This document shows, in pieces, positions 1 to 64,000 of a DNA stretch of 64,000 bases; positions within the stretch are counted from its first letter, which is position 1, and each line of letters opens with the position of its first letter. A program made the position numbers and the translations under genes. This DNA is from Cycloclasticus sp. Its GTDB lineage: Bacteria > Pseudomonadota > Gammaproteobacteria > Methylococcales > Cycloclasticaceae. The DNA lies in assembly GCA_040743155.1 (NCBI GenBank), contig JBFLJU010000001.1:558001-622000 (forward strand), written 5' to 3'. Under the pieces are notes generated by a model that saw only the letters and a list, made by a program, of their open reading frames with translations, did no database searches and was not told the origin of the DNA.

Positions 1-5
1 GTGCT

Positions 6-221
6 TTAGTCAGCTGAACAAGTACCTTGTTGGATCGGTGGGCAAGGCACAGACCCATAAGAGCAAAAAACGCAGCAGTCGCCTTCAGATGGTTTGAGTA
101 ATGCGCCACAGCCTTTGCAATCATAAAACCACAGGCAGGCTTCTGTTGACATGACTTCCGTTTCTTTATGCCCACAGTGGGGGCAAGTAAGAACAGATTC
201 TAATATGATCTCTGTCTTCAT
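6..221 (-). CDS. GDCCVxC-domain small metal-type protein
   Basis: A 71-residue protein with a CPHCG pair near the N-terminus, a CKGCG pair in the middle and the block GDCCVFCSYGSVPCPP near the C-terminus. That block is the hallmark of the GDCCVxC-domain family, some of whose members are selenoproteins; here the positions are ordinary cysteines. The family is often found near mercury or other metal-handling genes, but no such neighbour is visible and the biochemical role is unknown. The Cys pairs suggest metal or thiol chemistry. An in-frame ATG lies 13 codons upstream (position 260). I chose 221 because family members usually begin a few residues before the first CxxC. Neither start has a clear Shine-Dalgarno sequence. 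Confidence 0.75.
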   Translation of the reverse strand: MKTEIILESVLTCPHCGHKETEVMSTEACLWFYDCKGCGALLKPSEGDCCVFCSYGSVPCPPIQQGTCSAD

Positions 222-500
222 ATAAACATTATAGGCGTCTATCAATTTATCACCAACCATAAAAAATAGCGGTTGGAAGAAGGCTTTCTTAGCTATGCCA
301 ATGGTAGTGAGGGATGGGTTGTGCGGTTCGATGGCTCTTAAATTTTCTATTTAGATCAAGTAGTTGTGACCTACCGCTAAGAATTGAAGCATAAATCAAC
401 GGTGCTGCTGAATTCCCCGAGTATTAATTTATACTTTCGATACTAATTTGAACGTATTTGCATGATTTAAAAAGCGTTTAAGAATAATGAAAGGAGTATC

Positions 501-1814
501 ATGATGATCGCTTGGCTTCTAAAACTTTTCGGTAAAAAAGCACCCTCGAAAGGGGAAGTGAAATTCTTAGCTGAGTCAGAGCTAACCTATGTTCGATCGG
601 AAAATCTACAGCCGGGTATGTACGTTGCTGAACTAGATCGACCTTGGCTTGGGTCACCGTTTAAATTGCAAGGCTTTAATATAACGACAGAGCGTGAACT
701 TAAAGCGCTTCGAAATTTTTGCTACTACGTTTATATCGATCGTGCTCGGGAAAGCAAACTAAGCCTGTCGGCAAAGAGCAGAGCCGTTAATAACTCGTTA
801 GTCTTTGGCAAAACGCCAAAAAAAACAGGGTCATTTGAAAAAGAAATCAATAATGCAACCAGTAGCTACCGTGCGACGGGGCAGTTGGTTTCTGACTTCA
901 TGCAAAAAGTGAAGGAAGGCGGCAGTATTGATACAGCAATAGCGAAAGAAGCCGTCGCCTCATCAGTTAATAGCATTTTGCAATCTCCAGATGCTCACTT
1001 ATGGCTCACCCAATTAAAAAACAAAGACGAATACACGGCGCAACACAGCTTAAACGTTAGCATGTTATCCATTGTATTAGGTAGGCACATAGGGCTTGCT
1101 GAGCAAGACCTCAAGAACCTTGGACTATGTGGGATGATGCACGACATGGGTAAAATGCTGATACCTTCAGCCATTTTGAATAAACCGTCCGAGCTCTCAT
1201 TTGAAGAATCGGAGATCATGAAAACACACACGACCTTGGGCGCTGAATTATTAAAATCTAGTAGCAACATGTTTCACGGCGCAATAGAAACAGCATTAAC
1301 ACACCATGAGCGGGTCAAAGGGCAGGGCTACCCCCAAGGACTCAAAGATTCGGGGGTTTCGTTTTACTCAAATATCGTTTCAATTGTAGATACTTATGAT
1401 GCGCTGACCAGTGATCGGGTTTATAAAAAAGGCTTAACCCACCTCGAAGCTACGCAGGTTCTTTATCAGCAAGCCGGTGAGCAATTTGATCGGCCATTGG
1501 TGAGTAAATTTATTGAGAGTTTAGGTGTTTTTCCGCCGGGCTGTTATGTTCAATTAAGCGACAATCGAATTGCTTTGGTGCTCGAGGCAAATGAAGAGTC
1601 AAAACTACGCCCGAAGGTGATGACCATTATGGATCGCTATATGAACCCGGTTAAAGAAGTGGTAGTTAACCTGGATAAAGTACTGACGGATTCAACAGGA
1701 AACCCGCTGCGTATTCAAAGTATCATTGCGCCAGAAACATTTAATATTGATCGAGAAAAGCACTTCCAAGAAGGCGTTATCAGCAAAGGCTTTGAAATGG
1801 CGGTTGCTTGCTAA
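501..1814 (+). CDS. DUF3391 / HD-GYP domain cyclic-di-GMP phosphodiesterase
   Basis: A 437-residue cytoplasmic protein. The N-terminal 130 residues look like the DUF3391 domain that precedes many HD-GYP domains. From about residue 165 there is an HD-GYP domain: His182, the HD pair His214-Asp215 (in MMHDMGK), and the GYP segment around 267-280. HD-GYP proteins hydrolyse cyclic-di-GMP to pGpG/GMP using a metal centre. The GYP segment reads HHERVKGQGYP rather than the usual HHExxDGxGYP, so one normally acidic position is Lys; activity cannot be judged from sequence. AAGGAG at 491-496 lies 4 nt before the first ATG and 7 nt before the second (504), so translation may begin at 504. The gene stands alone between divergent or convergent neighbours. 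Confidence 0.88.
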   Translation: MMIAWLLKLFGKKAPSKGEVKFLAESELTYVRSENLQPGMYVAELDRPWLGSPFKLQGFNITTERELKALRNFCYYVYIDRARESKLSLSAKSRAVNNSLVFGKTPKKTGSFEKEINNATSSYRATGQLVSDFMQKVKEGGSIDTAIAKEAVASSVNSILQSPDAHLWLTQLKNKDEYTAQHSLNVSMLSIVLGRHIGLAEQDLKNLGLCGMMHDMGKMLIPSAILNKPSELSFEESEIMKTHTTLGAELLKSSSNMFHGAIETALTHHERVKGQGYPQGLKDSGVSFYSNIVSIVDTYDALTSDRVYKKGLTHLEATQVLYQQAGEQFDRPLVSKFIESLGVFPPGCYVQLSDNRIALVLEANEESKLRPKVMTIMDRYMNPVKEVVVNLDKVLTDSTGNPLRIQSIIAPETFNIDREKHFQEGVISKGFEMAVAC

Positions 1815-2001
1815 AGATAGTCGAGTATTAAATGCATTTGTTAAATGCAGGCAAGGCTCCGTGTGTTTAAAGGCGCTGAGTCAGCTCCAAATTATTTAGA
1901 ACCTTAGCGGTTGGCGCAGCGGCCATAAAGGCGAACAGAAGCGGTGTGTTTTAGCTCGGTGTTGATTCGCTTGTATGGCAAGTAATACCAAACGTTGTTA
2001 C

Positions 2002-2406
2002 TTAATCTGGTTTTATTGCAAACTGGCCACTACCGAGCAGCGCAACAGAAAATCCGCCAAGCAAATAAAATGCCTGCAACTCAATGGCCCAACCGCCATG
2101 TTGAGTTAAACTAAGAAGCTCCCCTGAATGCGCTAGAGCAACAGCAAAAAGCATATTGACAGCTACAATTAAACCGCCTATTCGAGCGTAGTACCCGATT
2201 ATAAGCATCAACGGCGCAATGATTTCACCTATATAGACTCCGTAGGCAAGAGCTGCCGGTAATTCAATGCTAGCAAGGTTATTGCCGATAAACTCCAATG
2301 ATTCTGGGTGCATTATCTTAGCTATGCCATGAAAAAACATGAGGCTACCGACAGTAATGCGTACGGTTAGCTTGCCCAATCCATCACTGTAATTTTTATC
2401 AATCAT
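2002..2406 (-). CDS. DoxX family membrane protein
   Basis: A 134-residue integral membrane protein with four predicted transmembrane helices (about residues 15-35, 55-75, 80-100 and 108-126). The first helix region contains RITVGSLMFFHGIAKIMHP, typical of the DoxX/YphA family. DoxX was named for the small subunit of archaeal thiosulfate:quinone oxidoreductase, but most bacterial members are uncharacterised membrane proteins, some linked to thiol stress. The ATG is preceded by GAGGG at about 7 nt, which supports the start. No sulfur-oxidation or redox partner lies next to it, so a specific function should not be inferred. Confidence 0.85.
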   Translation of the reverse strand: MIDKNYSDGLGKLTVRITVGSLMFFHGIAKIMHPESLEFIGNNLASIELPAALAYGVYIGEIIAPLMLIIGYYARIGGLIVAVNMLFAVALAHSGELLSLTQHGGWAIELQAFYLLGGFSVALLGSGQFAIKPD

Positions 2407-2751
2407 GCTACACCCTCATTGTTGAATTAATGGTTCCTTACCTAACGGTAAAACTCACTTGTAGCAAAAGCATGACGACAATAGGAGTGGCGCTTTTGCT
2501 ATCTAGTGGAGTGAATGAGCGGTTTTTTGTTTATAAAGTTTAACCTTTAACACCTGACTGGGTGGATTTTAAGGTAAACACAGAGTCGCTCTTATGTATA
2601 TCTCCGTAATTCATGCATATGATCCTATAACAATAGACACAAATTTTCAAAAAGGTTAACGCTACGCTAAAGGCGGCCCTTTTAATGAGAGAAGGGGTGA
2701 TGTGGAACCCTAAAATGATTTAAATAGTAGGATTGACACTATAGTCACTTG
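2407..2751. other. Non-coding stretch with a long inverted repeat
   Basis: No convincing ORF with a ribosome binding site is present. The clearest structure is a perfect 10-bp inverted repeat, TAGCAAAAGC at 2462-2471 and its complement at 2492-2501, separated by 20 nt. It lies just upstream of the doxX-type gene and could be a regulatory hairpin or operator. The rest is AT-rich and presumably carries the promoter of the minus-strand doxX-type gene. Confidence 0.5.
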
Positions 2752-3114
2752 TTAAGTACACGATGGTTTGCCTTCACTTGCTTGTTTTGAAAGACCTTTA
2801 AGGCTTTGTGTAACCCATGTGCCATCGGTTGTTTTAAACCTTACTAAATCATGCGTTTCTAATGCTTTATTTTCCCTGAAGAGTGCTTCAACGTTGTTAT
2901 TAAAGTGGTTAATGATTTCTTTGTTTTGACACAAACATGCTGAATGTTCATGGCCAGATTCAAGACAAGCCATAACTGAAGAGGAAACTTTATCTAGATT
3001 TGATTGAATAGTATTTAACTGTGCCACTATATTTGGATTTTCAATTAACACTTCTTCATTTGCAAAAGCGAGACTGGTAAACGCCAGTATGTAGATAAAT
3101 ATTAATTTTTTCAT
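2752..3114 (-). CDS. Hypothetical secreted cysteine-containing protein
   Basis: A 120-residue protein with a clear signal peptide (MKK, a hydrophobic core, probable cleavage after LAFA at residue 18), so it is likely periplasmic. The mature part is mostly helical in character. It has four cysteines: C50, then C60 and C62 in a CLC motif within a His-rich stretch (GHEHSACLC), and C119 next to the C-terminus. These could form disulfides or bind metal. I do not recognise the family. AAGGAGG sits just before the ATG and strongly supports both the gene and this start. It is followed on the same strand, 70 bp upstream of its start, by pirin, so the two may share a transcript. Confidence 0.7.
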   Translation of the reverse strand: MKKLIFIYILAFTSLAFANEEVLIENPNIVAQLNTIQSNLDKVSSSVMACLESGHEHSACLCQNKEIINHFNNNVEALFRENKALETHDLVRFKTTDGTWVTQSLKGLSKQASEGKPSCT

Positions 3115-3184
3115 ACGCCTCCTTGTGGATTTGGCGTTTAGGTTAAGACGCGCGAGCCTTTTGCGCGTCGTACATGGAACATTG

Positions 3185-3862
3185 TTAGCGCCTTGTGTGA
3201 ATTATAATAAGTTGCGTATCATCTTTAGCTTTGAACTCTAGCCTGTCATCCCGTATTAAGTCACCATCTTTGACGATCTGTCCATTAAGTATGCCCGAGC
3301 CTCGCGTTATATATGCCATGAAAGGTGTGCTTAGAGATATGCTTTTACCTTCTGAAACAATGCCTACATCGATCAATGTATGGCTATTCAATGTGGTCTC
3401 TTGTCCGGCTTCTCCACCGTACACACGCGTTAACTCTCCATCTTTAGGTGAATATAATTTATACCCAGCAGCTTGTCCTTGTTGTTCGGGTAAAACCCAG
3501 AGCTGTACCATTCGATTTTCGGCGTCGTCTGGGTTAATTTCGTTATGGGAGAACCCTTCGCCACCTGCACGTTGTGCCTGAACATGATGGTTTTCCATCT
3601 GCTGCCCATGCTCAAGCGAACCCTCATGCATAATACGGCCTTCTACCATCACTGAAATTACATCAATTTCTTTATGGCTATGGAGTCGGGTCTCACCTTT
3701 AGGTAAAAACTTTGCATCGGCCAAATAAACAAAATTCCCTATACCATCCCATGCTTTACTCGACTTTTTATCACCAAACAATCGCGTGTCCGTAACAAGG
3801 CGGTGCTCTCGAAGTCCAGCAAACCCTCCTTGCTCTATATCACTTCTGTGTAATATTTCCAT
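3185..3862 (-). CDS. Pirin family protein (YhaK-like bicupin)
   Basis: A 225-residue bicupin. The N-terminal cupin carries the metal ligands expected of pirins: His61 and His63 in RLHSHKEID, then His106 and Glu108 in GFSHNE. Pirins bind Fe; some act as quercetin 2,3-dioxygenases and others as redox-sensing co-regulators. The length and short C-terminal half resemble YhaK-type bacterial pirins. The physiological substrate cannot be read from sequence. The start ATG has GAGG a few bases upstream. A GC-rich hairpin (GACGCGC at 3147-3153 with its complement at 3163-3169) follows the gene on its own strand but lacks a good U-tract. Confidence 0.9.
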   Translation of the reverse strand: MEILHRSDIEQGGFAGLREHRLVTDTRLFGDKKSSKAWDGIGNFVYLADAKFLPKGETRLHSHKEIDVISVMVEGRIMHEGSLEHGQQMENHHVQAQRAGGEGFSHNEINPDDAENRMVQLWVLPEQQGQAAGYKLYSPKDGELTRVYGGEAGQETTLNSHTLIDVGIVSEGKSISLSTPFMAYITRGSGILNGQIVKDGDLIRDDRLEFKAKDDTQLIIIHTRR

Positions 3863-4035
3863 AACCTCGCCTCAATACATTAAATGTTATTAACCAATGG
3901 GGTTAAATTTGATTGATTTCCTTTTTAACTATTCAGTGCCCATAATTTATTTGTCGCTTCACAAATTTCATCTATTTTTTTATTGCCGCTTTTGCCTAAG
4001 GCCTTACTCACTTGCAGGTCAAATGGAGTGCTCGG

Positions 4036-4965
4036 TCAGGCCATATTTATTACATGCTGTATTTCTGGCAGCATTCTCTGAACACAGTCATAACCCTCAT
4101 CAATTGCTTCTTTTGCTCGATAAAACTCTAATAGACCAATGTGAGCAAGCTTTGGAGAAAGTAAAATATCAGGAGGGTCACCGGCCATGCGACTTCGTGT
4201 GATTCTGTCTTGCGTAATATTAACTGAGCTAGCAATCGCTTCGAACAAACTTGGTGGCTGGTCTTTCGTTTTTGTTGTTGAAAATACCGACGATGTATAG
4301 TCAGAGACTAAGCCCGTTATTTTTCCAACAACGCCGGTCTCTTGATTTTTTGAAATTTTGGGGTTTTGAAGGTGTTTTCCTACAATATCTCCGTTTAAAT
4401 TTACGGCTATAACAATGTCTGCACCGAGTGCACGGCAGACAGAAACTGGAACAGGGTTTACAAGCCCGCCATCTACAAGCCATTTGTTATTGTTTTTAAT
4501 AGCAGGGAAGAGCCCCGGCAAGGAAATAGATGACCAAACGGCCTCTAATATAGACCCCTTTGTTAGCCATACCTCTCTTCCAGTATCTAAACCTGTTGCT
4601 ACTGTGGCGTATTGCTTGTCAAGGTCTTCTATTAGCGAACCATCAGTAGCGACGTATTTATTTAAAAAATGGTGCAGCCTTTCAGTATTAACAAAACCAT
4701 TAAAGGACGTGTTGATTTCAAAAAACCGAGCCGTCTCAAGTTTGCTTAGAGAACACACCCATCTTTCTAGTTTCTCAAGGTTATTTGATACATAAGAAGC
4801 GCCAACTAATGAGCCAATGGAAGTACCGCAAACAATGTTGGGTACAATTCCCTGGTTAGCTAGGGCGTTGATAACGCCTATATGCGACCATCCACGAGAA
4901 GAGCCACTTCCAAGTGCTAAACCAATATTCATTTTTTTATCATCATGTTGCCGTATTTTCTTCAC
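4036..4965 (-). CDS. Patatin-like phospholipase family protein (RssA-like)
   Basis: A 309-residue protein of the patatin/RssA type. The oxyanion loop GSGSSRGWSHIG is at about residues 19-30, the nucleophile elbow GTSIG has Ser49, and the Asp of the catalytic dyad lies in WLVDGG at about residue 167. Such enzymes are serine acyl hydrolases acting on phospholipids or lysophospholipids. No signal peptide is seen, so it is cytoplasmic or membrane-associated. The start is GTG, with AAGGA five bases upstream; an ATG 11 codons downstream is the alternative. The reading frame continues for 36 sense codons past the TGA stop with protein-like composition, ending at a TAA at 3925-3927, so the gene may once have been longer (see findings). 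Confidence 0.88.
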   Translation of the reverse strand: MKKIRQHDDKKMNIGLALGSGSSRGWSHIGVINALANQGIVPNIVCGTSIGSLVGASYVSNNLEKLERWVCSLSKLETARFFEINTSFNGFVNTERLHHFLNKYVATDGSLIEDLDKQYATVATGLDTGREVWLTKGSILEAVWSSISLPGLFPAIKNNNKWLVDGGLVNPVPVSVCRALGADIVIAVNLNGDIVGKHLQNPKISKNQETGVVGKITGLVSDYTSSVFSTTKTKDQPPSLFEAIASSVNITQDRITRSRMAGDPPDILLSPKLAHIGLLEFYRAKEAIDEGYDCVQRMLPEIQHVINMA

Positions 4966-5020
4966 TAAGTTCCTTGAGAATAAAAATCAAGCTAGCCGAC
5001 TCCTTAATTTACTCTCGGTT

Positions 5021-5515
5021 TTATCTCCATTTTGCCCACGGGTCTTCATACTCCTCAGCAGGTGACTGTGCAGAATCCAACGGTTCGCGATTATGCTTTC
5101 TGTAATGATGACTGTTTCGGTTGTCCGTGTGCTTATCTTGATTATATGCAGCCGCTTTCGTTACACGTTTCAGGCGTAATTGATCAGCATCTTCCAAACT
5201 TAACTCGGCAGGCTCTCCTGGAGTTTGATCTAAAGGAATAATTCGATCCCTAGGAGGTAATGAAAACTGTTCGGAAGAGACCTTAGGCAAGTTTTTAAAC
5301 TCATACAAATAGAACGCCTCAACCTTTTCACATGCCCACGTCGTCTTTTTAAGAAACTTAATGCTAGACGCTATACTCGGATTGGTCTTAAAGCAGTTGA
5401 TATTTAAATAAGCAAAGAGAATCTCAAAACCGTAGTGGTCTACTATTTGAGTCAATAAATTTTTTAAACTAAGGCCATGTAGCGGACTATTCTTGTAATC
5501 AATTTCATTATTCAT
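5021..5515 (-). CDS. VF530 (DUF2132) DNA-binding domain protein with polar C-terminal tail
   Basis: The first 70 residues match the VF530/DUF2132 fold: [20 protein letters not shown] followed by [20 protein letters not shown] and a WAxEKVE segment. VF530 proteins are small putative DNA-binding proteins of about 70-80 residues. Here a tail of about 90 polar residues follows, rich in Asp, Arg, His and Asn and likely disordered. The start at 5515 (MNNEID) fits family alignments; an upstream in-frame ATG at 5569 would add 18 residues unlike the family. It lies 55 bp upstream of the patatin-like gene on the same strand, so co-transcription is likely. The function of the tail is unknown. Confidence 0.8.
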
Positions 5516-5643
5516 ATTAATATTCAGTAAAGCGGGGGAAGGGCATATATTATACCTTTCTCCACACATGCGATATAGAGCAGCAACGGACTCAAAATAC
5601 CGTAAAATGTGCGTTTAATGTTGCTTATGATCGTATTAAACAA

Positions 5644-7911
5644 ATGAAGAATAATAGAGTTGAATTGTTGGCCCCAGGTGGTAATGCGGAGGCGATTAAG
5701 GCCGCCATCGTTGCTGGTGCTAATGCCGTGTATTGCGGTTTAGATATGTTTAATGCACGTAACCGTGCCACGAACCTTTCCTTTGATGACTTGTGCGGCG
5801 TTTTACGGTTGGCACATAAACACCATTGTCAGGTGTTTTTAACGCTCAACGTGGTGATTCTTGAGCAAGAAATGCCGGCGTTAATAAAACTGCTAAACAA
5901 ACTGGTTAACATCAATCTGGATGGCATTATCGTTCAAGACTTAGGTGTATTTAATCTAGTTAAAAAGCATTTCCCAACACTCGACATACACGCCTCCACT
6001 CAACTAACAACGCATAATGAGGGGCAAATACAATTCCTTGGACGAATTGGTGCAACCCGCGTTAATTTATCGCGTGAGTTGAATTTGCAAGAAGTGAAAA
6101 CGCTAACAAGCTTCGCGCATGATCATAATGTGTTTACCGAAGTGTTTGTGCACGGCGCATTGTGCATCGCGTTTTCTGGCCAGTGTTATTCAAGCTCTGT
6201 TAGCGTAGGTAATTCGGGAAATCGTGGCCGTTGCAGTCAAGCGTGCCGTGATGAATACGAAACCACCGCAACGGGGAACAATTTTCCGCTTAATTTAAAA
6301 GATAATTCGGCCTATTTTGACCTGCCGGAGTTGCTGGATGCCGGTGTCGATTCGCTAAAGATAGAAGGGCGCATTAAAGGGGCGCATTACGTCTATACCG
6401 TCGTGGACAGTTGGCGTAAGCAGATCAATAAATTCGTAGAAACAGGGCAATTATTGGCAGACGATTCAAATTTACATAAAGTCTTTAACCGTGATTTCAC
6501 CAATTCATTTTTAAAGGGTAATCTAACAAAAGACATGTTTATTGATAACCCTCGAGACCACAGTGTTGAACACGCGGTAACAAAAAGCCAAGCCGTTTCT
6601 ATCCCGCAAATTCACAAGGCTAAGCAAAGCCTTTATGACGAAAGGAATACACTGGGTGATGAATTAGCCGATAAAATTAAAGACTTAAGCATTGCCAAGC
6701 AATCGCTAACGCTGAGTTTCTCAGGGCAGCTTAATGAACCCTTAGTGCTGACACTGCAAGTAATAGGAGACAACGAGTTAGCTGCGACCTATGTGATTGA
6801 GTCCAACGCGCCATTAAAAGAAGCAACGCAATCGAGGCTTGACCCAACGGCAATAAAAAAACGTTTTAAAGGGTTTAATAATGCACGATACACAGTGGAG
6901 TCAGTTGATTTTGACGGCTTGGCAGAAAACTTAAGTCTCCCATTTAAAGAACTGGCAGAAATAAAAAACAAAGCAAGCTTCATACTCAATGATTCAATCG
7001 AGGTTGTGGCCAATGTGGATGTTCCAGCGCTGGTTAACCATCCAAAAATGCAGACGGATAATAAACCGTCTATGTCGGTGCTAATAGCCGATGAAAAAGA
7101 CCTGCACTTGTGTGACATGACCGATGCCGATATTTACTTCAAGTTACCGGAAAGCTTCAAAAAAGGCTGTACTAAGTATATTGATCTGCTGCTGCAAAAC
7201 CCGCGTTTAATCCCTTGGTTTCCAGCTGTTCTTATCGGTAAGGACTATTTAGAAGCGGTTAAAGTGCTTGAGCAAGTAAAGCCCAAACGTATTGTTAGCA
7301 ACAATACTGGCATTGCCCATAAAGCCTTTGAAATGCAAATAGATTGGATAGCGGGACCCTTTTTAAACACCACCAATTCTTACGCCTTGTTAACGCTACA
7401 AGAAGAGCTTAATTGTTCTGGTGCGTTTATTTCTAACGAAATTAACCGTATGCAAATAAAAAATATAGCGCGACCCAAAAACTTTAAATTGCTATACAGC
7501 ATTTATCACCCGATTTTAATGATGACCAGTCGGCAATGCTTTTTCCAACAAACCGTGGGTTGTAAAAAACCGAGTATAGAAGATGGCTGTATGCTCAAGT
7601 GCCAAAAGGCAACAACCATTACCAATGTAAAAGGCGTTTCATTTGCTATTGATAAGCAAAAAGGCGGTTACCCAAGCATTTATAATGATGAGCAATTCTT
7701 GAATTTGGATGTCGTCAACGACTTATCTGAAATGTTTGATGAATTCTTTATAGACCTAACTAACATAGGGGCAGGGTCAAAAGCAGAGCAGAATAAAGCA
7801 CAGCTCATAGAATACTTTGAACAAATGATAGGCGGGAAAAACGGCGCGAAGGTGCAACTTAATCAAATGATACCGCTGTCCACTATGGCTCAATATAGCC
7901 AAGGACTATAG
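5644..7911 (+). CDS. U32 family peptidase-like protein (RlhA/TrhP-type RNA hydroxylation family)
   Basis: A 755-residue protein that begins with the U32 barrel motif ELLAPGGNAEAIKAAI and carries the full U32 signature EVFVHGALCIAFSGQC at residues 166-181. Cys174, Cys181, Cys197 and Cys201 form the cysteine cluster seen in members needed for prephenate-dependent hydroxylation of 23S rRNA (RlhA, C2501) or tRNA (TrhP). The annotated peptidase activity is probably not the real role. RlhA is about 650 residues, so this protein is roughly 100 residues longer. The extra length includes a C-terminal Cys-rich stretch (SRQCFFQQTVGCKK, then DGCMLKCQK). Which RNA is modified cannot be decided. The start has only a weak ribosome binding site but matches the family N-terminus. 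Confidence 0.85.
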   Translation: MKNNRVELLAPGGNAEAIKAAIVAGANAVYCGLDMFNARNRATNLSFDDLCGVLRLAHKHHCQVFLTLNVVILEQEMPALIKLLNKLVNINLDGIIVQDLGVFNLVKKHFPTLDIHASTQLTTHNEGQIQFLGRIGATRVNLSRELNLQEVKTLTSFAHDHNVFTEVFVHGALCIAFSGQCYSSSVSVGNSGNRGRCSQACRDEYETTATGNNFPLNLKDNSAYFDLPELLDAGVDSLKIEGRIKGAHYVYTVVDSWRKQINKFVETGQLLADDSNLHKVFNRDFTNSFLKGNLTKDMFIDNPRDHSVEHAVTKSQAVSIPQIHKAKQSLYDERNTLGDELADKIKDLSIAKQSLTLSFSGQLNEPLVLTLQVIGDNELAATYVIESNAPLKEATQSRLDPTAIKKRFKGFNNARYTVESVDFDGLAENLSLPFKELAEIKNKASFILNDSIEVVANVDVPALVNHPKMQTDNKPSMSVLIADEKDLHLCDMTDADIYFKLPESFKKGCTKYIDLLLQNPRLIPWFPAVLIGKDYLEAVKVLEQVKPKRIVSNNTGIAHKAFEMQIDWIAGPFLNTTNSYALLTLQEELNCSGAFISNEINRMQIKNIARPKNFKLLYSIYHPILMMTSRQCFFQQTVGCKKPSIEDGCMLKCQKATTITNVKGVSFAIDKQKGGYPSIYNDEQFLNLDVVNDLSEMFDEFFIDLTNIGAGSKAEQNKAQLIEYFEQMIGGKNGAKVQLNQMIPLSTMAQYSQGL

Positions 7912-8022
7912 CTATAAAAAAGGGATTAATTAGAAAATAAAGCAGTCTTTTTAGCTGCTCTTGGATAAAAGGCTAATGTTCTCTTTTATTCTGTTTTAGG
8001 CATGAGTTTGATGTGGTTATTA

Positions 8023-9492
8023 TTAATTCAGCTCATGTTCAGCTTTTCTCTTTAGGCACCGTCCTCTCGGTTCGTTGCCCTCATAAAGCACGATGTCGGA
8101 ATGCAAAAACTGTGCAGCCTCTGCTGAGTCTTTCACTTTTTTAGCACTGCGTTCTAACATGTCTGATTCAAATTCAGTTAACACACTTTCTCTCACGCCT
8201 ACTTCCCTCCATTGGGATAAAGGTCTACATCCTTTTTTGATCCCCCGAGCCAGCGCCAGCGAATCTAGCAGAGCTTGATTGGCTCCCTGTCCTTTGAACG
8301 GGCTCATCGGGTGAGCCGCATCTCCAATCAGGGTCACTTGAGCTGCTTTTTGCAATAGCTCTGGCTCAAGTGGTACTCGGTCATACACAGGGTAACCAGA
8401 TACCTGAGCTTCCAGCGTAGCGGCTAAAATCTGAGGAATGGGATCGTGCCACTGACATCGGCGACGCGCTTCTTCCTTCAATGCTCCGGCTCCTTGAGCG
8501 CTTAATGCCTTAGCCTCTTTTTCTGCCATAGGGAAGCTAAGTTGCCACATCACCGAGGTTGACGAATAAGGCATCATGTAGATCCGCTCATGGCCATTGG
8601 CGGTTTGGAATACCGTGGCTGAGTCCAGCAAAGAACTGTCAATACATTTAATCTCTTCTAAAGGACAAATCCCTAAAATCACAATACATCCTAAGTAACA
8701 TAATGGAGAAGCCTCTTCACCAATCAACAACCTCCTGACTGAGCTACGAATTCCATCTGCCCCCACCACAAGGTCCGCATTGGCGCTCTTGTTGCCACCC
8801 TCTACTTCAAAGCTCAACTCTACAGCTTTACCCTGATGTTCTTTAAACGCCACCAATTGATGCCCCCACTGCACGGCATCATCTCCACCTAGTTGCTCAA
8901 GTAAAGCTAAGCGTAAGGACTGTCTAGCGATATGCACATTCGTACGCTTCGGTGTCGTTTTCGCATCTGACGGCCCCCACTTTCTAGTGCCCCATTCAGC
9001 GATTACTTTTCCATCGGTAGAATGAACTAGGTGCCGAGTTGAAATGACACCGTCTTCTAACGAGAAAATGCCCAAGCCTTCGATTGCTCTACTGGCTTGT
9101 TGCAAAGTGAGCCCATATCCTTGAGAACGTGCATCGAAGCCGCTATCGCGTTCATAAAGAGTAAAAGGAATGCCGCGGTGAAAACAAGCCACGGCGAGAG
9201 CCACGCCACCAATTCCAGCACCAATGATAGCAAGGTGAGGGTAGTTCTCTTTATCCGTTAAAGGGGGCGTATCAGAATGAACCAATCCAGAGCCATTACA
9301 TTTTAAGCATGAGGCGAGGTGACCTTTAGGGCGAGCGGGAGGCGACCCTTGGCTATTTGCTTTTTCAAAATGCTCCAGTTCCCGCTGGTAGCGGAGTTTT
9401 ACTTTTTTGCGGAGCCTTTTGCTTTTTTTGCCGTGGCCCTTACATTCCAGACAAATAGCCCAGTGACTCTGTTCGTTTTTCACCTTGTTCAC
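8023..9492 (-). CDS. FAD-dependent monooxygenase with N-terminal CxxCxGxG zinc-finger-like module
   Basis: A 489-residue protein. From about residue 85 it is a class A flavoprotein monooxygenase (PHBH fold): the dinucleotide fold IIGAGIGGVALAVACFHRG, a VVGADGIRSSVRR segment, and the FAD-ribityl motif GDAAHPMSPFKGQGANQA near residue 400. Such enzymes hydroxylate small, often aromatic substrates with NAD(P)H and oxygen. The first 70 residues are unusual: two DnaJ-like CxxCxGxG repeats (Cys14/Cys17 and Cys62/Cys65) flank a basic helical linker, suggesting zinc binding or nucleic-acid/protein contact. The start codon is GTG with AAGGTCAG just upstream. The substrate is unknown and no catabolic operon surrounds it. 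Confidence 0.85.
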   Translation of the reverse strand: MNKVKNEQSHWAICLECKGHGKKSKRLRKKVKLRYQRELEHFEKANSQGSPPARPKGHLASCLKCNGSGLVHSDTPPLTDKENYPHLAIIGAGIGGVALAVACFHRGIPFTLYERDSGFDARSQGYGLTLQQASRAIEGLGIFSLEDGVISTRHLVHSTDGKVIAEWGTRKWGPSDAKTTPKRTNVHIARQSLRLALLEQLGGDDAVQWGHQLVAFKEHQGKAVELSFEVEGGNKSANADLVVGADGIRSSVRRLLIGEEASPLCYLGCIVILGICPLEEIKCIDSSLLDSATVFQTANGHERIYMMPYSSTSVMWQLSFPMAEKEAKALSAQGAGALKEEARRRCQWHDPIPQILAATLEAQVSGYPVYDRVPLEPELLQKAAQVTLIGDAAHPMSPFKGQGANQALLDSLALARGIKKGCRPLSQWREVGVRESVLTEFESDMLERSAKKVKDSAEAAQFLHSDIVLYEGNEPRGRCLKRKAEHELN

Positions 9493-9751
9493 CTGACCTT
9501 TATTTAACCCGCCATCGGTTCCAATGTAATAAGAAAAGCTCCGCCAATACGGCTGACGTTGATCGTTAAGTTGTGATTATAACGTTGCAGGAAAAGGGGA
9601 TGTTAATAACCGCTATCACTTGCTTTAAATTTTGTCATCGAGCTAACTTGTTTTATTAAAGTCCATTAAAATGACCCCATTAAATTCTAATAGCTGAGCC
9701 TACTTAATAGCAGCATTAAATCCTGCTATAGTCCAAAATTTGGAGCACTAA

Positions 9752-10642
9752 ATGGCCATTTCCGAGCACCCCTCAAAACTGAGTTTGCCGCAGACTAACC
9801 CCGGTGTTGCCACCGTGCTGGAATACCTGATCATTAAATTCCCCTATGTTGATGCCAAGATTTGGCAACAGCGAATGGCCGATGGCAAAGTACACTGGCA
9901 CGACGGCTCGTTGATAACGACGCGATCGCCATTTAAACCGCAACAAAGGGTTTATTATTACCGGGAAGTTGACAGCGAACCGAGTATCCCCTTTGAGGAA
10001 ACCATTTTATTCCAAGACCAGCACATTTTAGTGGCCTATAAGCCTCACTTTTTAGCGGTAACCCCTGGCGGTATTTATGTGAATGAATGTTTGCAAAACC
10101 GCTTGCAACGGAGCACAGGCATTAAGGCCTTACAACCGTTGCACCGCTTGGATAGAGTGACAGCTGGCTTGGTTATGTTCTCTGTTAACCCGAGCAGCCG
10201 CCATCGTTACCATCATTTATTTGAAACACGACAAATACACAAAACATACCAGGCCATTGCCAAAATTAGTCACGGTGAAAAGTTGCTTGCTCAGGAGTGG
10301 GACATTAAAAATCGTATCGTGCAGGGCGAACCACGTTTTCGCATGCAGGTGACCAAGGGGGAAGCCAATAGTCATTCTGTGATTCGATGCTTGCAACAAT
10401 CAATTCAACATGCGTTATTTGAATTAAACCCCGTTACGGGTAAAACCCATCAATTACGCGTTCACATGCAGGAGCTGGGCTGGCCTATATTGAATGACAA
10501 ATACTACCCAAAACTACAGCCACTATCAGCAGATAACTATTCAGCGCCATTGCAATTACTGGCAAAGGAACTTCAGTTTGTGGACCCAATAACTCAGCAG
10601 CCAAGAAGCTTTAGCTGTGACAATAACTTATTGCTGGAATGA
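9752..10642 (+). CDS. RluA-family pseudouridine synthase
   Basis: A 296-residue protein with the RluA-family catalytic motif HRLD at residues 131-134 (catalytic Asp134) in LQPLHRLDRVTAGL, and the later GKTHQLRVHM motif. The N-terminal 75 residues resemble a small S4-like RNA-binding region. Family members isomerise specific uridines in 23S rRNA or tRNA. The target (RluA, RluC/D or TruC type) cannot be assigned from sequence alone. TTGGAG seven bases before the ATG supports the start. It is transcribed divergently from the flavin monooxygenase. Confidence 0.9.
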   Translation: MAISEHPSKLSLPQTNPGVATVLEYLIIKFPYVDAKIWQQRMADGKVHWHDGSLITTRSPFKPQQRVYYYREVDSEPSIPFEETILFQDQHILVAYKPHFLAVTPGGIYVNECLQNRLQRSTGIKALQPLHRLDRVTAGLVMFSVNPSSRHRYHHLFETRQIHKTYQAIAKISHGEKLLAQEWDIKNRIVQGEPRFRMQVTKGEANSHSVIRCLQQSIQHALFELNPVTGKTHQLRVHMQELGWPILNDKYYPKLQPLSADNYSAPLQLLAKELQFVDPITQQPRSFSCDNNLLLE

Positions 10643-10752
10643 GGCAAGTACGCCGTTGATCTTTAGCAGTCGGCTTGATGTTGTTAGATATTAGTAATAA
10701 AACAAGCGGGCTGGGTTCTTGATATAGGGGTGAAACAAGAAGGGCGAGCTAG

Positions 10753-11004
10753 TTAACGATAAAAGGCTTCAACCGTTCCTTTTAGTTTTATCAGAAGCGG
10801 CTGCCCTCGACGATCCACGGCTTTAGGAGAAGCGATTTTTACCCAACCTTCACTGATGCAATACTCCTCAACATCGGTACGTTCTTTGTCGTTCAGCTTA
10901 ATGCCAATATTGTGCTGCTCGAAGATCTCTGCCACATGATGTGGACTACGGGGGTTACCAGACAAGCGATCAGGTAAAGAGGGTAGCGATTTAGTATCAT
11001 TCAT
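10753..11004 (-). CDS. DUF3297 family protein
   Basis: An 83-residue protein matching the DUF3297 family almost end to end: LPDRLSGNPRSPHH, then NDKERTDVEEYCISEGWV, and a C-terminal KLKGTVEAFY. The family is small, conserved and of unknown function. The chosen ATG at 11004 (MNDTKS) gives the usual family length; longer forms starting at 11064 would add residues with no family match. It is transcribed away from the glutathione S-transferase gene, with about 95 bp between the two starts. Confidence 0.85.
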   Translation of the reverse strand: MNDTKSLPSLPDRLSGNPRSPHHVAEIFEQHNIGIKLNDKERTDVEEYCISEGWVKIASPKAVDRRGQPLLIKLKGTVEAFYR

Positions 11005-11098
11005 ATTAATATCAGCATTAAATAACAAGTGTGCCATTGTAAGCAATATAGACCTGGCTCTCAAGAACAGCAGTCGACTTAAGAGGCCCTTTTAATTC

Positions 11099-11782
11099 AT
11101 GACATTACCCATACTCTATTCCTTGCAAAACTGCCCATATGCCATGCGTGCAAGGCTCGCTATTTTGTCAGCAGGGCAAACGGTCATGCTTCGTGCCATT
11201 ACTATGGCTAATAAACCAGCTCACATGTTAACGATGTCAGCTAAAGGCACAGTGCCTGTTTTAATACTAGAAAACAGTGTTGATGTTAATAATAAAATCG
11301 AAGGTAAAAAGCACGTCATAGATGAAAGTCTAGATATTATGTTGTGGGCTTTAAATCGTAATGATCCTGAAGATTTACTCTATTCTCAACAGGCAGACTG
11401 TTTAAAAGAAATGCTGGTAATCATTGAAGAAAATGACACGCAATTCAAACCAATGCTGGAACAATATAAACGCGCCAGGCGTTACCATAACGATGATGAA
11501 GAGCATTGCCGACAGCTATGTGAACCTTTTGTTCAGCAGCTAGAGTTTCGTTTAACGCAACATGAATTCTTGATGGGCTCTACGCCAAGTATGCTGGATT
11601 ATGCATTATTGCCCTTTATTCGACAGTTTTCCCGGGTTAATCGACAGCTGTATTTACAGGGTCCCTATGCTCATTTACAAAAATGGTTAAATCGACATTT
11701 GCAAAGCCGACACTTCTCAAAAGCTATGTTCAAATATCCATTATGGTTAGACAAACATCAAGAATTTATATTGGGTGAATAA
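11099..11782 (+). CDS. Glutathione S-transferase family protein
   Basis: A 227-residue protein with a thioredoxin-fold N-terminal domain beginning LYSLQNCPYAMRARLAI (Cys12 in CPYA, the position of a Cys-type GST active site) and the cis-Pro segment KGTVPVLIL. An all-helical C-terminal domain follows, including LDYALLPFIRQF. These features fit an Omega/Beta-like or SspA-like GST. The natural electrophile or peroxide substrate is unknown. The ribosome binding site is weak (AAGAGG about 11 bases upstream). It is monocistronic in this context. Confidence 0.85.
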   Translation: MTLPILYSLQNCPYAMRARLAILSAGQTVMLRAITMANKPAHMLTMSAKGTVPVLILENSVDVNNKIEGKKHVIDESLDIMLWALNRNDPEDLLYSQQADCLKEMLVIIEENDTQFKPMLEQYKRARRYHNDDEEHCRQLCEPFVQQLEFRLTQHEFLMGSTPSMLDYALLPFIRQFSRVNRQLYLQGPYAHLQKWLNRHLQSRHFSKAMFKYPLWLDKHQEFILGE

Positions 11783-12055
11783 GCGTTTAACTGCTTCATT
11801 ATTAAAATCAAACTGGCTGACCCCTTGATTTCGCTAATGTTGTAAGAAGCAGAATTTCTGAGTGGGCTGATATCGCTTTTGAAAACGAGACTTAAATAAG
11901 TAGAGCAGAGGGGCAATGTTCTGATGAAAAATTAGCTCTCGGCTTAAGACAGTTAAGCAAAGAGCCGCATTAGGCTTATTATCACCGCAAAATGCAACGC
12001 CTCACTGGATTGAAATTGTTAAGCGACTCACCGAAAGGGTCGTTTTGGCCCGGTG
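11783..12055. other. Intergenic stretch without a recognisable gene
   Basis: Together with the Pho-box promoter this forms a gap of about 330 bp between the GST gene and ppk. It contains one REP-like repeat. On the plus strand one open frame (from about 11928 to about 12110) reads protein-like, but it has no start codon with a ribosome binding site and I recognise no family. It may be debris of a lost gene. Confidence 0.4.
11804..11832 (+). repeat. Dispersed REP-like repeat, copy 1
   Basis: The core ATCAAACTGGCTGACCCC is followed by TTGATTT. The outer arms AAATCAA (11805-11811) and TTGATTT (11825-11831) are perfect inverted repeats around the core. Two more copies lie at about 16926 and 18032 (the latter inverted). 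The core resembles the short repeats that flank REP-associated tyrosine transposases in many gammaproteobacteria; that link is an inference. Confidence 0.6.
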
Positions 12056-12089
12056 TTGTCATTTAAATGTCATATCTCATGGTTATGCT
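12056..12089 (+). promoter_or_regulatory. Pho box and -10 element upstream of ppk
   Basis: TTGTCATTTAAATGTCAT at 12056-12073 has the two 7-bp direct repeats of a PhoB site (consensus CTGTCAT, 4 AT-rich bases, CTGTCAY) with the exact 11-bp periodicity; both TGTCAT cores are perfect. A -10-like TATGCT at 12084-12089 begins 10 bases after the box, where a PhoB-activated promoter should have it. The predicted transcript would start near 12096, about 20 bases before the ppk GTG. Phosphate-starvation control of ppk is known in other bacteria. Confidence 0.65.
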
Positions 12090-12114
12090 GTGTTGTTGAA
12101 AATGAAAGTATAGA

Positions 12115-14193
12115 GTGGTGTGTGTGACAAAAAATGATGGGCACAAGTATGTTGAAAAGGAACTTAGCTGGTTATCGTTTAACGAGCGGGTTTTACAAGA
12201 GGCGACAGATAAGTCTGTTCCTATTGTAGAGCGGGTACGATTTTTAGGAATATTCTCCAATAACCTTGATGAGTTTTTTCGTGTTCGAGTAGCGAATGTT
12301 AAGCGTAAAGTCCTTATTGAAAAAAGCTTGGAAGATGAAACGCCGACAAAAAACCTTTTGCGCGCCATTCAGAAAAAAGTATTAAAGCTTCAGGAAGATT
12401 TTGAAGTTATTTATTTTGATGTTTTAAAAGGGCTGGCACACCAACATATCTTTTTAATTAATGAAGATCAGCTGAGCGAAGAGCAAGGGCTCTGGCTCCG
12501 TGAATATTTTTATAATAAATTAAAGCGCTATATTGAGCCTATTATCATCAATAAAGATACCGATTTAGCATCATTATTAAAAGATGATTCAACCTATTTG
12601 ATTTGTGAAATGATTAATGGGGATGATATTCAATATGCAGCTGTTGCCATCCCAACGAATGATTCGCCACGTTTTATTGAATTGCCACGCGAGAAAGGTA
12701 AGAGACGGAAAAATATTATCATGTCAGATAATGTGATTCGCTATTGTTTTGACGATATATTTGCACCGTATTTTGACTATAAACAGCACAATGTTTATTC
12801 AATGAAAATGACCTGTGATGCGGATTTTGGCTTAACCGATGATATTGACCAGTCGTTGCTAGAAAGAATGTCGACAGGGCTTAAACAGCGCCTTAATTCT
12901 CAGCCTGTTCGCTTTGTTTATGAGCGTGGTATGTCATCGGCTGGGATTGATATGTTGAAAAATAAACTGGGTATTTCTAGGAATGACAGTGTTATAGCGG
13001 GTGGTCGTTACCATAACTTTAGGGACTTTATAGGGTTTCCAAATATAGGGCGAAAGCATTTAGAAAACCCTAAAATGCCGGCTTTAGTATCGCAAGATTT
13101 TGCTAAGTACCCCAGTGTTTTTCAAGCGATTAAAAAGAAAGATATTCTGCTGAGCTACCCTTACCATAAGTTTAGCCACTTTACTGAAATGCTGCGTGAG
13201 GCGGCTTTTGATCCGGCTGTTTTTGAAATAAAAATAAGCGTGTACCGAGTGGCAAGCAATAGCCGTATTATTAAATCACTCATTAATGCGGTAAGAAACG
13301 GTAAAAAAGTACTGGCAGTTATAGAGCTACATGCACGATTTGATGAGCAGGCAAATATAGAGTGGGCAAAGGTGTTAACCGAAGGGGGGGTAAAGGTTGA
13401 GTTCGGAGTGCCTTCTTTAAAATGCCATAGCAAACTATGTTTAATTGGGCGGCACGAAAAGGACAAAGCGGTGTACTACGCCCATATAGGCACGGGTAAT
13501 TTCCACGAAAAAACAGCAAAAATATATACTGACTATAGTTTGTTCACTCGTAATGAAGATATTACAAAAGAAGTGATCGATGTTTTTGACTTTATTGTTA
13601 ACAGTTATAAGCAAAAAGAATTTAAGCACTTAATTGTTTCGCCTGTTAATACCAGAGACTGGATTAATCAGTCGATTGATAATGAAATTAAAATGGCAAA
13701 AAAAGGTCATAAGGCCGAAATTTTATTAAAAGTGAATAATCTTGATGATAAAAGTATTATTCGTAAGCTCTATGAGGCGAGCTGTGCGGGTGTGAAAATT
13801 CGTATGATTATCAGAGGGATGTGCGTATTAGTGCCAGGTGTAGATGGCCTGAGTGAAAATATTGAGGTTATATCAATTGTTGATCGTTTCTTGGAGCATA
13901 CTCGGGTGAGTGTTTTCCATAATGGTGGTAAACCGAAGGTTGTGATTAGTTCAGCCGATTGGATGACACGGAATATTGATCGCCGAATAGAAGTCGGTTG
14001 CCCTATTTACGATGAGGGTATTCAGCAACGACTGATTTATATATTTAACGTGCAATGGAGCGATAAAACAAAAGCTAGAATTATTGATAAGAAGCAGGTT
14101 AATGAGTATAGGCCACGTGGCAATAAACGAAAAATACGTTCACAAGTAGCGATATATGATTACCTGAAAGCGATTGAAAGTAAAAAAACATGA
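12115..14193 (+). CDS. ppk1: Polyphosphate kinase 1
   Basis: A 692-residue enzyme that reversibly polymerises the gamma-phosphate of ATP into inorganic polyphosphate. Family landmarks are clear: the N-terminal ELSWLSFNERVLQEA, then NLDEFFRVRV, and the two active-site histidines His438 (SLKCHSKLCL) and His457 (YAHIGTGNF); the first corresponds to the autophosphorylated His of E. coli PPK1. The length is normal. The start is GTG; further GTG codons at 12118 and 12124 are possible, and the predicted transcript start leaves little room further upstream. The stop overlaps the ppx start by 4 bases (ATGA), so the two are translationally coupled. A Pho box lies immediately upstream. Confidence 0.96.
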   Translation: MVCVTKNDGHKYVEKELSWLSFNERVLQEATDKSVPIVERVRFLGIFSNNLDEFFRVRVANVKRKVLIEKSLEDETPTKNLLRAIQKKVLKLQEDFEVIYFDVLKGLAHQHIFLINEDQLSEEQGLWLREYFYNKLKRYIEPIIINKDTDLASLLKDDSTYLICEMINGDDIQYAAVAIPTNDSPRFIELPREKGKRRKNIIMSDNVIRYCFDDIFAPYFDYKQHNVYSMKMTCDADFGLTDDIDQSLLERMSTGLKQRLNSQPVRFVYERGMSSAGIDMLKNKLGISRNDSVIAGGRYHNFRDFIGFPNIGRKHLENPKMPALVSQDFAKYPSVFQAIKKKDILLSYPYHKFSHFTEMLREAAFDPAVFEIKISVYRVASNSRIIKSLINAVRNGKKVLAVIELHARFDEQANIEWAKVLTEGGVKVEFGVPSLKCHSKLCLIGRHEKDKAVYYAHIGTGNFHEKTAKIYTDYSLFTRNEDITKEVIDVFDFIVNSYKQKEFKHLIVSPVNTRDWINQSIDNEIKMAKKGHKAEILLKVNNLDDKSIIRKLYEASCAGVKIRMIIRGMCVLVPGVDGLSENIEVISIVDRFLEHTRVSVFHNGGKPKVVISSADWMTRNIDRRIEVGCPIYDEGIQQRLIYIFNVQWSDKTKARIIDKKQVNEYRPRGNKRKIRSQVAIYDYLKAIESKKT

Positions 14194-15704
14194 TAGATAA
14201 AATGATTAAGAAAAGTGATAGCTCAGAGTTGCTAGCGGCATTAGACCTTGGTTCTAATAGCTTTCATTTGATTATTGCCCGTATGCAAAATGGCATTATT
14301 GAACCTATTAAACGGGTTAAGCACCGCGTTAAGTTAAGAGCGGGGCTAAATAAAGAAAATGACTTAAATTACGAATCAATTCTACGTGCTGTTTCTAGCT
14401 TGAAAGAAATAGGCGATATATTAAAAGAAAGTGGAGCCGGAAAAGTGAGGGTGGTAGCAACACATACCATTCGTGAGGCAAATAATCGTAATGCATTTTT
14501 AACATTAGCTGAGCAAGCGTTAGGCTTCCCAATAGAGATTATTTCTGGCTGTGAAGAAGCGCGCCTTATATATCAAGGTGTGGTACGTAGTGAGGCGTTA
14601 CTCGACAATAGTTTAGTGATTGATATTGGTGGCGGTAGTACAGAGATAGTGGTGGGTGAGGGCTGTGAGACCCTCTATAGAGAAAGCAAAAGTATGGGCT
14701 GTATCAGTTTTACTGAACGTTATTTCTCGAAAGAGTTGAACAAAAAAGCTTTTAAAAAAGCGGAGATAGCGACCTTACAGAAACTAGAGTTTTGTTCACA
14801 TCGCTTTAAAAAATTTAAATGGAACAATGTATTTGCAACGTCAGGCACCGCTAAAGCACTTTTTAAAGCGGTTGGTTTAGTGGGCGACAATACCGATAGC
14901 TTATTGTTGAGCGACCTTTTGGAGTTAAAGAACTTGTTATGCCAGAAGTCTTGTTTTGAAAAGCTTTCGTGGGTCGGTATTGATGAAGCGCGAGCCGGCG
15001 TATTACCCGCGGGTGTGGCGATTATGATCGCGGTAATGAAAAGCTTAGGTATTACAGAGCTAAAGTCCTGCAGCGCTGCTTTGCGTGAAGGTGTTCTTTA
15101 TGAAATGGAGCAGCAAGATAAAGAGCAAAGTACACGACTATTAACCCGTCAAGATATGCAAACGCGCTACCATGTGGATCGACGACAGGCACAACAAGTA
15201 GCGGAAACGTGTGAGCTGCTATGGAATCAAGTGGCTGAAGAGTGGAGCTTAGAAACGACAGGTTTAAAAGAGTTGTTAAAAGAAGCGGCTTATTTATATG
15301 AAGTGGGTTTGCAAATTAGTGTCAGTGATTTTCAAAATCACTCGGGCTATATTTTGGCAAATAGTGAATTGCCTGGCTATAACCAAAATGAGCAGCAACT
15401 ATTAGGGCTGTTGGTGAGTAATGGGAGAAAAAAATTCAAACGAAGAAGCTTGCCATTACTGCGTAATGTTAGTCATAAAGTGTTAACACGTTTAATTCGT
15501 CTATTCCGTTTAGCGGTATTGCTAAATAATAGCCGTCAGCCATTAGTGGTTGATTTGCTCAGCTTGAAGACAGATGGCGGTGATATGCAATTGACGATTG
15601 ATAAGGCATTTTTTCTTGAGCAAGATTTAAATGTTGCCGATTTAGATAAGGAAGCGAAATTGATGGCTAAACTGGGTAATAAACTATCTTACCAATTGGT
15701 TTAA
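14190..15704 (+). CDS. ppx: Exopolyphosphatase, Ppx/GppA family
   Basis: A 504-residue ASKHA-fold phosphatase: phosphate-1 motif ALDLGSNSFHLII near residue 17, THTIREANN near 93, and phosphate-2 motif DIGGGSTEI starting at Asp145, followed by an HD-like helical C-terminal region. It releases terminal phosphate from polyphosphate chains, and family members may also act on pppGpp. The length matches long Ppx enzymes such as that of E. coli rather than short ones. The overlapping ATGA start with ppk indicates an operon in which synthesis and breakdown enzymes are coupled. No terminator is visible directly after the stop. Confidence 0.95.
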   Translation: MIDKMIKKSDSSELLAALDLGSNSFHLIIARMQNGIIEPIKRVKHRVKLRAGLNKENDLNYESILRAVSSLKEIGDILKESGAGKVRVVATHTIREANNRNAFLTLAEQALGFPIEIISGCEEARLIYQGVVRSEALLDNSLVIDIGGGSTEIVVGEGCETLYRESKSMGCISFTERYFSKELNKKAFKKAEIATLQKLEFCSHRFKKFKWNNVFATSGTAKALFKAVGLVGDNTDSLLLSDLLELKNLLCQKSCFEKLSWVGIDEARAGVLPAGVAIMIAVMKSLGITELKSCSAALREGVLYEMEQQDKEQSTRLLTRQDMQTRYHVDRRQAQQVAETCELLWNQVAEEWSLETTGLKELLKEAAYLYEVGLQISVSDFQNHSGYILANSELPGYNQNEQQLLGLLVSNGRKKFKRRSLPLLRNVSHKVLTRLIRLFRLAVLLNNSRQPLVVDLLSLKTDGGDMQLTIDKAFFLEQDLNVADLDKEAKLMAKLGNKLSYQLV

Positions 15705-15728
15705 CAGGCCCGCTTAACTCTAGACATA

Positions 15729-15926
15729 TTATTTAGGTGTGCTGTTATATTTTAGCAGGGCATCTTCAATTAATCCCTCAATCAGATTTTGTAAGCTAGT
15801 GTCTTTTTCAATAGCCATTATTTTTAGGGATTTTAGTGTCTTTTTTTCTAAACGAAGGGATGTGCTTTTCTTTGCCTTGCTAGGGCTGTTGTTTTCTTTT
15901 TTAGAGTCTTCTTTTTGATTTTTCAT
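15729..15926 (-). CDS. Small ribbon-helix-helix-like basic protein
   Basis: A 65-residue protein. The first 25 residues are lysine-rich and probably disordered. From about residue 24 the pattern STSLRLEKKTLKSLKIMAIE then SLQNLIEGLIEDALLKY is the strand-helix-helix pattern of ribbon-helix-helix (CopG/Arc-like) DNA-binding proteins. It could be a local repressor; many such proteins bind short palindromes near their own gene. A GTG two codons upstream is an alternative start; no strong ribosome binding site is present for either. It converges with ppx (24-base gap) and lies downstream of the 25-residue basic peptide on the same strand. Confidence 0.65.
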   Translation of the reverse strand: MKNQKEDSKKENNSPSKAKKSTSLRLEKKTLKSLKIMAIEKDTSLQNLIEGLIEDALLKYNSTPK

Positions 15927-15987
15927 TGGCACATGACTAGCAAATATAAAAGTATTTCATAATATTAGAAATATTGAGCGAAGAAGT

Positions 15988-16024
15988 AAAGCCTCGCCGC
16001 CAGTTTAGCTGGCGATGAGGCTTT
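15988..16024 (-). terminator. Strong hairpin, probable intrinsic terminator
   Basis: Arms AAAGCCTCGCCGCCAG (15988-16003) and CTGGCGATGAGGCTTT (16009-16024) pair over 16 positions with a 2-base mismatch around a 5-base loop. On the minus strand it lies 11 bases after the stop of the 25-residue peptide and ends in TTT followed by ACTTCTTC, a moderate U-tract. It would isolate that small gene as its own transcription unit ahead of the ribbon-helix-helix gene. Confidence 0.65.
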
Positions 16025-16035
16025 AATAAAAAAAA

Positions 16036-16113
16036 CTAGATCTTCTTTTTTAGTTTCTTAATTTTTTTAGTTAATTTTTTGATTTTTAGTTTGATCTCTT
16101 TTTTCTTAGCCAT
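16036..16113 (-). CDS. 25-residue lysine-rich amphipathic heptad peptide
   Basis: A short ORF of 25 codons plus stop. AAGGA seven bases before the ATG is a good ribosome binding site, and a strong hairpin follows the stop, so it looks like a real small gene. The peptide begins MAKKKEIK and has 14 lysines and one glutamate. Hydrophobic residues fall at positions 7, 11, 14, 18, 21 and 25 (Ile, Ile, Leu, Ile, Leu, Ile), a perfect 4-3-4-3-4 heptad spacing, giving a basic amphipathic helix able to form a coiled coil. A role in binding polyphosphate, nucleic acid or membrane is suggested by charge and by the neighbouring ppk-ppx, but this is inference. I recognise no family. Confidence 0.55.
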   Translation of the reverse strand: MAKKKEIKLKIKKLTKKIKKLKKKI

Positions 16114-16157
16114 GTTTAGTTCCTTATGATTTATGTAATAATGATGTTAATACGTTG

Positions 16158-16187
16158 TTACGTAATGACGTCATTAGTTGCTATACT
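16158..16187 (+). promoter_or_regulatory. Promoter-like elements spanning a 14-bp perfect palindrome
   Basis: TAATGACGTCATTA at 16163-16176 is a perfect palindrome in the 206-bp region between the divergent basic-peptide and HhH/lysine-tail genes. On the plus strand it lies between TTACGT (16158-16163, weak -35) and TATACT (16182-16187, good -10) with an 18-base spacer, an ideal operator position. A repressor such as the nearby ribbon-helix-helix protein is a candidate; this is inference. Confidence 0.45.
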
Positions 16188-16319
16188 ACGGATCTTATTA
16201 TTTGTTTTCAAGTTAATTGTTTTTTTACATTATTTAGTGAATGGTACGAGATTAAAAATGTACTTATTTAAAATGATTGATTTGTATTGAATTTATTTAT
16301 GTAGCTTAAGGGGTAATGA

Positions 16320-16763
16320 ATGGAACAATTAGTTATTGAAATAGCGGGAATTGGTCAGGCAACATCGGTTGTATTGACTAAGCATGGTTTTAAAACAGTG
16401 GCTGATGTAGCAAACGCCAACGTTGAAAGTTTATCAGTGGTGCCAGGTTTTGCTAATGCTCGGTCGCTTCAGACGATAAAGAAGGCAAAGGCGCTGCTTC
16501 AAATAGTGGGTGTGTCAGCTTCTAAAGAAGTGAGTGACTCGGTTGCCAGTAAGGAAGAGGTGGCTCCTAAAAAACCGATAAAGAATAAAAAAACAGTAAA
16601 GAAAAGTAGCGGCAAAGATAAAAAATTTATTAAAAAGAAAGGTAAGAAAGAGGCCAAAAACAAAGATAAAAAAGCAGCTAAAGATAAAGCAAAGAAGACT
16701 AAAAAATCCAGTAATAAAGCGGCTATAAAAAAGAAAAGTAGTAAAAAAAGCAAGAAGAAATAG
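16320..16763 (+). CDS. Helix-hairpin-helix protein with histone H1-like lysine-rich tail
   Basis: A 147-residue protein in two parts. Residues 1-62 form a helix-hairpin-helix-type domain (IAGIGQATSVVLTKHGF, then LSVVPGFANARS) like those in NusA C-terminal repeats or the RNA polymerase alpha C-terminal domain, which contact DNA or RNA non-specifically. After a short acidic linker, residues 80-147 are about half lysine with Ala and Ser, like the tails of AlgP- or PhaF-type bacterial histone H1-like proteins. It is likely nucleoid- or polyanion-binding. AAGGGG six bases upstream supports the ATG. Position downstream of ppk-ppx suggests, but does not prove, a link to polyphosphate granules, as reported for AlgP in Pseudomonas. 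Confidence 0.75.
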   Translation: MEQLVIEIAGIGQATSVVLTKHGFKTVADVANANVESLSVVPGFANARSLQTIKKAKALLQIVGVSASKEVSDSVASKEEVAPKKPIKNKKTVKKSSGKDKKFIKKKGKKEAKNKDKKAAKDKAKKTKKSSNKAAIKKKSSKKSKKK

Positions 16764-16792
16764 GCCTCTACTTGAAGCCTAATGACACGGCT

Positions 16793-16925
16793 TTAGCGTG
16801 CAAGCTTATAAGGTGAGAGGTCTATATTACTTGGTCTATCTAGCAGAATATCAACCATCACTTGAGGGCTTGCTGGGGCGACGACAATGCCATTTCTACT
16901 AAAATGCCCGGTAAAAACAAAGGTG
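16793..16925 (-). pseudogene. C-terminal remnant of a glycine oxidase/ThiO-type FAD amino-acid oxidase
   Basis: On the minus strand an open frame of about 44 codons reads FVFTGHFSRNGIVVAPAS and later DRPSNIDLSPYKLAR before a TAA at 16793-16795. GHxxRNGIxxAP followed by DLSPY is the characteristic C-terminal end of ThiO/DadA-type flavin oxidases. Everything upstream (about 300 residues, including the FAD-binding fold) is missing. The homology ends directly at a REP-like repeat (16926), so the gene was truncated there. Non-functional. Confidence 0.65.
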
Positions 16926-16955
16926 AAAATCAAGCTGGCTGACCCCTTGATATTT
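16926..16955 (+). repeat. Dispersed REP-like repeat, copy 2
   Basis: AAAATCAAGCTGGCTGACCC followed by CTTGATATTT. It differs from copy 1 by one base within the shared 25-base core. It sits exactly between the truncated thiO-like remnant and the 3' end of the bile-acid symporter family gene. Confidence 0.6.
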
Positions 16956-16970
16956 CTAATTGTTTTATAC

Positions 16971-17852
16971 CTAAATGTAACCTAAACGTGAGTCACGTCT
17001 CTTTTTTCTTAAAAGATAACCAAAGGCAAAACCGGTAATAAACATCAAAAGGCTATAAGTTACTGCCGGAATCATCATGGTGCTATTGCCGATTAGCGTG
17101 CCCGCCACCATTAAAGCCAGTGTTCCATTTTGAATGCCAACTTCATAAGAAATGGATATAGATTGCGACGGTGAAAGTTTGAAAAATTTGGCTAGCGCAT
17201 AACCTAGGCTCAACACCAAAACATTTAAAGCTAACGTTGCCGGCCCTGTTTGGATGAAGAAGTCGAGCATTTGTGATTTATTTTTTAAAACAATGGCCAA
17301 GATAATGAGAAATAAGAAAGCGACGGAGAAGACCTTGATGACAGGCTCTATTCTATTAGCCGCCTTTTGCCATTTAAACAAGATAAACATGCCAACTAGC
17401 ACGGGTATTAGCGTAATCACTAATAGTTGAATAATCGTTTTCATTACGGGTAGCTGAAATGCTTCAGCCGAGCCTATAAAATAGTTCATTGCCAATAATG
17501 TGAATAAAGGCAGGGTGAAAGGCGTGATGAGACTTACGAAGGCAGTCAAGCTAATGGACAGAGCAACGTCACCTTTGGACAAGTTGGTGAACATGTTTGA
17601 AGTGGCCCCGCCTGGTGCGAATGAAATAATCATTAACCCTACGGCTAGTTCAGGTGGGAGATTGAAAACAACGGCGATTAAAAAAGCGATTATAGGCAAC
17701 AGAATCATTTGAGCGGATATGCCAATGACAGCGGCTTTAGGTTGCTTTAAAACGCGAGTAAAGTCGCTGGAGCGTAAAGACAAGCCCATGCCAAACATAA
17801 TAATGAATAAAGACGCGGGTAAAATAACGGTGGTTAGTAGGTCTGTTTGCAT
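16971..17852 (-). CDS. Bile acid:sodium symporter family protein
   Basis: A 293-residue polytopic membrane protein with about nine or ten hydrophobic helices. Conserved family segments include SFAPGGATSNMFTNLSKGDV (the unwound-helix region that binds Na+) and the mirrored motif EVGIQNGTLALMVAGTLIGN. Members (SBF/ASBT, YocS-like) import organic anions with sodium; bacterial natural substrates are mostly unknown and bile acids are unlikely here. An AGAG ribosome binding site precedes the ATG. It is monocistronic; its 3' end abuts the REP-like repeat and gene remnant. Confidence 0.88.
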   Translation of the reverse strand: MQTDLLTTVILPASLFIIMFGMGLSLRSSDFTRVLKQPKAAVIGISAQMILLPIIAFLIAVVFNLPPELAVGLMIISFAPGGATSNMFTNLSKGDVALSISLTAFVSLITPFTLPLFTLLAMNYFIGSAEAFQLPVMKTIIQLLVITLIPVLVGMFILFKWQKAANRIEPVIKVFSVAFLFLIILAIVLKNKSQMLDFFIQTGPATLALNVLVLSLGYALAKFFKLSPSQSISISYEVGIQNGTLALMVAGTLIGNSTMMIPAVTYSLLMFITGFAFGYLLRKKRRDSRLGYI

Positions 17853-18031
17853 AACAACTCTTTTTTATTCCAGCGCTTAATGGCTAGGTTTATTCATGAT
17901 ATTTTATAATAAAAAAACCTCTCTTGGACACTCGATGTTCTGACTTCATACAGAGATTTTGATACGTTAGTTCGATGAATTTCTCTGATGTTTTGCCGCT
18001 ATTAAAACGAGGAAAACCAAGTGAAGGAAAA

Positions 18032-18069
18032 CCAAGGGGTCGGCCAGCTTGATTTAGAGCAAACCCCTT
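18032..18069 (-). repeat. Dispersed REP-like repeat, copy 3 (inverted)
   Basis: CCAAGGGGTCGGCCAGCTTG at 18032-18051, continuing ATTT, is the reverse complement of the repeat core found at 11804 and 16926, with small differences. It forms an inverted repeat of its own with ACCCCTT (18063-18069) against AAGGGGT (18034-18040). A short direct repeat GGAAAACCAAG (18011-18021 and 18026-18036) lies beside it. It lies just downstream of ettA. Confidence 0.55.
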
Positions 18070-18083
18070 GAATTACTTTATTC

Positions 18084-19751
18084 CTACCCCGTTAGCTTCT
18101 TATATTTAATCCGTCTAGGCTGATCGGCTTCAGCGCCTAAACGTCGTTTTAAGTCGGCTTCGTAGTCTTCGTAGTTACCTTCAAACCAAACCACTTTGCT
18201 GTCGCCTTCAAAGGCTAGCATGTGGGTGGCAATGCGATCGAGGAACCAGCGATCATGCGAGATGACCACGGCGCAACCGGGAAAGCTCAGTAGCGCTTCT
18301 TCTAGCGCGCGCAATGTTTCAATATCTAAATCGTTGGTGGGTTCATCTAGCAGCAACACGTTGCCGCCTTCTTTGAGCACTTTGGCGAGATGCACGCGGT
18401 TGCGTTCGCCGCCGGATAGGTCGCCCATGCGTTTTTGTTGGTCAGAGCCTTTAAAGTTGAAACGGCCTGCGTAGGCGCGTGATGGGGTTTCGTAGGTGCC
18501 GACGGTAATGACATCGAGTCCACCGGATAGCTCTTCCCACACGGTTTTGTTGTCGTCTAGATCATCGCGTGACTGATCCACGTAGGCGAGTTTGACGGTT
18601 TCGCCAATTTTAATGTCGCCACTGCTGGCGTCTTGCATACCGCCCATCATTTTAAAGAGGGTGGATTTACCTGCGCCGTTGGCACCGATTATGCCAACGA
18701 TACCGCCTTGTGGAAGCCTGAAGTTGAGGTCGTCGAATAACACGCGATCGCCAAAGGCCTTGCTAACATTAACGGCTTCGATAACTGAATCACCTAAACG
18801 TGGGCCGGGTGGAATGTATATTTCCTGCGTTTCGCTGCGTTGTTGGAATTCTTTGGTTTGCAGCTCATCAAAACGCGCCATCCGTGCTTTGCTTTTAGCG
18901 TGACGACCTTTTGGATTTGTGCGTACCCATTCCAGTTCTTTTTTAATGGAGCGTTTGCGAGAAGCGTCTGCCTTTTGCTCTTGCTCTAGTCTCGCGTCTT
19001 TTTGCTCAAGCCAAGATGAGTAATTACCTTCCCACGGAATACCGCGTCCACGATCGAGTTCTAAAATCCAACCGGCGACGTTATCTAAGAAATAACGGTC
19101 GTGGGTAACGGCAACGACGGTGCCGGTAAAGTCGTGTAAAAAACGTTCTAACCAGGCAACGGACTCTGCATCTAAGTGGTTTGTTGGCTCATCAAGCAGC
19201 AACATGTCGGGTTTTGACAATAATAATTTACACAAGGCGACACGGCGTTTTTCACCGCCAGAAAGCTTGCTAACGTCGGCGTCCCAAGGTGGTAGGCGCA
19301 GTGCGTCGGCGGCAATTTCCATGGTGCGTTCGATGTCGTGTCCGTCGCCTGCTTGTAGAATGTTTTCTAACTCGGCTTGTTTTTTTGCTAAGGCATCAAA
19401 GTCTGCATCGGGTTCGGCGTAAGCGGCGTAAACGGCGTCTAGCTCTGCTTGTGCCGAGGTTAAGTCGCCCAGTGCGTCTTCAATATTACCGCGTACATCT
19501 TTGCTTTCATCTAACTGAGGTTCTTGTGATAAATAGCCAATGCGAATTCCGGCTTGTGGGCGTGCTTCGCCTTCAAAATTGCTATCTAACCCCGCCATAA
19601 TTTTAAGTAAGGTTGATTTACCTGAACCGTTTAGACCGAGCACGCCAATTTTTGCGCCGGGGAAAAATGACAGTGAAATATCGGTAAGGATTTGGCGTTT
19701 AGGCGGTACGACTTTGCTAACGCGGTTCATGGTGAAGATGTATTGTGCCAT
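18084..19751 (-). CDS. ettA: Energy-dependent translational throttle protein EttA (ABC-F)
   Basis: A 555-residue soluble ABC-F protein, exactly the length of E. coli EttA. Two ATP-binding domains in tandem carry Walker A motifs GLNGSGKST and GANGAGKST, signatures [11 protein letters not shown] and [11 protein letters not shown], and Walker B/E segments [12 protein letters not shown] and [12 protein letters not shown]. Between them is the charged linker with [20 protein letters not shown]. EttA binds the ribosomal E site and gates entry into elongation according to the ADP/ATP ratio. GGAG lies about 12 bases before the ATG. It is monocistronic and conserved, with no sign of transfer. Confidence 0.96.
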
Positions 19752-19799
19752 TGTTATTTAGAACTCCAGATTCGATGATGTGGGTTTATTTTAAGGGTA

Positions 19800-20183
19800 T
19801 TAGGCTTTCTTTGTGTTAATTGCTGCGGTGGTTTTATGCTCGTTGATCGTTAGTAGGGCGGCCACTAAATAGCCGAGATTCAGCATGCCTATGAATCTTA
19901 GCCAATGCGCCTCGGTTAAAAAGAAAAAGCCGATAGGACAAAAGGACACGAAGAACATTAAAAACAGAATTTTACTGTGAGCGTGTAAGGAGGCAATGAC
20001 GGTGACGATAGCAAAAACACTCATGACAAAAGCACCAGAAAAGCTGGTGCCAGACAGCGATAAAACACTGGTTGGCCCCCACATTGCGTAGTTCCATAAC
20101 AGACAGGTACCTGCACCTGAGGTAATGCCTGCGAGCTGTCCAATATGGTGGTAACCGACGTTACGCAATTTAAAAATACTCAT
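19800..20183 (-). CDS. Hypothetical small membrane protein
   Basis: A 127-residue protein with four hydrophobic segments (about residues 14-34, 48-68, 72-90 and 94-112) and a basic, threonine-rich C-terminal end, so probably an inner-membrane protein. I do not recognise the family. The start has no clear ribosome binding site, but the hydrophobic pattern covers the whole length. It lies 48 bp upstream of ettA on the same strand and could be its upstream operon partner. Confidence 0.55.
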   Translation of the reverse strand: MSIFKLRNVGYHHIGQLAGITSGAGTCLLWNYAMWGPTSVLSLSGTSFSGAFVMSVFAIVTVIASLHAHSKILFLMFFVSFCPIGFFFLTEAHWLRFIGMLNLGYLVAALLTINEHKTTAAINTKKA

Positions 20184-20371
20184 AGTGATTAAGCTAATGC
20201 AAAGTGAAACCCTTGCTAGCGTACTGCAATTTTTTCTCAGCGTAAACCACAGATGGCTAACGCGACCGAGTGGATTAAATCATTGTCGTCGAACACAGAG
20301 TCTTTTATATTAAAGGCGGTAGTTAATTTTCCTTGAGTCGACAGAAGTCACGAGCGTATCGGGTAAAGAGG

Positions 20372-20995
20372 ATGAAGATAATAAAGCTAATATCGTTTTT
20401 TTTGTGCCTAATATGTTGGCAGCAACAGGCTGCCGCACACGGCGGTGTTGGAATGGAAAACGACCAGTGCGTTATTAAAATTGGTTTTTTGAAGGCGCAC
20501 TTTTTTGGCTACCAACGCGTGTCTGACGACACCCAGGAGTTTTGTGAAGATGCACCTGCGGTGACAGAATCCATATTTGTGATCGAGTATTTACATGATT
20601 ACCTGAAAGAAATGCGTGTTGATTTTCGTATTATTAGCGATGTAAATGGCCTAGGGCGTTACGCAAACTGGCAAGATATCGTGGCGCTTAAAACACTTGA
20701 GCAAGATACGGTTTACTTTCTGCCGCCAGCAGTTTATCCGGATGGTGCCTTACGGGCTGATTATCTATTTAAGGAAGCGGGTGATTACATTGGTATTGTA
20801 ACGGCCGTGCACCCTGAAAAACAGAAGACCTATCGCGCAGTTTTTTATTTTCAAGTGGGTGGATACCGTTACCAATACATTGCGCTGTTGGTTGCAATAT
20901 TGTTGCTCGTGCAATTTTTGTATTGGTACTTCGGGTCTAAGCATGGTTTGCCGAATAGTCGGTTGTTAAAAACAAGCTCAGCCGAGCGCAGATAG
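20372..20995 (+). CDS. Hypothetical membrane-anchored periplasmic protein upstream of the cox operon
   Basis: A 207-residue protein with an N-terminal signal sequence (MKIIKLISFFLCLICW, cleavage near AAAHG), a periplasmic beta-rich domain of about 140 residues with Cys in NDQCVIKIG and EFCEDAP, and one C-terminal transmembrane helix (YIALLVAILLLVQFLYWYF) with a short cytoplasmic tail. The ATG at 20372 follows AAAGAG closely; an upstream TTG in frame would add 13 residues ahead of the signal sequence and is unlikely. It lies 250 bp upstream of the oxidase subunit II gene on the same strand, so a role in oxidase assembly or copper handling is conceivable, but no known motif supports it. Confidence 0.7.
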   Translation: MKIIKLISFFLCLICWQQQAAAHGGVGMENDQCVIKIGFLKAHFFGYQRVSDDTQEFCEDAPAVTESIFVIEYLHDYLKEMRVDFRIISDVNGLGRYANWQDIVALKTLEQDTVYFLPPAVYPDGALRADYLFKEAGDYIGIVTAVHPEKQKTYRAVFYFQVGGYRYQYIALLVAILLLVQFLYWYFGSKHGLPNSRLLKTSSAERR

Positions 20996-21247
20996 ACTCG
21001 GTTTGTTTTTTATCAGCGGCGGTTGCTTGTAAGTGCGGTAACTGAGGCGGCCGATGCCGAACCTAGCTTGCTCTGGAGCCGAGTTTTTAGCAAACCTCGC
21101 TTGGGAATGTGTCCTATGAGAGAGAACTAAATGGACAAAAAATAGTGGTAGTCTAAATTAGGCTTCTCGTATATTATCAAGTCAGTTGTAATTTATTTTG
21201 AATGCCCTTTATTTGTTGTTAACACGAGCAAAGAGGTTAAAAAAAAT

Positions 21248-22357
21248 ATGTTATTAGCGGTAGTCTTACTCCTTCTGATCTTTGGATCTCTTCTCTTCCA
21301 TTACCTGAGTCCTTGGTATTTAACGCCGCTCGCCTCAAATTGGAGCGCCATCGACGACACCCTCAATATCACGTTCTGGGTAACCGGTTTTGTGTTTGTG
21401 GCTGTCAACTTATTCTTGGCTTATTGCGTCTACAAGTTTCGTTATAAAGAAGGCAACTTGGCTCACTATGAGCCTGAAAATAAAAAACTGGAAGGCTGGC
21501 TCATTGGCTTAACATCCTTAGGTATTGCGGCCATGTTAACGCCGGGTCTGTATGTCTGGGCAGATTTTATAAACCCACCTGAAGACGCAAGTATTGTAGA
21601 AGTCGTTGGTAAGCAATGGCAATGGAGCTATCGCTATCCGGGGCTGGACGGCAAGCTAGGGACGGCTGACACGCGGCATACCACGGCGGCGAATCCTTTT
21701 GGCGTGAACCCCGAAGACCCTAACGGTCAAGACGATGTGCTCGTTACGGCGGGAGGCCTGCATCTACCGATAAATCAACCGGTCAAAGTGTTGCTGCGTT
21801 CGCAGGATGTGTTACACGACTTTGCCGTCGCTCAGTTTCGGGTAAAAATGGACATGGTGCCGGGGCATGTTACTTCCTTGTGGTTTACGCCCACCGTGTT
21901 GGGTAAATACGATGTTCTATGTGAAGAATTATGCGGCGTTGGGCATTATAAAATGCGCAGCTTCGTGGTGGTTGAAACCCAGGAAAGCTTTAATGCATGG
22001 CTGCAGACCATGCCTACTTATGCCCAAGGTGTTGCGACTGAGGGCAGCGCTGCTCCAATAAAGGGTATTAGCTTGATTGAGCAAGGTCGTTTGCTGGCGA
22101 ATGCGCGAGGTTGTGTGGCTTGTCATAGTATCGACGGTGCAAGCGGTATCGGCCCAACCTGGAAGGGGTTGTTTGGTAAAACTGAAACGTTAGCAGATGG
22201 CAGTACAGTGGTCGTTGACGCGGATTACTTTAAAGAATCTATTTCTAACCCGAATGCAAAAATTGTTACGGGGTATGCACCGATGATGCCAGCAAGCAGT
22301 TTTACAGAGGCTGAAATGGCCGCTCTGATTGCTTATGTTAGAGACGGTTTGAAATAG
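21248..22357 (+). CDS. Cytochrome c oxidase subunit II with fused C-terminal cytochrome c
   Basis: A 369-residue subunit. Two N-terminal transmembrane helices precede a cupredoxin domain with the CuA site Cys225-x3-Cys229-x3-His233 (CEELCGVGH) and an upstream His in DVLHDF. A class I cytochrome c domain follows, with the haem site CVACH at 289-293 and a probable axial Met in YAPMMPAS. It takes electrons from cytochrome c into the binuclear centre of subunit I. The fused-haem architecture and the following gene order match the CoxM component of the alternative CoxMNOP oxidase of rhizobia. An insert with NPFGVNPEDPNGQDD sits within the cupredoxin domain. Confidence 0.94.
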   Translation: MLLAVVLLLLIFGSLLFHYLSPWYLTPLASNWSAIDDTLNITFWVTGFVFVAVNLFLAYCVYKFRYKEGNLAHYEPENKKLEGWLIGLTSLGIAAMLTPGLYVWADFINPPEDASIVEVVGKQWQWSYRYPGLDGKLGTADTRHTTAANPFGVNPEDPNGQDDVLVTAGGLHLPINQPVKVLLRSQDVLHDFAVAQFRVKMDMVPGHVTSLWFTPTVLGKYDVLCEELCGVGHYKMRSFVVVETQESFNAWLQTMPTYAQGVATEGSAAPIKGISLIEQGRLLANARGCVACHSIDGASGIGPTWKGLFGKTETLADGSTVVVDADYFKESISNPNAKIVTGYAPMMPASSFTEAEMAALIAYVRDGLK

Positions 22358-22395
22358 TGAGGTTTTGACAAGAAAATAACAAAGGGGATACTTTG

Positions 22396-24183
22396 ATGCC
22401 TAATGTTGTACACAAAGCGCATGACGCGAATGAATATGTAGGACCAGCTGAAATACCTGAGATGGAGCTCTATCACCCGAAAACTTGGCTGGGTAAGTAC
22501 GTATTTTCTCAAGATGCTAAGGTCATCGCGATTCAGTATTCTTGCGTGGCGATTAGTATTGGTTTTCTCGCACTTGCGATGTCACTGCTGATGCGGGTTC
22601 AGCTGGCCTGGCCCGGCGCTTTAGATTTCATAGACCCTTCTTCTTACATTCAAATGGTCACCATGCACGGCATGATCATGGTTATTTATCTGCTGACGGC
22701 GCTATTTTTGGGTGGCTTCGGTAACTACCTTATCCCACTGATGTGCGGCGCTCGTGATATGGTTTTTCCGGTCGTGAATATGCTGAGTTTTTGGGTCTAC
22801 TTCGTTGCCGTATTGGTACTCATTGCCAGTTTCTTTGTACCCGGCGGTCCTTCTGGAGCCGGTTGGACGTTATACCCACCGCAAGCGATTTTAGCGGGTA
22901 CACCGGGGTCGGGTATGGGTATTATATTGATGTTGATCTCGCTATCTCTCTTCATTGTGGGGTTTACCATGGGCGGGCTTAATTACGTGGTGACGGTGTT
23001 ACAGGCGCGTACCCGCGGAATGACCTTGATGCGCATGCCGCTGACAGTGTGGGGGATATTTATCGCGACAGTACTTGCGTTACTGGCTTTTCCAGCCTTG
23101 TTAGTGGCGTCTATTATGATGTTGCTTGATGCAACCTTAGGTACGAGCTTTTTCATGCCTGCCGTTGTATCGATGGGTCAGCACCTAGATTACGAAGGCG
23201 GTAGCCCCATTTTATTTCAACATTTGTTTTGGTTTTTTGGTCATCCTGAAGTCTATATAGTGGCCTTGCCCGCGTTTGGTATCGTGTCTGACCTGTTGTC
23301 GGTTCATGCCCGTAAAAATATTTTTGGTTATCGTATGATGGTTTGGGCCATTGTCATCATTGGAGCGCTGAGTTTTGTTGTCTGGGCGCACCATATGTAT
23401 GTTAGTGGAATGAACCCTTATTTTGGTTTCTTTTTTGCGACCACAACGCTGATTATTGCAGTACCCACGGCAATTAAAGTTTATAACTGGGTGTTGACTT
23501 TGTGGCGAGGTAATATCCGTCTAAATGTGCCGATGCTGTTTGCTATAGGCTTTATTTTTACGTTCGTTAATGGTGGGCTAACTGGCTTGTTTCTTGGCAA
23601 TGTAACGATTGATTTGCCGCTTTCCGACACCATGTTTGTCGTTGCCCATTTTCATATGGTGATGGCCGTATCGCCAATATTGGTGTTATTTGGTGCTATC
23701 TATCATTGGTATCCAAAAATCACCGGGCGGATGCTGGATGACACGCTTGGGAAGTTTCACTTTTGGAGTACATTTGTCGGCTCGTATGCTATTTATTATC
23801 CCATGCACTACCTTGGTTTCTTGGGCGTTCCTCGGCGTTATTATTCCATTGAAGGCACTGATTTTATTCCCCAGTCGGCGGTGGGTTTGAACGTGGCTAT
23901 TTCGCTGGCAGCGTTTTTTGTCGCCGCTGTGCAGCTGGTGTTTATCTATAATTTAATCGTCAGTTATAGCCGTGGTAAAAAGGCGGGGCCAAACCCTTGG
24001 GAGGCAACCACGCTGGAATGGCAGACAGCCGACACGCCGCCAAAGCACGGTAACTTTGGCGATGAGTTGCCATTAGTTTATCGCTGGGCGTACGACTACA
24101 GTGTGCCTGGGGCAAAGCAGGACTTTATACCGCAAAATGTGCCGCCGTCTAGTTCTGCGAAAACAGTGGATGACGAGAGTTGA
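22396..24183 (+). CDS. Cytochrome c oxidase subunit I
   Basis: A 595-residue haem-copper oxidase catalytic subunit with about 12 transmembrane helices. Visible ligands: TMHGMIMV (low-spin haem His), WFFGHPEVYI (CuB His and the cross-linked Tyr), HHMYVSGM (two CuB His), and VVAHFHMVMA (haem a3 and low-spin haem His). NYLIPLMCGARDM fits the D-channel region, so this is an A-family proton-pumping enzyme. I set the start at the ATG at 22396 rather than the preceding in-frame TTG, because AAAGGGGAT lies about 9 bases upstream of it. It follows subunit II by 38 bases in the oxidase operon. Confidence 0.95.
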   Translation: MPNVVHKAHDANEYVGPAEIPEMELYHPKTWLGKYVFSQDAKVIAIQYSCVAISIGFLALAMSLLMRVQLAWPGALDFIDPSSYIQMVTMHGMIMVIYLLTALFLGGFGNYLIPLMCGARDMVFPVVNMLSFWVYFVAVLVLIASFFVPGGPSGAGWTLYPPQAILAGTPGSGMGIILMLISLSLFIVGFTMGGLNYVVTVLQARTRGMTLMRMPLTVWGIFIATVLALLAFPALLVASIMMLLDATLGTSFFMPAVVSMGQHLDYEGGSPILFQHLFWFFGHPEVYIVALPAFGIVSDLLSVHARKNIFGYRMMVWAIVIIGALSFVVWAHHMYVSGMNPYFGFFFATTTLIIAVPTAIKVYNWVLTLWRGNIRLNVPMLFAIGFIFTFVNGGLTGLFLGNVTIDLPLSDTMFVVAHFHMVMAVSPILVLFGAIYHWYPKITGRMLDDTLGKFHFWSTFVGSYAIYYPMHYLGFLGVPRRYYSIEGTDFIPQSAVGLNVAISLAAFFVAAVQLVFIYNLIVSYSRGKKAGPNPWEATTLEWQTADTPPKHGNFGDELPLVYRWAYDYSVPGAKQDFIPQNVPPSSSAKTVDDES

Positions 24184-24222
24184 TTTGACGATGCGTAAAA
24201 AAGCTAACGGGTGAATTAAATT

Positions 24223-24894
24223 ATGACCACGACATTAATTTTCATGGCTATTTTGATGCTTGTGATTGCAGGCTGGATATTGAAGCAAACAATGAATTCT
24301 CAACCTTGGGAAGCTTCAATTGAGCCTCCAATGGGCGATAGTTTCAGTGGTCGTTCGTTGCCGCAGCCAGACGCTAAACTCGGCTTGTTCGTTTTCTTAG
24401 CTGTGGTGACCTCGCTGTTTTCACTGTTTATAAGTGCCTACATGATGCGCATGGAGCTAGGGGATTGGCGGCCTTTAGATGAGCCGAGTCTACTCTGGTT
24501 CAATACGGCGGCGCTCGTTCTCAGTAGTCTCGCTCTGCAGTGGGCGCGTGTTGCAACAACGCGTGAACAAATCAACACCGTGCGTAACGGCATGCTCATT
24601 GGCGGGTTCTTTGCGTTGGCTTTTATGGTTGGACAATTAATGGCCTGGCAACAGCTTGTTTCAACGGGCTACTTAGCGCACAGCAACCCTGCTAATGCTT
24701 TTTTTTACCTCATTACGGGTTTGCATGCGCTTCATTTGTTGGGTGGTTTGGTGGTTTGGAGTTTGACGACCTTAAAGTTATTAAAGGGTGTCGAATTGGC
24801 TCGAGTCGGTTTGAGCGTTGAGTTGTGTGCGGTGTATTGGCATTTTCTACTGGTGATATGGGTTATTTTATTTAGTTTGTTGTTGTCAACATAG
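24223..24894 (+). CDS. Cytochrome c oxidase subunit III (first copy)
   Basis: A 223-residue membrane protein of the haem-copper oxidase subunit III family with about six or seven helices. An N-terminal anchor (LIFMAILMLVIAGWIL) is followed by the family core, with KLGLFVFLAVVTSLFSLFIS, a GLHALHLLGGLVVW segment and the C-terminal YWHFLLVIWVILF. It has the same fold as the next gene but low similarity, like the CoxO/CoxP pair of the CoxMNOP oxidase. Subunit III stabilises proton uptake and binds lipid; it has no redox centre. It follows subunit I by 39 bases. Confidence 0.88.
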   Translation: MTTTLIFMAILMLVIAGWILKQTMNSQPWEASIEPPMGDSFSGRSLPQPDAKLGLFVFLAVVTSLFSLFISAYMMRMELGDWRPLDEPSLLWFNTAALVLSSLALQWARVATTREQINTVRNGMLIGGFFALAFMVGQLMAWQQLVSTGYLAHSNPANAFFYLITGLHALHLLGGLVVWSLTTLKLLKGVELARVGLSVELCAVYWHFLLVIWVILFSLLLST

Positions 24895-24911
24895 AAGATA
24901 AGGACAAAAAC

Positions 24912-25640
24912 ATGTCGAATGAAACAAGGGTAGATGAAGCGGGGCGTTCCATTGCAATGGTGGAAGGCCTACCAGGAGTTGTTTCCGATTGGTCGTCTGA
25001 TCAGCAAGTTTTCAAGCGAGTGCCTTGGGGCAAGGCGATGATGTGGATTTTCTTGCTAAGCGACACGTTTATTTTTTCTATATTCCTTACTAGCTATATG
25101 ACGGTACGGATGTCTACAACGGTACCTTGGCCAAATAGCAGTGAAGTCTTTGCGTTAACCGTCTTTGGTCAGCATATTCCGCTAATTTTGATCGCTATTA
25201 TGACGTTCATTCTCATCAGTAGCAGTGGCACGATGGCGATGGCGGTTAAGTATGGCTATGAGAAAAAACGTAAAATCACCACTTTTTTGATATTAGCGAC
25301 AGCGCTTTTCGGCGCTTCGTTTGTTGGCATGCAGGTCTTCGAGTGGTCGAAACTGATTGTTGAGGAGGGGGTTCGACCTTGGGGTAACCCAATGGGTGCG
25401 GCACAGTTTGGTTCCAGCTTTTTTATGATTACTGGATTTCACGGGTTCCACGTTAGTGTTGGGGTGATATTGCTACTGATCGTTGCGAGAAAAGTATGGA
25501 CGGGGGATCTGGAAAATATGCGACCGGGATTTTTTACGGGTCGAAAAGGTGGTTACGAGATTGTTGAAATAGTAGGGCTATACTGGCATTTTGTTGACCT
25601 TGTGTGGGTTTTTATCTTTGCATTCTTTTATCTTTGGTAG
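24912..25640 (+). CDS. Cytochrome c oxidase subunit III (second copy)
   Basis: A 242-residue subunit III-type membrane protein: KAMMWIFLLSDTFIFSIFL, then GFHGFHVSVGVILLL and the C-terminal LYWHFVDLVWVFIFAFFYLW. It is closer to canonical subunit III (including the FHGxHV and YWHFVDxVW motifs) than the preceding gene product. Two adjacent subunit III-like genes suggest either both in one complex or alternative assemblies. AAGGAC lies 8 bases before the ATG. It is 17 bases after the first copy and 9 bases before subunit IV, so it is clearly within the operon. Confidence 0.9.
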   Translation: MSNETRVDEAGRSIAMVEGLPGVVSDWSSDQQVFKRVPWGKAMMWIFLLSDTFIFSIFLTSYMTVRMSTTVPWPNSSEVFALTVFGQHIPLILIAIMTFILISSSGTMAMAVKYGYEKKRKITTFLILATALFGASFVGMQVFEWSKLIVEEGVRPWGNPMGAAQFGSSFFMITGFHGFHVSVGVILLLIVARKVWTGDLENMRPGFFTGRKGGYEIVEIVGLYWHFVDLVWVFIFAFFYLW

Positions 25641-25649
25641 GAGTTTGAT

Positions 25650-26015
25650 ATGGCTGAAACAGTAGCAAAAGAGCAGCAGCACCCGATTGCCATCTATTTT
25701 TGGGTGTGGGGTTTGTTGTTTGTATTAAGCGCGATGTCTTACATGGTCGATTATATGCAATTTCAAGGTTACCTCAGGTGGTCGTTGATTCTGCTGTTTA
25801 TGTTCTTAAAAGCGGGGTTCATTCTCGCTGTGTTCATGCATATGCGCTATGAGCGGCTTGCACTGGCGTGCGCCATTCTAATACCCGTAGGCTGTATTTT
25901 GGTGTTGATTGGTTTGATGTCGTTCGAGGCGAACCATACCTACGATACGCGTGGCCTCTACCTAGACGAGGGTCCCGGCATAATGAGCTTGGAAGGGGTG
26001 AAAAACACCCACTGA
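25650..26015 (+). CDS. Cytochrome c oxidase subunit IV family protein
   Basis: A 121-residue protein with three transmembrane helices (about residues 14-32, 41-63 and 72-92). The segments FMFLKAGFILAVFMHMRYE and the helix spacing fit the bacterial CtaF/COX4-pro family of small accessory oxidase subunits. It is the last gene of the oxidase operon; no assembly factors (CtaB, CtaG/Cox11, SCO, Surf1) follow it. GGAG 8 bases before the ATG supports the start. Confidence 0.85.
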   Translation: MAETVAKEQQHPIAIYFWVWGLLFVLSAMSYMVDYMQFQGYLRWSLILLFMFLKAGFILAVFMHMRYERLALACAILIPVGCILVLIGLMSFEANHTYDTRGLYLDEGPGIMSLEGVKNTH

Positions 26016-26149
26016 TTGAACTTGGGTACGGGCAGTGGCTGCTCAGCTGACGATGGGCTGGTTTTTGTACTGCTGGCTAACGCTTGTTTTCCGATAGAGG
26101 TCAGCGGGAATAAAAACGTGATGCGTCAACAATAGTGGATGTCGTTTCT

Positions 26150-26719
26150 CTATGGGAAGGTTTCTCTAAAGAAGCGTGGAACCCTAGATTGAAATGTTAA
26201 CAACCAACGGGGCGTTCCTGCGCCAGTTCCTGCTAATTCGACTAGAGGGTGTGATGGCAACACTTTCTGTAGGATTTCTTCTTGATTTGTTTCCAAGTCC
26301 ACGAAGAAAATATGCCTGTCATTTTTTAGCGCGTCAGCAAATTTTGCGAAATGATAGTTAGGCTTCTGAATGCCGAGCAAACCGCCTTCCCAAGTGCAAA
26401 AGCCTATCAGTACGATGCTAAGAAAGATAAAAGGTGTCCAGCCAGCGGGGGACTCTGCCCAGCCTGCTAAAGAGACAAAGGTAAGAAAAAAAGCCGTCAC
26501 TATAAGCCCGAGAGAAAGGCCGACCTCTGCGGAGTGTACGACATCTTTTTTCATAAAGGATTGCACGTAATTGAGGTGATCGTGGTGTGCTACCTCTTTA
26601 TCGTGCAGGCTAAGAACGTGGATTTGTGGGGTGTTGATCCCTTGTTCTTCTAGCTGCTGCTCAAAGACATCAAGGTCGTCAAGACTGTCACTAATAAAGT
26701 AATGCCGGAGTATACGCAT
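26150..26719 (-). CDS. Conserved hypothetical membrane protein
   Basis: A 189-residue protein. The first 40 residues look like a small soluble domain (HYFISDSLDDLDVFEQQLEE). Two hydrophobic helices follow (about residues 66-86 and 93-113), with GLSLGLIVTAFFLT and a conserved-looking WEGGLLGIQKPN just after. The C-terminal part is cytoplasmic with VDLETNQEEIL. Similar proteins occur in many gammaproteobacteria under uninformative names; no function is established. AAGGA with good spacing precedes the ATG. It converges with the oxidase operon and is otherwise isolated. Confidence 0.75.
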   Translation of the reverse strand: MRILRHYFISDSLDDLDVFEQQLEEQGINTPQIHVLSLHDKEVAHHDHLNYVQSFMKKDVVHSAEVGLSLGLIVTAFFLTFVSLAGWAESPAGWTPFIFLSIVLIGFCTWEGGLLGIQKPNYHFAKFADALKNDRHIFFVDLETNQEEILQKVLPSHPLVELAGTGAGTPRWLLTFQSRVPRFFRETFP

Positions 26720-27051
26720 AGCTAATCCTTTTAGACTGTGTACGTAAATTTCAAGCTCTCATACTGTTGCTAATAAATCAAGTTTAAGTCATGAGAAAAC
26801 CGTCATTACGATGCAATAATCTACGCCTAGGCGGCGCGGCTGTTGTTAACGGGTAGACGCTATCGTTAATCAAACGACGGTTAACGGCGAAAATACCTCT
26901 GATTGTCGACGGTTTATCACGTTCATACTTGTGCCATAAAGGCAAAATCTTCCTTAATAAGCACAACATCATGTAAAATGTCGGCTTTAACTATACTCAG
27001 CTGCAATGTCACACGGCTGAATTTCTGATCGAAATTACACGGGATACATAA
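26720..27051. other. Intergenic region upstream of glyA
   Basis: No supported gene. The region contains two direct copies of GTTAACGG (26845-26852 and 26880-26887). A plausible extended -10 promoter element, TGTAAAAT at 26972-26979, lies about 70 bases before glyA; the -35 is poor. The minus-strand open frame across it has no ribosome binding site and no family resemblance. Confidence 0.4.
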
Positions 27052-28308
27052 ATGTACAACAAAAGTATGAAAATTGAAGGATTTGATGACGAACTTTGGG
27101 CATCTATTCAACAAGAAGAACAACGCCAAGAAGACCACATTGAATTGATTGCATCCGAAAACTACGCCAGCCCACGTGTAATGCAGGCTCAGGGTTCTAT
27201 GCTAACGAATAAATACGCTGAAGGTTACCCGGGTAAACGTTATTACGGCGGTTGTGAATACGTGGATATTGCTGAGCAATTGGCGATTGACCGCGTTAAG
27301 GAGTTGTTCGGTGCGGATTACGCAAACGTTCAGCCACACGCAGGGTCGCAGGCCAATGCAGCGGTGTATTTTGCCTTGTTGCAAGCGGGCGATACTATTT
27401 TAGGCATGAGCCTAGCGCACGGTGGTCACTTGACCCATGGTGCGAAAGTTAACTTTTCGGGCAAAATTTTTAATGCCATTCAATACGGCTTAAACGATGC
27501 AACGGGCGAAGTGGATTACGATGAAGTTCAGGCTTTGGCGAATGAACACAAGCCCAAAATGATTGTTGCTGGTTTCTCTGCGTACTCACGAGTGATGGAT
27601 TGGCAAAAATTTCGTGATATCGCCGATTCTGTCGGTGCGTATTTATTTGTAGATATGGCGCACGTAGCAGGTCTAGTGGCTGCTGGTGAATACCCAAGTC
27701 CAGTGCAAATTGCTGATGTGACAACATCAACCACACATAAAACACTGCGTGGCCCACGTGGCGGCCTTATTTTGGCTAAAGCGAACCCTGAAATTGAGAA
27801 AAAATTAAACTCAATGGTGTTTCCAGGTACGCAAGGCGGCCCATTAATGCACGTGATTGCAGCGAAAGCAGTGGCCTTTAAGGAAGCATTATTACCAGAA
27901 TACAAAGTCTATCAAAAACAAGTAAAAGTCAACGCAAGTGCAATGGCCGATACATTCATTGAACGTGGTTACAACATCGTTTCTGGTGGCACAGACAACC
28001 ACTTGTTCTTGGTTGATTTAATCGACAAAGGTTTAACAGGTAAAGTGGCGGAAGCAGCCTTGGAAGTGGCTAATATCACGACGAATAAAAACTCAGTGCC
28101 GAATGACCCGCAATCTCCATTTGTGACTAGCGGTATTCGTTTAGGTTCGCCAGCCATTACAACGCGTGGGTTTACCGAGCAAGATAGTAAAGACCTTGCT
28201 GGCTGGATGTGCGATATTTTGGATGACGTTGAAAATGAAAGCGTTCAACAGAAAGTTAAACAAAATGTCTTGGCTATTTGTAAACGCCTACCTGTTTACG
28301 CAGATTAA
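27052..28308 (+). CDS. glyA: Serine hydroxymethyltransferase
   Basis: A 418-residue PLP enzyme converting serine and tetrahydrofolate to glycine and 5,10-methylene-tetrahydrofolate, the main source of one-carbon units. Diagnostic segments: [12 protein letters not shown] near the N-terminus, [18 protein letters not shown], and the PLP lysine K230 in [15 protein letters not shown]. The length matches the family (417 in E. coli). A second ATG five codons in is a possible start. It begins a head-to-tail run glyA-nrdR-ribD-ribE, with nrdR 9 bases downstream. Confidence 0.97.
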
Positions 28309-28317
28309 GGTATAAAA

Positions 28318-28815
28318 ATGCAGTGTCCTTTTTGCGGTGATAGCGATACAAGAGTTATAGATTCGCGCCTTGCTGGCGAAGGGGATAGTGTGCGCAGGCG
28401 ACGTGAATGCGTTGCTTGTAAAGAGCGATTTACAACCTTTGAAACAGCCGAACTTAACCTGCCCCGCGTGATTAAAAGCGACGGGGTTCGTGAGCCTTTT
28501 TGGGAAGAAAAACTCAGCGCAGGCTTTTTACGTGCGTTAGAAAAACGCCCTGTCGATAGCGAAGCGATTGATGCGGCGATGAGTCGTATTAAAAAGCGTT
28601 TATTGTCGTTGGGCGAGCGCGAAATTCCGTCAATGAAAATTGGTGAGTTAGTGATGGATGAGCTACAGGGTTTAGATCACGTGGCCTATGTTCGTTTTGC
28701 CTCAGTGTATAAAAGTTTTGAAGACGTTAATGCGTTTAGAGAAGTTATTGATGCGCTGGAAAAAGACGGAAAGAGCGAACAACTGACGCTATCTGCCGTT
28801 ATCGGTAAAAAGTAA
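28318..28815 (+). CDS. nrdR: Transcriptional repressor NrdR
   Basis: A 165-residue regulator of ribonucleotide reductase genes. The N-terminal zinc ribbon has Cys3/Cys6 and Cys31/Cys34 (QCPFCG and ECVACK) with the basic [16 protein letters not shown] between. The ATP-cone follows from about residue 49 ([16 protein letters not shown]), sensing ATP/dATP. It binds NrdR boxes at nrd promoters; none is visible in this window and no nrd gene is present. Position between glyA and ribD matches common gammaproteobacterial gene order. AAGGT precedes the ATG. Confidence 0.96.
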
Positions 28816-28824
28816 GGCTGGGCG

Positions 28825-29937
28825 ATGGGATCTATATCTGACGACCAAGCTTATATGGTGTTGGCACTGGAGCTGGCTGAACAAGGTCGATACAGTGCAA
28901 AGCCTAACCCATGTGTAGGTTGTGTCATTGTTAAAGATGGGCAAGTCGTTGGTGAAGGTTGGCATCAAAAAGCCGGTGAACCACATGCGGAGGTTCATGC
29001 GTTACGCGCTGCGGGCGATTCGGCTCGAGGTGCAACGGCTTACGTTACGCTTGAGCCATGTAGCCACCACGGTAAAACCCCACCTTGTGCAGATGCGTTA
29101 ATTGCATCAGGTATATCGCGCGTGGTTATTGCCATGCAAGATCCGAATCCGTTTGTAGCGGGCCAAGGTATTGAAAAATTAATTGAGGCTGGTATTGATG
29201 TGGCTGTTGGCCTGCTAGAGGAACAAGCGAGAGCGCTGAATAAAGCGTTCCACCATAAAATGATGACCGGTAGGCCGCATATTATGAGTAAGGTCGCGAT
29301 GAGTCTGGATGGTAAAACTGCGATGGCATCGGGCGAAAGTCAATGGATAACCGGTTCAGCGGCACGCCAAGATGTTCACCGTTTACGGGCGCAAAGTGAC
29401 ATTGTGCTGACAGGCGTTGGCACAATTTTGGCGGATAACCCTAAGTTAACAGCCAGAGATGGTTTGGGCTGCCTACTAATCAAACAGCCCCGTATTGTGA
29501 TACTTGATTCAAAACTAAGCGCACCGTTAGATGCGGCGGTGTTGAGCGGTGACTCAAGCACCACCGTGTTAACGTGCAGTGATGATGAGCAAGCAACGTT
29601 GGCGTTAAGAAAGCTAGGTTGTAACGTAGAGTTATTAGCGGCTGACAAAAACGGGCAGGTTGATTTGCAAGCGGTGCACGAGTGGTTGAAATTACAAACC
29701 ATTAACAGTGTGATGATTGAAGCGGGTGCGCTATTAAACGGCGCGTGTTTGCAAGCCGGTATGGTGGATGAGCTAGTTGTATACATGGCTCCGAGTGCCT
29801 TGGGGTCAGATGCCCGTGGCGCATTTTCGATGCCCCAAGTGTCAACACTGTCGGACAGGGTGCAATTAAATTATGTGGGTATGGAGGTGCTAGGGGATGA
29901 CCTTAAGCTGACATATGACGTTAAAAGAGAAGGTTGA
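28825..29937 (+). CDS. ribD: Bifunctional riboflavin deaminase/reductase RibD
   Basis: A 370-residue enzyme performing the second and third steps of riboflavin synthesis: deamination of the pyrimidine from GTP, then side-chain reduction. The N-terminal deaminase zinc site is visible as HAEVHAL and PCSHHGKTPPCADA. The C-terminal reductase domain starts near residue 148 (RPHIMSKVAMSLDGKTA) and includes TGVGTILADNP. The length is typical. It begins 9 bases after nrdR and ends directly before ribE (stop TGA, next base ATG). Confidence 0.96.
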   Translation: MGSISDDQAYMVLALELAEQGRYSAKPNPCVGCVIVKDGQVVGEGWHQKAGEPHAEVHALRAAGDSARGATAYVTLEPCSHHGKTPPCADALIASGISRVVIAMQDPNPFVAGQGIEKLIEAGIDVAVGLLEEQARALNKAFHHKMMTGRPHIMSKVAMSLDGKTAMASGESQWITGSAARQDVHRLRAQSDIVLTGVGTILADNPKLTARDGLGCLLIKQPRIVILDSKLSAPLDAAVLSGDSSTTVLTCSDDEQATLALRKLGCNVELLAADKNGQVDLQAVHEWLKLQTINSVMIEAGALLNGACLQAGMVDELVVYMAPSALGSDARGAFSMPQVSTLSDRVQLNYVGMEVLGDDLKLTYDVKREG

Positions 29938-30591
29938 ATGTTTACTGGAATTATTGAGGCAATTGGCAAAATTAAACGTGTTGAACAGCAACAAGGCGAC
30001 GTCCGCTTGACCGTTTCAACCAATGATTTAGGCTTAAGCGATGCCCAGCTCGGCGACAGTATTGCCGTTAATGGCGTTTGTTTGACCGCGATAGAGCTAA
30101 CAGCGGGGCAGTTTGTGGCAGATGTTTCAAACGAAACACTGTCAGCGACCACCATGGGTGCTATTAAGGTGGGTGCGGCCGTTAATTTAGAATGTGCGTT
30201 GCAAGCGCAAACTCGCTTAGGCGGGCATATGGTAAGCGGTCACGTTGACGGTGTTGGGCACGTCATCGAGCGTAAGGCTGATGCGCGATCGGTTCGTTTT
30301 ACCTTTGCTATGCCGAATGAATTAGCTCGATATGTCGCACAAAAAGGCTCTATTTGTATTGATGGTATTAGCTTAACGGTGAATACAGTGGATGATGTTT
30401 CTTTTTCGGTCAACATCGTGCCGCACACGCTTGAAATGACAACCTTAGGTGATCGACAGGTGGGTGATACAGTGAATCTTGAGGTGGATGTGATTGCGCG
30501 TTATTTAGAACGTTTGATGATGGGCACTGCGCAAAAAGAGTCGTCTGTGGATTATAAGAAGCTGCTAGAAAACAGTGGTTTTATATCCTAA
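29938..30591 (+). CDS. ribE: Riboflavin synthase, alpha subunit
   Basis: A 217-residue enzyme catalysing dismutation of two 6,7-dimethyl-8-ribityllumazine molecules to riboflavin. The sequence is the expected tandem of two lumazine-binding repeats: the N-terminal MFTGIIEAIGKI with GDSIAVNGVCLTAI, and the second repeat with KGSICIDGISLTVN. Each carries its own DVSNETL- or NIVPHTL-type loop. The start follows the ribD stop without a gap, implying coupled translation. The C-terminal 15 residues are a short helical tail. Confidence 0.96.
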   Translation: MFTGIIEAIGKIKRVEQQQGDVRLTVSTNDLGLSDAQLGDSIAVNGVCLTAIELTAGQFVADVSNETLSATTMGAIKVGAAVNLECALQAQTRLGGHMVSGHVDGVGHVIERKADARSVRFTFAMPNELARYVAQKGSICIDGISLTVNTVDDVSFSVNIVPHTLEMTTLGDRQVGDTVNLEVDVIARYLERLMMGTAQKESSVDYKKLLENSGFIS

Positions 30592-30713
30592 GGGTGTAGG
30601 TTTTATCGAAGTAGATTAAAAATTTTCTACACACTCAGTTACTGGCAATAATATATAAAGATACTGTAATGAATCAGCGTACAATACGCGCCATCCATGA
30701 ATAAAAAGAGCCT

Positions 30714-31817
30714 ATGAATACGACCCAAGAAATTATTGATGACTTAAGAGAAGGCAAGATTGTCATCATTATGGATGATGAAGATCGCGAGAACGAAGGC
30801 GATCTTTTGATGATAGCTGAACACGTACGTCCGCAAGATATTAACTTTATGGCGAGTTACGGGCGTGGATTGATTTGCCTAACGTTAACGCGTGAGCGTT
30901 GTCAGCAATTACGTTTGCCATTGATGGTGAACGATAACCAAGCGGCTTATTCTACTAATTTCACCGTTTCAATTGAAGCTGCTGAAGGTGTAACAACGGG
31001 TATTTCGGCGGCGGATCGTGCTAAAACCGTGTTGGCAGCAGTTAAGCCTGGTGCGAAACCAGTTGATGTTGTTCAGCCAGGGCATATTTTCCCACTTATG
31101 GCGCAACCGGGCGGTGTTTTAAACCGTACGGGGCACACCGAAGCGGGCTGCGATCTAGCGCGTTTAGCTGGTTCGGAACCGGCAGCAGTTATCGTTGAGA
31201 TTCTTAATGATGACGGTACGATGGCGCGCCGCGATGACTTAAAAGTGTTTGCTGAAAAGCACGAATTAAAAATCGGGACTATTGCCGATTTGATTCATTA
31301 CCGTATTCAAAATGAGAAAACGATTGAGCTGGTGAGCAGCTGTGATTACCCCACTAAATACGGCGATTTTAGATTGCATGCGTTTCAAGATGAGATTGAT
31401 AATAAACTCCACTTGGCGCTAACTTATGGTGATGTTTGTACGGATGAGCCAGTCATGGTTCGAGTGAATGCAAAAAGCACCTTGGCAGATTTGTTACAGG
31501 CGAAAGAGAGTGATCACTATCCATTGCCGAATGCGATGAAAAAGATAGTGGAAGAAGGTCGAGGCGCATTAATTCTTATTCGTAATAAAGAAGACAATCA
31601 ATCCATTGTTGAGTTTATTCACGAGCAAGAGTTGAAAGAAAAAGGCGTGTCAAAACTAGCGTCGCAGCCTCTAGTAGACTCACGAGAAGTTGGTGTGGGC
31701 TGTCAGATTCTAACGGAACTGGGCATTAAGAACCTGAAGTTGCTCGGTACCCCGACTAAGTATTCAGGCTTAGCAGGTTTTGATATTGAGATTGTTGAAC
31801 ACGTCCCATTAGATTAG
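30714..31817 (+). CDS. ribB: 3,4-dihydroxy-2-butanone-4-phosphate synthase with degenerate GTP cyclohydrolase II domain (RibBX)
   Basis: Residues 1-200 are an intact DHBP synthase, which makes the four-carbon unit of riboflavin from ribulose 5-phosphate: acidic site [10 protein letters not shown] at 21-30, and [14 protein letters not shown]. Residues 205-367 align with GTP cyclohydrolase II but lack the zinc-binding cysteines and the HSECLTGD-type motif; that region instead reads [19 protein letters not shown]. This corresponds to the RibBX architecture, in which the second domain has lost cyclohydrolase activity. A separate RibA should exist elsewhere. A 122-bp gap separates it from ribE; no FMN riboswitch is visible there. 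Confidence 0.92.
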
Positions 31818-31971
31818 AACACTGATATACTTCATGCTCAAAGGGTGTGAGCCAGCATTAAAATGGGTTAAGGCTCATTTAATTTGGCTTTATACTGAAT
31901 GAGTATCAATACATTTGAGCGAGGAACTCGCTTAAACATAAGTTTACCTCTATATATAACAAAGGTTTTAA

Positions 31972-32451
31972 ATGTCAGACGCAAAAATAATTGAAGGGAA
32001 TATGATAGTTCGCGATGCGCGGTTCTGTTTATTGATTGGTCGCTTTAACAGCTTTATTGTCGACCAGTTAGAAGGCGGTGCTATCGATACATTGGTGCGT
32101 CACGGAGCGGACATAAAAAATATTGATATCGTAAGAGTGCCAGGTGCATTTGAAATGCCATTGGCCGCTCAACGTATTGCGGGTAAAGGAAAGTATGATG
32201 CAATCATTGGCTTAGGCGCAGTCATTCGTGGTGGTACGCCGCACTTTGAGTACGTCTCAGGTGAAGTGACTAAGGGCTTAGCGACGGTATCGCTTCAGGC
32301 TAATCTTCCAGTCACTTTTGGGGTGCTAACAGTTGATTCAATTGAACAAGCGATTGAACGAGCAGGTACAAAGGCCGGTAATAAGGGGGCGGAAGCCGCT
32401 TTAGCAGCCATTGAAATGGTTAATGTGCTTAAGGTGATAGACGCCGAATGA
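31972..32451 (+). CDS. ribH: 6,7-dimethyl-8-ribityllumazine synthase
   Basis: A 159-residue enzyme condensing the RibB and RibD products into lumazine, forming pentameric or icosahedral assemblies. Key segments: [13 protein letters not shown] near the N-terminus, [29 protein letters not shown] with the catalytic His, and [24 protein letters not shown]. It is preceded by a 154-bp leader with a 6-bp stem (TGAGCC at 31848-31853, complement at 31872-31877) followed by a T-rich stretch, possibly a weak terminator of ribB. Its stop overlaps the nusB start by four bases (ATGA). Confidence 0.96.
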
Positions 32452-32897
32452 GTTCACCAAAAAGTAACGCAAGACTAGTAGCACTTCAAGCGTTGTACCA
32501 ATGGCAAATAACGGGGCAAAACCTGAAGGAAATTTGCGAGCAGTTTGAAAAAGACCCTAAAACACCCAAATACCATAAGGCTTATTTTGAGTTGTTGTTG
32601 ACCGGTGTGGTCGATAAGTTTGCAGAACTGGATACCGCGATTAGTGAGTTTACGACGCGCGACTTTGAGAAAATAGACCCAATTGAAAAGGCAGTGCTGC
32701 GTTTAGGTGCCTACGAATTACTTTTTAAGCCGGAAGTTCCCTATCGCGTGGCGATTAATGAGTCCATCAATTTGGCAAAAAGTTTTGGTTCTGAAAAAAG
32801 CCATGCTTACGTCAATAGTATTATGGACAAGCTGGCTCAAAAAAGCAGGCCAACTGAAATAAAGGCTAAATCCAAAGGCAAGAAAAAAACGGGCTAA
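32448..32897 (+). CDS. nusB: Transcription antitermination factor NusB
   Basis: A 149-residue all-helical RNA-binding protein that pairs with NusE (ribosomal protein S10) at boxA of rRNA operons. Family segments include [34 protein letters not shown] and [26 protein letters not shown] short lysine-rich tail follows. It overlaps ribH by 4 bases and precedes thiL by 9 bases, the conserved ribH-nusB-thiL order. Confidence 0.96.
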
Positions 32898-32906
32898 TTT
32901 TAGCTT

Positions 32907-33863
32907 ATGTCCACACCTGAGTTTTCCATCATTGAAGAATTCTTTACGCCGAAATATGATCAAGGGCTGCTCCCTATACTAGGCATCGGTGATGACTGTG
33001 CCGTCCTAGAAGTGCCTACCGAGAAGCAGTTGGCCGTCAGTACAGATACGCTGGTTGAAGGTGTGCATTTCTTGCCTAACAGTGATCCGAGGCTTTTAGG
33101 GCATAAAGTGCTTGCCGTTAATCTGAGTGACTTGGCGGCAATGGGTGCAACACCTGCTTGGTTTTCACTGGCAATCACATTACCGAATATTGATAAGGCA
33201 TGGTTGTCATCATTCAGTGCAGGACTTTTTGCGCTGGCTAAACGACACTCATTGCAGCTAATTGGTGGTGATACCACGCGCGGCCCTCTTTCAGTCACGG
33301 TCAATATCATGGGGCTGTTACCTAAACATCAGCGATTAACACGTTCTGGCGCAAAAGTAGGGGACGGGGTGTATGTGTCAGGGACGATTGGAAATGCTGG
33401 CTTGGGATTGGAAAAAGCAAAGTCAGGCGAGCAGGGTGCAGACGACAAAGATCTAATCGCGTATTTAAAACCCAACCCGAGAATTAATTTAGGGAACGAG
33501 CTCATCAAAATAGCGAGTTCGTGTATTGATATTTCAGATGGCTTATCGGCCGATTTAAATCATGTTCTTAAATTGAGTGGCGTAGGTGCCAAGATTTATC
33601 ATGATAAGCTGCCTTTAACGGACTCGGTTCGTCAGCATATGGATAAAGTATGTGACGACCTTTGGCCGTATTCGACGGGTGATGATTATGAATTGTGCTT
33701 TACAGTGCCCGAGCAGGTGGATATAAAATCAATAGCTGATTTAAGGTCATATAACATCACTAAAATCGGTGTAATTGATGAGGGTAGCGATTTGCGCATT
33801 GAAGCAAAAAATGGCGAGCTGATACGGCTTAACAAAGGGTTTGATCATTTTAATGTCGAATAA
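32907..33863 (+). CDS. thiL: Thiamine-monophosphate kinase
   Basis: A 318-residue enzyme phosphorylating thiamine monophosphate to the pyrophosphate cofactor. The ATP/metal-binding N-terminal segment GIGDDCAVLE, the STDTLVEGVHF motif and GGDTTRGP are all present, followed by CIDISDGLSADL in the C-terminal half. These are the conserved Asp-rich sites of the PurM-like fold. The length is normal. The 3' end overlaps the pgpA coding region by 11 bases. Confidence 0.96.
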   Translation: MSTPEFSIIEEFFTPKYDQGLLPILGIGDDCAVLEVPTEKQLAVSTDTLVEGVHFLPNSDPRLLGHKVLAVNLSDLAAMGATPAWFSLAITLPNIDKAWLSSFSAGLFALAKRHSLQLIGGDTTRGPLSVTVNIMGLLPKHQRLTRSGAKVGDGVYVSGTIGNAGLGLEKAKSGEQGADDKDLIAYLKPNPRINLGNELIKIASSCIDISDGLSADLNHVLKLSGVGAKIYHDKLPLTDSVRQHMDKVCDDLWPYSTGDDYELCFTVPEQVDIKSIADLRSYNITKIGVIDEGSDLRIEAKNGELIRLNKGFDHFNVE

Positions 33864-34335
33864 AACGCCCACTTTTCAACAGTTACTGGTAAACCCCGTG
33901 CAAATGCTAGCCTTTGGCTTTGGTGCTGGCTTAGCAAAAAGAGCGCCGGGTACGATGGGGACATTGATAGCCATACCTTTTTACTATTGTCTAATTCAGT
34001 TCTTTAGCGATTTGTATTTGCCAGTGCTGTTATTCGTTATTTTTTCTGGAGTTTGGATATGTGGCAAAGCGGCGCGTGATATAGGGGTTCATGATCATGG
34101 TGGTATTGTTTGGGATGAAATAGCTGGTTATTTGTTAGCCATGTACTGGGTCTCTTTTAGTTGGCAAAATGTGATATTGGGGTTTGTATTTTTCAGGTTC
34201 TTTGACATAGCAAAACCTTGGCCCATTAATTGGTTGGATAATAAAGTAAAAGGTGGTTTTGGGATAATGATAGATGATATACTAGCCGGATTGATGGCAG
34301 CAGCTTGTATGTATGTAGCTACATTAATGTTTTAA
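33853..34335 (+). CDS. pgpA: Phosphatidylglycerophosphatase A
   Basis: A 160-residue inner-membrane phosphatase producing phosphatidylglycerol from its phosphate precursor. Family segments: GFGAGLAKRAPGTMGTL near the N-terminus, GIVWDEIAGYLLAM, FRFFDIAKPWPINWLD, and GFGIMIDDILAGLMAA with the metal-binding acidic residues. I chose the ATG at 33853 within the thiL 3' end over an upstream TTG. The gene closes the thiL-pgpA pair, and pgsA for the preceding step lies at 45.6 kb in this window. Confidence 0.93.
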   Translation: MSNKTPTFQQLLVNPVQMLAFGFGAGLAKRAPGTMGTLIAIPFYYCLIQFFSDLYLPVLLFVIFSGVWICGKAARDIGVHDHGGIVWDEIAGYLLAMYWVSFSWQNVILGFVFFRFFDIAKPWPINWLDNKVKGGFGIMIDDILAGLMAAACMYVATLMF

Positions 34336-34376
34336 ATAGATAGGCGGATATTAATGGAATTAATTCTTAATTTAGG

Positions 34377-34405
34377 TTGTAAAAGAGAGAATCTTCTAGT
34401 ATTAT
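34377..34405 (+). promoter_or_regulatory. Promoter of the initiator tRNA / rimP-nusA-infB operon
   Basis: TTGTAA at 34377-34382 and TATTAT at 34400-34405 are separated by the optimal 17 bases. A GC-rich discriminator (TCCGC) follows directly, as in stringently controlled tRNA promoters. Transcription would begin about 10 bases before the tRNA. Confidence 0.65.
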
Positions 34406-34421
34406 TCCGCACCTAAATGGA

Positions 34422-34498
<77 letters not shown>

Positions 34499-34510
34499 AT
34501 ATTTAAAAGG

Positions 34511-34531
34511 TACCCCATTTGGGGTATTTTT
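34511..34531 (+). terminator. Intrinsic terminator after the initiator tRNA
   Basis: TACCCC at 34511-34516, a four-base loop and GGGGTA at 34521-34526 form a stem followed by a T-run to 34530. It lies 12 bases after the tRNA CCA end. It is probably partial, since the downstream operon appears to share the promoter. Confidence 0.7.
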
Positions 34532-34589
34532 GTTTGGCCCCCTACTAATCTTTTTTGAATTGAGATTTTTAGGTAAAAATTGAAGTGTT

Positions 34590-34613
34590 AAAGGGGGCTT
34601 TGGCCCTTTTTTT
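34590..34613 (+). terminator. Second hairpin with T-run before rimP
   Basis: AAAGGG at 34590-34595 pairs with CCCTTT at 34604-34609 around GGCTTTGG, followed by a run of T to 34613. It could act as an attenuator in the leader of the rimP-nusA-infB operon, about 18 bases before the rimP start. Confidence 0.55.
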
Positions 34614-34630
34614 GTACGCGAAGGATAGAG

Positions 34631-35089
34631 ATGAATCAAGCACCCGCTAAAATATTAGAACTGATCAAGCCGGCTATTACAGGACTTGGCTATGAATTCG
34701 TGGGTGCGGAGCTCACAGGCCAGGGCAAGTCGTCAGTATTGTTAGTCTATATTGATTCAGATAAAGGTATTTTGGTCGGTGACTGTTCTAAAGTGAGTCA
34801 TCAGATTAGCGGCATTATGGATGTCGAAGATCCCATTAGTGGTCAATATCGGTTAGAAGTTTCATCGCCTGGTTTAGAGCGACCACTTTTTGAACTTGAG
34901 CATTTTGAACGTTTTAAAGGTTCCACAATCAAGTTAGAGTTGCGTCAATCAACCCTTGAAGGGCAGCGCCGGTTTACTGGTGAGATCTTGGATGTGCAGG
35001 GCGAAATAGTTCATTTGCACGTTGATGATGAAGAGATAGAGGTTCCATTCTCTCTTATAAAGAAAGCTAGAATAGTAGTTAAATTTTAA
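34631..35089 (+). CDS. rimP: Ribosome maturation factor RimP
   Basis: A 152-residue protein needed for 30S subunit maturation. Recognisable segments: LGYEFVGAELTGQGKSSVLLVYID, GDCSKVSHQISGIMDVEDPI and YRLEVSSPGLERPLF, the last being the family hallmark; a small SH3-like C-terminal domain follows. AAGGAT with 7-base spacing precedes the ATG. First protein gene of the nusA-infB operon. Confidence 0.96.
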   Translation: MNQAPAKILELIKPAITGLGYEFVGAELTGQGKSSVLLVYIDSDKGILVGDCSKVSHQISGIMDVEDPISGQYRLEVSSPGLERPLFELEHFERFKGSTIKLELRQSTLEGQRRFTGEILDVQGEIVHLHVDDEEIEVPFSLIKKARIVVKF

Positions 35090-35172
35090 AGTGGAGTTAA
35101 GTGCGCTGCTTTTTGCGCATTTGTACGTAGCTTATGCTCTTTGGGTATAAATATTAATTTTTAGGATTAAAG

Positions 35173-36675
35173 ATGGCTAATAAAGAAATTTTAATGGTTG
35201 TAGATGTTGTTTCTAACGAAAAAGAGATTGAGCGAAGTGTCCTTTTTGAAGCAATTGAAGCCGCGCTGGAAATGGCAACCAAGAAACTATACTCGGAAGA
35301 TATTGCAGTACGTGTAGCTATTGATCGTGAGACAGGTGATTACGAGTCTTTCCGGAAGTGGGAAGTCGTTGAGGCTGACCCTGAGTTTGAAGGTGGCTTG
35401 GAAAACGCTGATGCGCAAATCTTATTGGAAGAGGCGCTGAAAAAAGATGCCGAGCTAGAGTTAGGGAGCTTTATAGAAGAACCTATTAAGTCAGCTGATT
35501 TCGGCCGTATTGGTGCGCAAGCGGCCAAGCAAGTTATCGTTCAGAAAGTGAGAGAAGCTGAGCGTAAAAAAGTATATGAATTATACAAGAATAAAGTGGG
35601 TGAGCTGGTCACGGGTGTGATTAAGCGAATTGAACGCGGTAATGTATTTGTTGACCTTGAAGGTACTGCGGATGCAATTATTCCTCGTGAAGAAATGATT
35701 CCGAGGGAGCCTGTTAGAACAGGCGATAGAATTCGCGGATACTTAAAAGAAGTAGAAGAAGTGACGCGTGGGCCGCAACTAACGGTTTCACGAAGCTCGT
35801 CAGAATTACTAATTGCCTTATTTAAGCTTGAAGTGCCAGAAGTGGGTGATGGCTTAATTGAGATTTTAGGCGCGGCACGCGATCCTGGTTCAAGAGCAAA
35901 AATTGCGGTGAGAACACGTGACCAACGGCTAGATCCTGTAGGTGCTTGTGTTGGCATGCGTGGCTCACGGGTTCAGGCAGTGTCTAACGAACTAGCGGGC
36001 GAACGAGTCGACATCATTCTTTGGGATGAAAATGAAGCGCAGTTTGTGATCAATGCGATGTCTCCAGCAGATGTGGTCTCTATTGTTGTTGATGAAGAAA
36101 AGCATAGTATGGATGTGTCGGTTAAAGATGACAGTCTGTCGCAAGCGATTGGTCGTGGTGGTCAAAACGTTCGGTTGGCGAGTGAGCTAACGGGCTGGAA
36201 ATTAAATGTAATGAGCGAAACTCAGGCTGAAGAGCAAAGTTCGTCTGAAGCAGATAAATTTGCTCAACAACTCATGGAAGACCTTGACGTTGATGAAGAT
36301 GTAGCTGTTATCTTAGTTCAAGAGGGTTACACAACCATTGAAGAAATTAACTTCGCCTCATTGGAGGAGCTGACTGATATAGAAGAGTTTGATGAAGATA
36401 TTGCAGAAGAACTTCAGCAGCGCGCCAAAGATGCCTACCTAATTAAAGCGATTGCCTCTGAAGAGGTGCTAGAAGAACACGAACCAGACAAAGGCCTGCT
36501 AGAGATGGAAGGGATGGATCGTGAGTTGGCATATAAATTAGCCAGTAAGGAAGTGGTCACTATGGAAGATTTAGCAGACTTGGCGACTGATGAGTTGCTA
36601 GAAATAGTCGACATTGAAGAACAGCGTGCAACAGCACTTATTATGAAAGCACGTGAACCTTGGTTTGCTGAATAA
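35173..36675 (+). CDS. nusA: Transcription termination/antitermination protein NusA
   Basis: A 500-residue RNA polymerase-associated factor that modulates pausing, termination and antitermination. Order of domains: N-terminal polymerase-binding domain (1-125, beginning [19 protein letters not shown]), S1 domain (about 135-200, [20 protein letters not shown]), two KH domains (about 230-345, with [15 protein letters not shown] and [14 protein letters not shown]), and two acidic helix-hairpin-helix repeats at the C-terminus (about 360-500). This full-length architecture matches E. coli NusA (495 residues). It lies 84 bases after rimP and 26 before infB. Confidence 0.97.
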
Positions 36676-36701
36676 GCAATAACCTCTCTGGAGAAAGAAG
36701 C

Positions 36702-39362
36702 ATGGCAGATATTACAGTTCAACATTTAGCAAAAGTGGTTGGTACTACCGCAGAAAAGTTAGTAGAACAACTTAACGACGCGGGAGTGAAGGGTAAGACC
36801 ATAACCTCGACGCTTGGTGAAGAGGATAAAGTAAAATTATTAGCTCATCTTCGTGAGAGCCACGGTAAAGATAAAAAAGACATATCCGCGCCTAAGAAGA
36901 TGACGCTTAAGCGCAAGACGGTCGTTACCGAGTTGAAACAACCTAAAACACGTGGTGCAGGCTCAGTCAGTATTCAGGTGCGTAAGAAGAAAGTGCTGGG
37001 GCGCTCTGCAGAAGAAGTGGCAACAGGCTTGAGTCCCGAAGAACTTGAAGAGGCTAAAAAAGCAGCTGAAGCGCATCAACAGTTAGTAGAAGAGCAAGGT
37101 GCTGCTCGCGAAAAAGAACAGGAACGAGTTAATAAAAACTTAAAGACGAAAGAAAAGCACGTAGCTGCAAGTCAGGCTAAGTTGGACGCAGAGAAGGACG
37201 CTGAAACAGCTGAAGCGGAAAAACAGGCGGCTGAAGCAGCAAAACAGGCGGCTGAAGCAGCAAAACAGGCGGCTGAAGCAGCAAAAAAGGCAGCTGAAGA
37301 AGCAGAGCAGGCGAAGCAAAAAGCTGTTGTCGAAGATGAGAAAGTAAAAGCACCGCAGCCGGTCTCAAAAATAAGACAAGCTGGTCCTGAAGTTATGGCA
37401 AGGATTAAAGCAGAAGCGGATGCAAAAAAAGCAAAAGAGCTTGGCCGTAAACCGGATAAAAAGAAAGGTGGCTCTAAATTAGGCGGTGGGATTCTACACG
37501 TCGATAAAAAGTCTCGCCGTAATAAGAAAAAAGGTGGTCCAAAATCACGCAATATTCGCCTTGAATCAGCCGGTGAACATGGCTTTGAAGTGCCGACAAA
37601 AACAATTACGTATAACGTAGAAATTCCAGAAAGTATTATCGTTTCTGACCTCGCGCAACGTATGAATGTTAAGGCCGGCGAGATTATTAAAACGTTAATG
37701 GGTTTAGGAACAATGGCCACTATTAACCAACCCTTGGACCAAGAAACAGCCGTTATTGTGGTTGAGGAAATGGGCCATAACGTTGTTTTACGCAGCGATG
37801 AGGATATCCAAGCTGAGTTATTGGCTGACGTTATACAACAAGAAGGTGAAGACTTACCAAGAGGCCCCGTTGTCACCATTATGGGTCACGTTGATCACGG
37901 TAAAACCTCGCTGTTAGATTACATTCGCCAAAGCCGTGTTGCTGCCGGTGAGTCCGGTGGTATTACACAACATATTGGTGCTTATCGTGTAAAGCAAGGC
38001 GATAGCATGGTAACGTTTATTGATACACCAGGACACGCGGCGTTTACCGCAATGCGTGCTCGTGGAGCAAAAATAACTGATTTAATTATTTTGGTGGTTG
38101 CCGCAGATGATGGTGTGATGCCTCAAACAAAAGAGGCAGTTGAGCACGCCCGTGCAGCGGGTGTACCGATGATCGTTGCAGTTAATAAAATGGACAAAGA
38201 AGGTGCGCAACCGGATCGTGTCAGAAACGAATTATCTCAACTTGATGTGACGCCGGAAGATTGGGGTGGTGATACACAATTCGTAAACATTTCAGCGTTA
38301 AAAGGTGACGGCGTTGATGAACTGTTAGAGGCGATTGCATTACAGGCTGAGCTATTAGAATTAAAAGCAGCTGTTGATGTGGCGGCTATTGGTGTTGTTA
38401 TTGAATCACGTTTAGATAAAGGCCGCGGCGCGGTCGGAACGATTCTTGTGCAAAAAGGCACCTTACGTATGGGTGATTACATCGTAGCAGGTGAGGCGCA
38501 TGGACGTGTTAAAGCGATGTTTGATGAACATGGCAAGGCCGTTAAAGCAGCAACGCCAGCCGTACCTGTTGAAGTGCTTGGTCTTTCAAGTGCCACAGAA
38601 GCGGGTGTTGAGGTCTATGCTGCACCAAGTGAGCGTAAGGCTCGTGAAATTGCTGAATTCCGCCAGAATAAATCAAGGCAGGCGCGTCAAGCAAAACAGC
38701 AATCTGCAAAACTTGAACAAGCCTTCTCACAAATGACTGAAGGCGATAGCGCAACACTTAACGTATTGCTGAAGGCAGACGTGCACGGTAGTTTAGAAGC
38801 CTTGAATTCATCACTGACGAACCTGTCTACGGATGAAGTTAAAGTCTCTATTGTGGCTAGTGGCGTTGGTGGTATTAACGAGAGTGACGTTAATTTAGCA
38901 GCCGCATCGGATGCGCTGATTATTGGTTTCAATACCCGTGCAGATGCAAATGCAAGAAGGATGATTGAGAACAGAGGCGTATCGGTTCGTTATTACAGTA
39001 TTATTTACGACGTGATCGACGATGTTCGAGACGCTTTGTCGGGCCTATTAGCTCCGGATATTAAAGAACAAATTGTTGGTATTGCAAATGTGCGTGACGT
39101 ATTCAAATCACCTAAATTGGGTGCGATTGCCGGTTGTATGGTGACGGAAGGTTTCGTTAAAAGAGATTTGCCAATTCGTGTGCTACGTGACAATGTCGTT
39201 ATTTATGAAGGGCAGCTTGAATCATTACGGCGATTTAAAGATGACGTGCAAGAGGTCAAGTCGGGCATGGAGTGCGGTATCGGTGTGAAAAACTACAATG
39301 ATGTACAAGACGGCGATCAAATCGAAGTCTTTGAACGCATTGAAGTAAAACGTAAGCTATAG
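36702..39362 (+). CDS. infB: Translation initiation factor IF-2
   Basis: An 886-residue GTPase that brings initiator tRNA to the 30S P site. The N-terminal IF2N domain (1-50) is followed by a long charged linker, including an alanine/lysine/glutamine-rich heptad-like tract encoded by 21-bp tandem repeats. Another IF2N-type domain lies near residue 305, then the G domain with GHVDHGKTS at 395 and NKMD further on, and the C-terminal beta-barrel and fMet-tRNA-binding domains (ending [13 protein letters not shown]). All GTPase motifs are intact. It sits in the conserved nusA-infB-rbfA order. Confidence 0.97.
37221..37304 (+). repeat. 21-bp tandem repeat inside infB
   Basis: Three identical 21-base units (37221-37241, 37242-37262 and 37263-37283), beginning AAACAGGCGGCTGAAG, and a fourth diverged unit to 37304. 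Each encodes a seven-residue Lys-Gln-Ala-Ala-Glu-Ala-Ala helix turn in the IF-2 linker. Copy number could vary between strains without breaking the frame. Confidence 0.85.
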
Positions 39363-39372
39363 TTGATAACCA

Positions 39373-39738
39373 ATGCCTAGAGAGTTTTTACGTTTCCAGC
39401 GTGTTTCACGTCAACTGCAACGTGAGTTAGCAGAGATAATTCAGCGTGACCTTCGTGATCCTGAAGTTGGTTTTGTGACCGTTAGTGACGTTGAAGTTAC
39501 TAAAGATTTGGCGGTTGCAAAAGTCTTTGTTAGTGTTTTGACTACCAAGGATAATGAAGATAAGCAAACGAGTGTTGCGGCTTTAAATCATGCGTCAAAT
39601 TATATTCATGGCATTGTATCAAAGCGTATGCGTATGAGAATGGTGCCGGAACTGCGCTTTTTCTTAGATGAATCTATCGAGCAAGGTATTAAAATGGATG
39701 CGTTGCTGAAAGCAACAGACCCAGATAACGAGAAGTAA
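39373..39738 (+). CDS. rbfA: 30S ribosome-binding factor RbfA
   Basis: A 121-residue KH-fold protein binding the 5' helix of 16S rRNA during late 30S assembly and cold adaptation. Family segments: FQRVSRQLQRELAEIIQRDL, DPEVGFVTVSDVEVTKDLAVAKVFVSV (positions 30-56) and LRFFLDESIEQGIKMDALL. The length is normal. It follows infB by 10 bases and precedes truB by 3 bases. Confidence 0.96.
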   Translation: MPREFLRFQRVSRQLQRELAEIIQRDLRDPEVGFVTVSDVEVTKDLAVAKVFVSVLTTKDNEDKQTSVAALNHASNYIHGIVSKRMRMRMVPELRFFLDESIEQGIKMDALLKATDPDNEK

Positions 39739-39741
39739 TAC

Positions 39742-40650
39742 ATGGCGGATCGAAAAAAGAAAGGCCGTGATATTAGCGGTATTCTAATTTTAGACAAGCC
39801 GCTTAATATTTCCTCAAACCGTGCCGTGCAGATTATTAAACGTCTATACGGAGCTAAAAAAGTAGGTCATACGGGCAGTTTAGACCCGCTAGCATCTGGC
39901 GTATTACCTATCTGTTTAGGTCATGCCACAAAGGTTTCACAATACTTGTTGGCATCAGATAAAACCTACCATTTCACGATGAAGCTTGGACAAACTACTG
40001 AGACAGGTGATGTGGAAGGTGACGTTGTGCTTGAAAGGTCAGTGCCTGTCATTGATGATGCTCGATTAGAAACATTACTAAAAGAGTTTACCGGAGAGAT
40101 TCAGCAAGTTCCGCCGATGTATTCAGCGCTTAAGCATGATGGCCAACGTTTGTATACGCTCGCTCGCGCGGGTAAAGTAGTTGAACGCCCGCCAAGAGAT
40201 GTAACGATAAAATCTCTCGAATTATTATCAAAAACTGACGATAGCCTTACATTAGAAGTGTCTTGCACCAAAGGAACTTACGTTCGCACGCTAGCAGAAG
40301 ATTTAGGTGAGGCGCTAGGTTGTGGCGCTCATGTTACCTTTTTGAGGCGTATTAAGACAGGGCCGTTTGAGTTGGGTGAGGCGGTTACGATTGAACAGTT
40401 AGAGTCCTTACAGGGTGATATAAACGTGTTGGATCAACAGCTGAACAATTTAGATTTGGCTTTGCAAGAATACCCGATTATTGGTTGCACTGATGACGAG
40501 GTGGCTGATTTATGTTTGGGGCGTCAAATACACGTCGAGACGTTGGAGCAGTACCCATTGATTCGATTAAATGCCCCAGATGGTAATATTTTTGGACTAG
40601 GTAAATGGAAAGAGGGGAATTATTTGGCCCCAATCAGAATTTTTGCGTAA
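39742..40650 (+). CDS. truB: tRNA pseudouridine(55) synthase TruB
   Basis: A 302-residue enzyme making pseudouridine 55 in the T-loop of almost all tRNAs. The catalytic Asp48 is in KVGHTGSLDPLASGVLP, and YTYTLARAGK-like substrate segments follow (MYSALKHDGQRLYTLAR). A C-terminal PUA-like domain covers about 245-302. It is in the conserved rbfA-truB-rpsO order. Confidence 0.96.
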   Translation: MADRKKKGRDISGILILDKPLNISSNRAVQIIKRLYGAKKVGHTGSLDPLASGVLPICLGHATKVSQYLLASDKTYHFTMKLGQTTETGDVEGDVVLERSVPVIDDARLETLLKEFTGEIQQVPPMYSALKHDGQRLYTLARAGKVVERPPRDVTIKSLELLSKTDDSLTLEVSCTKGTYVRTLAEDLGEALGCGAHVTFLRRIKTGPFELGEAVTIEQLESLQGDINVLDQQLNNLDLALQEYPIIGCTDDEVADLCLGRQIHVETLEQYPLIRLNAPDGNIFGLGKWKEGNYLAPIRIFA

Positions 40651-40754
40651 TCAATACAGTCAGAGATTGCTCTTAAAGCTTGTTAGCTATCTGTACGCAG
40701 AGTACAATATGCTGTTTTTTTTAGATTAATATAATAGAAAGTGGAGTAAGGAAT

Positions 40755-41024
40755 ATGTCGTTCGGTACAGAACAAAAGCAAGAAATTGTTAAAGAATATG
40801 CGTTATCAGAAGGTGATACAGGATCTCCAGAGGTTCAAGTTGCTTTGTTAACGGGGAGAATCAATCATTTGACACCGCATTTTTCTGAGAACAAAAAAGA
40901 TCACCACTCACGTCAAGGTTTGTTAAGAATCATTAACCGCCGCCGTAAGCTTTTAGATTACTTAAAAGGTAAAGACGTAGAACGTTACCGTGCATTAATT
41001 GCGCGTTTAGGTTTAAGAAAATAG
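40755..41024 (+). CDS. rpsO: 30S ribosomal protein S15
   Basis: An 89-residue four-helix primary-binding protein of the 30S platform. It includes [35 protein letters not shown] and the C-terminal [20 protein letters not shown], near-universal S15 sequence. GGAG and AAGGA lie just before the ATG. S15 represses its own mRNA in other bacteria; no clear pseudoknot could be judged by eye. The gene lies 22 bases before pnp. Confidence 0.97.
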
Positions 41025-41046
41025 ATAATTAATAGGCAGGCAAATA

Positions 41047-43113
41047 GTGAATTCAGTAAAAAAAGAGTTTCAGTTCGGTAGCCAAACCGTTTCATTGGAA
41101 ACGGGCGAAATTGCACGTCAAGCAGATGGTGCAGTACTGGTAGAAATTGATGGCACCATTGTGTTGGTAACAGCCGTTGGCAAACGTGAAGGCGGAGAGA
41201 ATAATTCTTTCTTCCCATTAACGGTTAACTACCAAGAAAAAACATACGCCGCTGGTAAAATACCAGGCGGTTTTTTTAAGCGTGAAGGTCGTCCTAGTGA
41301 AAAAGAGACATTAACATCACGTCTTATCGACCGTCCGATTCGTCCATTGTTTCCAAAAGGTTATAAAAACGAAACTCAAATTATTGCGACGGTTGTTTCA
41401 TTAAACCCAGAAGTTGACCCAGACATTCCTGCTTTACTCGGTGCATCTGCGGCGTTAGCGATTTCAGGGCTTCCTTTTGATGGTCCTATTGGTGCGGCTC
41501 GTGTGGGTTACATCGATGGTGAATATGTACTGAATCCTTCAAAAACCGCATTAGCTGAGTCTAAGCTTGACCTTGTTGTAGCGGGTACATCTGACGCTGT
41601 GCTAATGGTTGAGTCAGAAGCTGACTGTTTACCTGAAGATGTTATGTTGGGTGCGGTAACGTTTGGTCATGAACAAATGCAAGCGGCCATTACAGCAATT
41701 AACGAATTGGCTGCTGAAACTGGCAAGCCTCGTATGGAGTGGGTAGCACCTGCAACTAACGAAGCGTTAGTTGAGAAAGTAGCTGGCCTAGCAACAGCTG
41801 GTATTGCTGATGCATATACTGTGTTGGTTAAACTTGATCGCCAAGTTAAATTAAAAGAAGTACGTGCTGAGGTATTGGCGCAACTAGAAGACGAAGATGC
41901 TGATGAAGTTAAAGGTATTTTTTCTTCATTAGAAAAGAAACATGTCCGCGAGTTGGTTCTTTCAACTAAAAAACGTATTGATGGTCGTGATTTATCGACT
42001 GTTCGTGAAATTCACGTTCGTACGGGTGTTTTACCTCGCGCACACGGTTCTGCGTTATTTACACGTGGCGAAACTCAAGCATTAGTTGTGGCTACTTTAG
42101 GTACAGATCGTGATGCGCAAATGATTGATGCGGTTGAAGGTGAATACCGTGATCACTTTATGTTGCATTACAATTTCCCTCCATTTTGTGTTGGCGAAAC
42201 AGGTTTTGTTGGCTCGCCAAAAAGACGTGAAATTGGGCATGGTCGTTTAGCTAAACGTGGCATGCAAGCAGTTATTCCAAGCCAAGATGATTTCTCATAC
42301 GTTTTACGCGTAGTGGCTGAAGTAACTGAATCAAACGGTTCAAGCTCAATGGCAAGTACATGTGGTACCAGTTTGGCATTAATGGATGCTGGTGTTCCAA
42401 TTAAAGCACCAGTAGCTGGTATTGCGATGGGCCTGATTAAAGAAGGCGAAGATTTTGCTGTGTTGTCTGACATTCTAGGTGATGAAGATCATTTAGGTGA
42501 TATGGACTTTAAAGTATCCGGTACAGAATCTGGTGTAACGGCGCTTCAAATGGATATTAAAATCCAAGGCATTACACATGAAATTATGTCTAATGCACTA
42601 GCTCAAGCTAAAGATGGTCGTTTACATATTCTAGAAAAAATGAATGCTGACTTATCAGAAGCGCGTGATGAAATGTCTGATTTTGCACCACGTATTTTAA
42701 CGATTAAAATTGATCCAGCTAAAATTCGCGATGTGATTGGTAAAGGCGGTGTAACGATTCGTGCCATTACTGAAGAAACAGGCGCTTCTATTGATATTAC
42801 CGATGAAGGTATTGTTAAAGTAGCTTCTGTGGATCGTGATGCAGGTGAAAAAGCATTAAAACGTATTGAAGATATTACTGCCGAAGTTGAAGTGGGTAGG
42901 GTCTATGAAGGTAAAGTTGTTCGCTTAATGGATTTTGGCGCATTTGTTTCAATCTTACCGGGTAAAGACGGCCTTGTTCATATTTCACAAATTTCAGAAG
43001 AGCGCGTTGAGAAAGTGAGCGACAAACTGTCTGAAGGTGATGTTGTCAAAGTTAAAGTACTTGAAGTTGACCGCCAAGGTAGAGTTAGATTAAGTATGAA
43101 AGAAGCCGATTAG
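41047..43113 (+). CDS. pnp: Polyribonucleotide nucleotidyltransferase (PNPase)
   Basis: A 688-residue phosphorolytic 3'-5' exoribonuclease. Two RNase PH-like cores (about 10-220 and 310-540) flank an all-alpha linker. The second core carries [18 protein letters not shown] and the metal-site segment [18 protein letters not shown] domain ([20 protein letters not shown]) and a C-terminal S1 domain ([20 protein letters not shown]) follow. The start is GTG, consistent with the family N-terminus. It is the last gene of the translation operon. Confidence 0.97.
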
Positions 43114-43161
43114 TTGTTATTCGCAAATTTTAAACTATAGTTAATTTACGGATAATAAAGT

Positions 43162-43623
43162 ATGGCTAACTCACGGATAATAAAGAAATACCCGAATCGT
43201 CGTTTGTATGACACGGAGATTAGTAAGTACGTAACTCTTAATGATGTGCGTCAGCTAATTATTGATCGTGAGCCGGTTAAAGTGCTCGATGCTAAGTCGA
43301 AAGAAGACTTAACACGTAGTGTGTTTTTGCAAATCATTCTTGAGCAAGAAGAGGATGGTGAACCAATAATGAGCGCTGAAATGTTAGAACAGTTAATACG
43401 TTTTTATGGTGATCCGTTTCAACATAACTTTGCAAGTTACCTTGAAAATTCGGTGAAGTTAATCGCTGAACAGAGGGCTAAAGTGAGAAGTAAGCTTGAA
43501 CAGGCAGCAGATCCATTTGCCATGATGACGTCGTTAGCTAACCGGAATATGGAAGTATTTAAGGAAATGCAGGATGGTTTGTTTAAGAATGTAATGCCTG
43601 CAGCAAAGGTTAAGAAGAAATAA
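43162..43623 (+). CDS. phaR: Polyhydroxyalkanoate synthesis repressor PhaR
   Basis: A 153-residue protein with the PHB/PHA accumulation regulator DNA-binding domain at its N-terminus (IIKKYPNRRLYDTEISKYVTL, then VKVLDAKSKEDLTRSVFLQI) and a PHB-binding accumulation domain after it (MLEQLIRFYGDPFQHNFASYL). PhaR represses phasin genes until it is titrated onto nascent PHA granules. Two phasin genes occur 12 kb away, one with a palindromic site at its -35. A strong terminator follows the stop. The gene is 48 bases after pnp. Confidence 0.93.
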   Translation: MANSRIIKKYPNRRLYDTEISKYVTLNDVRQLIIDREPVKVLDAKSKEDLTRSVFLQIILEQEEDGEPIMSAEMLEQLIRFYGDPFQHNFASYLENSVKLIAEQRAKVRSKLEQAADPFAMMTSLANRNMEVFKEMQDGLFKNVMPAAKVKKK

Positions 43624-43640
43624 GCAGTAAATTGTTGTAA

Positions 43641-43668
43641 AAAAAGCCTCATTATTGAGGCTTTTTTT
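43641..43668 (+). terminator. Intrinsic terminator after phaR
   Basis: Stem AAAAAGCCTC (43641-43650) and GAGGCTTTTT (43657-43666) around ATTATT, ending in a run of T. The A-run on the left means it could also work on the minus strand. It separates phaR from uvrC. Confidence 0.9.
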
Positions 43669-43756
43669 ATGCCTGAAAGCTTGTTTAAGATTCAGTATGC
43701 GGCAGGGCAGTATCTATTTGAGTGTTTTTTTATGCAGAAATTAGTAAACTAGACGC

Positions 43757-45598
43757 ATGGATAACGAGGACGAATTAATAGCTTTTGATAGCGAGCATTT
43801 TCTTAAAACACTGACTCAGAAACCGGGTGTATATCAGATGTTAGATCGGCGTAAGGTGTGTATTTACGTTGGTAAGGCGAAGAATCTAAAAAAGCGCGTT
43901 TCAAGCTACTTTAATAAGACAGATAAAGACGCCAAAAAAAAGCTTATGTTGTCACATGTGCAACAAATTGATGTTGTCGTTACCCATACAGAAGGTGAGG
44001 CGTTACTGCTTGAAAATCAGTTAATTAAGCAATTAAAGCCAAGATACAATATTTGCTTGAGGGATGATAAAAGTTATCCCTATATATATTTATCATCACA
44101 GCAAGACTTCCCAAGGTTGACCTTTCACAGAGGAGCAAAAAATAAAAAAGGCCAGTACTTTGGTCCTTATCCTAGTGCTGGAGCAGTTCGAGATAGCTTG
44201 CATGTGCTGCAAAAGATTTTTCCAGTTAGACAGTGCGATGATAGTTATTTTAAGAATAGATCAAGGCCATGTTTACAGCACCAAATTAAACGCTGTACAG
44301 CGCCTTGTGTGGGGCTTATAAGCCAAAAAGACTACCAAGATGATGTGAGTCATACGGTGTTGTTCCTTGAGGGTAAAAATAACCGCTTAATATCAGGGTT
44401 AGTGAAAAAAATGGACAGCGCTGCGGCAGCTTTGGATTTTGAAAAAGCGGCTCAGTTTCGTGATCAGATTGCCCAGTTAAGAAAGTTGATGGAGCGGCAA
44501 TACGTGAGCGGAAAAGAGGGTGACATTGATGTTATAGCCTGTGAAGTTTTACACGACGTAGCCTGCGTGCAAGTGTTCTTTATTCGTAACGGGCAACACC
44601 TTGGTAACCGTACGTTTTTCCCAAAAATGCCAAATGGTAAAAATGAGGAAGAAGTGTTAAGTGCGTTCTTATTGCAATTTTACTTGGACAAAAAGTTGCC
44701 GAAAGCAATTATTTTGAGTCATGAGTTAATCGAGCGAGAGCTAATTCAGGAGGTCTTTAATGAAAAGGCGGGGCGGAAGGTCAACTTAATTAATAAACCA
44801 CGCGCAGATAGGGCACGCTGGTTGAAGATGGCTAAAAACAATGCGTTAACTGCACTTACTCAACGTCTAGAAAGCCGTGAAAATACATGTGACCGGTTAG
44901 TTAAGCTATCCAACTTATTGGGTGTTCAGTTCACCATAAAACGAATGGAGTGTTTCGATATCAGTCACCTTCAAGGCGATCAAACGGTGGCATCCTGCGT
45001 CGTTTTAAATGAAGAAGGGCCATTAAAATCTGATTATCGTCGTTTTAATATATCTGGGGTTATAGCCGGTGATGATTACGCTGCTTTATCGCAAGCTGTT
45101 ACTCGCCGCTTTATTCGCGCTAAAAAAAATGAACATGTAGCGCCTGACTTATTAATAATTGACGGGGGTAAAGGCCAAGTAAATGCAGTGACCAAAGCTT
45201 TAGAGGATATTGGTTGTTCATCTGTTTTTGTTATTGGAATTTCAAAAGGCAGTGATAGAAAAGTAGGAATGGAAAAGATTTATCGTGCGAGTGATGGAAA
45301 GGTTCTTATTTTCTCATCTGATGAGCCGGCATTACTGGTGCTGCAACAAATAAGAGACGAGGCGCATCGTTTTGCTATTAGTGGTCATCGGCAACAACGG
45401 GGTAAAGTGAAGAAGAAGTCCACACTTGAGAAAATTGATGGTTTAGGGCCTAAACGTCGACAGCAATTATTAAAACAATTTGGTGGGTTACGCGAGATTC
45501 AGTCTGCTGGTGTCGATGACCTATGTACAGTGGATGGGATTAACAAGTCGTTAGCTCAACGTGTATATGACTTCTTTCATGACGGTGTGAATGGATAA
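43757..45598 (+). CDS. uvrC: Excinuclease ABC subunit C
   Basis: A 613-residue nucleotide-excision repair nuclease. The N-terminal GIY-YIG domain (KPGVYQML...CIYVGKAKNLKKRVSSYF) makes the 3' incision. A UVR motif (DFEKAAQFRDQIAQLRKLM) near 210 contacts UvrB. The RNase H-like domain for the 5' incision is around 390-540 (RMECFDISHLQGDQTVASCVV), and tandem helix-hairpin-helix motifs end the protein (IDGLGPKRRQQLLKQFGGL). No SOS box was noticed upstream. uvrC-pgsA-tRNA order is as in E. coli. Confidence 0.97.
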   Translation: MDNEDELIAFDSEHFLKTLTQKPGVYQMLDRRKVCIYVGKAKNLKKRVSSYFNKTDKDAKKKLMLSHVQQIDVVVTHTEGEALLLENQLIKQLKPRYNICLRDDKSYPYIYLSSQQDFPRLTFHRGAKNKKGQYFGPYPSAGAVRDSLHVLQKIFPVRQCDDSYFKNRSRPCLQHQIKRCTAPCVGLISQKDYQDDVSHTVLFLEGKNNRLISGLVKKMDSAAAALDFEKAAQFRDQIAQLRKLMERQYVSGKEGDIDVIACEVLHDVACVQVFFIRNGQHLGNRTFFPKMPNGKNEEEVLSAFLLQFYLDKKLPKAIILSHELIERELIQEVFNEKAGRKVNLINKPRADRARWLKMAKNNALTALTQRLESRENTCDRLVKLSNLLGVQFTIKRMECFDISHLQGDQTVASCVVLNEEGPLKSDYRRFNISGVIAGDDYAALSQAVTRRFIRAKKNEHVAPDLLIIDGGKGQVNAVTKALEDIGCSSVFVIGISKGSDRKVGMEKIYRASDGKVLIFSSDEPALLVLQQIRDEAHRFAISGHRQQRGKVKKKSTLEKIDGLGPKRRQQLLKQFGGLREIQSAGVDDLCTVDGINKSLAQRVYDFFHDGVNG

Positions 45599-45640
45599 AA
45601 TGTTACGATGTGCGAATGTTGCCTCACTTCTTTTAGTTGA

Positions 45641-46195
45641 ATGATTCTTAATATCCCAACAATACTAACGCTGTTCCGTATCGCCTCTATACCGGTCATT
45701 ATGGTTATTTTTTATATGCCGATCGAAGAACCTAGGCTGTGGTGTTCATTACTCTTTATTATCGCGTCATTGACCGATTGGTTTGATGGTTTTTTAGCAA
45801 GAAAATTGAGTTTACAAACAGCGTTTGGTGAATTTCTTGATCCGGTGGCTGATAAGTTAATGGTTGTTATTATCCTCGTGCTTATTGTTCAAGCAGACCC
45901 GGCGGTGTATATAGCCATACCGGCGGCGATAATAATAGGGCGTGAGGTGTTGGTTACATCATTACGTGAATGGATGGCAGAAATTGGGCAGCGCTCGGTT
46001 GTTAAAGTGTCATGGGTTGGTAAATATAAAACTGCTTTTCAGATGCTTTCGATTTTATGCTTACTTTTTAACGCTGATTTTTACGGAATCCCGGTCCGTA
46101 CAATTGGCTTAGTGTCAATTTATATTGCAGCTATTTTGACATTATGGTCAATGTGGCAATATATTCAGCTCGCACTGCCACAATTTAAAAAATAG
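45641..46195 (+). CDS. pgsA: CDP-diacylglycerol-glycerol-3-phosphate 3-phosphatidyltransferase
   Basis: A 184-residue inner-membrane enzyme making phosphatidylglycerophosphate. The CDP-alcohol phosphotransferase motif DGx2ARx8Gx3Dx3D is intact in DGFLARKLSLQTAFGEFLDP followed by VADK. About five transmembrane helices. The N-terminal LNIPTILTLFRIASIPVIM is typical. pgpA for the next step is at 33.9 kb. The gene follows uvrC by 42 bases. Confidence 0.95.
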   Translation: MILNIPTILTLFRIASIPVIMVIFYMPIEEPRLWCSLLFIIASLTDWFDGFLARKLSLQTAFGEFLDPVADKLMVVIILVLIVQADPAVYIAIPAAIIIGREVLVTSLREWMAEIGQRSVVKVSWVGKYKTAFQMLSILCLLFNADFYGIPVRTIGLVSIYIAAILTLWSMWQYIQLALPQFKK

Positions 46196-46208
46196 TAGGA
46201 ATTCTGAC

Positions 46209-46236
46209 TTGACACTTTTGCTGCGGCATATAGAAT
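46209..46236 (+). promoter_or_regulatory. Promoter of tRNA-Gly
   Basis: A consensus TTGACA at 46209-46214 and TAGAAT at 46231-46236 with a 16-base spacer lie 13 bases before the tRNA-Gly, so the tRNA can be transcribed independently of pgsA. Confidence 0.75.
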
Positions 46237-46249
46237 ACACGGCCTCAAA

Positions 46250-46324
46250 GCGGGAATAGCTCAGTGGTAGAGCACAACCTTGCCAAGGTTGGGGTCGCGA
46301 GTTCGAATCTCGTTTCCCGCTCCA
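46250..46324 (+). tRNA. tRNA-Gly (GCC)
   Basis: A 75-base tRNA with encoded CCA. Acceptor stem GCGGGAA pairs with TTCCCGC, the anticodon loop TTGCCAA gives anticodon GCC, and the T-loop TTCGAAT is canonical. It lies just after pgsA, as glyW does in E. coli. Confidence 0.96.
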
Positions 46325-46330
46325 ATTTTT

Positions 46331-46358
46331 AAGCCGTGATTCCACCGCGGCTTTTTTT
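46331..46358 (+). terminator. Intrinsic terminator between tRNA-Gly and tRNA-Cys
   Basis: AAGCCG (46331-46336) pairs with CGGCTT (46348-46353), followed by a T-run to 46358. It begins 7 bases after the tRNA-Gly end, so tRNA-Cys may need read-through or its own promoter. Confidence 0.75.
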
Positions 46359-46371
46359 AAAAGTCCCCTCT

Positions 46372-46445
46372 GGCTGAGTGGCAGAGTGGTTATGCAGCGG
46401 CCTGCAAAGCCGTGTACAGCGGTTCGATTCCGCTCTCAGCCTCCA
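46372..46445 (+). tRNA. tRNA-Cys (GCA)
   Basis: A 74-base tRNA with encoded CCA. Acceptor stem GGCTGAG pairs with CTCAGCC, discriminator T (U73, a cysteine identity base), anticodon loop CTGCAAA gives GCA. The pgsA-Gly-Cys order matches E. coli, but the tRNA-Leu that follows there is absent. Confidence 0.95.
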
Positions 46446-46648
46446 TACATATCTTAAGATAGTAAGTCTACTAGTGTCAGTAGTTAGCAACTTGTTATCG
46501 GACCATCATTGCTTACCAATCTATTGATTTGATTGAGTTTAAGGCTATAGTATTGGCTGTTTCTCAGGCGTACGATATTGTTAATCTTATAAAGATTTTT
46601 TTATGGTCTACACTTTGCTTTATATAAAGGTAAAATAAACGGTGAGAT

Positions 46649-49534
46649 TTGACAACACTGAGTCTTCAAAAGGGCATTACAGCATTCCAGCAACTATTTG
46701 CAAGAATAGATGATGCGTCATTAATCATTAAAGATGGTTTTTATATAGACTGCAATGTTGCCGCCTTAGCACTGACTGGGTATCCAGATAAAGCCTCCAT
46801 AATAAACGTTAGCCCCAGCGAAACATCGCCTGAGTTTCAACCAGATGGAGAACGTTCGGTTCAAAAAGCTAAAAGAATGATGGCTTTGGCCATTCAAAAT
46901 GGCCAGCATCATTTTGAATGGGAACGCTTAAGATACGATGGTACAACTCTTGTTTTGGATGTCTCATTAACCCCCATTGTGCTTGATGGAGAAGAGTATA
47001 TACACGTTTTATGGCGCGATCGTTTAGGAAGAGTATCGCAAAAGCAAATCGATTCAATGCAACAGTTCATTGAAAATATGGGCGATGCGCATGTGATTCT
47101 TAAAGACGGTATTTACACTGAGTGTAATCAAGCGGCCGTTGACTTACTGGGGTACCCAGATAAAAAAACGTTACTTCTCAAGGGGCGTGATCGCGAAAAC
47201 TTCTACCCAGTTCTGCAGTCTGATGGCAGAAAATCGCATGAAAAAGTACGTGAGATGATGGCAAGAATTCGTACAGAAGGTTCATATACTTTTGACTGGA
47301 CCTATAAAAAATTCGATGGCTCACTTATCCAAGTTTCGCTTATGGGGGCTTATACCGTTGTGGATGGCGAAGAAATTTTCCACATTGTTTGGCGAGATAT
47401 AGCACCACAACTTGCAGCGCAATCCGATTCAATTAAAGAGTTATTGGGGAGAATGGGCGATGCTGCTTTATTGGTGAAAGATAATAAGTATGTTGATTGC
47501 AATCAAGCTGCGATAGACCTGCTGGCCTATCCAGACAAACAGTCGTTATTAAACATGCACCCAACCAAAATATCTCCAGATAAACAGCCGGATGGAAGAA
47601 GCTCATTTGAAAAATCAAATGAAATAATGAGCAAGGGTTATTTAGAAAGCTCGAATTACTTTGAATGGACACACCTTAAATACGACGGTTCGCCAATTAT
47701 GGTCGAAGCCATGCTAACCCCTGTCTCTATTAATAATGAAGACATGATTCACGTTATTTGGCGTGACCTAACGGATATAAATAAGCAAAAATCAGCTCTT
47801 GCTGACAGTGAGCAAAGGTATAAGTCTATATTTGATGATTCTGCTGATGCGACCTTAATTTTAGAAGCTGGGCGATTCACCAATTGTAATGATGCTGCTG
47901 TACAGATGTTTGGTTTTGACAATAAAGAACAACTACTAAGTACTAAAACTATTGAGCTATCGCCTGTTAGTCAGCCTGACGGGATTGAATCCATTGTGAA
48001 GGCTCGTGAGTGTATTGCTACTACTTACAACAAAGGCACTCATCGGTTTGAGTGGATGTATCAGCGCAAAGATGCCCAGACTTTTCCTGTTGAAGTCGTC
48101 ATGACCGCCATCATACAAGGAGGCAGAAAGATAATACATTTTGTTATGCGTGATATTACTGAGTTTAAATCTCAACAAAGAGAATTAAGGAACTTAGCAC
48201 ATTACGATGTATTAACGGGCTTGCCGAATCGAGTGTTATTTGCAGATCGTTTTGCTTTAGCCATTGCTCATAGTAGACGTACAGAAACACAACTAGCTGT
48301 TTGTTTTCTAGATCTTGATAATTTTAAGCCCGTTAATGATGGTTACGGACATGGTATTGGTGATGAATTATTAAAACAGGTTGCTGCTCGGATCAGCGCA
48401 ACTATTCGAGATGAAGATACTGTCTCACGCCAAGGTGGCGATGAATTTGCGCTACTATTGGGTGAGTTAAAATCTTATCAGCAATGCGAAAATCTGATCA
48501 ACCGTGTTCTATATACCTTGTCGGAGCCGTTTATCATTGGTGATAATACACACCTTATCGGCGCGTCATGCGGAATTACATTATATCCAAGCGATGATAA
48601 TGACATTGATATTTTATTACGTCATGCAGATCATGCTATGTATGATGCCAAAATTTCGGGTAAAAACAGGTTTGCTTTTTTTGATGCCAATACTGAACTG
48701 TTATCACAAGAACATACGCACTTTTTAGCTCAAGTATCACAGGCAATTGACGACAATGAATTTGTGTTGTTCTATCAACCTAAGATCAATATGAAAACGG
48801 GTGAAATGTTTGGTGCAGAGGCACTAATCCGTTGGCAAAAACCTGAAGAGGGCTTGCTTTCGCCTGTTGATTTCTTGCCTAAAATTGAAAGTAGTCAAGT
48901 CATGGTCGATTTAGGTAATTGGGTGATTAATGCGGCCCTCACCCAGCTTGAACAATGGTGTAAAGAAGGTAAGCGTTGGGTTGTTAGCATTAATATTGAT
49001 GCTTATCACTTTATGCAAGAAAGCTTTTTTGAAGATTTAAAACAGGCTTTAGAGAGGCACAGTGATGTGCCATCTGAATTATTTGAAATTGAAATCCTTG
49101 AAACTATTGCCTTTGATGACATGGCTAAAGTTTCTAAGCTTATTTATCGATGCCAAACATTAGGTGTTAGCTTTGCATTAGATGACTTTGGCACGGGTTA
49201 TTCATCACTTACTTATCTTAAGCGGCTCCCAGTTCAGTGGCTAAAAATAGACCGAACTTTTGTGCGCGACATACTAGACGATGAAGAAGATTTTGCCATT
49301 GTGGAAGGTATTATCTCACTCGCAAAAGCGTTTAAGCGAGACGTTATTGCCGAAGGCGTAGAAAGCACAGAGCACGGGACAGCATTAATGGCATTAGGTT
49401 GTTATAATGCTCAAGGGTTCGGAATTGCTAAACCGATGCCCGCAGAGAGCGTTACAGAGTGGGATAGTAGCTATCAGCCTGATAAAATATGGACTCATCA
49501 TGCGAAACTGGGTCTAATTGGAAACGAGCTGTAA
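46649..49534 (+). CDS. Cytoplasmic four-PAS GGDEF-EAL cyclic-di-GMP protein
   Basis: A 961-residue protein with no transmembrane helix. Four tandem PAS domains (about 10-125, 130-250, 255-375 and 385-505) share a clear internal repeat: DCNxAA near the start, a PDG box, FEW or FDW, and IHVxWRD at the end. The GGDEF domain has intact GGDEF at 596-600 and an I-site RDED five residues before it. The EAL domain has EAL at 724-726, DDFGTGYSS and AEGVES, so both synthesis and breakdown of c-di-GMP are possible. The only possible start in frame is TTG at 46649 (a stop codon lies at 46643), with GGTGAG very close upstream. The signal sensed is unknown. Confidence 0.88.
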   Translation: MTTLSLQKGITAFQQLFARIDDASLIIKDGFYIDCNVAALALTGYPDKASIINVSPSETSPEFQPDGERSVQKAKRMMALAIQNGQHHFEWERLRYDGTTLVLDVSLTPIVLDGEEYIHVLWRDRLGRVSQKQIDSMQQFIENMGDAHVILKDGIYTECNQAAVDLLGYPDKKTLLLKGRDRENFYPVLQSDGRKSHEKVREMMARIRTEGSYTFDWTYKKFDGSLIQVSLMGAYTVVDGEEIFHIVWRDIAPQLAAQSDSIKELLGRMGDAALLVKDNKYVDCNQAAIDLLAYPDKQSLLNMHPTKISPDKQPDGRSSFEKSNEIMSKGYLESSNYFEWTHLKYDGSPIMVEAMLTPVSINNEDMIHVIWRDLTDINKQKSALADSEQRYKSIFDDSADATLILEAGRFTNCNDAAVQMFGFDNKEQLLSTKTIELSPVSQPDGIESIVKARECIATTYNKGTHRFEWMYQRKDAQTFPVEVVMTAIIQGGRKIIHFVMRDITEFKSQQRELRNLAHYDVLTGLPNRVLFADRFALAIAHSRRTETQLAVCFLDLDNFKPVNDGYGHGIGDELLKQVAARISATIRDEDTVSRQGGDEFALLLGELKSYQQCENLINRVLYTLSEPFIIGDNTHLIGASCGITLYPSDDNDIDILLRHADHAMYDAKISGKNRFAFFDANTELLSQEHTHFLAQVSQAIDDNEFVLFYQPKINMKTGEMFGAEALIRWQKPEEGLLSPVDFLPKIESSQVMVDLGNWVINAALTQLEQWCKEGKRWVVSINIDAYHFMQESFFEDLKQALERHSDVPSELFEIEILETIAFDDMAKVSKLIYRCQTLGVSFALDDFGTGYSSLTYLKRLPVQWLKIDRTFVRDILDDEEDFAIVEGIISLAKAFKRDVIAEGVESTEHGTALMALGCYNAQGFGIAKPMPAESVTEWDSSYQPDKIWTHHAKLGLIGNEL

Positions 49535-49629
49535 TTTTTATACTGACTTTGGTATTAAAAAAACCACTGTTGATAAAACCGAGTATTTAAATAAAGCCAT
49601 AACGTTAGAGAGTAAAAAAGGAGTTGCTA

Positions 49630-49680
49630 ATGTTTAACAAGCTAAAGGCATCGTTCCTCATAGAATGGAATCGTCTGTAG
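49630..49680 (+). CDS. Possible 16-residue leader peptide
   Basis: ATG with AAAGGAG six bases upstream, a better ribosome binding site than that of the following gene, opens a 16-codon ORF (MFNKLKASFLIEWNRL). It ends 28 bases before the GTG of the membrane GGDEF-EAL gene. It could be a leader peptide or a leftover 5' end. No relative is recognised. Confidence 0.3.
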   Translation: MFNKLKASFLIEWNRL

Positions 49681-49708
49681 CAACATTAACATGCGAGAAT
49701 AAGGTTCC

Positions 49709-51745
49709 GTGAACTTCGAAAACATCATCACTTGCTTTGATAAAGTATTAAGTAAATGCTCAATTAAAGGAGTGTTTCTTACTCTTTTACTTTTTACAAC
49801 GCTGTCACTCATTTTTCTTTTTATTTTAGGCTTTGCCGAGGGCGCGCATTCAGGTTTGATCGATCAGTCGAGCCTTGCTTATTTGACTGGCGTTTTCATT
49901 GTTTTTTTTACGTTATTTCTGATATTTATTTATCGTCGTGTTTATTACCCCATTCGAGAGTTAAATAAGACAGCTTTACTTTTAAAGGGGGGCGATTTAA
50001 CAGCGAGGTTAGCAAAAGCGGATGTATTACCGCCGGAGTACAGCAAGGTTTGGGATAACTTTAATGCCTTTGCAAAGAACAGCGAAACAACTATTCAAGA
50101 GCTTCAATTGATTTTTGATAATGCTGAAATTGGTATTACATGGGTTAAAAAACGTCACTATTTAACAGTTAACAATAAATTATTAGATATATTTGGTTAT
50201 TCAAGAGAAGAGTTCATAGGGAAAAGTACCCGCCATGTTTATTGCAATGATGATGACTTTGAACGAGTTGCTGAAGGGTATGAGTTACTTTCTAGAGGAG
50301 AAACCTTCTCAATTGAAATTTTAATGTCAAAAAAAGATGGTTCGACTTTTTGGTGTAATTTAACAGGCCGAGGTACAGGTGGTACCGGCGATAGCTCGGT
50401 GTGGTTATTTGAGGATATTTCAAAAAGAAAAGTAGTTGAAGAAAAGCTCTACACAATGGCAAATTACGACCCGTTAACGACTCTTGCTAATAGAAATTTA
50501 TTTAACATTTACCTAAAAGAGGCGATTGCTAAGAGCTTTCGACAAAAACGGTCTTTTGCCGTTATGTTTATTGATTTAGACCGGTTTAAACACGTTAACG
50601 ATTCTTTAGGTCATGATGCGGGTGATGAAGTTCTTAGGCAGGTTGCCCTAAGAATGAGAAATGTTCTAAGAGAGTCCGACATTATTGCGCGTCTGAGTGG
50701 GGATGAATTTACCATTATTATTGATGATGTTTCGAATACAGCGGGGCTTGAAACGGTCGCTAACAATATTTTAAACGAATTGGCTAAGGTCTTTCGTTGT
50801 GTGGATAGCGAGGTATATATAGGTGCTAGCATCGGCATTAGCCGTTACCCAAATGACTCAACAATTCTCAGTGATCTTATGAGTTTTGCTGACTCGGCCA
50901 TGTATGTTGCAAAAAAATCAGGGCGTAATACATTTAAATTTTATTCGGAACACATAGGACTTAGTGCTGAAAAATTTACAACCTTATCGCAAGGGTTACA
51001 TAAAGCCTTGGAGCGCGATGAGTTTGAACTTTATTATCAACCCAAAGTTGATATGAGAACGCGTGAGGTGATAGGGTGCGAAGCACTGATCCGTTGGAAC
51101 AGTCCTAGCAAGGGGTTGGTATCACCCTTTGAATTTATACCGGTGCTAGAAGAGTCTGGTTTGATGGTTCAAGTTGGTGAATGGGTCATATTTGAGACCT
51201 GTCGAGCAATTAAAAAGTGGGAACATTTAGGTATTAACTTAGGGAAGGTCGCTATAAATTTATCTGGGCGTCAATTTGGAACGAAGTCTTTATTGGAAAC
51301 AATCGAGCAAGTACTTCTGGAGACAGGGGTATCGCCCGAACAATTAGAATTTGAAATCACAGAAAGCTTAATGATGGACGATTCAACTCGAATTATTGAT
51401 ACATTAAATAGTATTCAAGAACTAGGAATACACATTGCTATTGATGACTTTGGAACAGGCTACTCATCGTTGGCGTACCTCAAGAAATTTCCAATTGATA
51501 TTTTGAAAATTGACCGCGCTTTTGTAAAAGATATTACTGAAGATGAAGATAGCGCGATCATCGTTGATGCCATCATTGCCATGGCAAAACAGTTGAAACT
51601 TAAGACGGTTGCCGAAGGCATAGAAACAGAAGATCAATATGCCTTATTGGCGAGTAGGGGTTGTGAAATTGGGCAAGGCTATTTGTTTAGTCAGCCAGTT
51701 TCTTTTAATGAAATGGTGAAGCAGTTTCAAACTATTCTTAAATAA
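49709..51745 (+). CDS. Membrane-bound PAS-GGDEF-EAL cyclic-di-GMP protein
   Basis: A 678-residue protein. Two N-terminal transmembrane helices (about 20-42 and 52-72) are separated by a very short periplasmic loop. A HAMP-like linker (73-125) and one PAS domain (about 130-245, with NAEIGITWVKKRHYL) follow. The cyclase motif is SGDEF at 330-334, a common active variant, with I-site RESD. The EAL motif is at 458-460, with DDFGTGYSSLAYL and AEGIET intact. The start is GTG with AAGG four bases before it. It follows the four-PAS protein on the same strand by 174 bases and has the same GGDEF-EAL output, suggesting duplication of the output module. Confidence 0.88.
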   Translation: MNFENIITCFDKVLSKCSIKGVFLTLLLFTTLSLIFLFILGFAEGAHSGLIDQSSLAYLTGVFIVFFTLFLIFIYRRVYYPIRELNKTALLLKGGDLTARLAKADVLPPEYSKVWDNFNAFAKNSETTIQELQLIFDNAEIGITWVKKRHYLTVNNKLLDIFGYSREEFIGKSTRHVYCNDDDFERVAEGYELLSRGETFSIEILMSKKDGSTFWCNLTGRGTGGTGDSSVWLFEDISKRKVVEEKLYTMANYDPLTTLANRNLFNIYLKEAIAKSFRQKRSFAVMFIDLDRFKHVNDSLGHDAGDEVLRQVALRMRNVLRESDIIARLSGDEFTIIIDDVSNTAGLETVANNILNELAKVFRCVDSEVYIGASIGISRYPNDSTILSDLMSFADSAMYVAKKSGRNTFKFYSEHIGLSAEKFTTLSQGLHKALERDEFELYYQPKVDMRTREVIGCEALIRWNSPSKGLVSPFEFIPVLEESGLMVQVGEWVIFETCRAIKKWEHLGINLGKVAINLSGRQFGTKSLLETIEQVLLETGVSPEQLEFEITESLMMDDSTRIIDTLNSIQELGIHIAIDDFGTGYSSLAYLKKFPIDILKIDRAFVKDITEDEDSAIIVDAIIAMAKQLKLKTVAEGIETEDQYALLASRGCEIGQGYLFSQPVSFNEMVKQFQTILK

Positions 51746-51752
51746 GCGGGTT

Positions 51753-52916
51753 TTAATGGTTTTTTATTGTCGGTGTAATTTTATAGACCCGACCGCTATA
51801 GTCATCACTTAGGTAAATGCTTCCATTTTTACCCTCCACAAGGTCTACAGGTCTGCCGATAACTGTGCCATCCGTTTCAAAACCAGTGATGAAATCTTTC
51901 TGTGCAATGTCTGTATCGCTGTTAAATGATAGAGCGATCACTTTATAGCCAGATTTCTTTGACCTATTCCATGAGCCGTGTAATGTCACTAATGCTATGT
52001 TACTTATTGTTTTATGGTTTCGCAGGAACAAAAGACTTAAAGGGGTGCTGTGGGCCGTCATTTGATGAATAGGAGGGATCATTGTTATGGCATTAGGTGG
52101 GCTGTCTGTAAATTTGGGGTCTGAGATATTATGGCCATATTTATAAGGCCAGCCGTAGTGATGCCCTATATTGAGCTGGTTTAGTTCTTCGACGGGGGTG
52201 TTGTCACCTAGATAATCTCGCCCAATATCTAAACCAAACATGAGGTTGCTGCTTGGTTGCCAATCAAAGCCAGTTGTATTCCTTAAGCCTTTTGCATAAA
52301 TAATTTCATTTTTGCCGTCTAAATCATATTGTAGGATCGTGCCTCGCTTTTCAGATTGTTCAAGGCAAGCGTTACAGCTAGAACCAACACTGACGTATAG
52401 CTTGTTATCTGGGCCGACTTTTACAGTCCTTACCCAATGGTTACCACCACCTGGAAAGCTATTTCGTATGATGTAATGTGGTGTTCCTAGAAATTTACGC
52501 TGCTTGGCATCGTACTTAATTCTTAGCACAGCACTTGTTTCAGCGATATATAACCAGCCATTATGAAGGGTGACACCGTGTGGATGATCCAGACCCTGCA
52601 ACAATAGTTTTTTACCGTCAGAGCGACCGTCATTATTAGAGTCATTATAAACAAGAGTCAGTTCCCCAGTTTTTGGCCTTGAAACAATAAGATCTCCGGT
52701 GTTTGTGATAGCAAGAGCACGGACTCCAGTTAATTTATCGGCATATATTGAGAGGGAAAAATTGTTGGCAATCTTTAGTCTGCTTAGTATTTCTTCATCA
52801 GCAATAGAGTTAGCTAATTTAATGGGTGCGTTAACCGTGTACCTTTCGGGTAAGAAAAGCCAGAATAAAATACCGGCAATACACATGTATAAAAGGCTTT
52901 TAAGGTGCTCTTTCAT
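51753..52916 (-). CDS. PQQ-dependent sugar dehydrogenase-type beta-propeller protein
   Basis: A 387-residue exported or membrane-anchored protein with an N-terminal hydrophobic segment (residues 7-22). The beta-propeller core has family features of the soluble glucose/sorbosone dehydrogenase group: LDHPHGVTLHNGWLYIAETS, GGGNHWVRTVKVGPDNKLYV and HHYGWPYKYG. The usual reaction is oxidation of an aldose or similar sugar with PQQ as cofactor; the substrate is unknown and no pqq genes are in the window. It lies 10 bases after the upstream esterase gene on the same strand, so the two are co-transcribed. Confidence 0.82.
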   Translation of the reverse strand: MKEHLKSLLYMCIAGILFWLFLPERYTVNAPIKLANSIADEEILSRLKIANNFSLSIYADKLTGVRALAITNTGDLIVSRPKTGELTLVYNDSNNDGRSDGKKLLLQGLDHPHGVTLHNGWLYIAETSAVLRIKYDAKQRKFLGTPHYIIRNSFPGGGNHWVRTVKVGPDNKLYVSVGSSCNACLEQSEKRGTILQYDLDGKNEIIYAKGLRNTTGFDWQPSSNLMFGLDIGRDYLGDNTPVEELNQLNIGHHYGWPYKYGHNISDPKFTDSPPNAITMIPPIHQMTAHSTPLSLLFLRNHKTISNIALVTLHGSWNRSKKSGYKVIALSFNSDTDIAQKDFITGFETDGTVIGRPVDLVEGKNGSIYLSDDYSGRVYKITPTIKNH

Positions 52917-52926
52917 GGTTTCTTAA

Positions 52927-53772
52927 TCAATAGGCATTATTGAAGAAATTGATAAGTACGTTATTTTTGTTGGGCCAGGTTGCATGGGAGCCAGGGCCTT
53001 CGCAGTAAAAGGTTTTAGACGATGTGGGGCAATTTTTGTAGGAACGACAACCATTCGTGTCTGTCTCATTGAGTCCACTGTTGCATTGGTTGCAATTTGC
53101 CCACCAATCGGCTGCTTGCTTACCAAAGCCGCTGAAGTGAGAATCATCGGGGTTGTGGAAAACCATGACCGGCAGCGGTGCGGGGCATTTGTACTGTTTG
53201 AGACTCTCAGCATCCATGCCAGCTGCACTTGGGGCAATGGCCGTGGGTTTGTGTTCCGATGAGGGTAAGAAAGTAAGCGCATTGGTGATTGTTCCACCAT
53301 CTGAATGCCCTGTGTAGTAAATGCGTGTCGAGTCTATACACCATTTTTGTTGTATGTCTTGAGGAATAGACGATAACTTATCAATGGCTTCAAGTGAAAG
53401 ACGGATATTACTTGCATAAGCAATGATATAACCTGCCTCAGTTGCTTCTTTTGTAAGGTGAACGTGGTGCTCAGACTTTTTAGTGCTGGTGCCCGCTGGA
53501 GCAAATACGACAATAAGAGGGTGGGCGACGGTTGGATTGTAGTTAGAGGGTGTCCGGAGGTTGTACTTGGCTCCGGACACTGTTTTGTTGTTTTCGCTGA
53601 TGCCTGCAAGGCCACTGTCTGCCTTGTTCGAACAGCTAGCCTTTACCGATGTTGGGTAGGCGTAACTCGCTGGCTTTAGTAAAGCGGGGTCAATCGATGG
53701 GGCGCGAAATTGAAAGAAGACGATTAACGCGACTAATAAAATCAATGTTGAGGTAATAAAAAATGAACGCAT
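52927..53772 (-). CDS. PHB depolymerase/feruloyl esterase-type alpha/beta hydrolase
   Basis: A 281-residue protein with an N-terminal signal anchor (residues 4-20). It is an alpha/beta hydrolase of the Esterase_phb/LpqC type: nucleophile Ser157 in YTGHSDGG, probable acid Asp209 or Asp210 in FHNPDD, and catalytic His263 in GSHATWP. Eight or so cysteines in the mature part suggest disulfides in the periplasm. Such enzymes hydrolyse poly(3-hydroxybutyrate) or aromatic esters outside the cytoplasm. The pairing with phasins and phaR in the window is suggestive, but the exported form argues against intracellular granule turnover. Confidence 0.8.
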   Translation of the reverse strand: MRSFFITSTLILLVALIVFFQFRAPSIDPALLKPASYAYPTSVKASCSNKADSGLAGISENNKTVSGAKYNLRTPSNYNPTVAHPLIVVFAPAGTSTKKSEHHVHLTKEATEAGYIIAYASNIRLSLEAIDKLSSIPQDIQQKWCIDSTRIYYTGHSDGGTITNALTFLPSSEHKPTAIAPSAAGMDAESLKQYKCPAPLPVMVFHNPDDSHFSGFGKQAADWWANCNQCNSGLNETDTNGCRSYKNCPTSSKTFYCEGPGSHATWPNKNNVLINFFNNAY

Positions 53773-53831
53773 TTTTGATAACCTAGTTAGGATTTATTTA
53801 ATTGAAACGCAGTGAGCCCAAAAATGTCAAT

Positions 53832-54896
53832 TTACTTGATAACTTGATCAAGTTTCCCAGAATCGTAATGCAGCACCATCGTCTCTAGATCGATAGGCTT
53901 AATCTTTCCAGCTTGGCCAGATGTTCCAAAAGCGTTCATTCGAGCTTCACAAATACTTTGCATTGCATCGGTAGAGACAGCTAAGAATTTTCTAGGGTCA
54001 AAGTTCTTAGGGTTTTTTGTTAAATGGCGGCGAATAGAACCAGTGGAGGCTAAACGTAAGTCTGTATCGATATTGACTTTACGTACACCATATTTAATGC
54101 CTTGTTGAATTTCTTCTACTGGTACGCCATAGGTTTGACCAAGGTCGCCACCGAACTCATTAATGGTTTTTAACCAATCCTGAGGAACAGATGAGGAACC
54201 ATGCATAACAAGGTGGGTATTAGGTATGCGCTCATGGATTTCTTTGATACGTTGAATAGCAAGCGTATCGCCCGTTGGAGGCTTAGTGAATTTATAGGCG
54301 CCATGACTTGTACCAATCGCGATGGCCAAGGCATCGACACCTGTTTTTTTAACAAAGTCAGCCGCTTCTTCAGGGTCCGTTAGCATTTGCTCGTGGGTTA
54401 ATATACCGGATGCACCAACACCATCTTCTTCACCGGCTTCTCCAGTTTCTAGTGAGCCTAAGCAACCAAGCTCGCCTTCAACTGAAACACCGCAAGCGTG
54501 CGACATTTCGACAGTTTTTTTCGTTACCTCTACGTTATATTCATAACTGCTAGGCGTTTTACCGTCAGCTTCTAAAGAGCCATCCATCATCACTGAGGTA
54601 AAGCCTAATTGAATAGAACGTTGGCAAATAGCAGGGCTTGTGCCGTGGTCTTGGTGGAATACAACGGGGATGTGTGGGTATTGCTCAACGGCCGCTTGGA
54701 TTAAATGCCTTAAGAATGATGATCCAGCATATTTTCTAGCGCCAGCAGAGCCCTGAATAATAACTGGGCTATTGGTTGCGTCTGCCGCTTGCATAACAGC
54801 GTGAACTTGTTCCATGTTATTGGCATTAAAAGCAGGTACGCCGTAGTTGTTTTCTGCAGCGTGGTCGAGTAATTGGCGTAGAGAAATTAAAGCCAT
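53832..54896 (-). CDS. fba: Fructose-bisphosphate aldolase, class II
   Basis: A 354-residue zinc-dependent aldolase of glycolysis/gluconeogenesis. [19 protein letters not shown] at the N-terminus, [10 protein letters not shown] (zinc and catalytic residues, around 83-92), and [12 protein letters not shown] with later NIDTDLRLA are typical of the CbbA/Calvin-type branch. The start at 54896 has AAGGGG seven bases upstream and gives the normal length; an upstream in-frame ATG at 54941 is not favoured. No other glycolytic gene is adjacent; in many proteobacteria fba follows pyk or pgk. Confidence 0.94.
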
Positions 54897-55013
54897 TTGA
54901 AATCCCCTTATTTCTAGGTAAGTTGTTTGATGACGAATCAATGCAATTCGTTTATTTGCTTAGTTTAACTTTTCTAAGAGAGGGTTTCTATTTTAAATAA
55001 GCTTTCAGGCATA

Positions 55014-55045
55014 AAAAAGCCACTACCTTTCAGTAGTGGCTTTTT
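55014..55045 (-). terminator. Bidirectional intrinsic terminator after the phasin gene
   Basis: GCCACTAC (55019-55026) and GTAGTGGC (55033-55040) form a perfect 8-bp stem, flanked by an A-run on the left and a T-run on the right. On the minus strand it ends the phasin transcript about 25 bases after its stop. Confidence 0.9.
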
Positions 55046-55067
55046 AAATTAGCTTAATTAAAGAAGC

Positions 55068-55391
55068 TTATTTTTTTGGTGTTAAAGCAGCCGTACTTTC
55101 TTTAACGATGTTTAATACTTGCTCGTTATAGGCTTTAGTGTCTTCGAATAAAGCTTTGCTATCAGCAACAACTTTTTCAAGACCAGACTGAGCAAGTTCA
55201 ACTTGTTCTTTAGCGAACACGTTAAGCGCGTCAGCGTCTTTGATGTTAGTAGCCGCTTTAATGCGAGCTTCAGCTAATGCAGCATAGTTTTTAGCCGCTT
55301 CTTGTTGAGCAGCAGCCATTTTTTCAAACTGAGCTTTGTTTAATTCGATTAATTTAGTGATTGGTGCAGCAAATGCATTAAAGTCATTCAT
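55068..55391 (-). CDS. Phasin family protein
   Basis: A 107-residue, almost wholly helical protein of the Phasin_2 family. NDFNAFAAPITKLIELNKAQ at the N-terminus is the usual phasin opening, followed by FEKMAAAQQEAAKNYAALAEAR and a central EQVELAQSGLEKVVADSKALF heptad-like segment. Phasins coat PHA granules and control their size. A good promoter with a TGCA palindrome over its -35 lies upstream, and a strong terminator follows, so it is a single-gene unit. It is paralogous to the next phasin. Confidence 0.92.
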   Translation of the reverse strand: MNDFNAFAAPITKLIELNKAQFEKMAAAQQEAAKNYAALAEARIKAATNIKDADALNVFAKEQVELAQSGLEKVVADSKALFEDTKAYNEQVLNIVKESTAALTPKK

Positions 55392-55427
55392 GTTGTTTTT
55401 CCATTAGGGTTTGTTTAAGTTGAATGC

Positions 55428-55456
55428 AGTATAAACGTTTTTATATTGCAGTGCAA
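55428..55456 (-). promoter_or_regulatory. Phasin promoter with candidate PhaR operator
   Basis: On the minus strand TTGCAC (55456-55451) and TATACT (55433-55428) are separated by exactly 17 bases. The palindrome TTGCAGTGCAA at 55446-55456 covers the -35. Described PhaR sites are TGC-rich palindromes near phasin genes, so PhaR, encoded at 43.2 kb, is the likely repressor; this is inference. Confidence 0.6.
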
Positions 55457-55519
55457 CATTTTACTTGAATTCCCGGTTCCATAAAATGATGTTAATCAAA
55501 TTTAGCGTAAAGAAAAATA

Positions 55520-55867
55520 TTACTTCTTCGACGTTTCTTTTTCGATTTCTTTCTTCAGCTGACTTGTGCTTTCTTGAAATAATTGAATAACCTCAGCGTT
55601 ATAGCCAGTCATTGCTTCAAACATAGAGCGGCTATTAGCAACCATTTTTTCGTAGCTACTTTGAGCTAATGCCATTTGATCGGTGACGAAACTAGCCAAT
55701 GCGACAGGATCCTTAATATCGGAGGCCGATTGCATACGCTGTTGGACGAGGGTTCTATAATCTTCGGCCGCTTTCTTCTGAGTCGTCATCAGTGTGTCAA
55801 AGTGTTGAGTGTTTAACTCAACAAGTTTTGAAATAGGTTGGGTGAAACCGTTTATGTTTTTAACCAT
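55520..55867 (-). CDS. Phasin family protein (second copy)
   Basis: A 115-residue helical protein paralogous to the preceding phasin: INGFTQPISKLVELNTQHFD, then TQKKAAEDYRTLVQQRMQSA and QMALAQSSYEKMVANSRSMF. It has a longer Lys/Glu-rich C-terminal tail. The start at 55867 has GGAG six bases upstream and matches the other phasin; longer in-frame extensions run into the pyrF stop region and are unlikely. It lies 28 bases downstream of pyrF on the same strand, so it may be co-transcribed with it, unlike the other phasin. Confidence 0.9.
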   Translation of the reverse strand: MVKNINGFTQPISKLVELNTQHFDTLMTTQKKAAEDYRTLVQQRMQSASDIKDPVALASFVTDQMALAQSSYEKMVANSRSMFEAMTGYNAEVIQLFQESTSQLKKEIEKETSKK

Positions 55868-55895
55868 CGTTATCTCCATTATGTATGATTGAGTG

Positions 55896-56618
55896 CTAAC
55901 CGTTAAACACCTTGCGAATGCTTTTTTGTATATCCATGGCCGCTTGTCGTGGATCTTGGGCGTCACGAATTGGGCGGCCCACAACAATATGGTCAGCTCC
56001 ATTGTAGAACGCTTGTTCAACGCTGACTACACGTTTTTGATCGTCTTCGGGGCGATTGTCTACAGGGCGAATACCCGGCGAAACGACCAAGAAATTTTGC
56101 CCTAGCGAGTCTCGAAGCCCGGGAGCTTCTAGGCCGGATGAAATAACACCATCACAGCCAAGTTCAATGGCACGTTTTGCCCGTGAAGTAACCAGTTTTT
56201 CTACATCACAATCAAAGCCTAAATCATCCAGGTCGCCGCGATCTAGACTCGTTAACACAGTTACAGCGAGAACTTTTAGCTCACCTTTTTGCTCTGCGGC
56301 GGCTTGCATAATGGCGTTATTTCCATGAATGGTGACGAAGTCTACCTTTTTATCGCTGAGCTGCTTAACTGCACGACCGACGGTGGCGGGTACGTCGAAG
56401 AACTTGAGGTCGACGAAAATACGTTTATTTTGTTCGTTCAGCCAATCAATCAGCTCAAAATAATTACCCGACATAAACAACTCGAGCCCTACTTTATAGA
56501 AGGACACACTGTCGCCAAGAGTGGTAACCAGTTCTTTAGCAGTAGAAAAATCGGGTACGTCTAAAGCAACGATGAGACGTTCATTAACAGGAATTGGTTT
56601 GTTGGAAATCCATGACAT
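55896..56618 (-). CDS. pyrF: Orotidine 5'-phosphate decarboxylase
   Basis: A 240-residue TIM-barrel enzyme converting OMP to UMP, the last step of de novo pyrimidine synthesis. The catalytic charged network is visible: VDLKFFDVP with Asp70, Lys72 and Asp75. VSPGIRP and GADHIVVGRPI near the C-terminus form the phosphate site. GGAGTG precedes the ATG with good spacing. The length is normal. Confidence 0.96.
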   Translation of the reverse strand: MSWISNKPIPVNERLIVALDVPDFSTAKELVTTLGDSVSFYKVGLELFMSGNYFELIDWLNEQNKRIFVDLKFFDVPATVGRAVKQLSDKKVDFVTIHGNNAIMQAAAEQKGELKVLAVTVLTSLDRGDLDDLGFDCDVEKLVTSRAKRAIELGCDGVISSGLEAPGLRDSLGQNFLVVSPGIRPVDNRPEDDQKRVVSVEQAFYNGADHIVVGRPIRDAQDPRQAAMDIQKSIRKVFNG

Positions 56619-56827
56619 GATGTGTCACTCCATAAATTTAATTAATAATGAGCATTATAGCGAGGTAGGGAGCGTGTGCCGATGGAAATTTTAAGTGAGT
56701 GGCATTAAAGGTAATATCTGAGTTTTAGACTATGATGTAGGCTAATAGGCGAATCAATATGAAAACATACTAACTTCCATCACTGTTAGGTAATTGGGTA
56801 AAGCCAACTAAAAGTAACGACTAAATA

Positions 56828-59800
56828 ATGGATGAAAAGAAAGAAAAAAAGGGATTAGCCCAGCAGCTCAATGTAGCGTTTTTGCTGGGCGTGATTTTTT
56901 TGTCGATCGCATCATCGGCATTTATTTCCTATGTGACATATGAACGAGAGCGAACCGCTTACATTGATCACGGTAAAGCGGTTACGAATGCATTAGCAAA
57001 CCAAATGTTTATCCCTTTCTCAGGAAGTACCGAGGAGCTGTTTAGTTATTCGTTCCAGTCGTACAAGGGGTTCCAAGGAGTACAGAAAATTGTCTTATTC
57101 GATGAGGAATTCAGAGAAATATTTGCTATAAAAAAGGGTAAAGATTACGAATTAATTAATGGTTGGCAAGACGTTAATTCTAGGAATGCTAAATTTGAGC
57201 GAGAAACAGAACGTGCGTTTTATTTTACGGCACAGATAAATAAGGCTAGAGATAATTCAGTTAATTATTTGATGGTTATACTCAATAGTCCGTCAGTAGG
57301 TGCGTATGCCGAGGCAATATTCTTTAGCAATGCCGCAATCATTGTTTTTATAGCATTGATTTTGTTGCTTATTCTTGGTTTGTTGATTAAGCGCCTAACC
57401 AAGCCTTTAGAAGATTTTTCATCGATTATGATTCAAGCGGCATCTGGTGAAACTGGAATCAGGGCGCATCACGATGCCTCTGCCGAACTTAGTCAGATGT
57501 CTGAATCATTCAACCAAATGATGGGAGTGATTGAGAAAAGAAGTGTTGATCTTGAAAAGTCGAGAGATCAAGCGGTACGAATGGCTAAGATTAAATCGGA
57601 CTTTGCTGCCAATGTTAGTCATGAGATTAGAACACCACTTAATGGTATCTTGGGCATGATTAATTTGTTGAAGGAAATGGGCTTGCCACGACATCAGCAT
57701 GAGTACCTTGAAGTGGCGAGTAAGTCTGGAGATTCACTTCTTCAAATGATTAATGATGTGCTGGATTTTAGTAAAATAGAGTCTGGTCATTTTGAATTAG
57801 AGCTTAAAGATTTAGATTTGCGATTGCTGTTAGAGCAGGTTGCATTGCTGTATGCAGAGAAAACGCAAGTAAAAGACATAGAACTTTGTTTAAATTTGCC
57901 CACCAAGGATGTGCTGTTTGTTCGGGGCGATTCGACTCGTATTCGCCAAGTGATGAGTAACTTATTGAATAATGCGATTAAGTTTACAAAGTTTGGTCAT
58001 ATTGCATTAGCCGCACGAGTGGTTTCGCATACCAATGGTCGCTCACTGATAGAGATGACTGTAAGTGATACAGGTATTGGTATTCCAGAAGAGGCCTTAG
58101 AAGATATTTTTAGGCCCTTTGGCCAGGTGAACGCCGAAACATCTAACGAATATGGCGGGACAGGCTTAGGGTTAACGATTGTTAGTCAAATGACAAAGTT
58201 AATGGGGGGCTCTGTTTCTGTGACGAGTACACTCAACGAAGCTTCGTGCTTTAAAGTCTTGTTACCGATGAAAACTCATCGTATTGCCTTTGGAGAGCAG
58301 CCGGATGAAGTTGAATTATTGGCAGGAAAAAGGGTTTTATTGGTTGAGCCATTCGAAGAAACAAGAAGCTATCTTCAAGGGATGTTTAAGGCATGGGGGG
58401 TTTCTTGTCAAACAGTCGAAAGCCTAGATGAAGCGGTACTTAATCTAAACCTCGAATTACACTCAATGGGTGTTCCAGATGTTTGTTTATTTAACGTTGA
58501 TTACAGTTCGGGGGATATGACCAGCTTTTTAGCTAACTTTAAGAAGAATGAGCCTTTTGCCGATATTAAATTGATTCCAATGGTTAGGTTTGGTAGTAAG
58601 GTCAGCGCCATTGATGACTCAGGCACGCTGATTTCAAGCTCAATTGATCGCCCTGTTCGTTATGAAAAACTAAGGATGACATTGCTGGATGTTTTTGCTG
58701 GTAATAAAGAGCGCGCGCACGAAAAAATAGAGAGAAAAATTAAGACAAACGACATTTTACGAGGTTTAAAGGTCTTGGTTGTTGACGATAATGCAACGAA
58801 TCGACTCGTAGCAACGGCAATGCTTGATGAGCTGGAAGTCTTTTCTGATGTTGCTGAAAATGGCCAAGAAGCGTTGAATGCGTTTAAAGCGAATAACTAT
58901 GACCTCATCCTGATGGATTGTAATATGCCTGTTATGGATGGTTATGAGGCTACGCGGGCGATTCGTGCACTAGATGCAGGCCTGAAACAGCCTGCGATTA
59001 TTGCGCTGACGGCAAAGGATAAGCAAGCTGACTTAGATAGCTGCATTAATAGTGGTATGGATGACTATTTGTTGAAGCCATTTAAGTTGTTGCAGCTATT
59101 GGAAAAGCTTGAAAAAGTATTTGGCCTACCTTTAACGGATGGCCAGTTATCCGATATAGAACTTGAAGAGTCAGATGGGTCAGTGATTGTAGACTCTGTG
59201 TTTAACGAATTGGTAGCGAACACAGGTAGTGGCATTCAACAAATTGTTCAATCATATTTATTAGACTCGCCAATTTATATTGTGACCTTAATTGCAGCAA
59301 TGGAAGCAGGCAATACGACAAAATGCTTAGATTTGGCGCATAAAATTAAAGGCAGTTCTCGTAATTTAGGCGCTGAAGGCCTAGTAGAGGTTTGTGTAGA
59401 AATAGAAGAGTTTTGGTCTCAGAAAACAATTGATGAAAGCGCAATAGCGCTGTTAGTAGAACGCTTAGAGTCTGAGTTTTCACTGGTTGAGGCTAGCTTG
59501 AATAGTAAATTGGCAACATTGAAAATATCGTCAGAAGGCCAAATGAAACGCAATAAAGAAGTTGTGTTGATTGTTGATGATGATCAAAGTACGCGAATGA
59601 CGGTAGCGAGTGTTCTTGAGCGTGAGGGCTATCAAGTTGAGTTGGGTTCTAATGGTCGCGATGCGGTTAGGTTGTTTGAGATACTAAGACCAAACGTTAT
59701 TATTATGGATGCCATGATGCCGGTTAAAAATGGCTTTGAGGCATGTAAGGAAATTAAAGGAATGCCGGGTGGCGAGAGTGTGCCAGTTCTTATAACGACG

Positions 59801-61252
59801 GCGTTAGAAAGTGAGAAATCCGTGGATTTAGCCTTTGAAAGTGGGGCGGCTGATTTTGTGCCTAAGCCGATTAACTTGTCTGTTTTAAGGCAGCGGGTTA
59901 GGCAGTTACTGGCTAAACAATCTGCAGATCAGCACGTGCATAAGTTGGCGTACAAAGACGCGCTAACGGGCTTGCCGAATAGAACCGCCTTTGTCGAGCA
60001 GTTTCAACAAGAATTGGAGCACGCTAAAAGAAACGGGACAAGAACAGCTATCTTTTTTATCGACCTTGACCGCTTCAAAGACGTTAACGACAGTTTGGGT
60101 CATGAGGCTGGAGATGTTCTCCTTAAAGCCTTGTCTGGCAGGTTGATTAACTGCATTCGATCTGGCGATATGCTGGCCCGGATTGGGGGTGATGAATTTG
60201 TTGTTGTCTTGAGTGACATGGCAGATGATGCAACGCCAGATCAGGTGGCTAGGGCGATGCTTACAGCGTTAAAAGAGCCGTTCAATATTGCAGGTAATGA
60301 GGTATTTGCCGGTGTGAGTATTGGTATTGCTATGTATCCTGATGATGGTTTGTCGAAAGATGCGTTGTTGAAAAATGCCGATACAGCCATGTATAGGGCG
60401 AAAGCGGCGGGCAGGAATACATACCGTACCTATACGCAAGAAATGAGTGACGTACTAGAACAGCGTTTGCGGGTTGAAACGGAGCTGAGAAAAGTTCTAG
60501 CGGATAATGAGTTGTCATTATATTTTCAACCCAAGCAAGACACGTCTACGGGCGAGGTGGTTGGCTCAGAAGCCCTAGTTCGTTGGCAACATAGGTTGAG
60601 GGGAATGGTGTCACCGGCGGAATTTATACCGGTTGCTGAAGAAATGGGTTTGATTAAGGAAATTGGCCTGTGGGTGTTGGATACGGCCTGTGCAACAGCT
60701 AAAAAATGGCAAACTGAACATGACTACTATGGCACGGTGGCGGTCAATGTATCTGCCGTACAAATGGTGGAAGAAAATTTTGTGACTCTGGTCGGCACCT
60801 GTTTGGATAAGTATGACTTAGATCCTAAATATTTAGAGTTGGAAGTGACTGAAACAATGGTGTTGGATGATATTGATGTCATGCTTAAAAAATTAAATGA
60901 AATTGAACAAATGGGCGTGAGTATTTCAATTGATGATTTTGGTACAGGGTACTCGTCATTTAGTTATATTAAGCAGCTGCCGGCAAGCACCTTAAAGCTG
61001 GATATGGAGTTTATTAAAGATATACCAGAAAATGAAGCAGACATGGCCGTTGTTGATGGGATGATTGTTTTGGCTCATAATTTAGGGATGAAAGTGGTCG
61101 CAGAGGGCGTTGAGACACAAGAACAATATGATTTTCTAGCAGAGCATAAATGCGACCTTATTCAAGGCTATTTGATTAATAAACCCTTGTCAGAAGATGC
61201 GTTTATTGCAGAATATGGCGAGTTGTCTAAGCAGGCAAACAGTCTAAATTAA
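56828..61252 (+). CDS. Giant hybrid histidine kinase-phosphorelay-GGDEF-EAL protein
   Basis: A 1474-residue inner-membrane protein. Order: TM1 (14-34), periplasmic sensor (35-165), TM2 (168-188), HAMP (189-240), HisKA with His265 in FAANVSHEIRTPLNGILGM, HATPase (NNAIKF, DTGIGIPEE, GGTGLGLTI; to about 485), a degenerate receiver (about 498-625) with Asn556 at the usual Asp position, an intact receiver (Asp697 in MDCNMPVMDG), an HPt domain (His838 in AHKIKGSS), a third receiver (Asp961 in MDAMMPVKNG), GGDEF (1120-1124, I-site RSGD) and EAL (1248-1250, DDFGTGYSS). The first part resembles BarA/GacS-type kinases and the rest a REC-GGDEF-EAL regulator. A GTG- or GacA-type partner is not adjacent. 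An internal ATG at residue 906 has an AGAAGG before it. Confidence 0.93.
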   Translation: MDEKKEKKGLAQQLNVAFLLGVIFLSIASSAFISYVTYERERTAYIDHGKAVTNALANQMFIPFSGSTEELFSYSFQSYKGFQGVQKIVLFDEEFREIFAIKKGKDYELINGWQDVNSRNAKFERETERAFYFTAQINKARDNSVNYLMVILNSPSVGAYAEAIFFSNAAIIVFIALILLLILGLLIKRLTKPLEDFSSIMIQAASGETGIRAHHDASAELSQMSESFNQMMGVIEKRSVDLEKSRDQAVRMAKIKSDFAANVSHEIRTPLNGILGMINLLKEMGLPRHQHEYLEVASKSGDSLLQMINDVLDFSKIESGHFELELKDLDLRLLLEQVALLYAEKTQVKDIELCLNLPTKDVLFVRGDSTRIRQVMSNLLNNAIKFTKFGHIALAARVVSHTNGRSLIEMTVSDTGIGIPEEALEDIFRPFGQVNAETSNEYGGTGLGLTIVSQMTKLMGGSVSVTSTLNEASCFKVLLPMKTHRIAFGEQPDEVELLAGKRVLLVEPFEETRSYLQGMFKAWGVSCQTVESLDEAVLNLNLELHSMGVPDVCLFNVDYSSGDMTSFLANFKKNEPFADIKLIPMVRFGSKVSAIDDSGTLISSSIDRPVRYEKLRMTLLDVFAGNKERAHEKIERKIKTNDILRGLKVLVVDDNATNRLVATAMLDELEVFSDVAENGQEALNAFKANNYDLILMDCNMPVMDGYEATRAIRALDAGLKQPAIIALTAKDKQADLDSCINSGMDDYLLKPFKLLQLLEKLEKVFGLPLTDGQLSDIELEESDGSVIVDSVFNELVANTGSGIQQIVQSYLLDSPIYIVTLIAAMEAGNTTKCLDLAHKIKGSSRNLGAEGLVEVCVEIEEFWSQKTIDESAIALLVERLESEFSLVEASLNSKLATLKISSEGQMKRNKEVVLIVDDDQSTRMTVASVLEREGYQVELGSNGRDAVRLFEILRPNVIIMDAMMPVKNGFEACKEIKGMPGGESVPVLITTALESEKSVDLAFESGAADFVPKPINLSVLRQRVRQLLAKQSADQHVHKLAYKDALTGLPNRTAFVEQFQQELEHAKRNGTRTAIFFIDLDRFKDVNDSLGHEAGDVLLKALSGRLINCIRSGDMLARIGGDEFVVVLSDMADDATPDQVARAMLTALKEPFNIAGNEVFAGVSIGIAMYPDDGLSKDALLKNADTAMYRAKAAGRNTYRTYTQEMSDVLEQRLRVETELRKVLADNELSLYFQPKQDTSTGEVVGSEALVRWQHRLRGMVSPAEFIPVAEEMGLIKEIGLWVLDTACATAKKWQTEHDYYGTVAVNVSAVQMVEENFVTLVGTCLDKYDLDPKYLELEVTETMVLDDIDVMLKKLNEIEQMGVSISIDDFGTGYSSFSYIKQLPASTLKLDMEFIKDIPENEADMAVVDGMIVLAHNLGMKVVAEGVETQEQYDFLAEHKCDLIQGYLINKPLSEDAFIAEYGELSKQANSLN

Positions 61253-61332
61253 TACGTCAAACTGAGCTGTAATAATGACAGGTTAGTAACGGGTCGGTTA
61301 TCCTATCGCTTTATTTTATTACCGAGTGTTCA

Positions 61333-61899
61333 GTGCACGTTATTTATCTACATGGTTTTTGCAGTTCAGCGGCATCGTTTAAAGCGCAGTTAGTTAAAAA
61401 TTATATCGATCAGCGCAAGCAAAATACGCTGTTCCTAATCGACTTGCCATTTTCTCCGGCGCAAGCAATGTCTATCATTGAATCTCATATAGTGTCTTTA
61501 GGCGATGAGCCTTGGGGTGTTGTTGGAAGTTCGTTAGGTGGGTTCTATGCAACTTATTTGAGTCAGAAGTACGATAAAAAGGCTGTGCTAATTAATCCAG
61601 CGGTTGAAGCGCATTTGTTGTTAGAAAAGGTATTAGGCGAGAATAAGAACTACCATTCGGGAGAGATTTTTAACTTCACTGCTGAACATTTGAAACAGCT
61701 TGAAAAGATGTACTTGCCGAGCCTTAAACAGGCCGACAATTTATTATTACTGACCCAAACAGGTGATGAGGTCTTAGACTTCCAAAAAGGTGTTGATTAT
61801 TATCAAGGAAGCGAGCAAGTCGTGGTTAACGGTGGTGATCATGGGTTTGCGGATTACGAGAATTACCTAGACAAAACAATCGACTTTTTAGCGCCATAA
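61333..61899 (+). CDS. YqiA-type alpha/beta hydrolase (esterase)
   Basis: A 188-residue single-domain serine hydrolase: opening YLHGFCSS, nucleophile Ser67 in VGSSLGGFYA, acid Asp in QTGDEVLDF, and catalytic His in GGDHGFADY. This matches the YqiA/YcfP family, which hydrolyses short acyl esters and whose E. coli member has weak palmitoyl-CoA/p-nitrophenyl ester activity. The start is GTG with a weak ribosome binding site. A small hairpin (CCATGTC at 61932-61938 with GACATGG at 61943-61949) follows the gene. Confidence 0.88.
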   Translation: MHVIYLHGFCSSAASFKAQLVKNYIDQRKQNTLFLIDLPFSPAQAMSIIESHIVSLGDEPWGVVGSSLGGFYATYLSQKYDKKAVLINPAVEAHLLLEKVLGENKNYHSGEIFNFTAEHLKQLEKMYLPSLKQADNLLLLTQTGDEVLDFQKGVDYYQGSEQVVVNGGDHGFADYENYLDKTIDFLAP

Positions 61900-61972
61900 A
61901 AAGCCTATTTCGAACAAAACACTTATTACTTCCATGTCAATGGACATGGTTTAACTTACACAGGACATTAAA

Positions 61973-62794
61973 ATGAAAGAGGGCCACCTAAAGAAAATGC
62001 GCACAACCTTGGTTGCGCCAGTTGAATATGCGTTGCCAATTGATGATGAATTTGTAGCATTGAATGCTTATTTAGGTAAAACAATAAAGCTGACGTATTT
62101 AGGCGAAATTCATTGTTCAAACTGTGGCAAGCGTACTAAAAAAAGTTACAGCCAAGGTTTCTGCTACGTCTGTATGAGAAAGTTGGCTCAATGCGATTTA
62201 TGTATTATGAAGCCGGAAACGTGCCATTATCATTTAGGTACTTGCCGCGAACCGCAATGGGGCGAACAACACTGCTTTCAAGATCACTATGTTTATTTAG
62301 CTAATTCGTCTGGATTAAAAGTGGGTATCACACGGCACACGCAAGTTCCTACGCGCTGGATTGACCAAGGAGCAACCCAAGCATTGCCAATATTTAAAGT
62401 GAAAACCCGTTTGCAATCTGGGCAAGTAGAAATGGCGTTAAAGAAGCACGTTTCCGATAAAACAGATTGGCGAAAAATGTTGAAAGGGCAGGCAGAACCG
62501 AAAGACTTAGCACAGGAGCGAGACAGCTTAATTAAGGCAGCGCAGAATGAATTAAGCGTTATTCAATCGGCAAATAAAGAAGGTGATATTGAGCTATTAA
62601 CGAATGCTGAGCAAGTCGATATTCAATACCCCGTTCTTGCTTATCCAGAGAAAGTAACGTCATTTAATTTCGATAAAACCCCTGAAATAGAAGGCACCTT
62701 AATGGGCATAAAGGGACAGTATCTTATATTAGATAATGGGGTGCTAAATATTCGGAAATTCACCAGTTATAGGGTTCAGTTTAATGCAGAGTAA
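61973..62794 (+). CDS. DUF2797 domain-containing protein
   Basis: A 273-residue cytoplasmic protein of the DUF2797 family. A cysteine-rich metal-binding region lies at about 47-95 (CSNCGKRTKKS, CYVCMRK, CDLCIMKPETC, then GTC). It is followed by VYLANSSGLKVGITR, which resembles the start of a GIY-YIG-like fold, and by THTQVPTRW and DWR segments. The function is unknown; nucleic-acid binding is plausible. AGGA precedes the ATG. Its 3' end overlaps the cinA start by 11 bases, so the two are co-transcribed. Confidence 0.85.
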   Translation: MKEGHLKKMRTTLVAPVEYALPIDDEFVALNAYLGKTIKLTYLGEIHCSNCGKRTKKSYSQGFCYVCMRKLAQCDLCIMKPETCHYHLGTCREPQWGEQHCFQDHYVYLANSSGLKVGITRHTQVPTRWIDQGATQALPIFKVKTRLQSGQVEMALKKHVSDKTDWRKMLKGQAEPKDLAQERDSLIKAAQNELSVIQSANKEGDIELLTNAEQVDIQYPVLAYPEKVTSFNFDKTPEIEGTLMGIKGQYLILDNGVLNIRKFTSYRVQFNAE

Positions 62795-63992
62795 TAATCG
62801 ACCGAAAGTTATTATTTTTTCCCAAGGGGATGAGGTAATAACCGGCGCCTTAGTGGATACCAATGCAGCTTTATTAGCCGATCATTGTCGGACGTTGGGC
62901 TTTGATATTGTTCGTCACGTCACAGTGGCGGATGATTTGGATGATTTGGTTCAAGTGTTAAAAGAAATAGATGCGATGGCAGACGTTTGTTTGTGCACCG
63001 GTGGCTTGGGACCGACGCAAGATGATTTAACCACAGAAGCGTTTGCCAAAGCGTTTCAAGTAGAGCTTGAACTAGACAATGAAGCATTAGCTATGATGCG
63101 AGATTTTTTCGCTACATTGAAAGTGGAAATGGCCGACGTTAATATTAAACAAGCATTATTACCCAAAAACTCACGACGTATTGATAACCGCTGGGGCACG
63201 GCACCTGGTTTCACCGCAAAAGGGCAGCGTTGCCAATTTTATTTTATGCCCGGTGTGCCTTATGAAATGAAGCAAATGATGAACACTTTTGTGCTCGCTG
63301 ATTTACAGCATCAGTTTAAAATTGAGCAACCAAGGTTAATCACTTTTAGAAGTATGGGAATGGGTGAGTCGGATATTCAACAAGCGGTGAATAGCTTGAA
63401 TATTGCGAGTGATATCCGCGTGAGTTTTAGAGCGGGTATGCCAGAGAATGAACTGAAGTTGCTGTTTCCAAGAAGTTATACGGTGAAACAGATTCAATAT
63501 TACATTGATGAGGTGAACAGCGCGCTGCGCGGGACTGTTTTTGCCGTAGATGGCTTGGATAAGTCAGTCAGAAATTTACCCGATTGTGTTGACCAGTTGA
63601 TGGCTGAAAACCACCTGTCATTGGGTTTAATTGAAACCTTGTCACAGGGTGATATATCGCGCCAATGCCAGACCGACTGGTTATTGCAATCGACGGTTTA
63701 CCCTAAGGTGTTTGACCTCATGTCAACGTTTGGCTGTGAGCAACAGGAAACCAATGAAACTGTTGCCGTAGATATTGCGAAAAAAGCACATCAGGATTCG
63801 ATGGCAAATTTAAGCCTCGTACAATTACATAAAAAAGTGAATGAGAATACGGTGGCTGTTTTTACCGCTGTGGTCAATGACCAGCGTTGTATCTCGAGTA
63901 GCAAAGACGTTTGGGGTCGACCCTTACGACAACAAACGGTGGCCTCCGCGCTCGCCTTTAATTTACTTAGAAAATTTATCCAAGAGTCATAA
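62784..63992 (+). CDS. cinA: CinA family protein with degenerate C-terminal amidase domain
   Basis: A 402-residue protein. The N-terminal MoaB/MogA-like (COG1058) domain covers 1-165, with GDEVITGALVDTNA and CTGGLGPTQDDLT; a linker domain follows, then a CinA C-terminal domain from about 260. Normal C-terminal domains (PncC, nicotinamide mononucleotide deamidase) carry an AESCTGG motif; here the matching stretch reads IETLSQGDISRQ, lacking the Ser-Cys-Thr-Gly-Gly. NMN deamidation is therefore doubtful, while the N-terminal nucleotide pyrophosphatase-like domain appears intact. It overlaps DUF2797. The stop is 8 bases before the window end. Confidence 0.88.
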   Translation: MQSNNRPKVIIFSQGDEVITGALVDTNAALLADHCRTLGFDIVRHVTVADDLDDLVQVLKEIDAMADVCLCTGGLGPTQDDLTTEAFAKAFQVELELDNEALAMMRDFFATLKVEMADVNIKQALLPKNSRRIDNRWGTAPGFTAKGQRCQFYFMPGVPYEMKQMMNTFVLADLQHQFKIEQPRLITFRSMGMGESDIQQAVNSLNIASDIRVSFRAGMPENELKLLFPRSYTVKQIQYYIDEVNSALRGTVFAVDGLDKSVRNLPDCVDQLMAENHLSLGLIETLSQGDISRQCQTDWLLQSTVYPKVFDLMSTFGCEQQETNETVAVDIAKKAHQDSMANLSLVQLHKKVNENTVAVFTAVVNDQRCISSSKDVWGRPLRQQTVASALAFNLLRKFIQES

Positions 63993-64000
63993 TAATGCCA

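Follow-up and report, generated by a model that had tools for sequence, protein, structure and literature searches.

HhH-K is a family of small basic proteins that combine an N-terminal helix-hairpin-helix (HhH) domain of ~60 residues with a disordered tail of 30-50% lysine. In several lineages its gene lies beside ppk, and in methanotrophs a tail-less version of the domain is fused to polyphosphate kinase 1 (PPK1). We propose that HhH-K probably acts as a two-ended tether, by which PPK1 or polyphosphate granules would be held to the nucleoid. The family was recognized in a 64,000-nucleotide stretch of a complete, 2.56 Mb Cycloclasticus sp. genome (this stretch is hereafter called the window), at a locus where the original prediction had seen a dedicated kit of three small lysine-rich proteins for organizing polyphosphate granules and the nucleoid under phosphate stress. 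The features of the locus, in window coordinates, are as follows.

12056..12073, plus strand: Pho box upstream of ppk, TTGTCATTTAAATGTCAT, 15 of 18 positions matching the consensus CTGTCATAWAWCTGTCAY
12124..14193 (open frame from 12115), plus strand: ppk, polyphosphate kinase 1; Pfam PP_kinase_N, middle, C1 and C2; NCBIfam RNA degradosome polyphosphate kinase
14190..15704, plus strand: ppx, exopolyphosphatase; Pfam Ppx-GppA and domain III, well above cut-off; ATGA overlap with ppk
15729..15926, minus strand: ribbon-helix-helix (RHH)-like small protein with a basic N-terminal tail; weak RHH matches below cut-off; sole match elsewhere in the sister species G004, at 89% identity
15990..16022, no strand assigned: terminator-like hairpin between the RHH and 25-residue peptide genes; dG -22.8 kcal/mol, z -5.2
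16036..16113, minus strand: gene of a 25-residue lysine-rich amphipathic peptide, MAKKKEIKLKIKKLTKKIKKLKKKI; compared with the G004 copy
16114..16200, minus strand: near-invariant promoter/5' region of the peptide gene; about 80 nt nearly unchanged in the G004 alignment
16320..16517, plus strand: HhH domain of HhH-K (residues 1-66); HHH_5 38.6 bits against a cut-off of 27 bits
16518..16763, plus strand: lysine-rich disordered tail of HhH-K (residues 67-147); 44% lysine, net charge +28, pLDDT about 50

The window ppk product carries all four PP_kinase domains (N, middle, C1 and C2) above the curated Pfam cut-offs, and comparison with the sister species Cycloclasticus NAT157 (G004) makes the GTG at 12124 a likelier start than 12115. 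The domains of both enzymes were matched, and the genes overlap by 4 nt (ATGA), in line with the predicted translational coupling of ppk and ppx. The predicted Pho box was confirmed: it is the top-scoring site of the 64 kb window, and its position upstream of ppk is about the same in 6 of 6 Cycloclasticus genomes checked, with 13-15 of 18 matches in diverged flanking sequence. No Pho box was found at the small genes of the window locus, including the HhH-K promoter. With the Pho box seen at ppk-ppx only, a kit for phosphate stress is unproven. Pho regulation of HhH-K itself was considered and rejected, as neither its promoter in the window nor the further HhH-K loci examined showed a convincing Pho box. 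In G004, ppx is interrupted by a transposase gene that is IS30-like by eye (L050, 11349-12371).

The block from ppk to HhH-K is bracketed by two copies of a repeat, AAAATCAARCTGGCTGACCCCTTGAT, at 11804-11829 and 16926-16951. Its core is present in eight copies in the genome. Elsewhere, two inverted copies lie on either side of a Y1-type transposase-like gene (L247), so that, judged from the sequence, the repeat resembles a REP element accompanied by its RAYT. At window positions 11826-11891, a gene that G004 also has (PhoH-like by eye) is cut at the repeat, leaving only its last ~20 codons. Likewise, ~40 codons of an FAD oxidoreductase gene at 16793-16933 are cut at the repeat, and this gene is whole beside ppx in G008.

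The HhH-K gene (16320-16763) is transcribed divergently from the peptide gene, and its product has 147 residues and a single HhH domain. Both an HHH_5 match over the cut-off and a tail of 44% lysine bear out the HhH protein with a lysine tail that had been proposed here. The head is modeled by AlphaFold with pLDDT >90 for 58 residues, and the fold of this predicted model is closest to the N-terminal domains of RadA/RAD51 (VIA Z 9-11) and to NusA AR2. NusA AR2 is also among the nearest sequence relatives of the domain, NusA being the closest PDB sequence family. Since AR2 binds protein, DNA binding by the HhH domain is uncertain. Membership in NusA was rejected: HhH-K has no N-terminal, S1 or KH domains of the NusA kind, although AR2 is a close fold relative of its single HhH domain. 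Most family members in our alignments keep a GIG-type and a PGF hairpin, as HhH domains that grip phosphate backbones are expected to do. We therefore defined HhH-K by an N-terminal HHH_5-like domain, GIG and PGF hairpins, a lysine tail and a length of 110-250 residues; the window protein has all of these features (alignments A2 and A4).

The fusion of HhH to PPK1 is the strongest clue to the role of HhH-K. A protein search of 61 relatives found the HhH domain as a gene of its own in G004, G021 and G018, and within frames of ~800 residues in family f4. When these loci were fetched, the long frames proved to be PPK1 with an N-terminal HhH domain. In G021 and G018, which represent two methanotroph families, the HhH-K gene ends 8 bp and 7 bp, respectively, before a ppk on the same strand. 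A profile search (E<=1e-8) extended this to 251 Methylococcales genomes, and a contig scan with an eight-sequence alignment reached mainly Methylococcales. In the 251 genomes, all matches apart from those of NusA size are either fused to PPK1 or adjoin ppk. Four are standalone genes (G000, G004, G018 and G021), every one beside ppk, and more than 30 are fusions. For every fusion locus that was retrieved, tblastn confirmed PPK1, and the remaining fusion matches have ORF lengths of PPK1 size, except for one short frame.

The HhH domain is fused to the PPK1 N-terminus in all Methylococcaceae in which it was found, including Methylococcus capsulatus. These proteins hold all PPK1 domains and differ from ordinary PPK1 in an added N-terminal HHH_5 domain and linker. 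In the M. capsulatus Texas protein, Pfam finds the PP_kinase domains together with HHH_5 at 47.5 bits, over the cut-off, and HHH_5 is also above cut-off in a second f4 methanotroph PPK1. None of the fusions carries a lysine tail, as if the tail of the standalone protein serves to reach PPK1 or its product. In a structural model of a fusion, the HhH helices can be seen with a linker of low confidence, but the mean pLDDT of 60 is too poor for judging whether HhH docks on PPK1. One member of the Methylococcaceae (G020) possesses two PPK1 genes (C1:30333 and C1:1215926), one with HhH and the other apparently without. In Cycloclasticus, HhH-K is present in only 2 of 18 genomes, though others possess ppk-ppx.

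The family occurs across Gammaproteobacteria and extends into at least one further class. In a class-wide search of 369 genomes, HhH matches of ~500 residues were set aside as NusA because of their length and because NusA is the closest PDB sequence family. About ten further families showed the HhH-K architecture, and f205, a family outside the class, was added by a search across the phylum. HhH-K genes lie beside ppk or ppx in families f1, f2, f5 and f182, the last being the family with ppx-ppk neighbors, and HhH-K, ppx and ppk stand side by side in G381. Linkage to PPK2 marks family f142, and in G401 the HhH-K gene adjoins PPK2. In f160 the order is CYTH-CHAD, a ParA/MinD-type ATPase, HhH-K and, where the contig reaches, pstS and phoU. 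In one f205 genome (G712), the gene after HhH-K encodes a ParA with 44% identity to the CHAD-linked ParA. A ParA/MinD-type ATPase gene directly after a CHAD gene was observed in f160 (L104, L105 and L106), f5, f182, f50 (twice), f119 and f2 (further CHAD-ParA loci: L250, L251, L252, L253, L254 and L255), a pairing that might possibly serve ATP-driven positioning of polyphosphate granules.

Under a simple model with the window family excluded, the chance of a polyphosphate or phosphate gene within 4 kb (<=4 kb) of HhH-K in 5 of 14 families is about 3e-6. The neighborhood counts behind such estimates are not fully independent, because f1, f2, f4 and f5 belong to one order. At the level of gene content, a PPK1 match was found in 15 of the 17 class genomes with HhH-K (all but G270 and G323), compared with 203 of the 352 others (one-sided Fisher's exact test, P = 0.009). 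The main weakness of the linkage claim is the families without it: about half of the standalone HhH-K families (f95, f161, f119, f50, f82, f127 and most of f205) have no polyphosphate neighbor.

The other two small proteins of the window locus have a different distribution. Their genes run on the minus strand and converge with ppx. Between the two lies a conserved hairpin, the stem of which is retained in G004 despite changes on both sides. All three small ORFs predicted directly downstream of ppk-ppx exist, but they are not co-directional, and, being on different strands, they do not form one operon. The gene at 15729-15926 was rejected as an RHH antitoxin, for its RHH matches are all below cut-off and its neighbors are ppx and the peptide gene rather than a toxin. 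The 25-residue product is, as had been stated, a basic heptad peptide, with I/L at perfect 3-4 spacing and a net charge of +13. Its frame is probably a real coding gene, because, of the five substitutions in the G004 copy, two are conservative and three are silent, one of the latter lying in the stop codon; the RBS is kept as well, and the ~80 nt upstream are nearly invariant. Within this upstream region (16130-16190), the near-palindromes TTACGTAA and TGACGTCA are unchanged in the sister species and may form an operator, to which the RHH protein would perhaps bind. Charge alone might let the peptide condense polyphosphate; its position is its sole tie to polyphosphate. No other small lysine-rich ORF near the HhH-K loci passed a filter of 18-60 residues and at least 33% lysine.

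Among 61 genomes, the RHH-like protein and the peptide each occur in the window genome and G004 only, at the same place in both. Sought in 60 relatives, the pair was thus found in a single sister species, and it was not seen at other HhH-K loci. Conserved linkage to ppk, which the original prediction had named as its test, was found for HhH-K and not for its two companions, which do not travel with it. With the pair missing from 59 of the 61 related genomes, the three-protein kit is unsupported. In its favor, the trio stays together as a block adjoining ppk-ppx in both Cycloclasticus genomes that have it (2 of 18), and the conservation of the RHH protein (89%) and the peptide (92%) between them is close to that of PPK1 (91%). 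Against it, the strands and promoters of the three genes differ, and the Pho box is confined to ppk-ppx. We consider it very unlikely that the three proteins jointly serve granules and nucleoid under phosphate stress, and the RHH protein and the peptide are probably local neighbors that were acquired recently.

For HhH-K, we infer a division of labor between its two parts. The HhH domain would grip DNA without sequence preference, and electrostatic attraction would bind the lysine tail to polyphosphate or to the nascent chain on PPK1. This might keep PPK1 and its granules on the nucleoid, spaced apart. In the Methylococcaceae, where HhH is part of PPK1, the enzyme would bring an anchor with it and would not need a lysine tail. 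Counting against the tether are the tail-less state of the fused form, the small share of Cycloclasticus genomes with HhH-K and the HhH-K promoter lacking a Pho box. The main rival has the HhH domain bind PPK1 or the growing chain instead of DNA, so that HhH-K would be a PPK1 subunit or processivity factor whose tail catches the nascent chain. Both the fusion and the tight gene pairing suit a stoichiometric partner equally well, and NusA AR2, close in sequence and fold, binds proteins. However, most standalone members keep the two hairpins of phosphate-backbone binders, HhH-K adjoins CHAD-ParA and PPK2 genes with no PPK1 next door, and it accompanies two PPK1 subfamilies that are just 33% identical to each other. 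On balance a PPK1-binding role is unlikely, and the tether is favored because the fusion lacks the tail and because AlgP and PhaH provide precedents. Less likely still is that HhH-K is a general nucleoid protein resembling histone H1, its proximity to ppk arising from co-regulation or chance. The many members without a polyphosphate neighbor would be explained in this way, and lysine tails can bind DNA, as in histone H1, but a family-wide PPK1 fusion and recurrent linkage to ppk, ppx, CHAD, PPK2 and pst would not be expected.

Nucleoid-bound granule organizers are a kind already defined by AlgP and PhaH. AlgP of Pseudomonas aeruginosa, a nucleoid-associated protein whose tail is rich in lysine, keeps polyphosphate granules spaced (PMC9239181). 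HhH-K also has a basic, disordered, lysine-rich C-terminal tail and is polyphosphate-linked. The two differ in that AlgP consists of a 124-residue helical N-terminal domain followed by C-terminal KPAA repeats (PMC9239181), whereas HhH-K has an N-terminal HhH, no KPAA in the translated window protein and a gene tied to ppk. The analogy with AlgP drawn in the original prediction thus holds as a way of working and not as a common fold. PhaH of Caulobacter crescentus shares an HhH domain with HhH-K; according to the account in a 2025 review, this domain binds DNA nonspecifically and the protein spaces PHB granules (Salinas et al. 2023, doi 10.1111/mmi.15124, via PMC13052382). As described there, PhaH has a granule-binding N-terminal part and a C-terminal HhH (PMC13052382), whereas in HhH-K the HhH comes first, the lysine tail follows and the gene neighbors concern polyphosphate rather than PHB. 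HhH-K is best read as a protein that would work like AlgP and PhaH while being a member of neither family. CHAD proteins (phosins) bind polyphosphate and are encoded beside ppk (PMC6537752). In Acidithiobacillus a folD-ppk-parA-CHAD cluster has been reported, with no granule-positioning reading attached to it (PMC10892726). The f160 HhH-K gene adjoins CHAD and ParA genes, but HhH-K itself contains no CHAD domain, and the window genome gave neither a CHAD match nor a close relative of the CHAD-linked ParA.

Neither the HhH-K family and its tie to polyphosphate genes nor the fusion of HhH to PPK1 appears to have been described. No literature joining HhH to polyphosphate, apart from the review that covers PhaH, and no paper with both "polyphosphate kinase" and "helix-hairpin-helix", was found among searchable papers, which miss most subscription journals. 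The 2025 review lists AlgP as the sole nucleoid tether for polyphosphate granules and leaves for future work whether their positioning costs energy (PMC13052382). More tentatively, one may imagine a proteobacterial granule organizer in which HhH is polyphosphate's anchor to the chromosome, either in a separate lysine-tailed protein or within PPK1, and in which, in some lineages, a ParA-type ATPase linked to CHAD possibly drives active granule movement. A parallel for such movement is McdA, which moves carboxysomes.

The gene neighborhoods of HhH-K suggest an undescribed means of holding polyphosphate stores against the chromosome. It could explain granule placement in bacteria without CHAD proteins, such as the Cycloclasticus-like organism of the window. 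With a probable DNA-gripping domain built into PPK1 throughout a methanotroph family that includes cultured members, the question of how polyphosphate granules are positioned becomes directly testable.

Follow-up and report, generated by a model that had tools for sequence, protein, structure and literature searches.

We report that a lysine-rich open reading frame (ORF) of 25 residues, K25, lying beside the polyphosphate kinase and exopolyphosphatase genes of a Cycloclasticus sp., is likely a real, narrowly distributed small gene. Its divergent neighbour encodes HhH-K, a helix-hairpin-helix (HhH) protein with a Lys-rich tail, whose relatives in the order are mostly fused to polyphosphate kinase (Ppk). 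This link of HhH-Lys proteins to Ppk is a more general and better supported result than the function of the K25 peptide.

The window, that is the whole stretch of 64,000 nucleotides analysed (contig JBFLJU010000001.1, positions 558,001 to 622,000), carries in order ppk and ppx on the plus strand, the gene of a ribbon-helix-helix-like (RHH) protein and K25 on the minus strand, a conserved block with an inverted repeat, and HhH-K on the plus strand (Table 1). The RHH-like gene is downstream of K25 on the same strand. RHH, K25 and HhH-K occur together in genomes G000 and G004, and the genes past HhH-K differ in G004.

Table 1. Features of the K25 locus, in window positions.
Feature	Position	Strand	Basis or remark
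ppk1, polyphosphate kinase	12115..14193	+	TIGR03705, 799 bits
ppx/gppA, exopolyphosphatase	14190..15704	+	Pfam PF02541 and PF21447
Ribbon-helix-helix-like (RHH) protein	15729..15926	-	Pfam RHH families below cut-offs
GC-rich hairpin, 10 nt past K25 stop	15987..16025	-	Fold kept in G004
K25 small ORF, MAKKKEIKLKIKKLTKKIKKLKKKI	16036..16113	-	Ortholog in G004, 23/25 identical; 0/3000 shuffles
Conserved divergent promoter/operator block	16114..16213	.	95/100 columns identical to G004
AAGGA ribosome-binding site	16121..16125	-	7 nt 5' of ATG; identical in G004
17-nt inverted repeat, candidate operator	16139..16176	.	Arms 16139-16155 / 16160-16176
Perfect 14-bp palindrome, TAATGACGTCATTA	16163-16176	.	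Within the 17-nt inverted repeat
Extended -10-like TGcTATACT, candidate HhH-K promoter	16179..16187	+	By eye; not listed by the scan
HhH-K, HHH_5 domain and Lys-rich tail, divergent from K25	16320..16763	+	Pfam HHH_5, 38.6 bits (cut-off 27)

The original prediction described an ORF with 14 Lys among 25 residues, an AAGGA seven bases from its start and a strong hairpin after its stop, and each of these was borne out at the positions tabulated. It also held that a chance low-complexity ORF would hardly combine such features. Dinucleotide shuffling of the 387-nt intergenic gap, repeated 3000 times, never yielded an ORF that reached both 20 residues and 50% Lys. Within the window no other ORF of 18–60 residues reaches 35% Lys, and in the 355,893 bases of loci scanned, which overlap and differ in base composition, the ortholog of K25 is the sole ORF that reaches 50%. 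A chance origin of the ORF is very unlikely, and K25 is probably a real gene whose translation we infer.

The hydrophobic residues at 7, 11, 14, 18, 21 and 25 fill six consecutive a/d positions of a heptad. A run of six occurs in 0.07% of residue permutations and the in-minus-out a/d score is reached in 0.2%, and the helical moment, matched in 7%, is not unusual for the composition. The coiled-coil register proposed at these positions holds, but calling it perfect was too strong because a seventh hydrophobic residue, L9, falls outside a and d.

With 14 Lys and one acidic residue in 25, the charges of K25 are not those of a self-associating coiled coil, and a self-standing one is doubtful. Owing to this charge the peptide would need a polyanion. 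K25 may encode a short amphipathic helix, strongly cationic, that folds when bound to a polyanion; polyphosphate (polyP), or polyP at the nucleoid, is the likeliest candidate. K25 gave no match to the CHAD domain PF05235 in Pfam, contains no Pro and lacks the long KPAA-type repeat tail of the H1-like granule proteins AlgP and PhaF.

The G004 ortholog lies at the same locus, with no indels and with frame and stop intact. The five DNA differences between G000 and G004 amount to E6D, I18V, two synonymous changes and a stop changed from TAG to TAA, that is 2 nonsynonymous changes over 62 sites versus 2 synonymous over 13, few changes from one relative. Four of the five lie at codon position 3 (binomial P 0.045, from 5 substitutions only), a weak codon test since a single relative supports the reading frame. 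A frameshift signal A AAA AAG was noticed by eye in frame near the ORF end and was ruled out, as G004 has lost the heptamer (codon CTT before AAA AAG) and the hairpin is far away.

Together, the ORF and the 100 nt upstream differ from G004 at 10 of 178 sites versus 363 of 2628 in ppk and the ppx start (P 0.0009). With the RHH gene as the sole reference, the ORF together with its upstream block gives P 0.07 and the ORF by itself P 0.27. Conservation is higher in the ORF than in the hairpin and linker that follow it (P 0.002). Since the upstream 100 nt are conserved as much as the ORF itself (95/100 vs 73/78), part of the conservation signal may be regulatory.

This upstream conservation would also suit a locus without any peptide, where a conserved divergent promoter/operator drives a short untranslated RNA ending in the hairpin and the ORF is an A-rich by-product. 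The compensated fold of that hairpin, described below, and the tiny phylogenetic spread of K25 speak for such an RNA. It would, however, leave aside that frame, ribosome site and stop are intact in both species, that the changes gather at third codon positions and that the shuffles yield no such ORF. We regard an untranslated RNA as unlikely and a protein-coding K25 as the preferred reading.

Identity to G004 falls to 64% past the conserved block (16214-16319). The palindrome occurs once each in G000 and G004, both times at the K25 locus, and a further copy in G003 lies within a coding frame, so these occurrences show no regulon of the operator. K25 and HhH-K may be transcribed divergently from this one conserved operator, perhaps under the control of the RHH neighbour. 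The RHH-like protein has a Lys/Ser-rich N-terminus and may act as a regulator on the inverted repeat (16139-16176). Its ATG start at 15926 is kept in G004 and the listed GTG at 15932 is not.

As a Type II antitoxin, the RHH protein has only matches under the curated cut-offs. These weak scores to antitoxin families would nevertheless allow K25 to be a membrane-active or toxic cationic amphipathic peptide with RHH as its repressor or antitoxin-like partner, and the alternation of Lys and Ile/Leu in K25 resembles that of designed cationic helical peptides. Yet the neighbourhood is one of polyP metabolism, none of the RHH scores attains its cut-off, and compared with known hydrophobic type I toxins K25 has far higher charge and lower hydrophobicity. 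A toxic K25 is highly improbable.

The hairpin consists of two 17-nt arms (15987-16003 and 16009-16025), and the folded stretch has a minimum free energy of -28.5 kcal/mol with z -6.3. In G004 the stretch is about 71% identical (columns 15996-16032) and keeps its fold; 2 pairs carry two-sided compensatory changes and 1 a one-sided change, 1 pair is broken, and 1 position is unpaired in both genomes. An intrinsic terminator was rejected, as the full hairpin is not among the calls of the terminator scan and the minus-strand T-run precedes the stem with none after it. A repeated element was rejected too, the core being found in the window solely at this site on both strands.

The order of peptide, hairpin and gene along the strand is that of a leader peptide, in which a run of Lys codons (14 of 25) would stall ribosomes when charged tRNA-Lys is short and the hairpin would attenuate RHH transcription. 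A weak second stem, in which the A-rich end of the ORF pairs with the T-run that follows its stop codon, could belong to such a device. The hairpin, however, has no T-tract behind it and is not called a terminator, the RHH gene shows no visible link to lysine, and among the folds made none was an antiterminator disrupting the whole hairpin. Attenuation by K25 is quite improbable, and we keep to K25 as a probable small-protein gene.

The conservation of frame, a/d positions and ribosome site, on which the original prediction was to stand or fall, holds in G004 at the same locus but not more widely. K25 was detected in G000 and G004, which makes 2 of the 18 genomes of the genus and 2 of the 311 of the order, and was not found in the other 16 and 309, respectively, at the sensitivity used. 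A first scan of the genome contigs gave no match. Five more genus genomes (G008, G001, G003, G014 and G017) have ppk-ppx, and reading of the available downstream flanks, which reach to about 0.9 kb past ppx in G001 and 3 kb in G003, found no Lys-rich ORF in any of them. In 11 genus genomes ppx itself had no match.

Because it was found in these two genomes only, K25 appears to be young or often lost. Beyond G000 and G004 (two places in the latter), a K25-like helix profile found 8 weak places in 8 order genomes (E 0.03–0.34), four of which (L102, L103, L106 and L107) were rejected as not being Lys-rich heptads; the remaining four (L100, L101, L104 and L105) fell outside the filter applied. In the class it gave 1 match besides G000, at E 0.007 and within a 560-aa frame. 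As to a mobile origin, the intergenic DNA had no match in plasmids, tblastn of K25 against phages and plasmids gave none, although the low-complexity filter may conceal K25, and viral contigs matched neither K25 nor the RHH protein.

At E 0.001 or better, relatives of HhH-K occupy 33 places in 32 of the 311 order genomes, and these places were compared with the ppk positions in the same 32 genomes. Of the 33, 28 lie in frame, within 130 nt upstream of a ppk match and in one open frame with it; four of these 28 fusions were given to Pfam, and in each a single ORF matches both HHH_5 and PP_kinase_N above cut-off. Two more (G018 and G021) immediately precede ppk as ORFs of their own, two are the K25 locus itself, and the last, in a 503-aa frame of G053, is not near ppk.

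With TIGR03705, the ppk of the window scores 799 bits, below the about 917–967 bits of full-length ppks that are fused to HhH and nearer to the second copies that some order genomes have. HhH-K may for this reason have met two ppk lineages. At the G004 locus (L048), ppx (8385-10979) is split by a transposase ORF at 9349-10371, IS30-like by eye.

In 369 genomes of the class, an HhH profile hit 129, mostly about 500-aa frames that are not HhH-K and presumably correspond to NusA by size. No ppk motif was seen at the class loci L071-L078 and L080-L099 within about 1.5 kb each side at most, L079 being left out as it belongs to the order. Among 16 HhH-K loci outside the order with neighbours listed, four (L070, L072, L074 and L076) have a phosphate-type binding protein together with CHAD genes, ParA-type genes or both. 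At a further one, L078, a Ppx/GppA protein adjoins HhH-K according to Pfam.

In L070 and L072, Pfam identifies a PBP_like_2 protein, a CHAD protein and an ATPase of ParA type near HhH-K. In L076 the ATPase was Pfam-tested; the remainder of L076, and L074, were assigned by eye from their likeness to L070 and L072. The four loci make a candidate polyP-granule positioning cluster of CHAD, ParA-type ATPase, HhH-Lys and phosphate-type binding protein.

Lys-rich peptides bind any polyanion, and HhH domains bind DNA. K25 could then be a small H1-like or ribosome-associated peptide that binds nucleic acid only, its proximity to ppk-ppx being incidental. This is rather unlikely, given the association of the HhH-K family, to which K25 is linked, with ppk throughout the order. 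Support for the polyphosphate idea comes from this gene neighbourhood and not from the K25 peptide itself. Overall, the original interpretation is partly supported.

In G004 the HhH-K tail carries a K25-like helix, AEKKKLKLAVKELAKKVAKLKAK, identical to K25 at 13 of 23 positions without gaps, and none of 5000 shuffled tails scores as high. At the DNA level the identity is only 41/69 between two low-complexity sequences, so common descent of K25 and the tail helix is not established. The K25-like helix is absent from the HhH-K tail of G000. K25 may act as a free-standing copy of the Lys-rich helix found inside the G004 tail.

Three known systems offer comparison. AlgP of Pseudomonas aeruginosa, an H1-like, Lys-rich DNA-binding protein, spaces polyP granules (PMC9239181); it is likewise strongly basic, tied to polyP and proposed to link polyP with the chromosome. 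AlgP is longer and has KPAA repeats, whereas K25 has 25 residues, Ile/Leu heptads and no separate DNA-binding domain, and AlgP is best compared with HhH-K and K25 together.

In Caulobacter crescentus, the HhH phasin PhaH tethers PHB granules to the nucleoid by its HhH domain, according to a review (PMC13052382), much as we propose for HhH-K. PhaH differs in serving PHB and in binding DNA at its C-terminus; in HhH-K the HhH is N-terminal and accompanied by a Lys tail, and ppk is found next to it or fused to it. K25 has no HhH. The CHAD proteins are basic helical polyP binders near polyP genes (PMC6537752). They are folded helical bundles of about 200–300 residues, unlike K25, which would be a single short helix.

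In the literature searched, with most subscription journals and other wordings outside its scope, no paper was found with both 'polyphosphate kinase' and 'helix-hairpin-helix', and 'helix-hairpin-helix' with 'polyphosphate granule' was found solely in the review PMC13052382. For small Lys-rich proteins with polyphosphate, nothing alike appeared among the titles matched.

A role of K25 in polyphosphate is possible and is put forward tentatively. As a whole, we read K25, with somewhat less than even confidence, as a lineage-restricted small protein whose cationic amphipathic helix would bind polyP, or nucleic acid, beside HhH-K. HhH-K would act as a DNA-polyP adaptor, its HhH domain binding DNA and its Lys tail binding polyP, and K25 would add polyP-binding or condensing capacity without DNA tethering. 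The fullest version is unlikely to hold in its entirety: K25 would be a polyP micro-protein, a disordered Lys heptad that forms a helix bundle only on polyP, and with the HhH-Lys adaptor, whose HhH resides elsewhere within Ppk, one module would make, bind and DNA-tether polyP.

The means by which bacteria bind, space and tether polyP are still largely an open question of the field; the review PMC13052382 uses AlgP as its example for polyP and leaves open which component does the spacing. The K25 locus suggests a module that may link polyP synthesis to DNA through an HhH-Lys protein whose HhH is elsewhere fused to polyphosphate kinase. In such a module K25 would serve as a minimal element for binding polyP, of a size that allows direct synthesis and testing.
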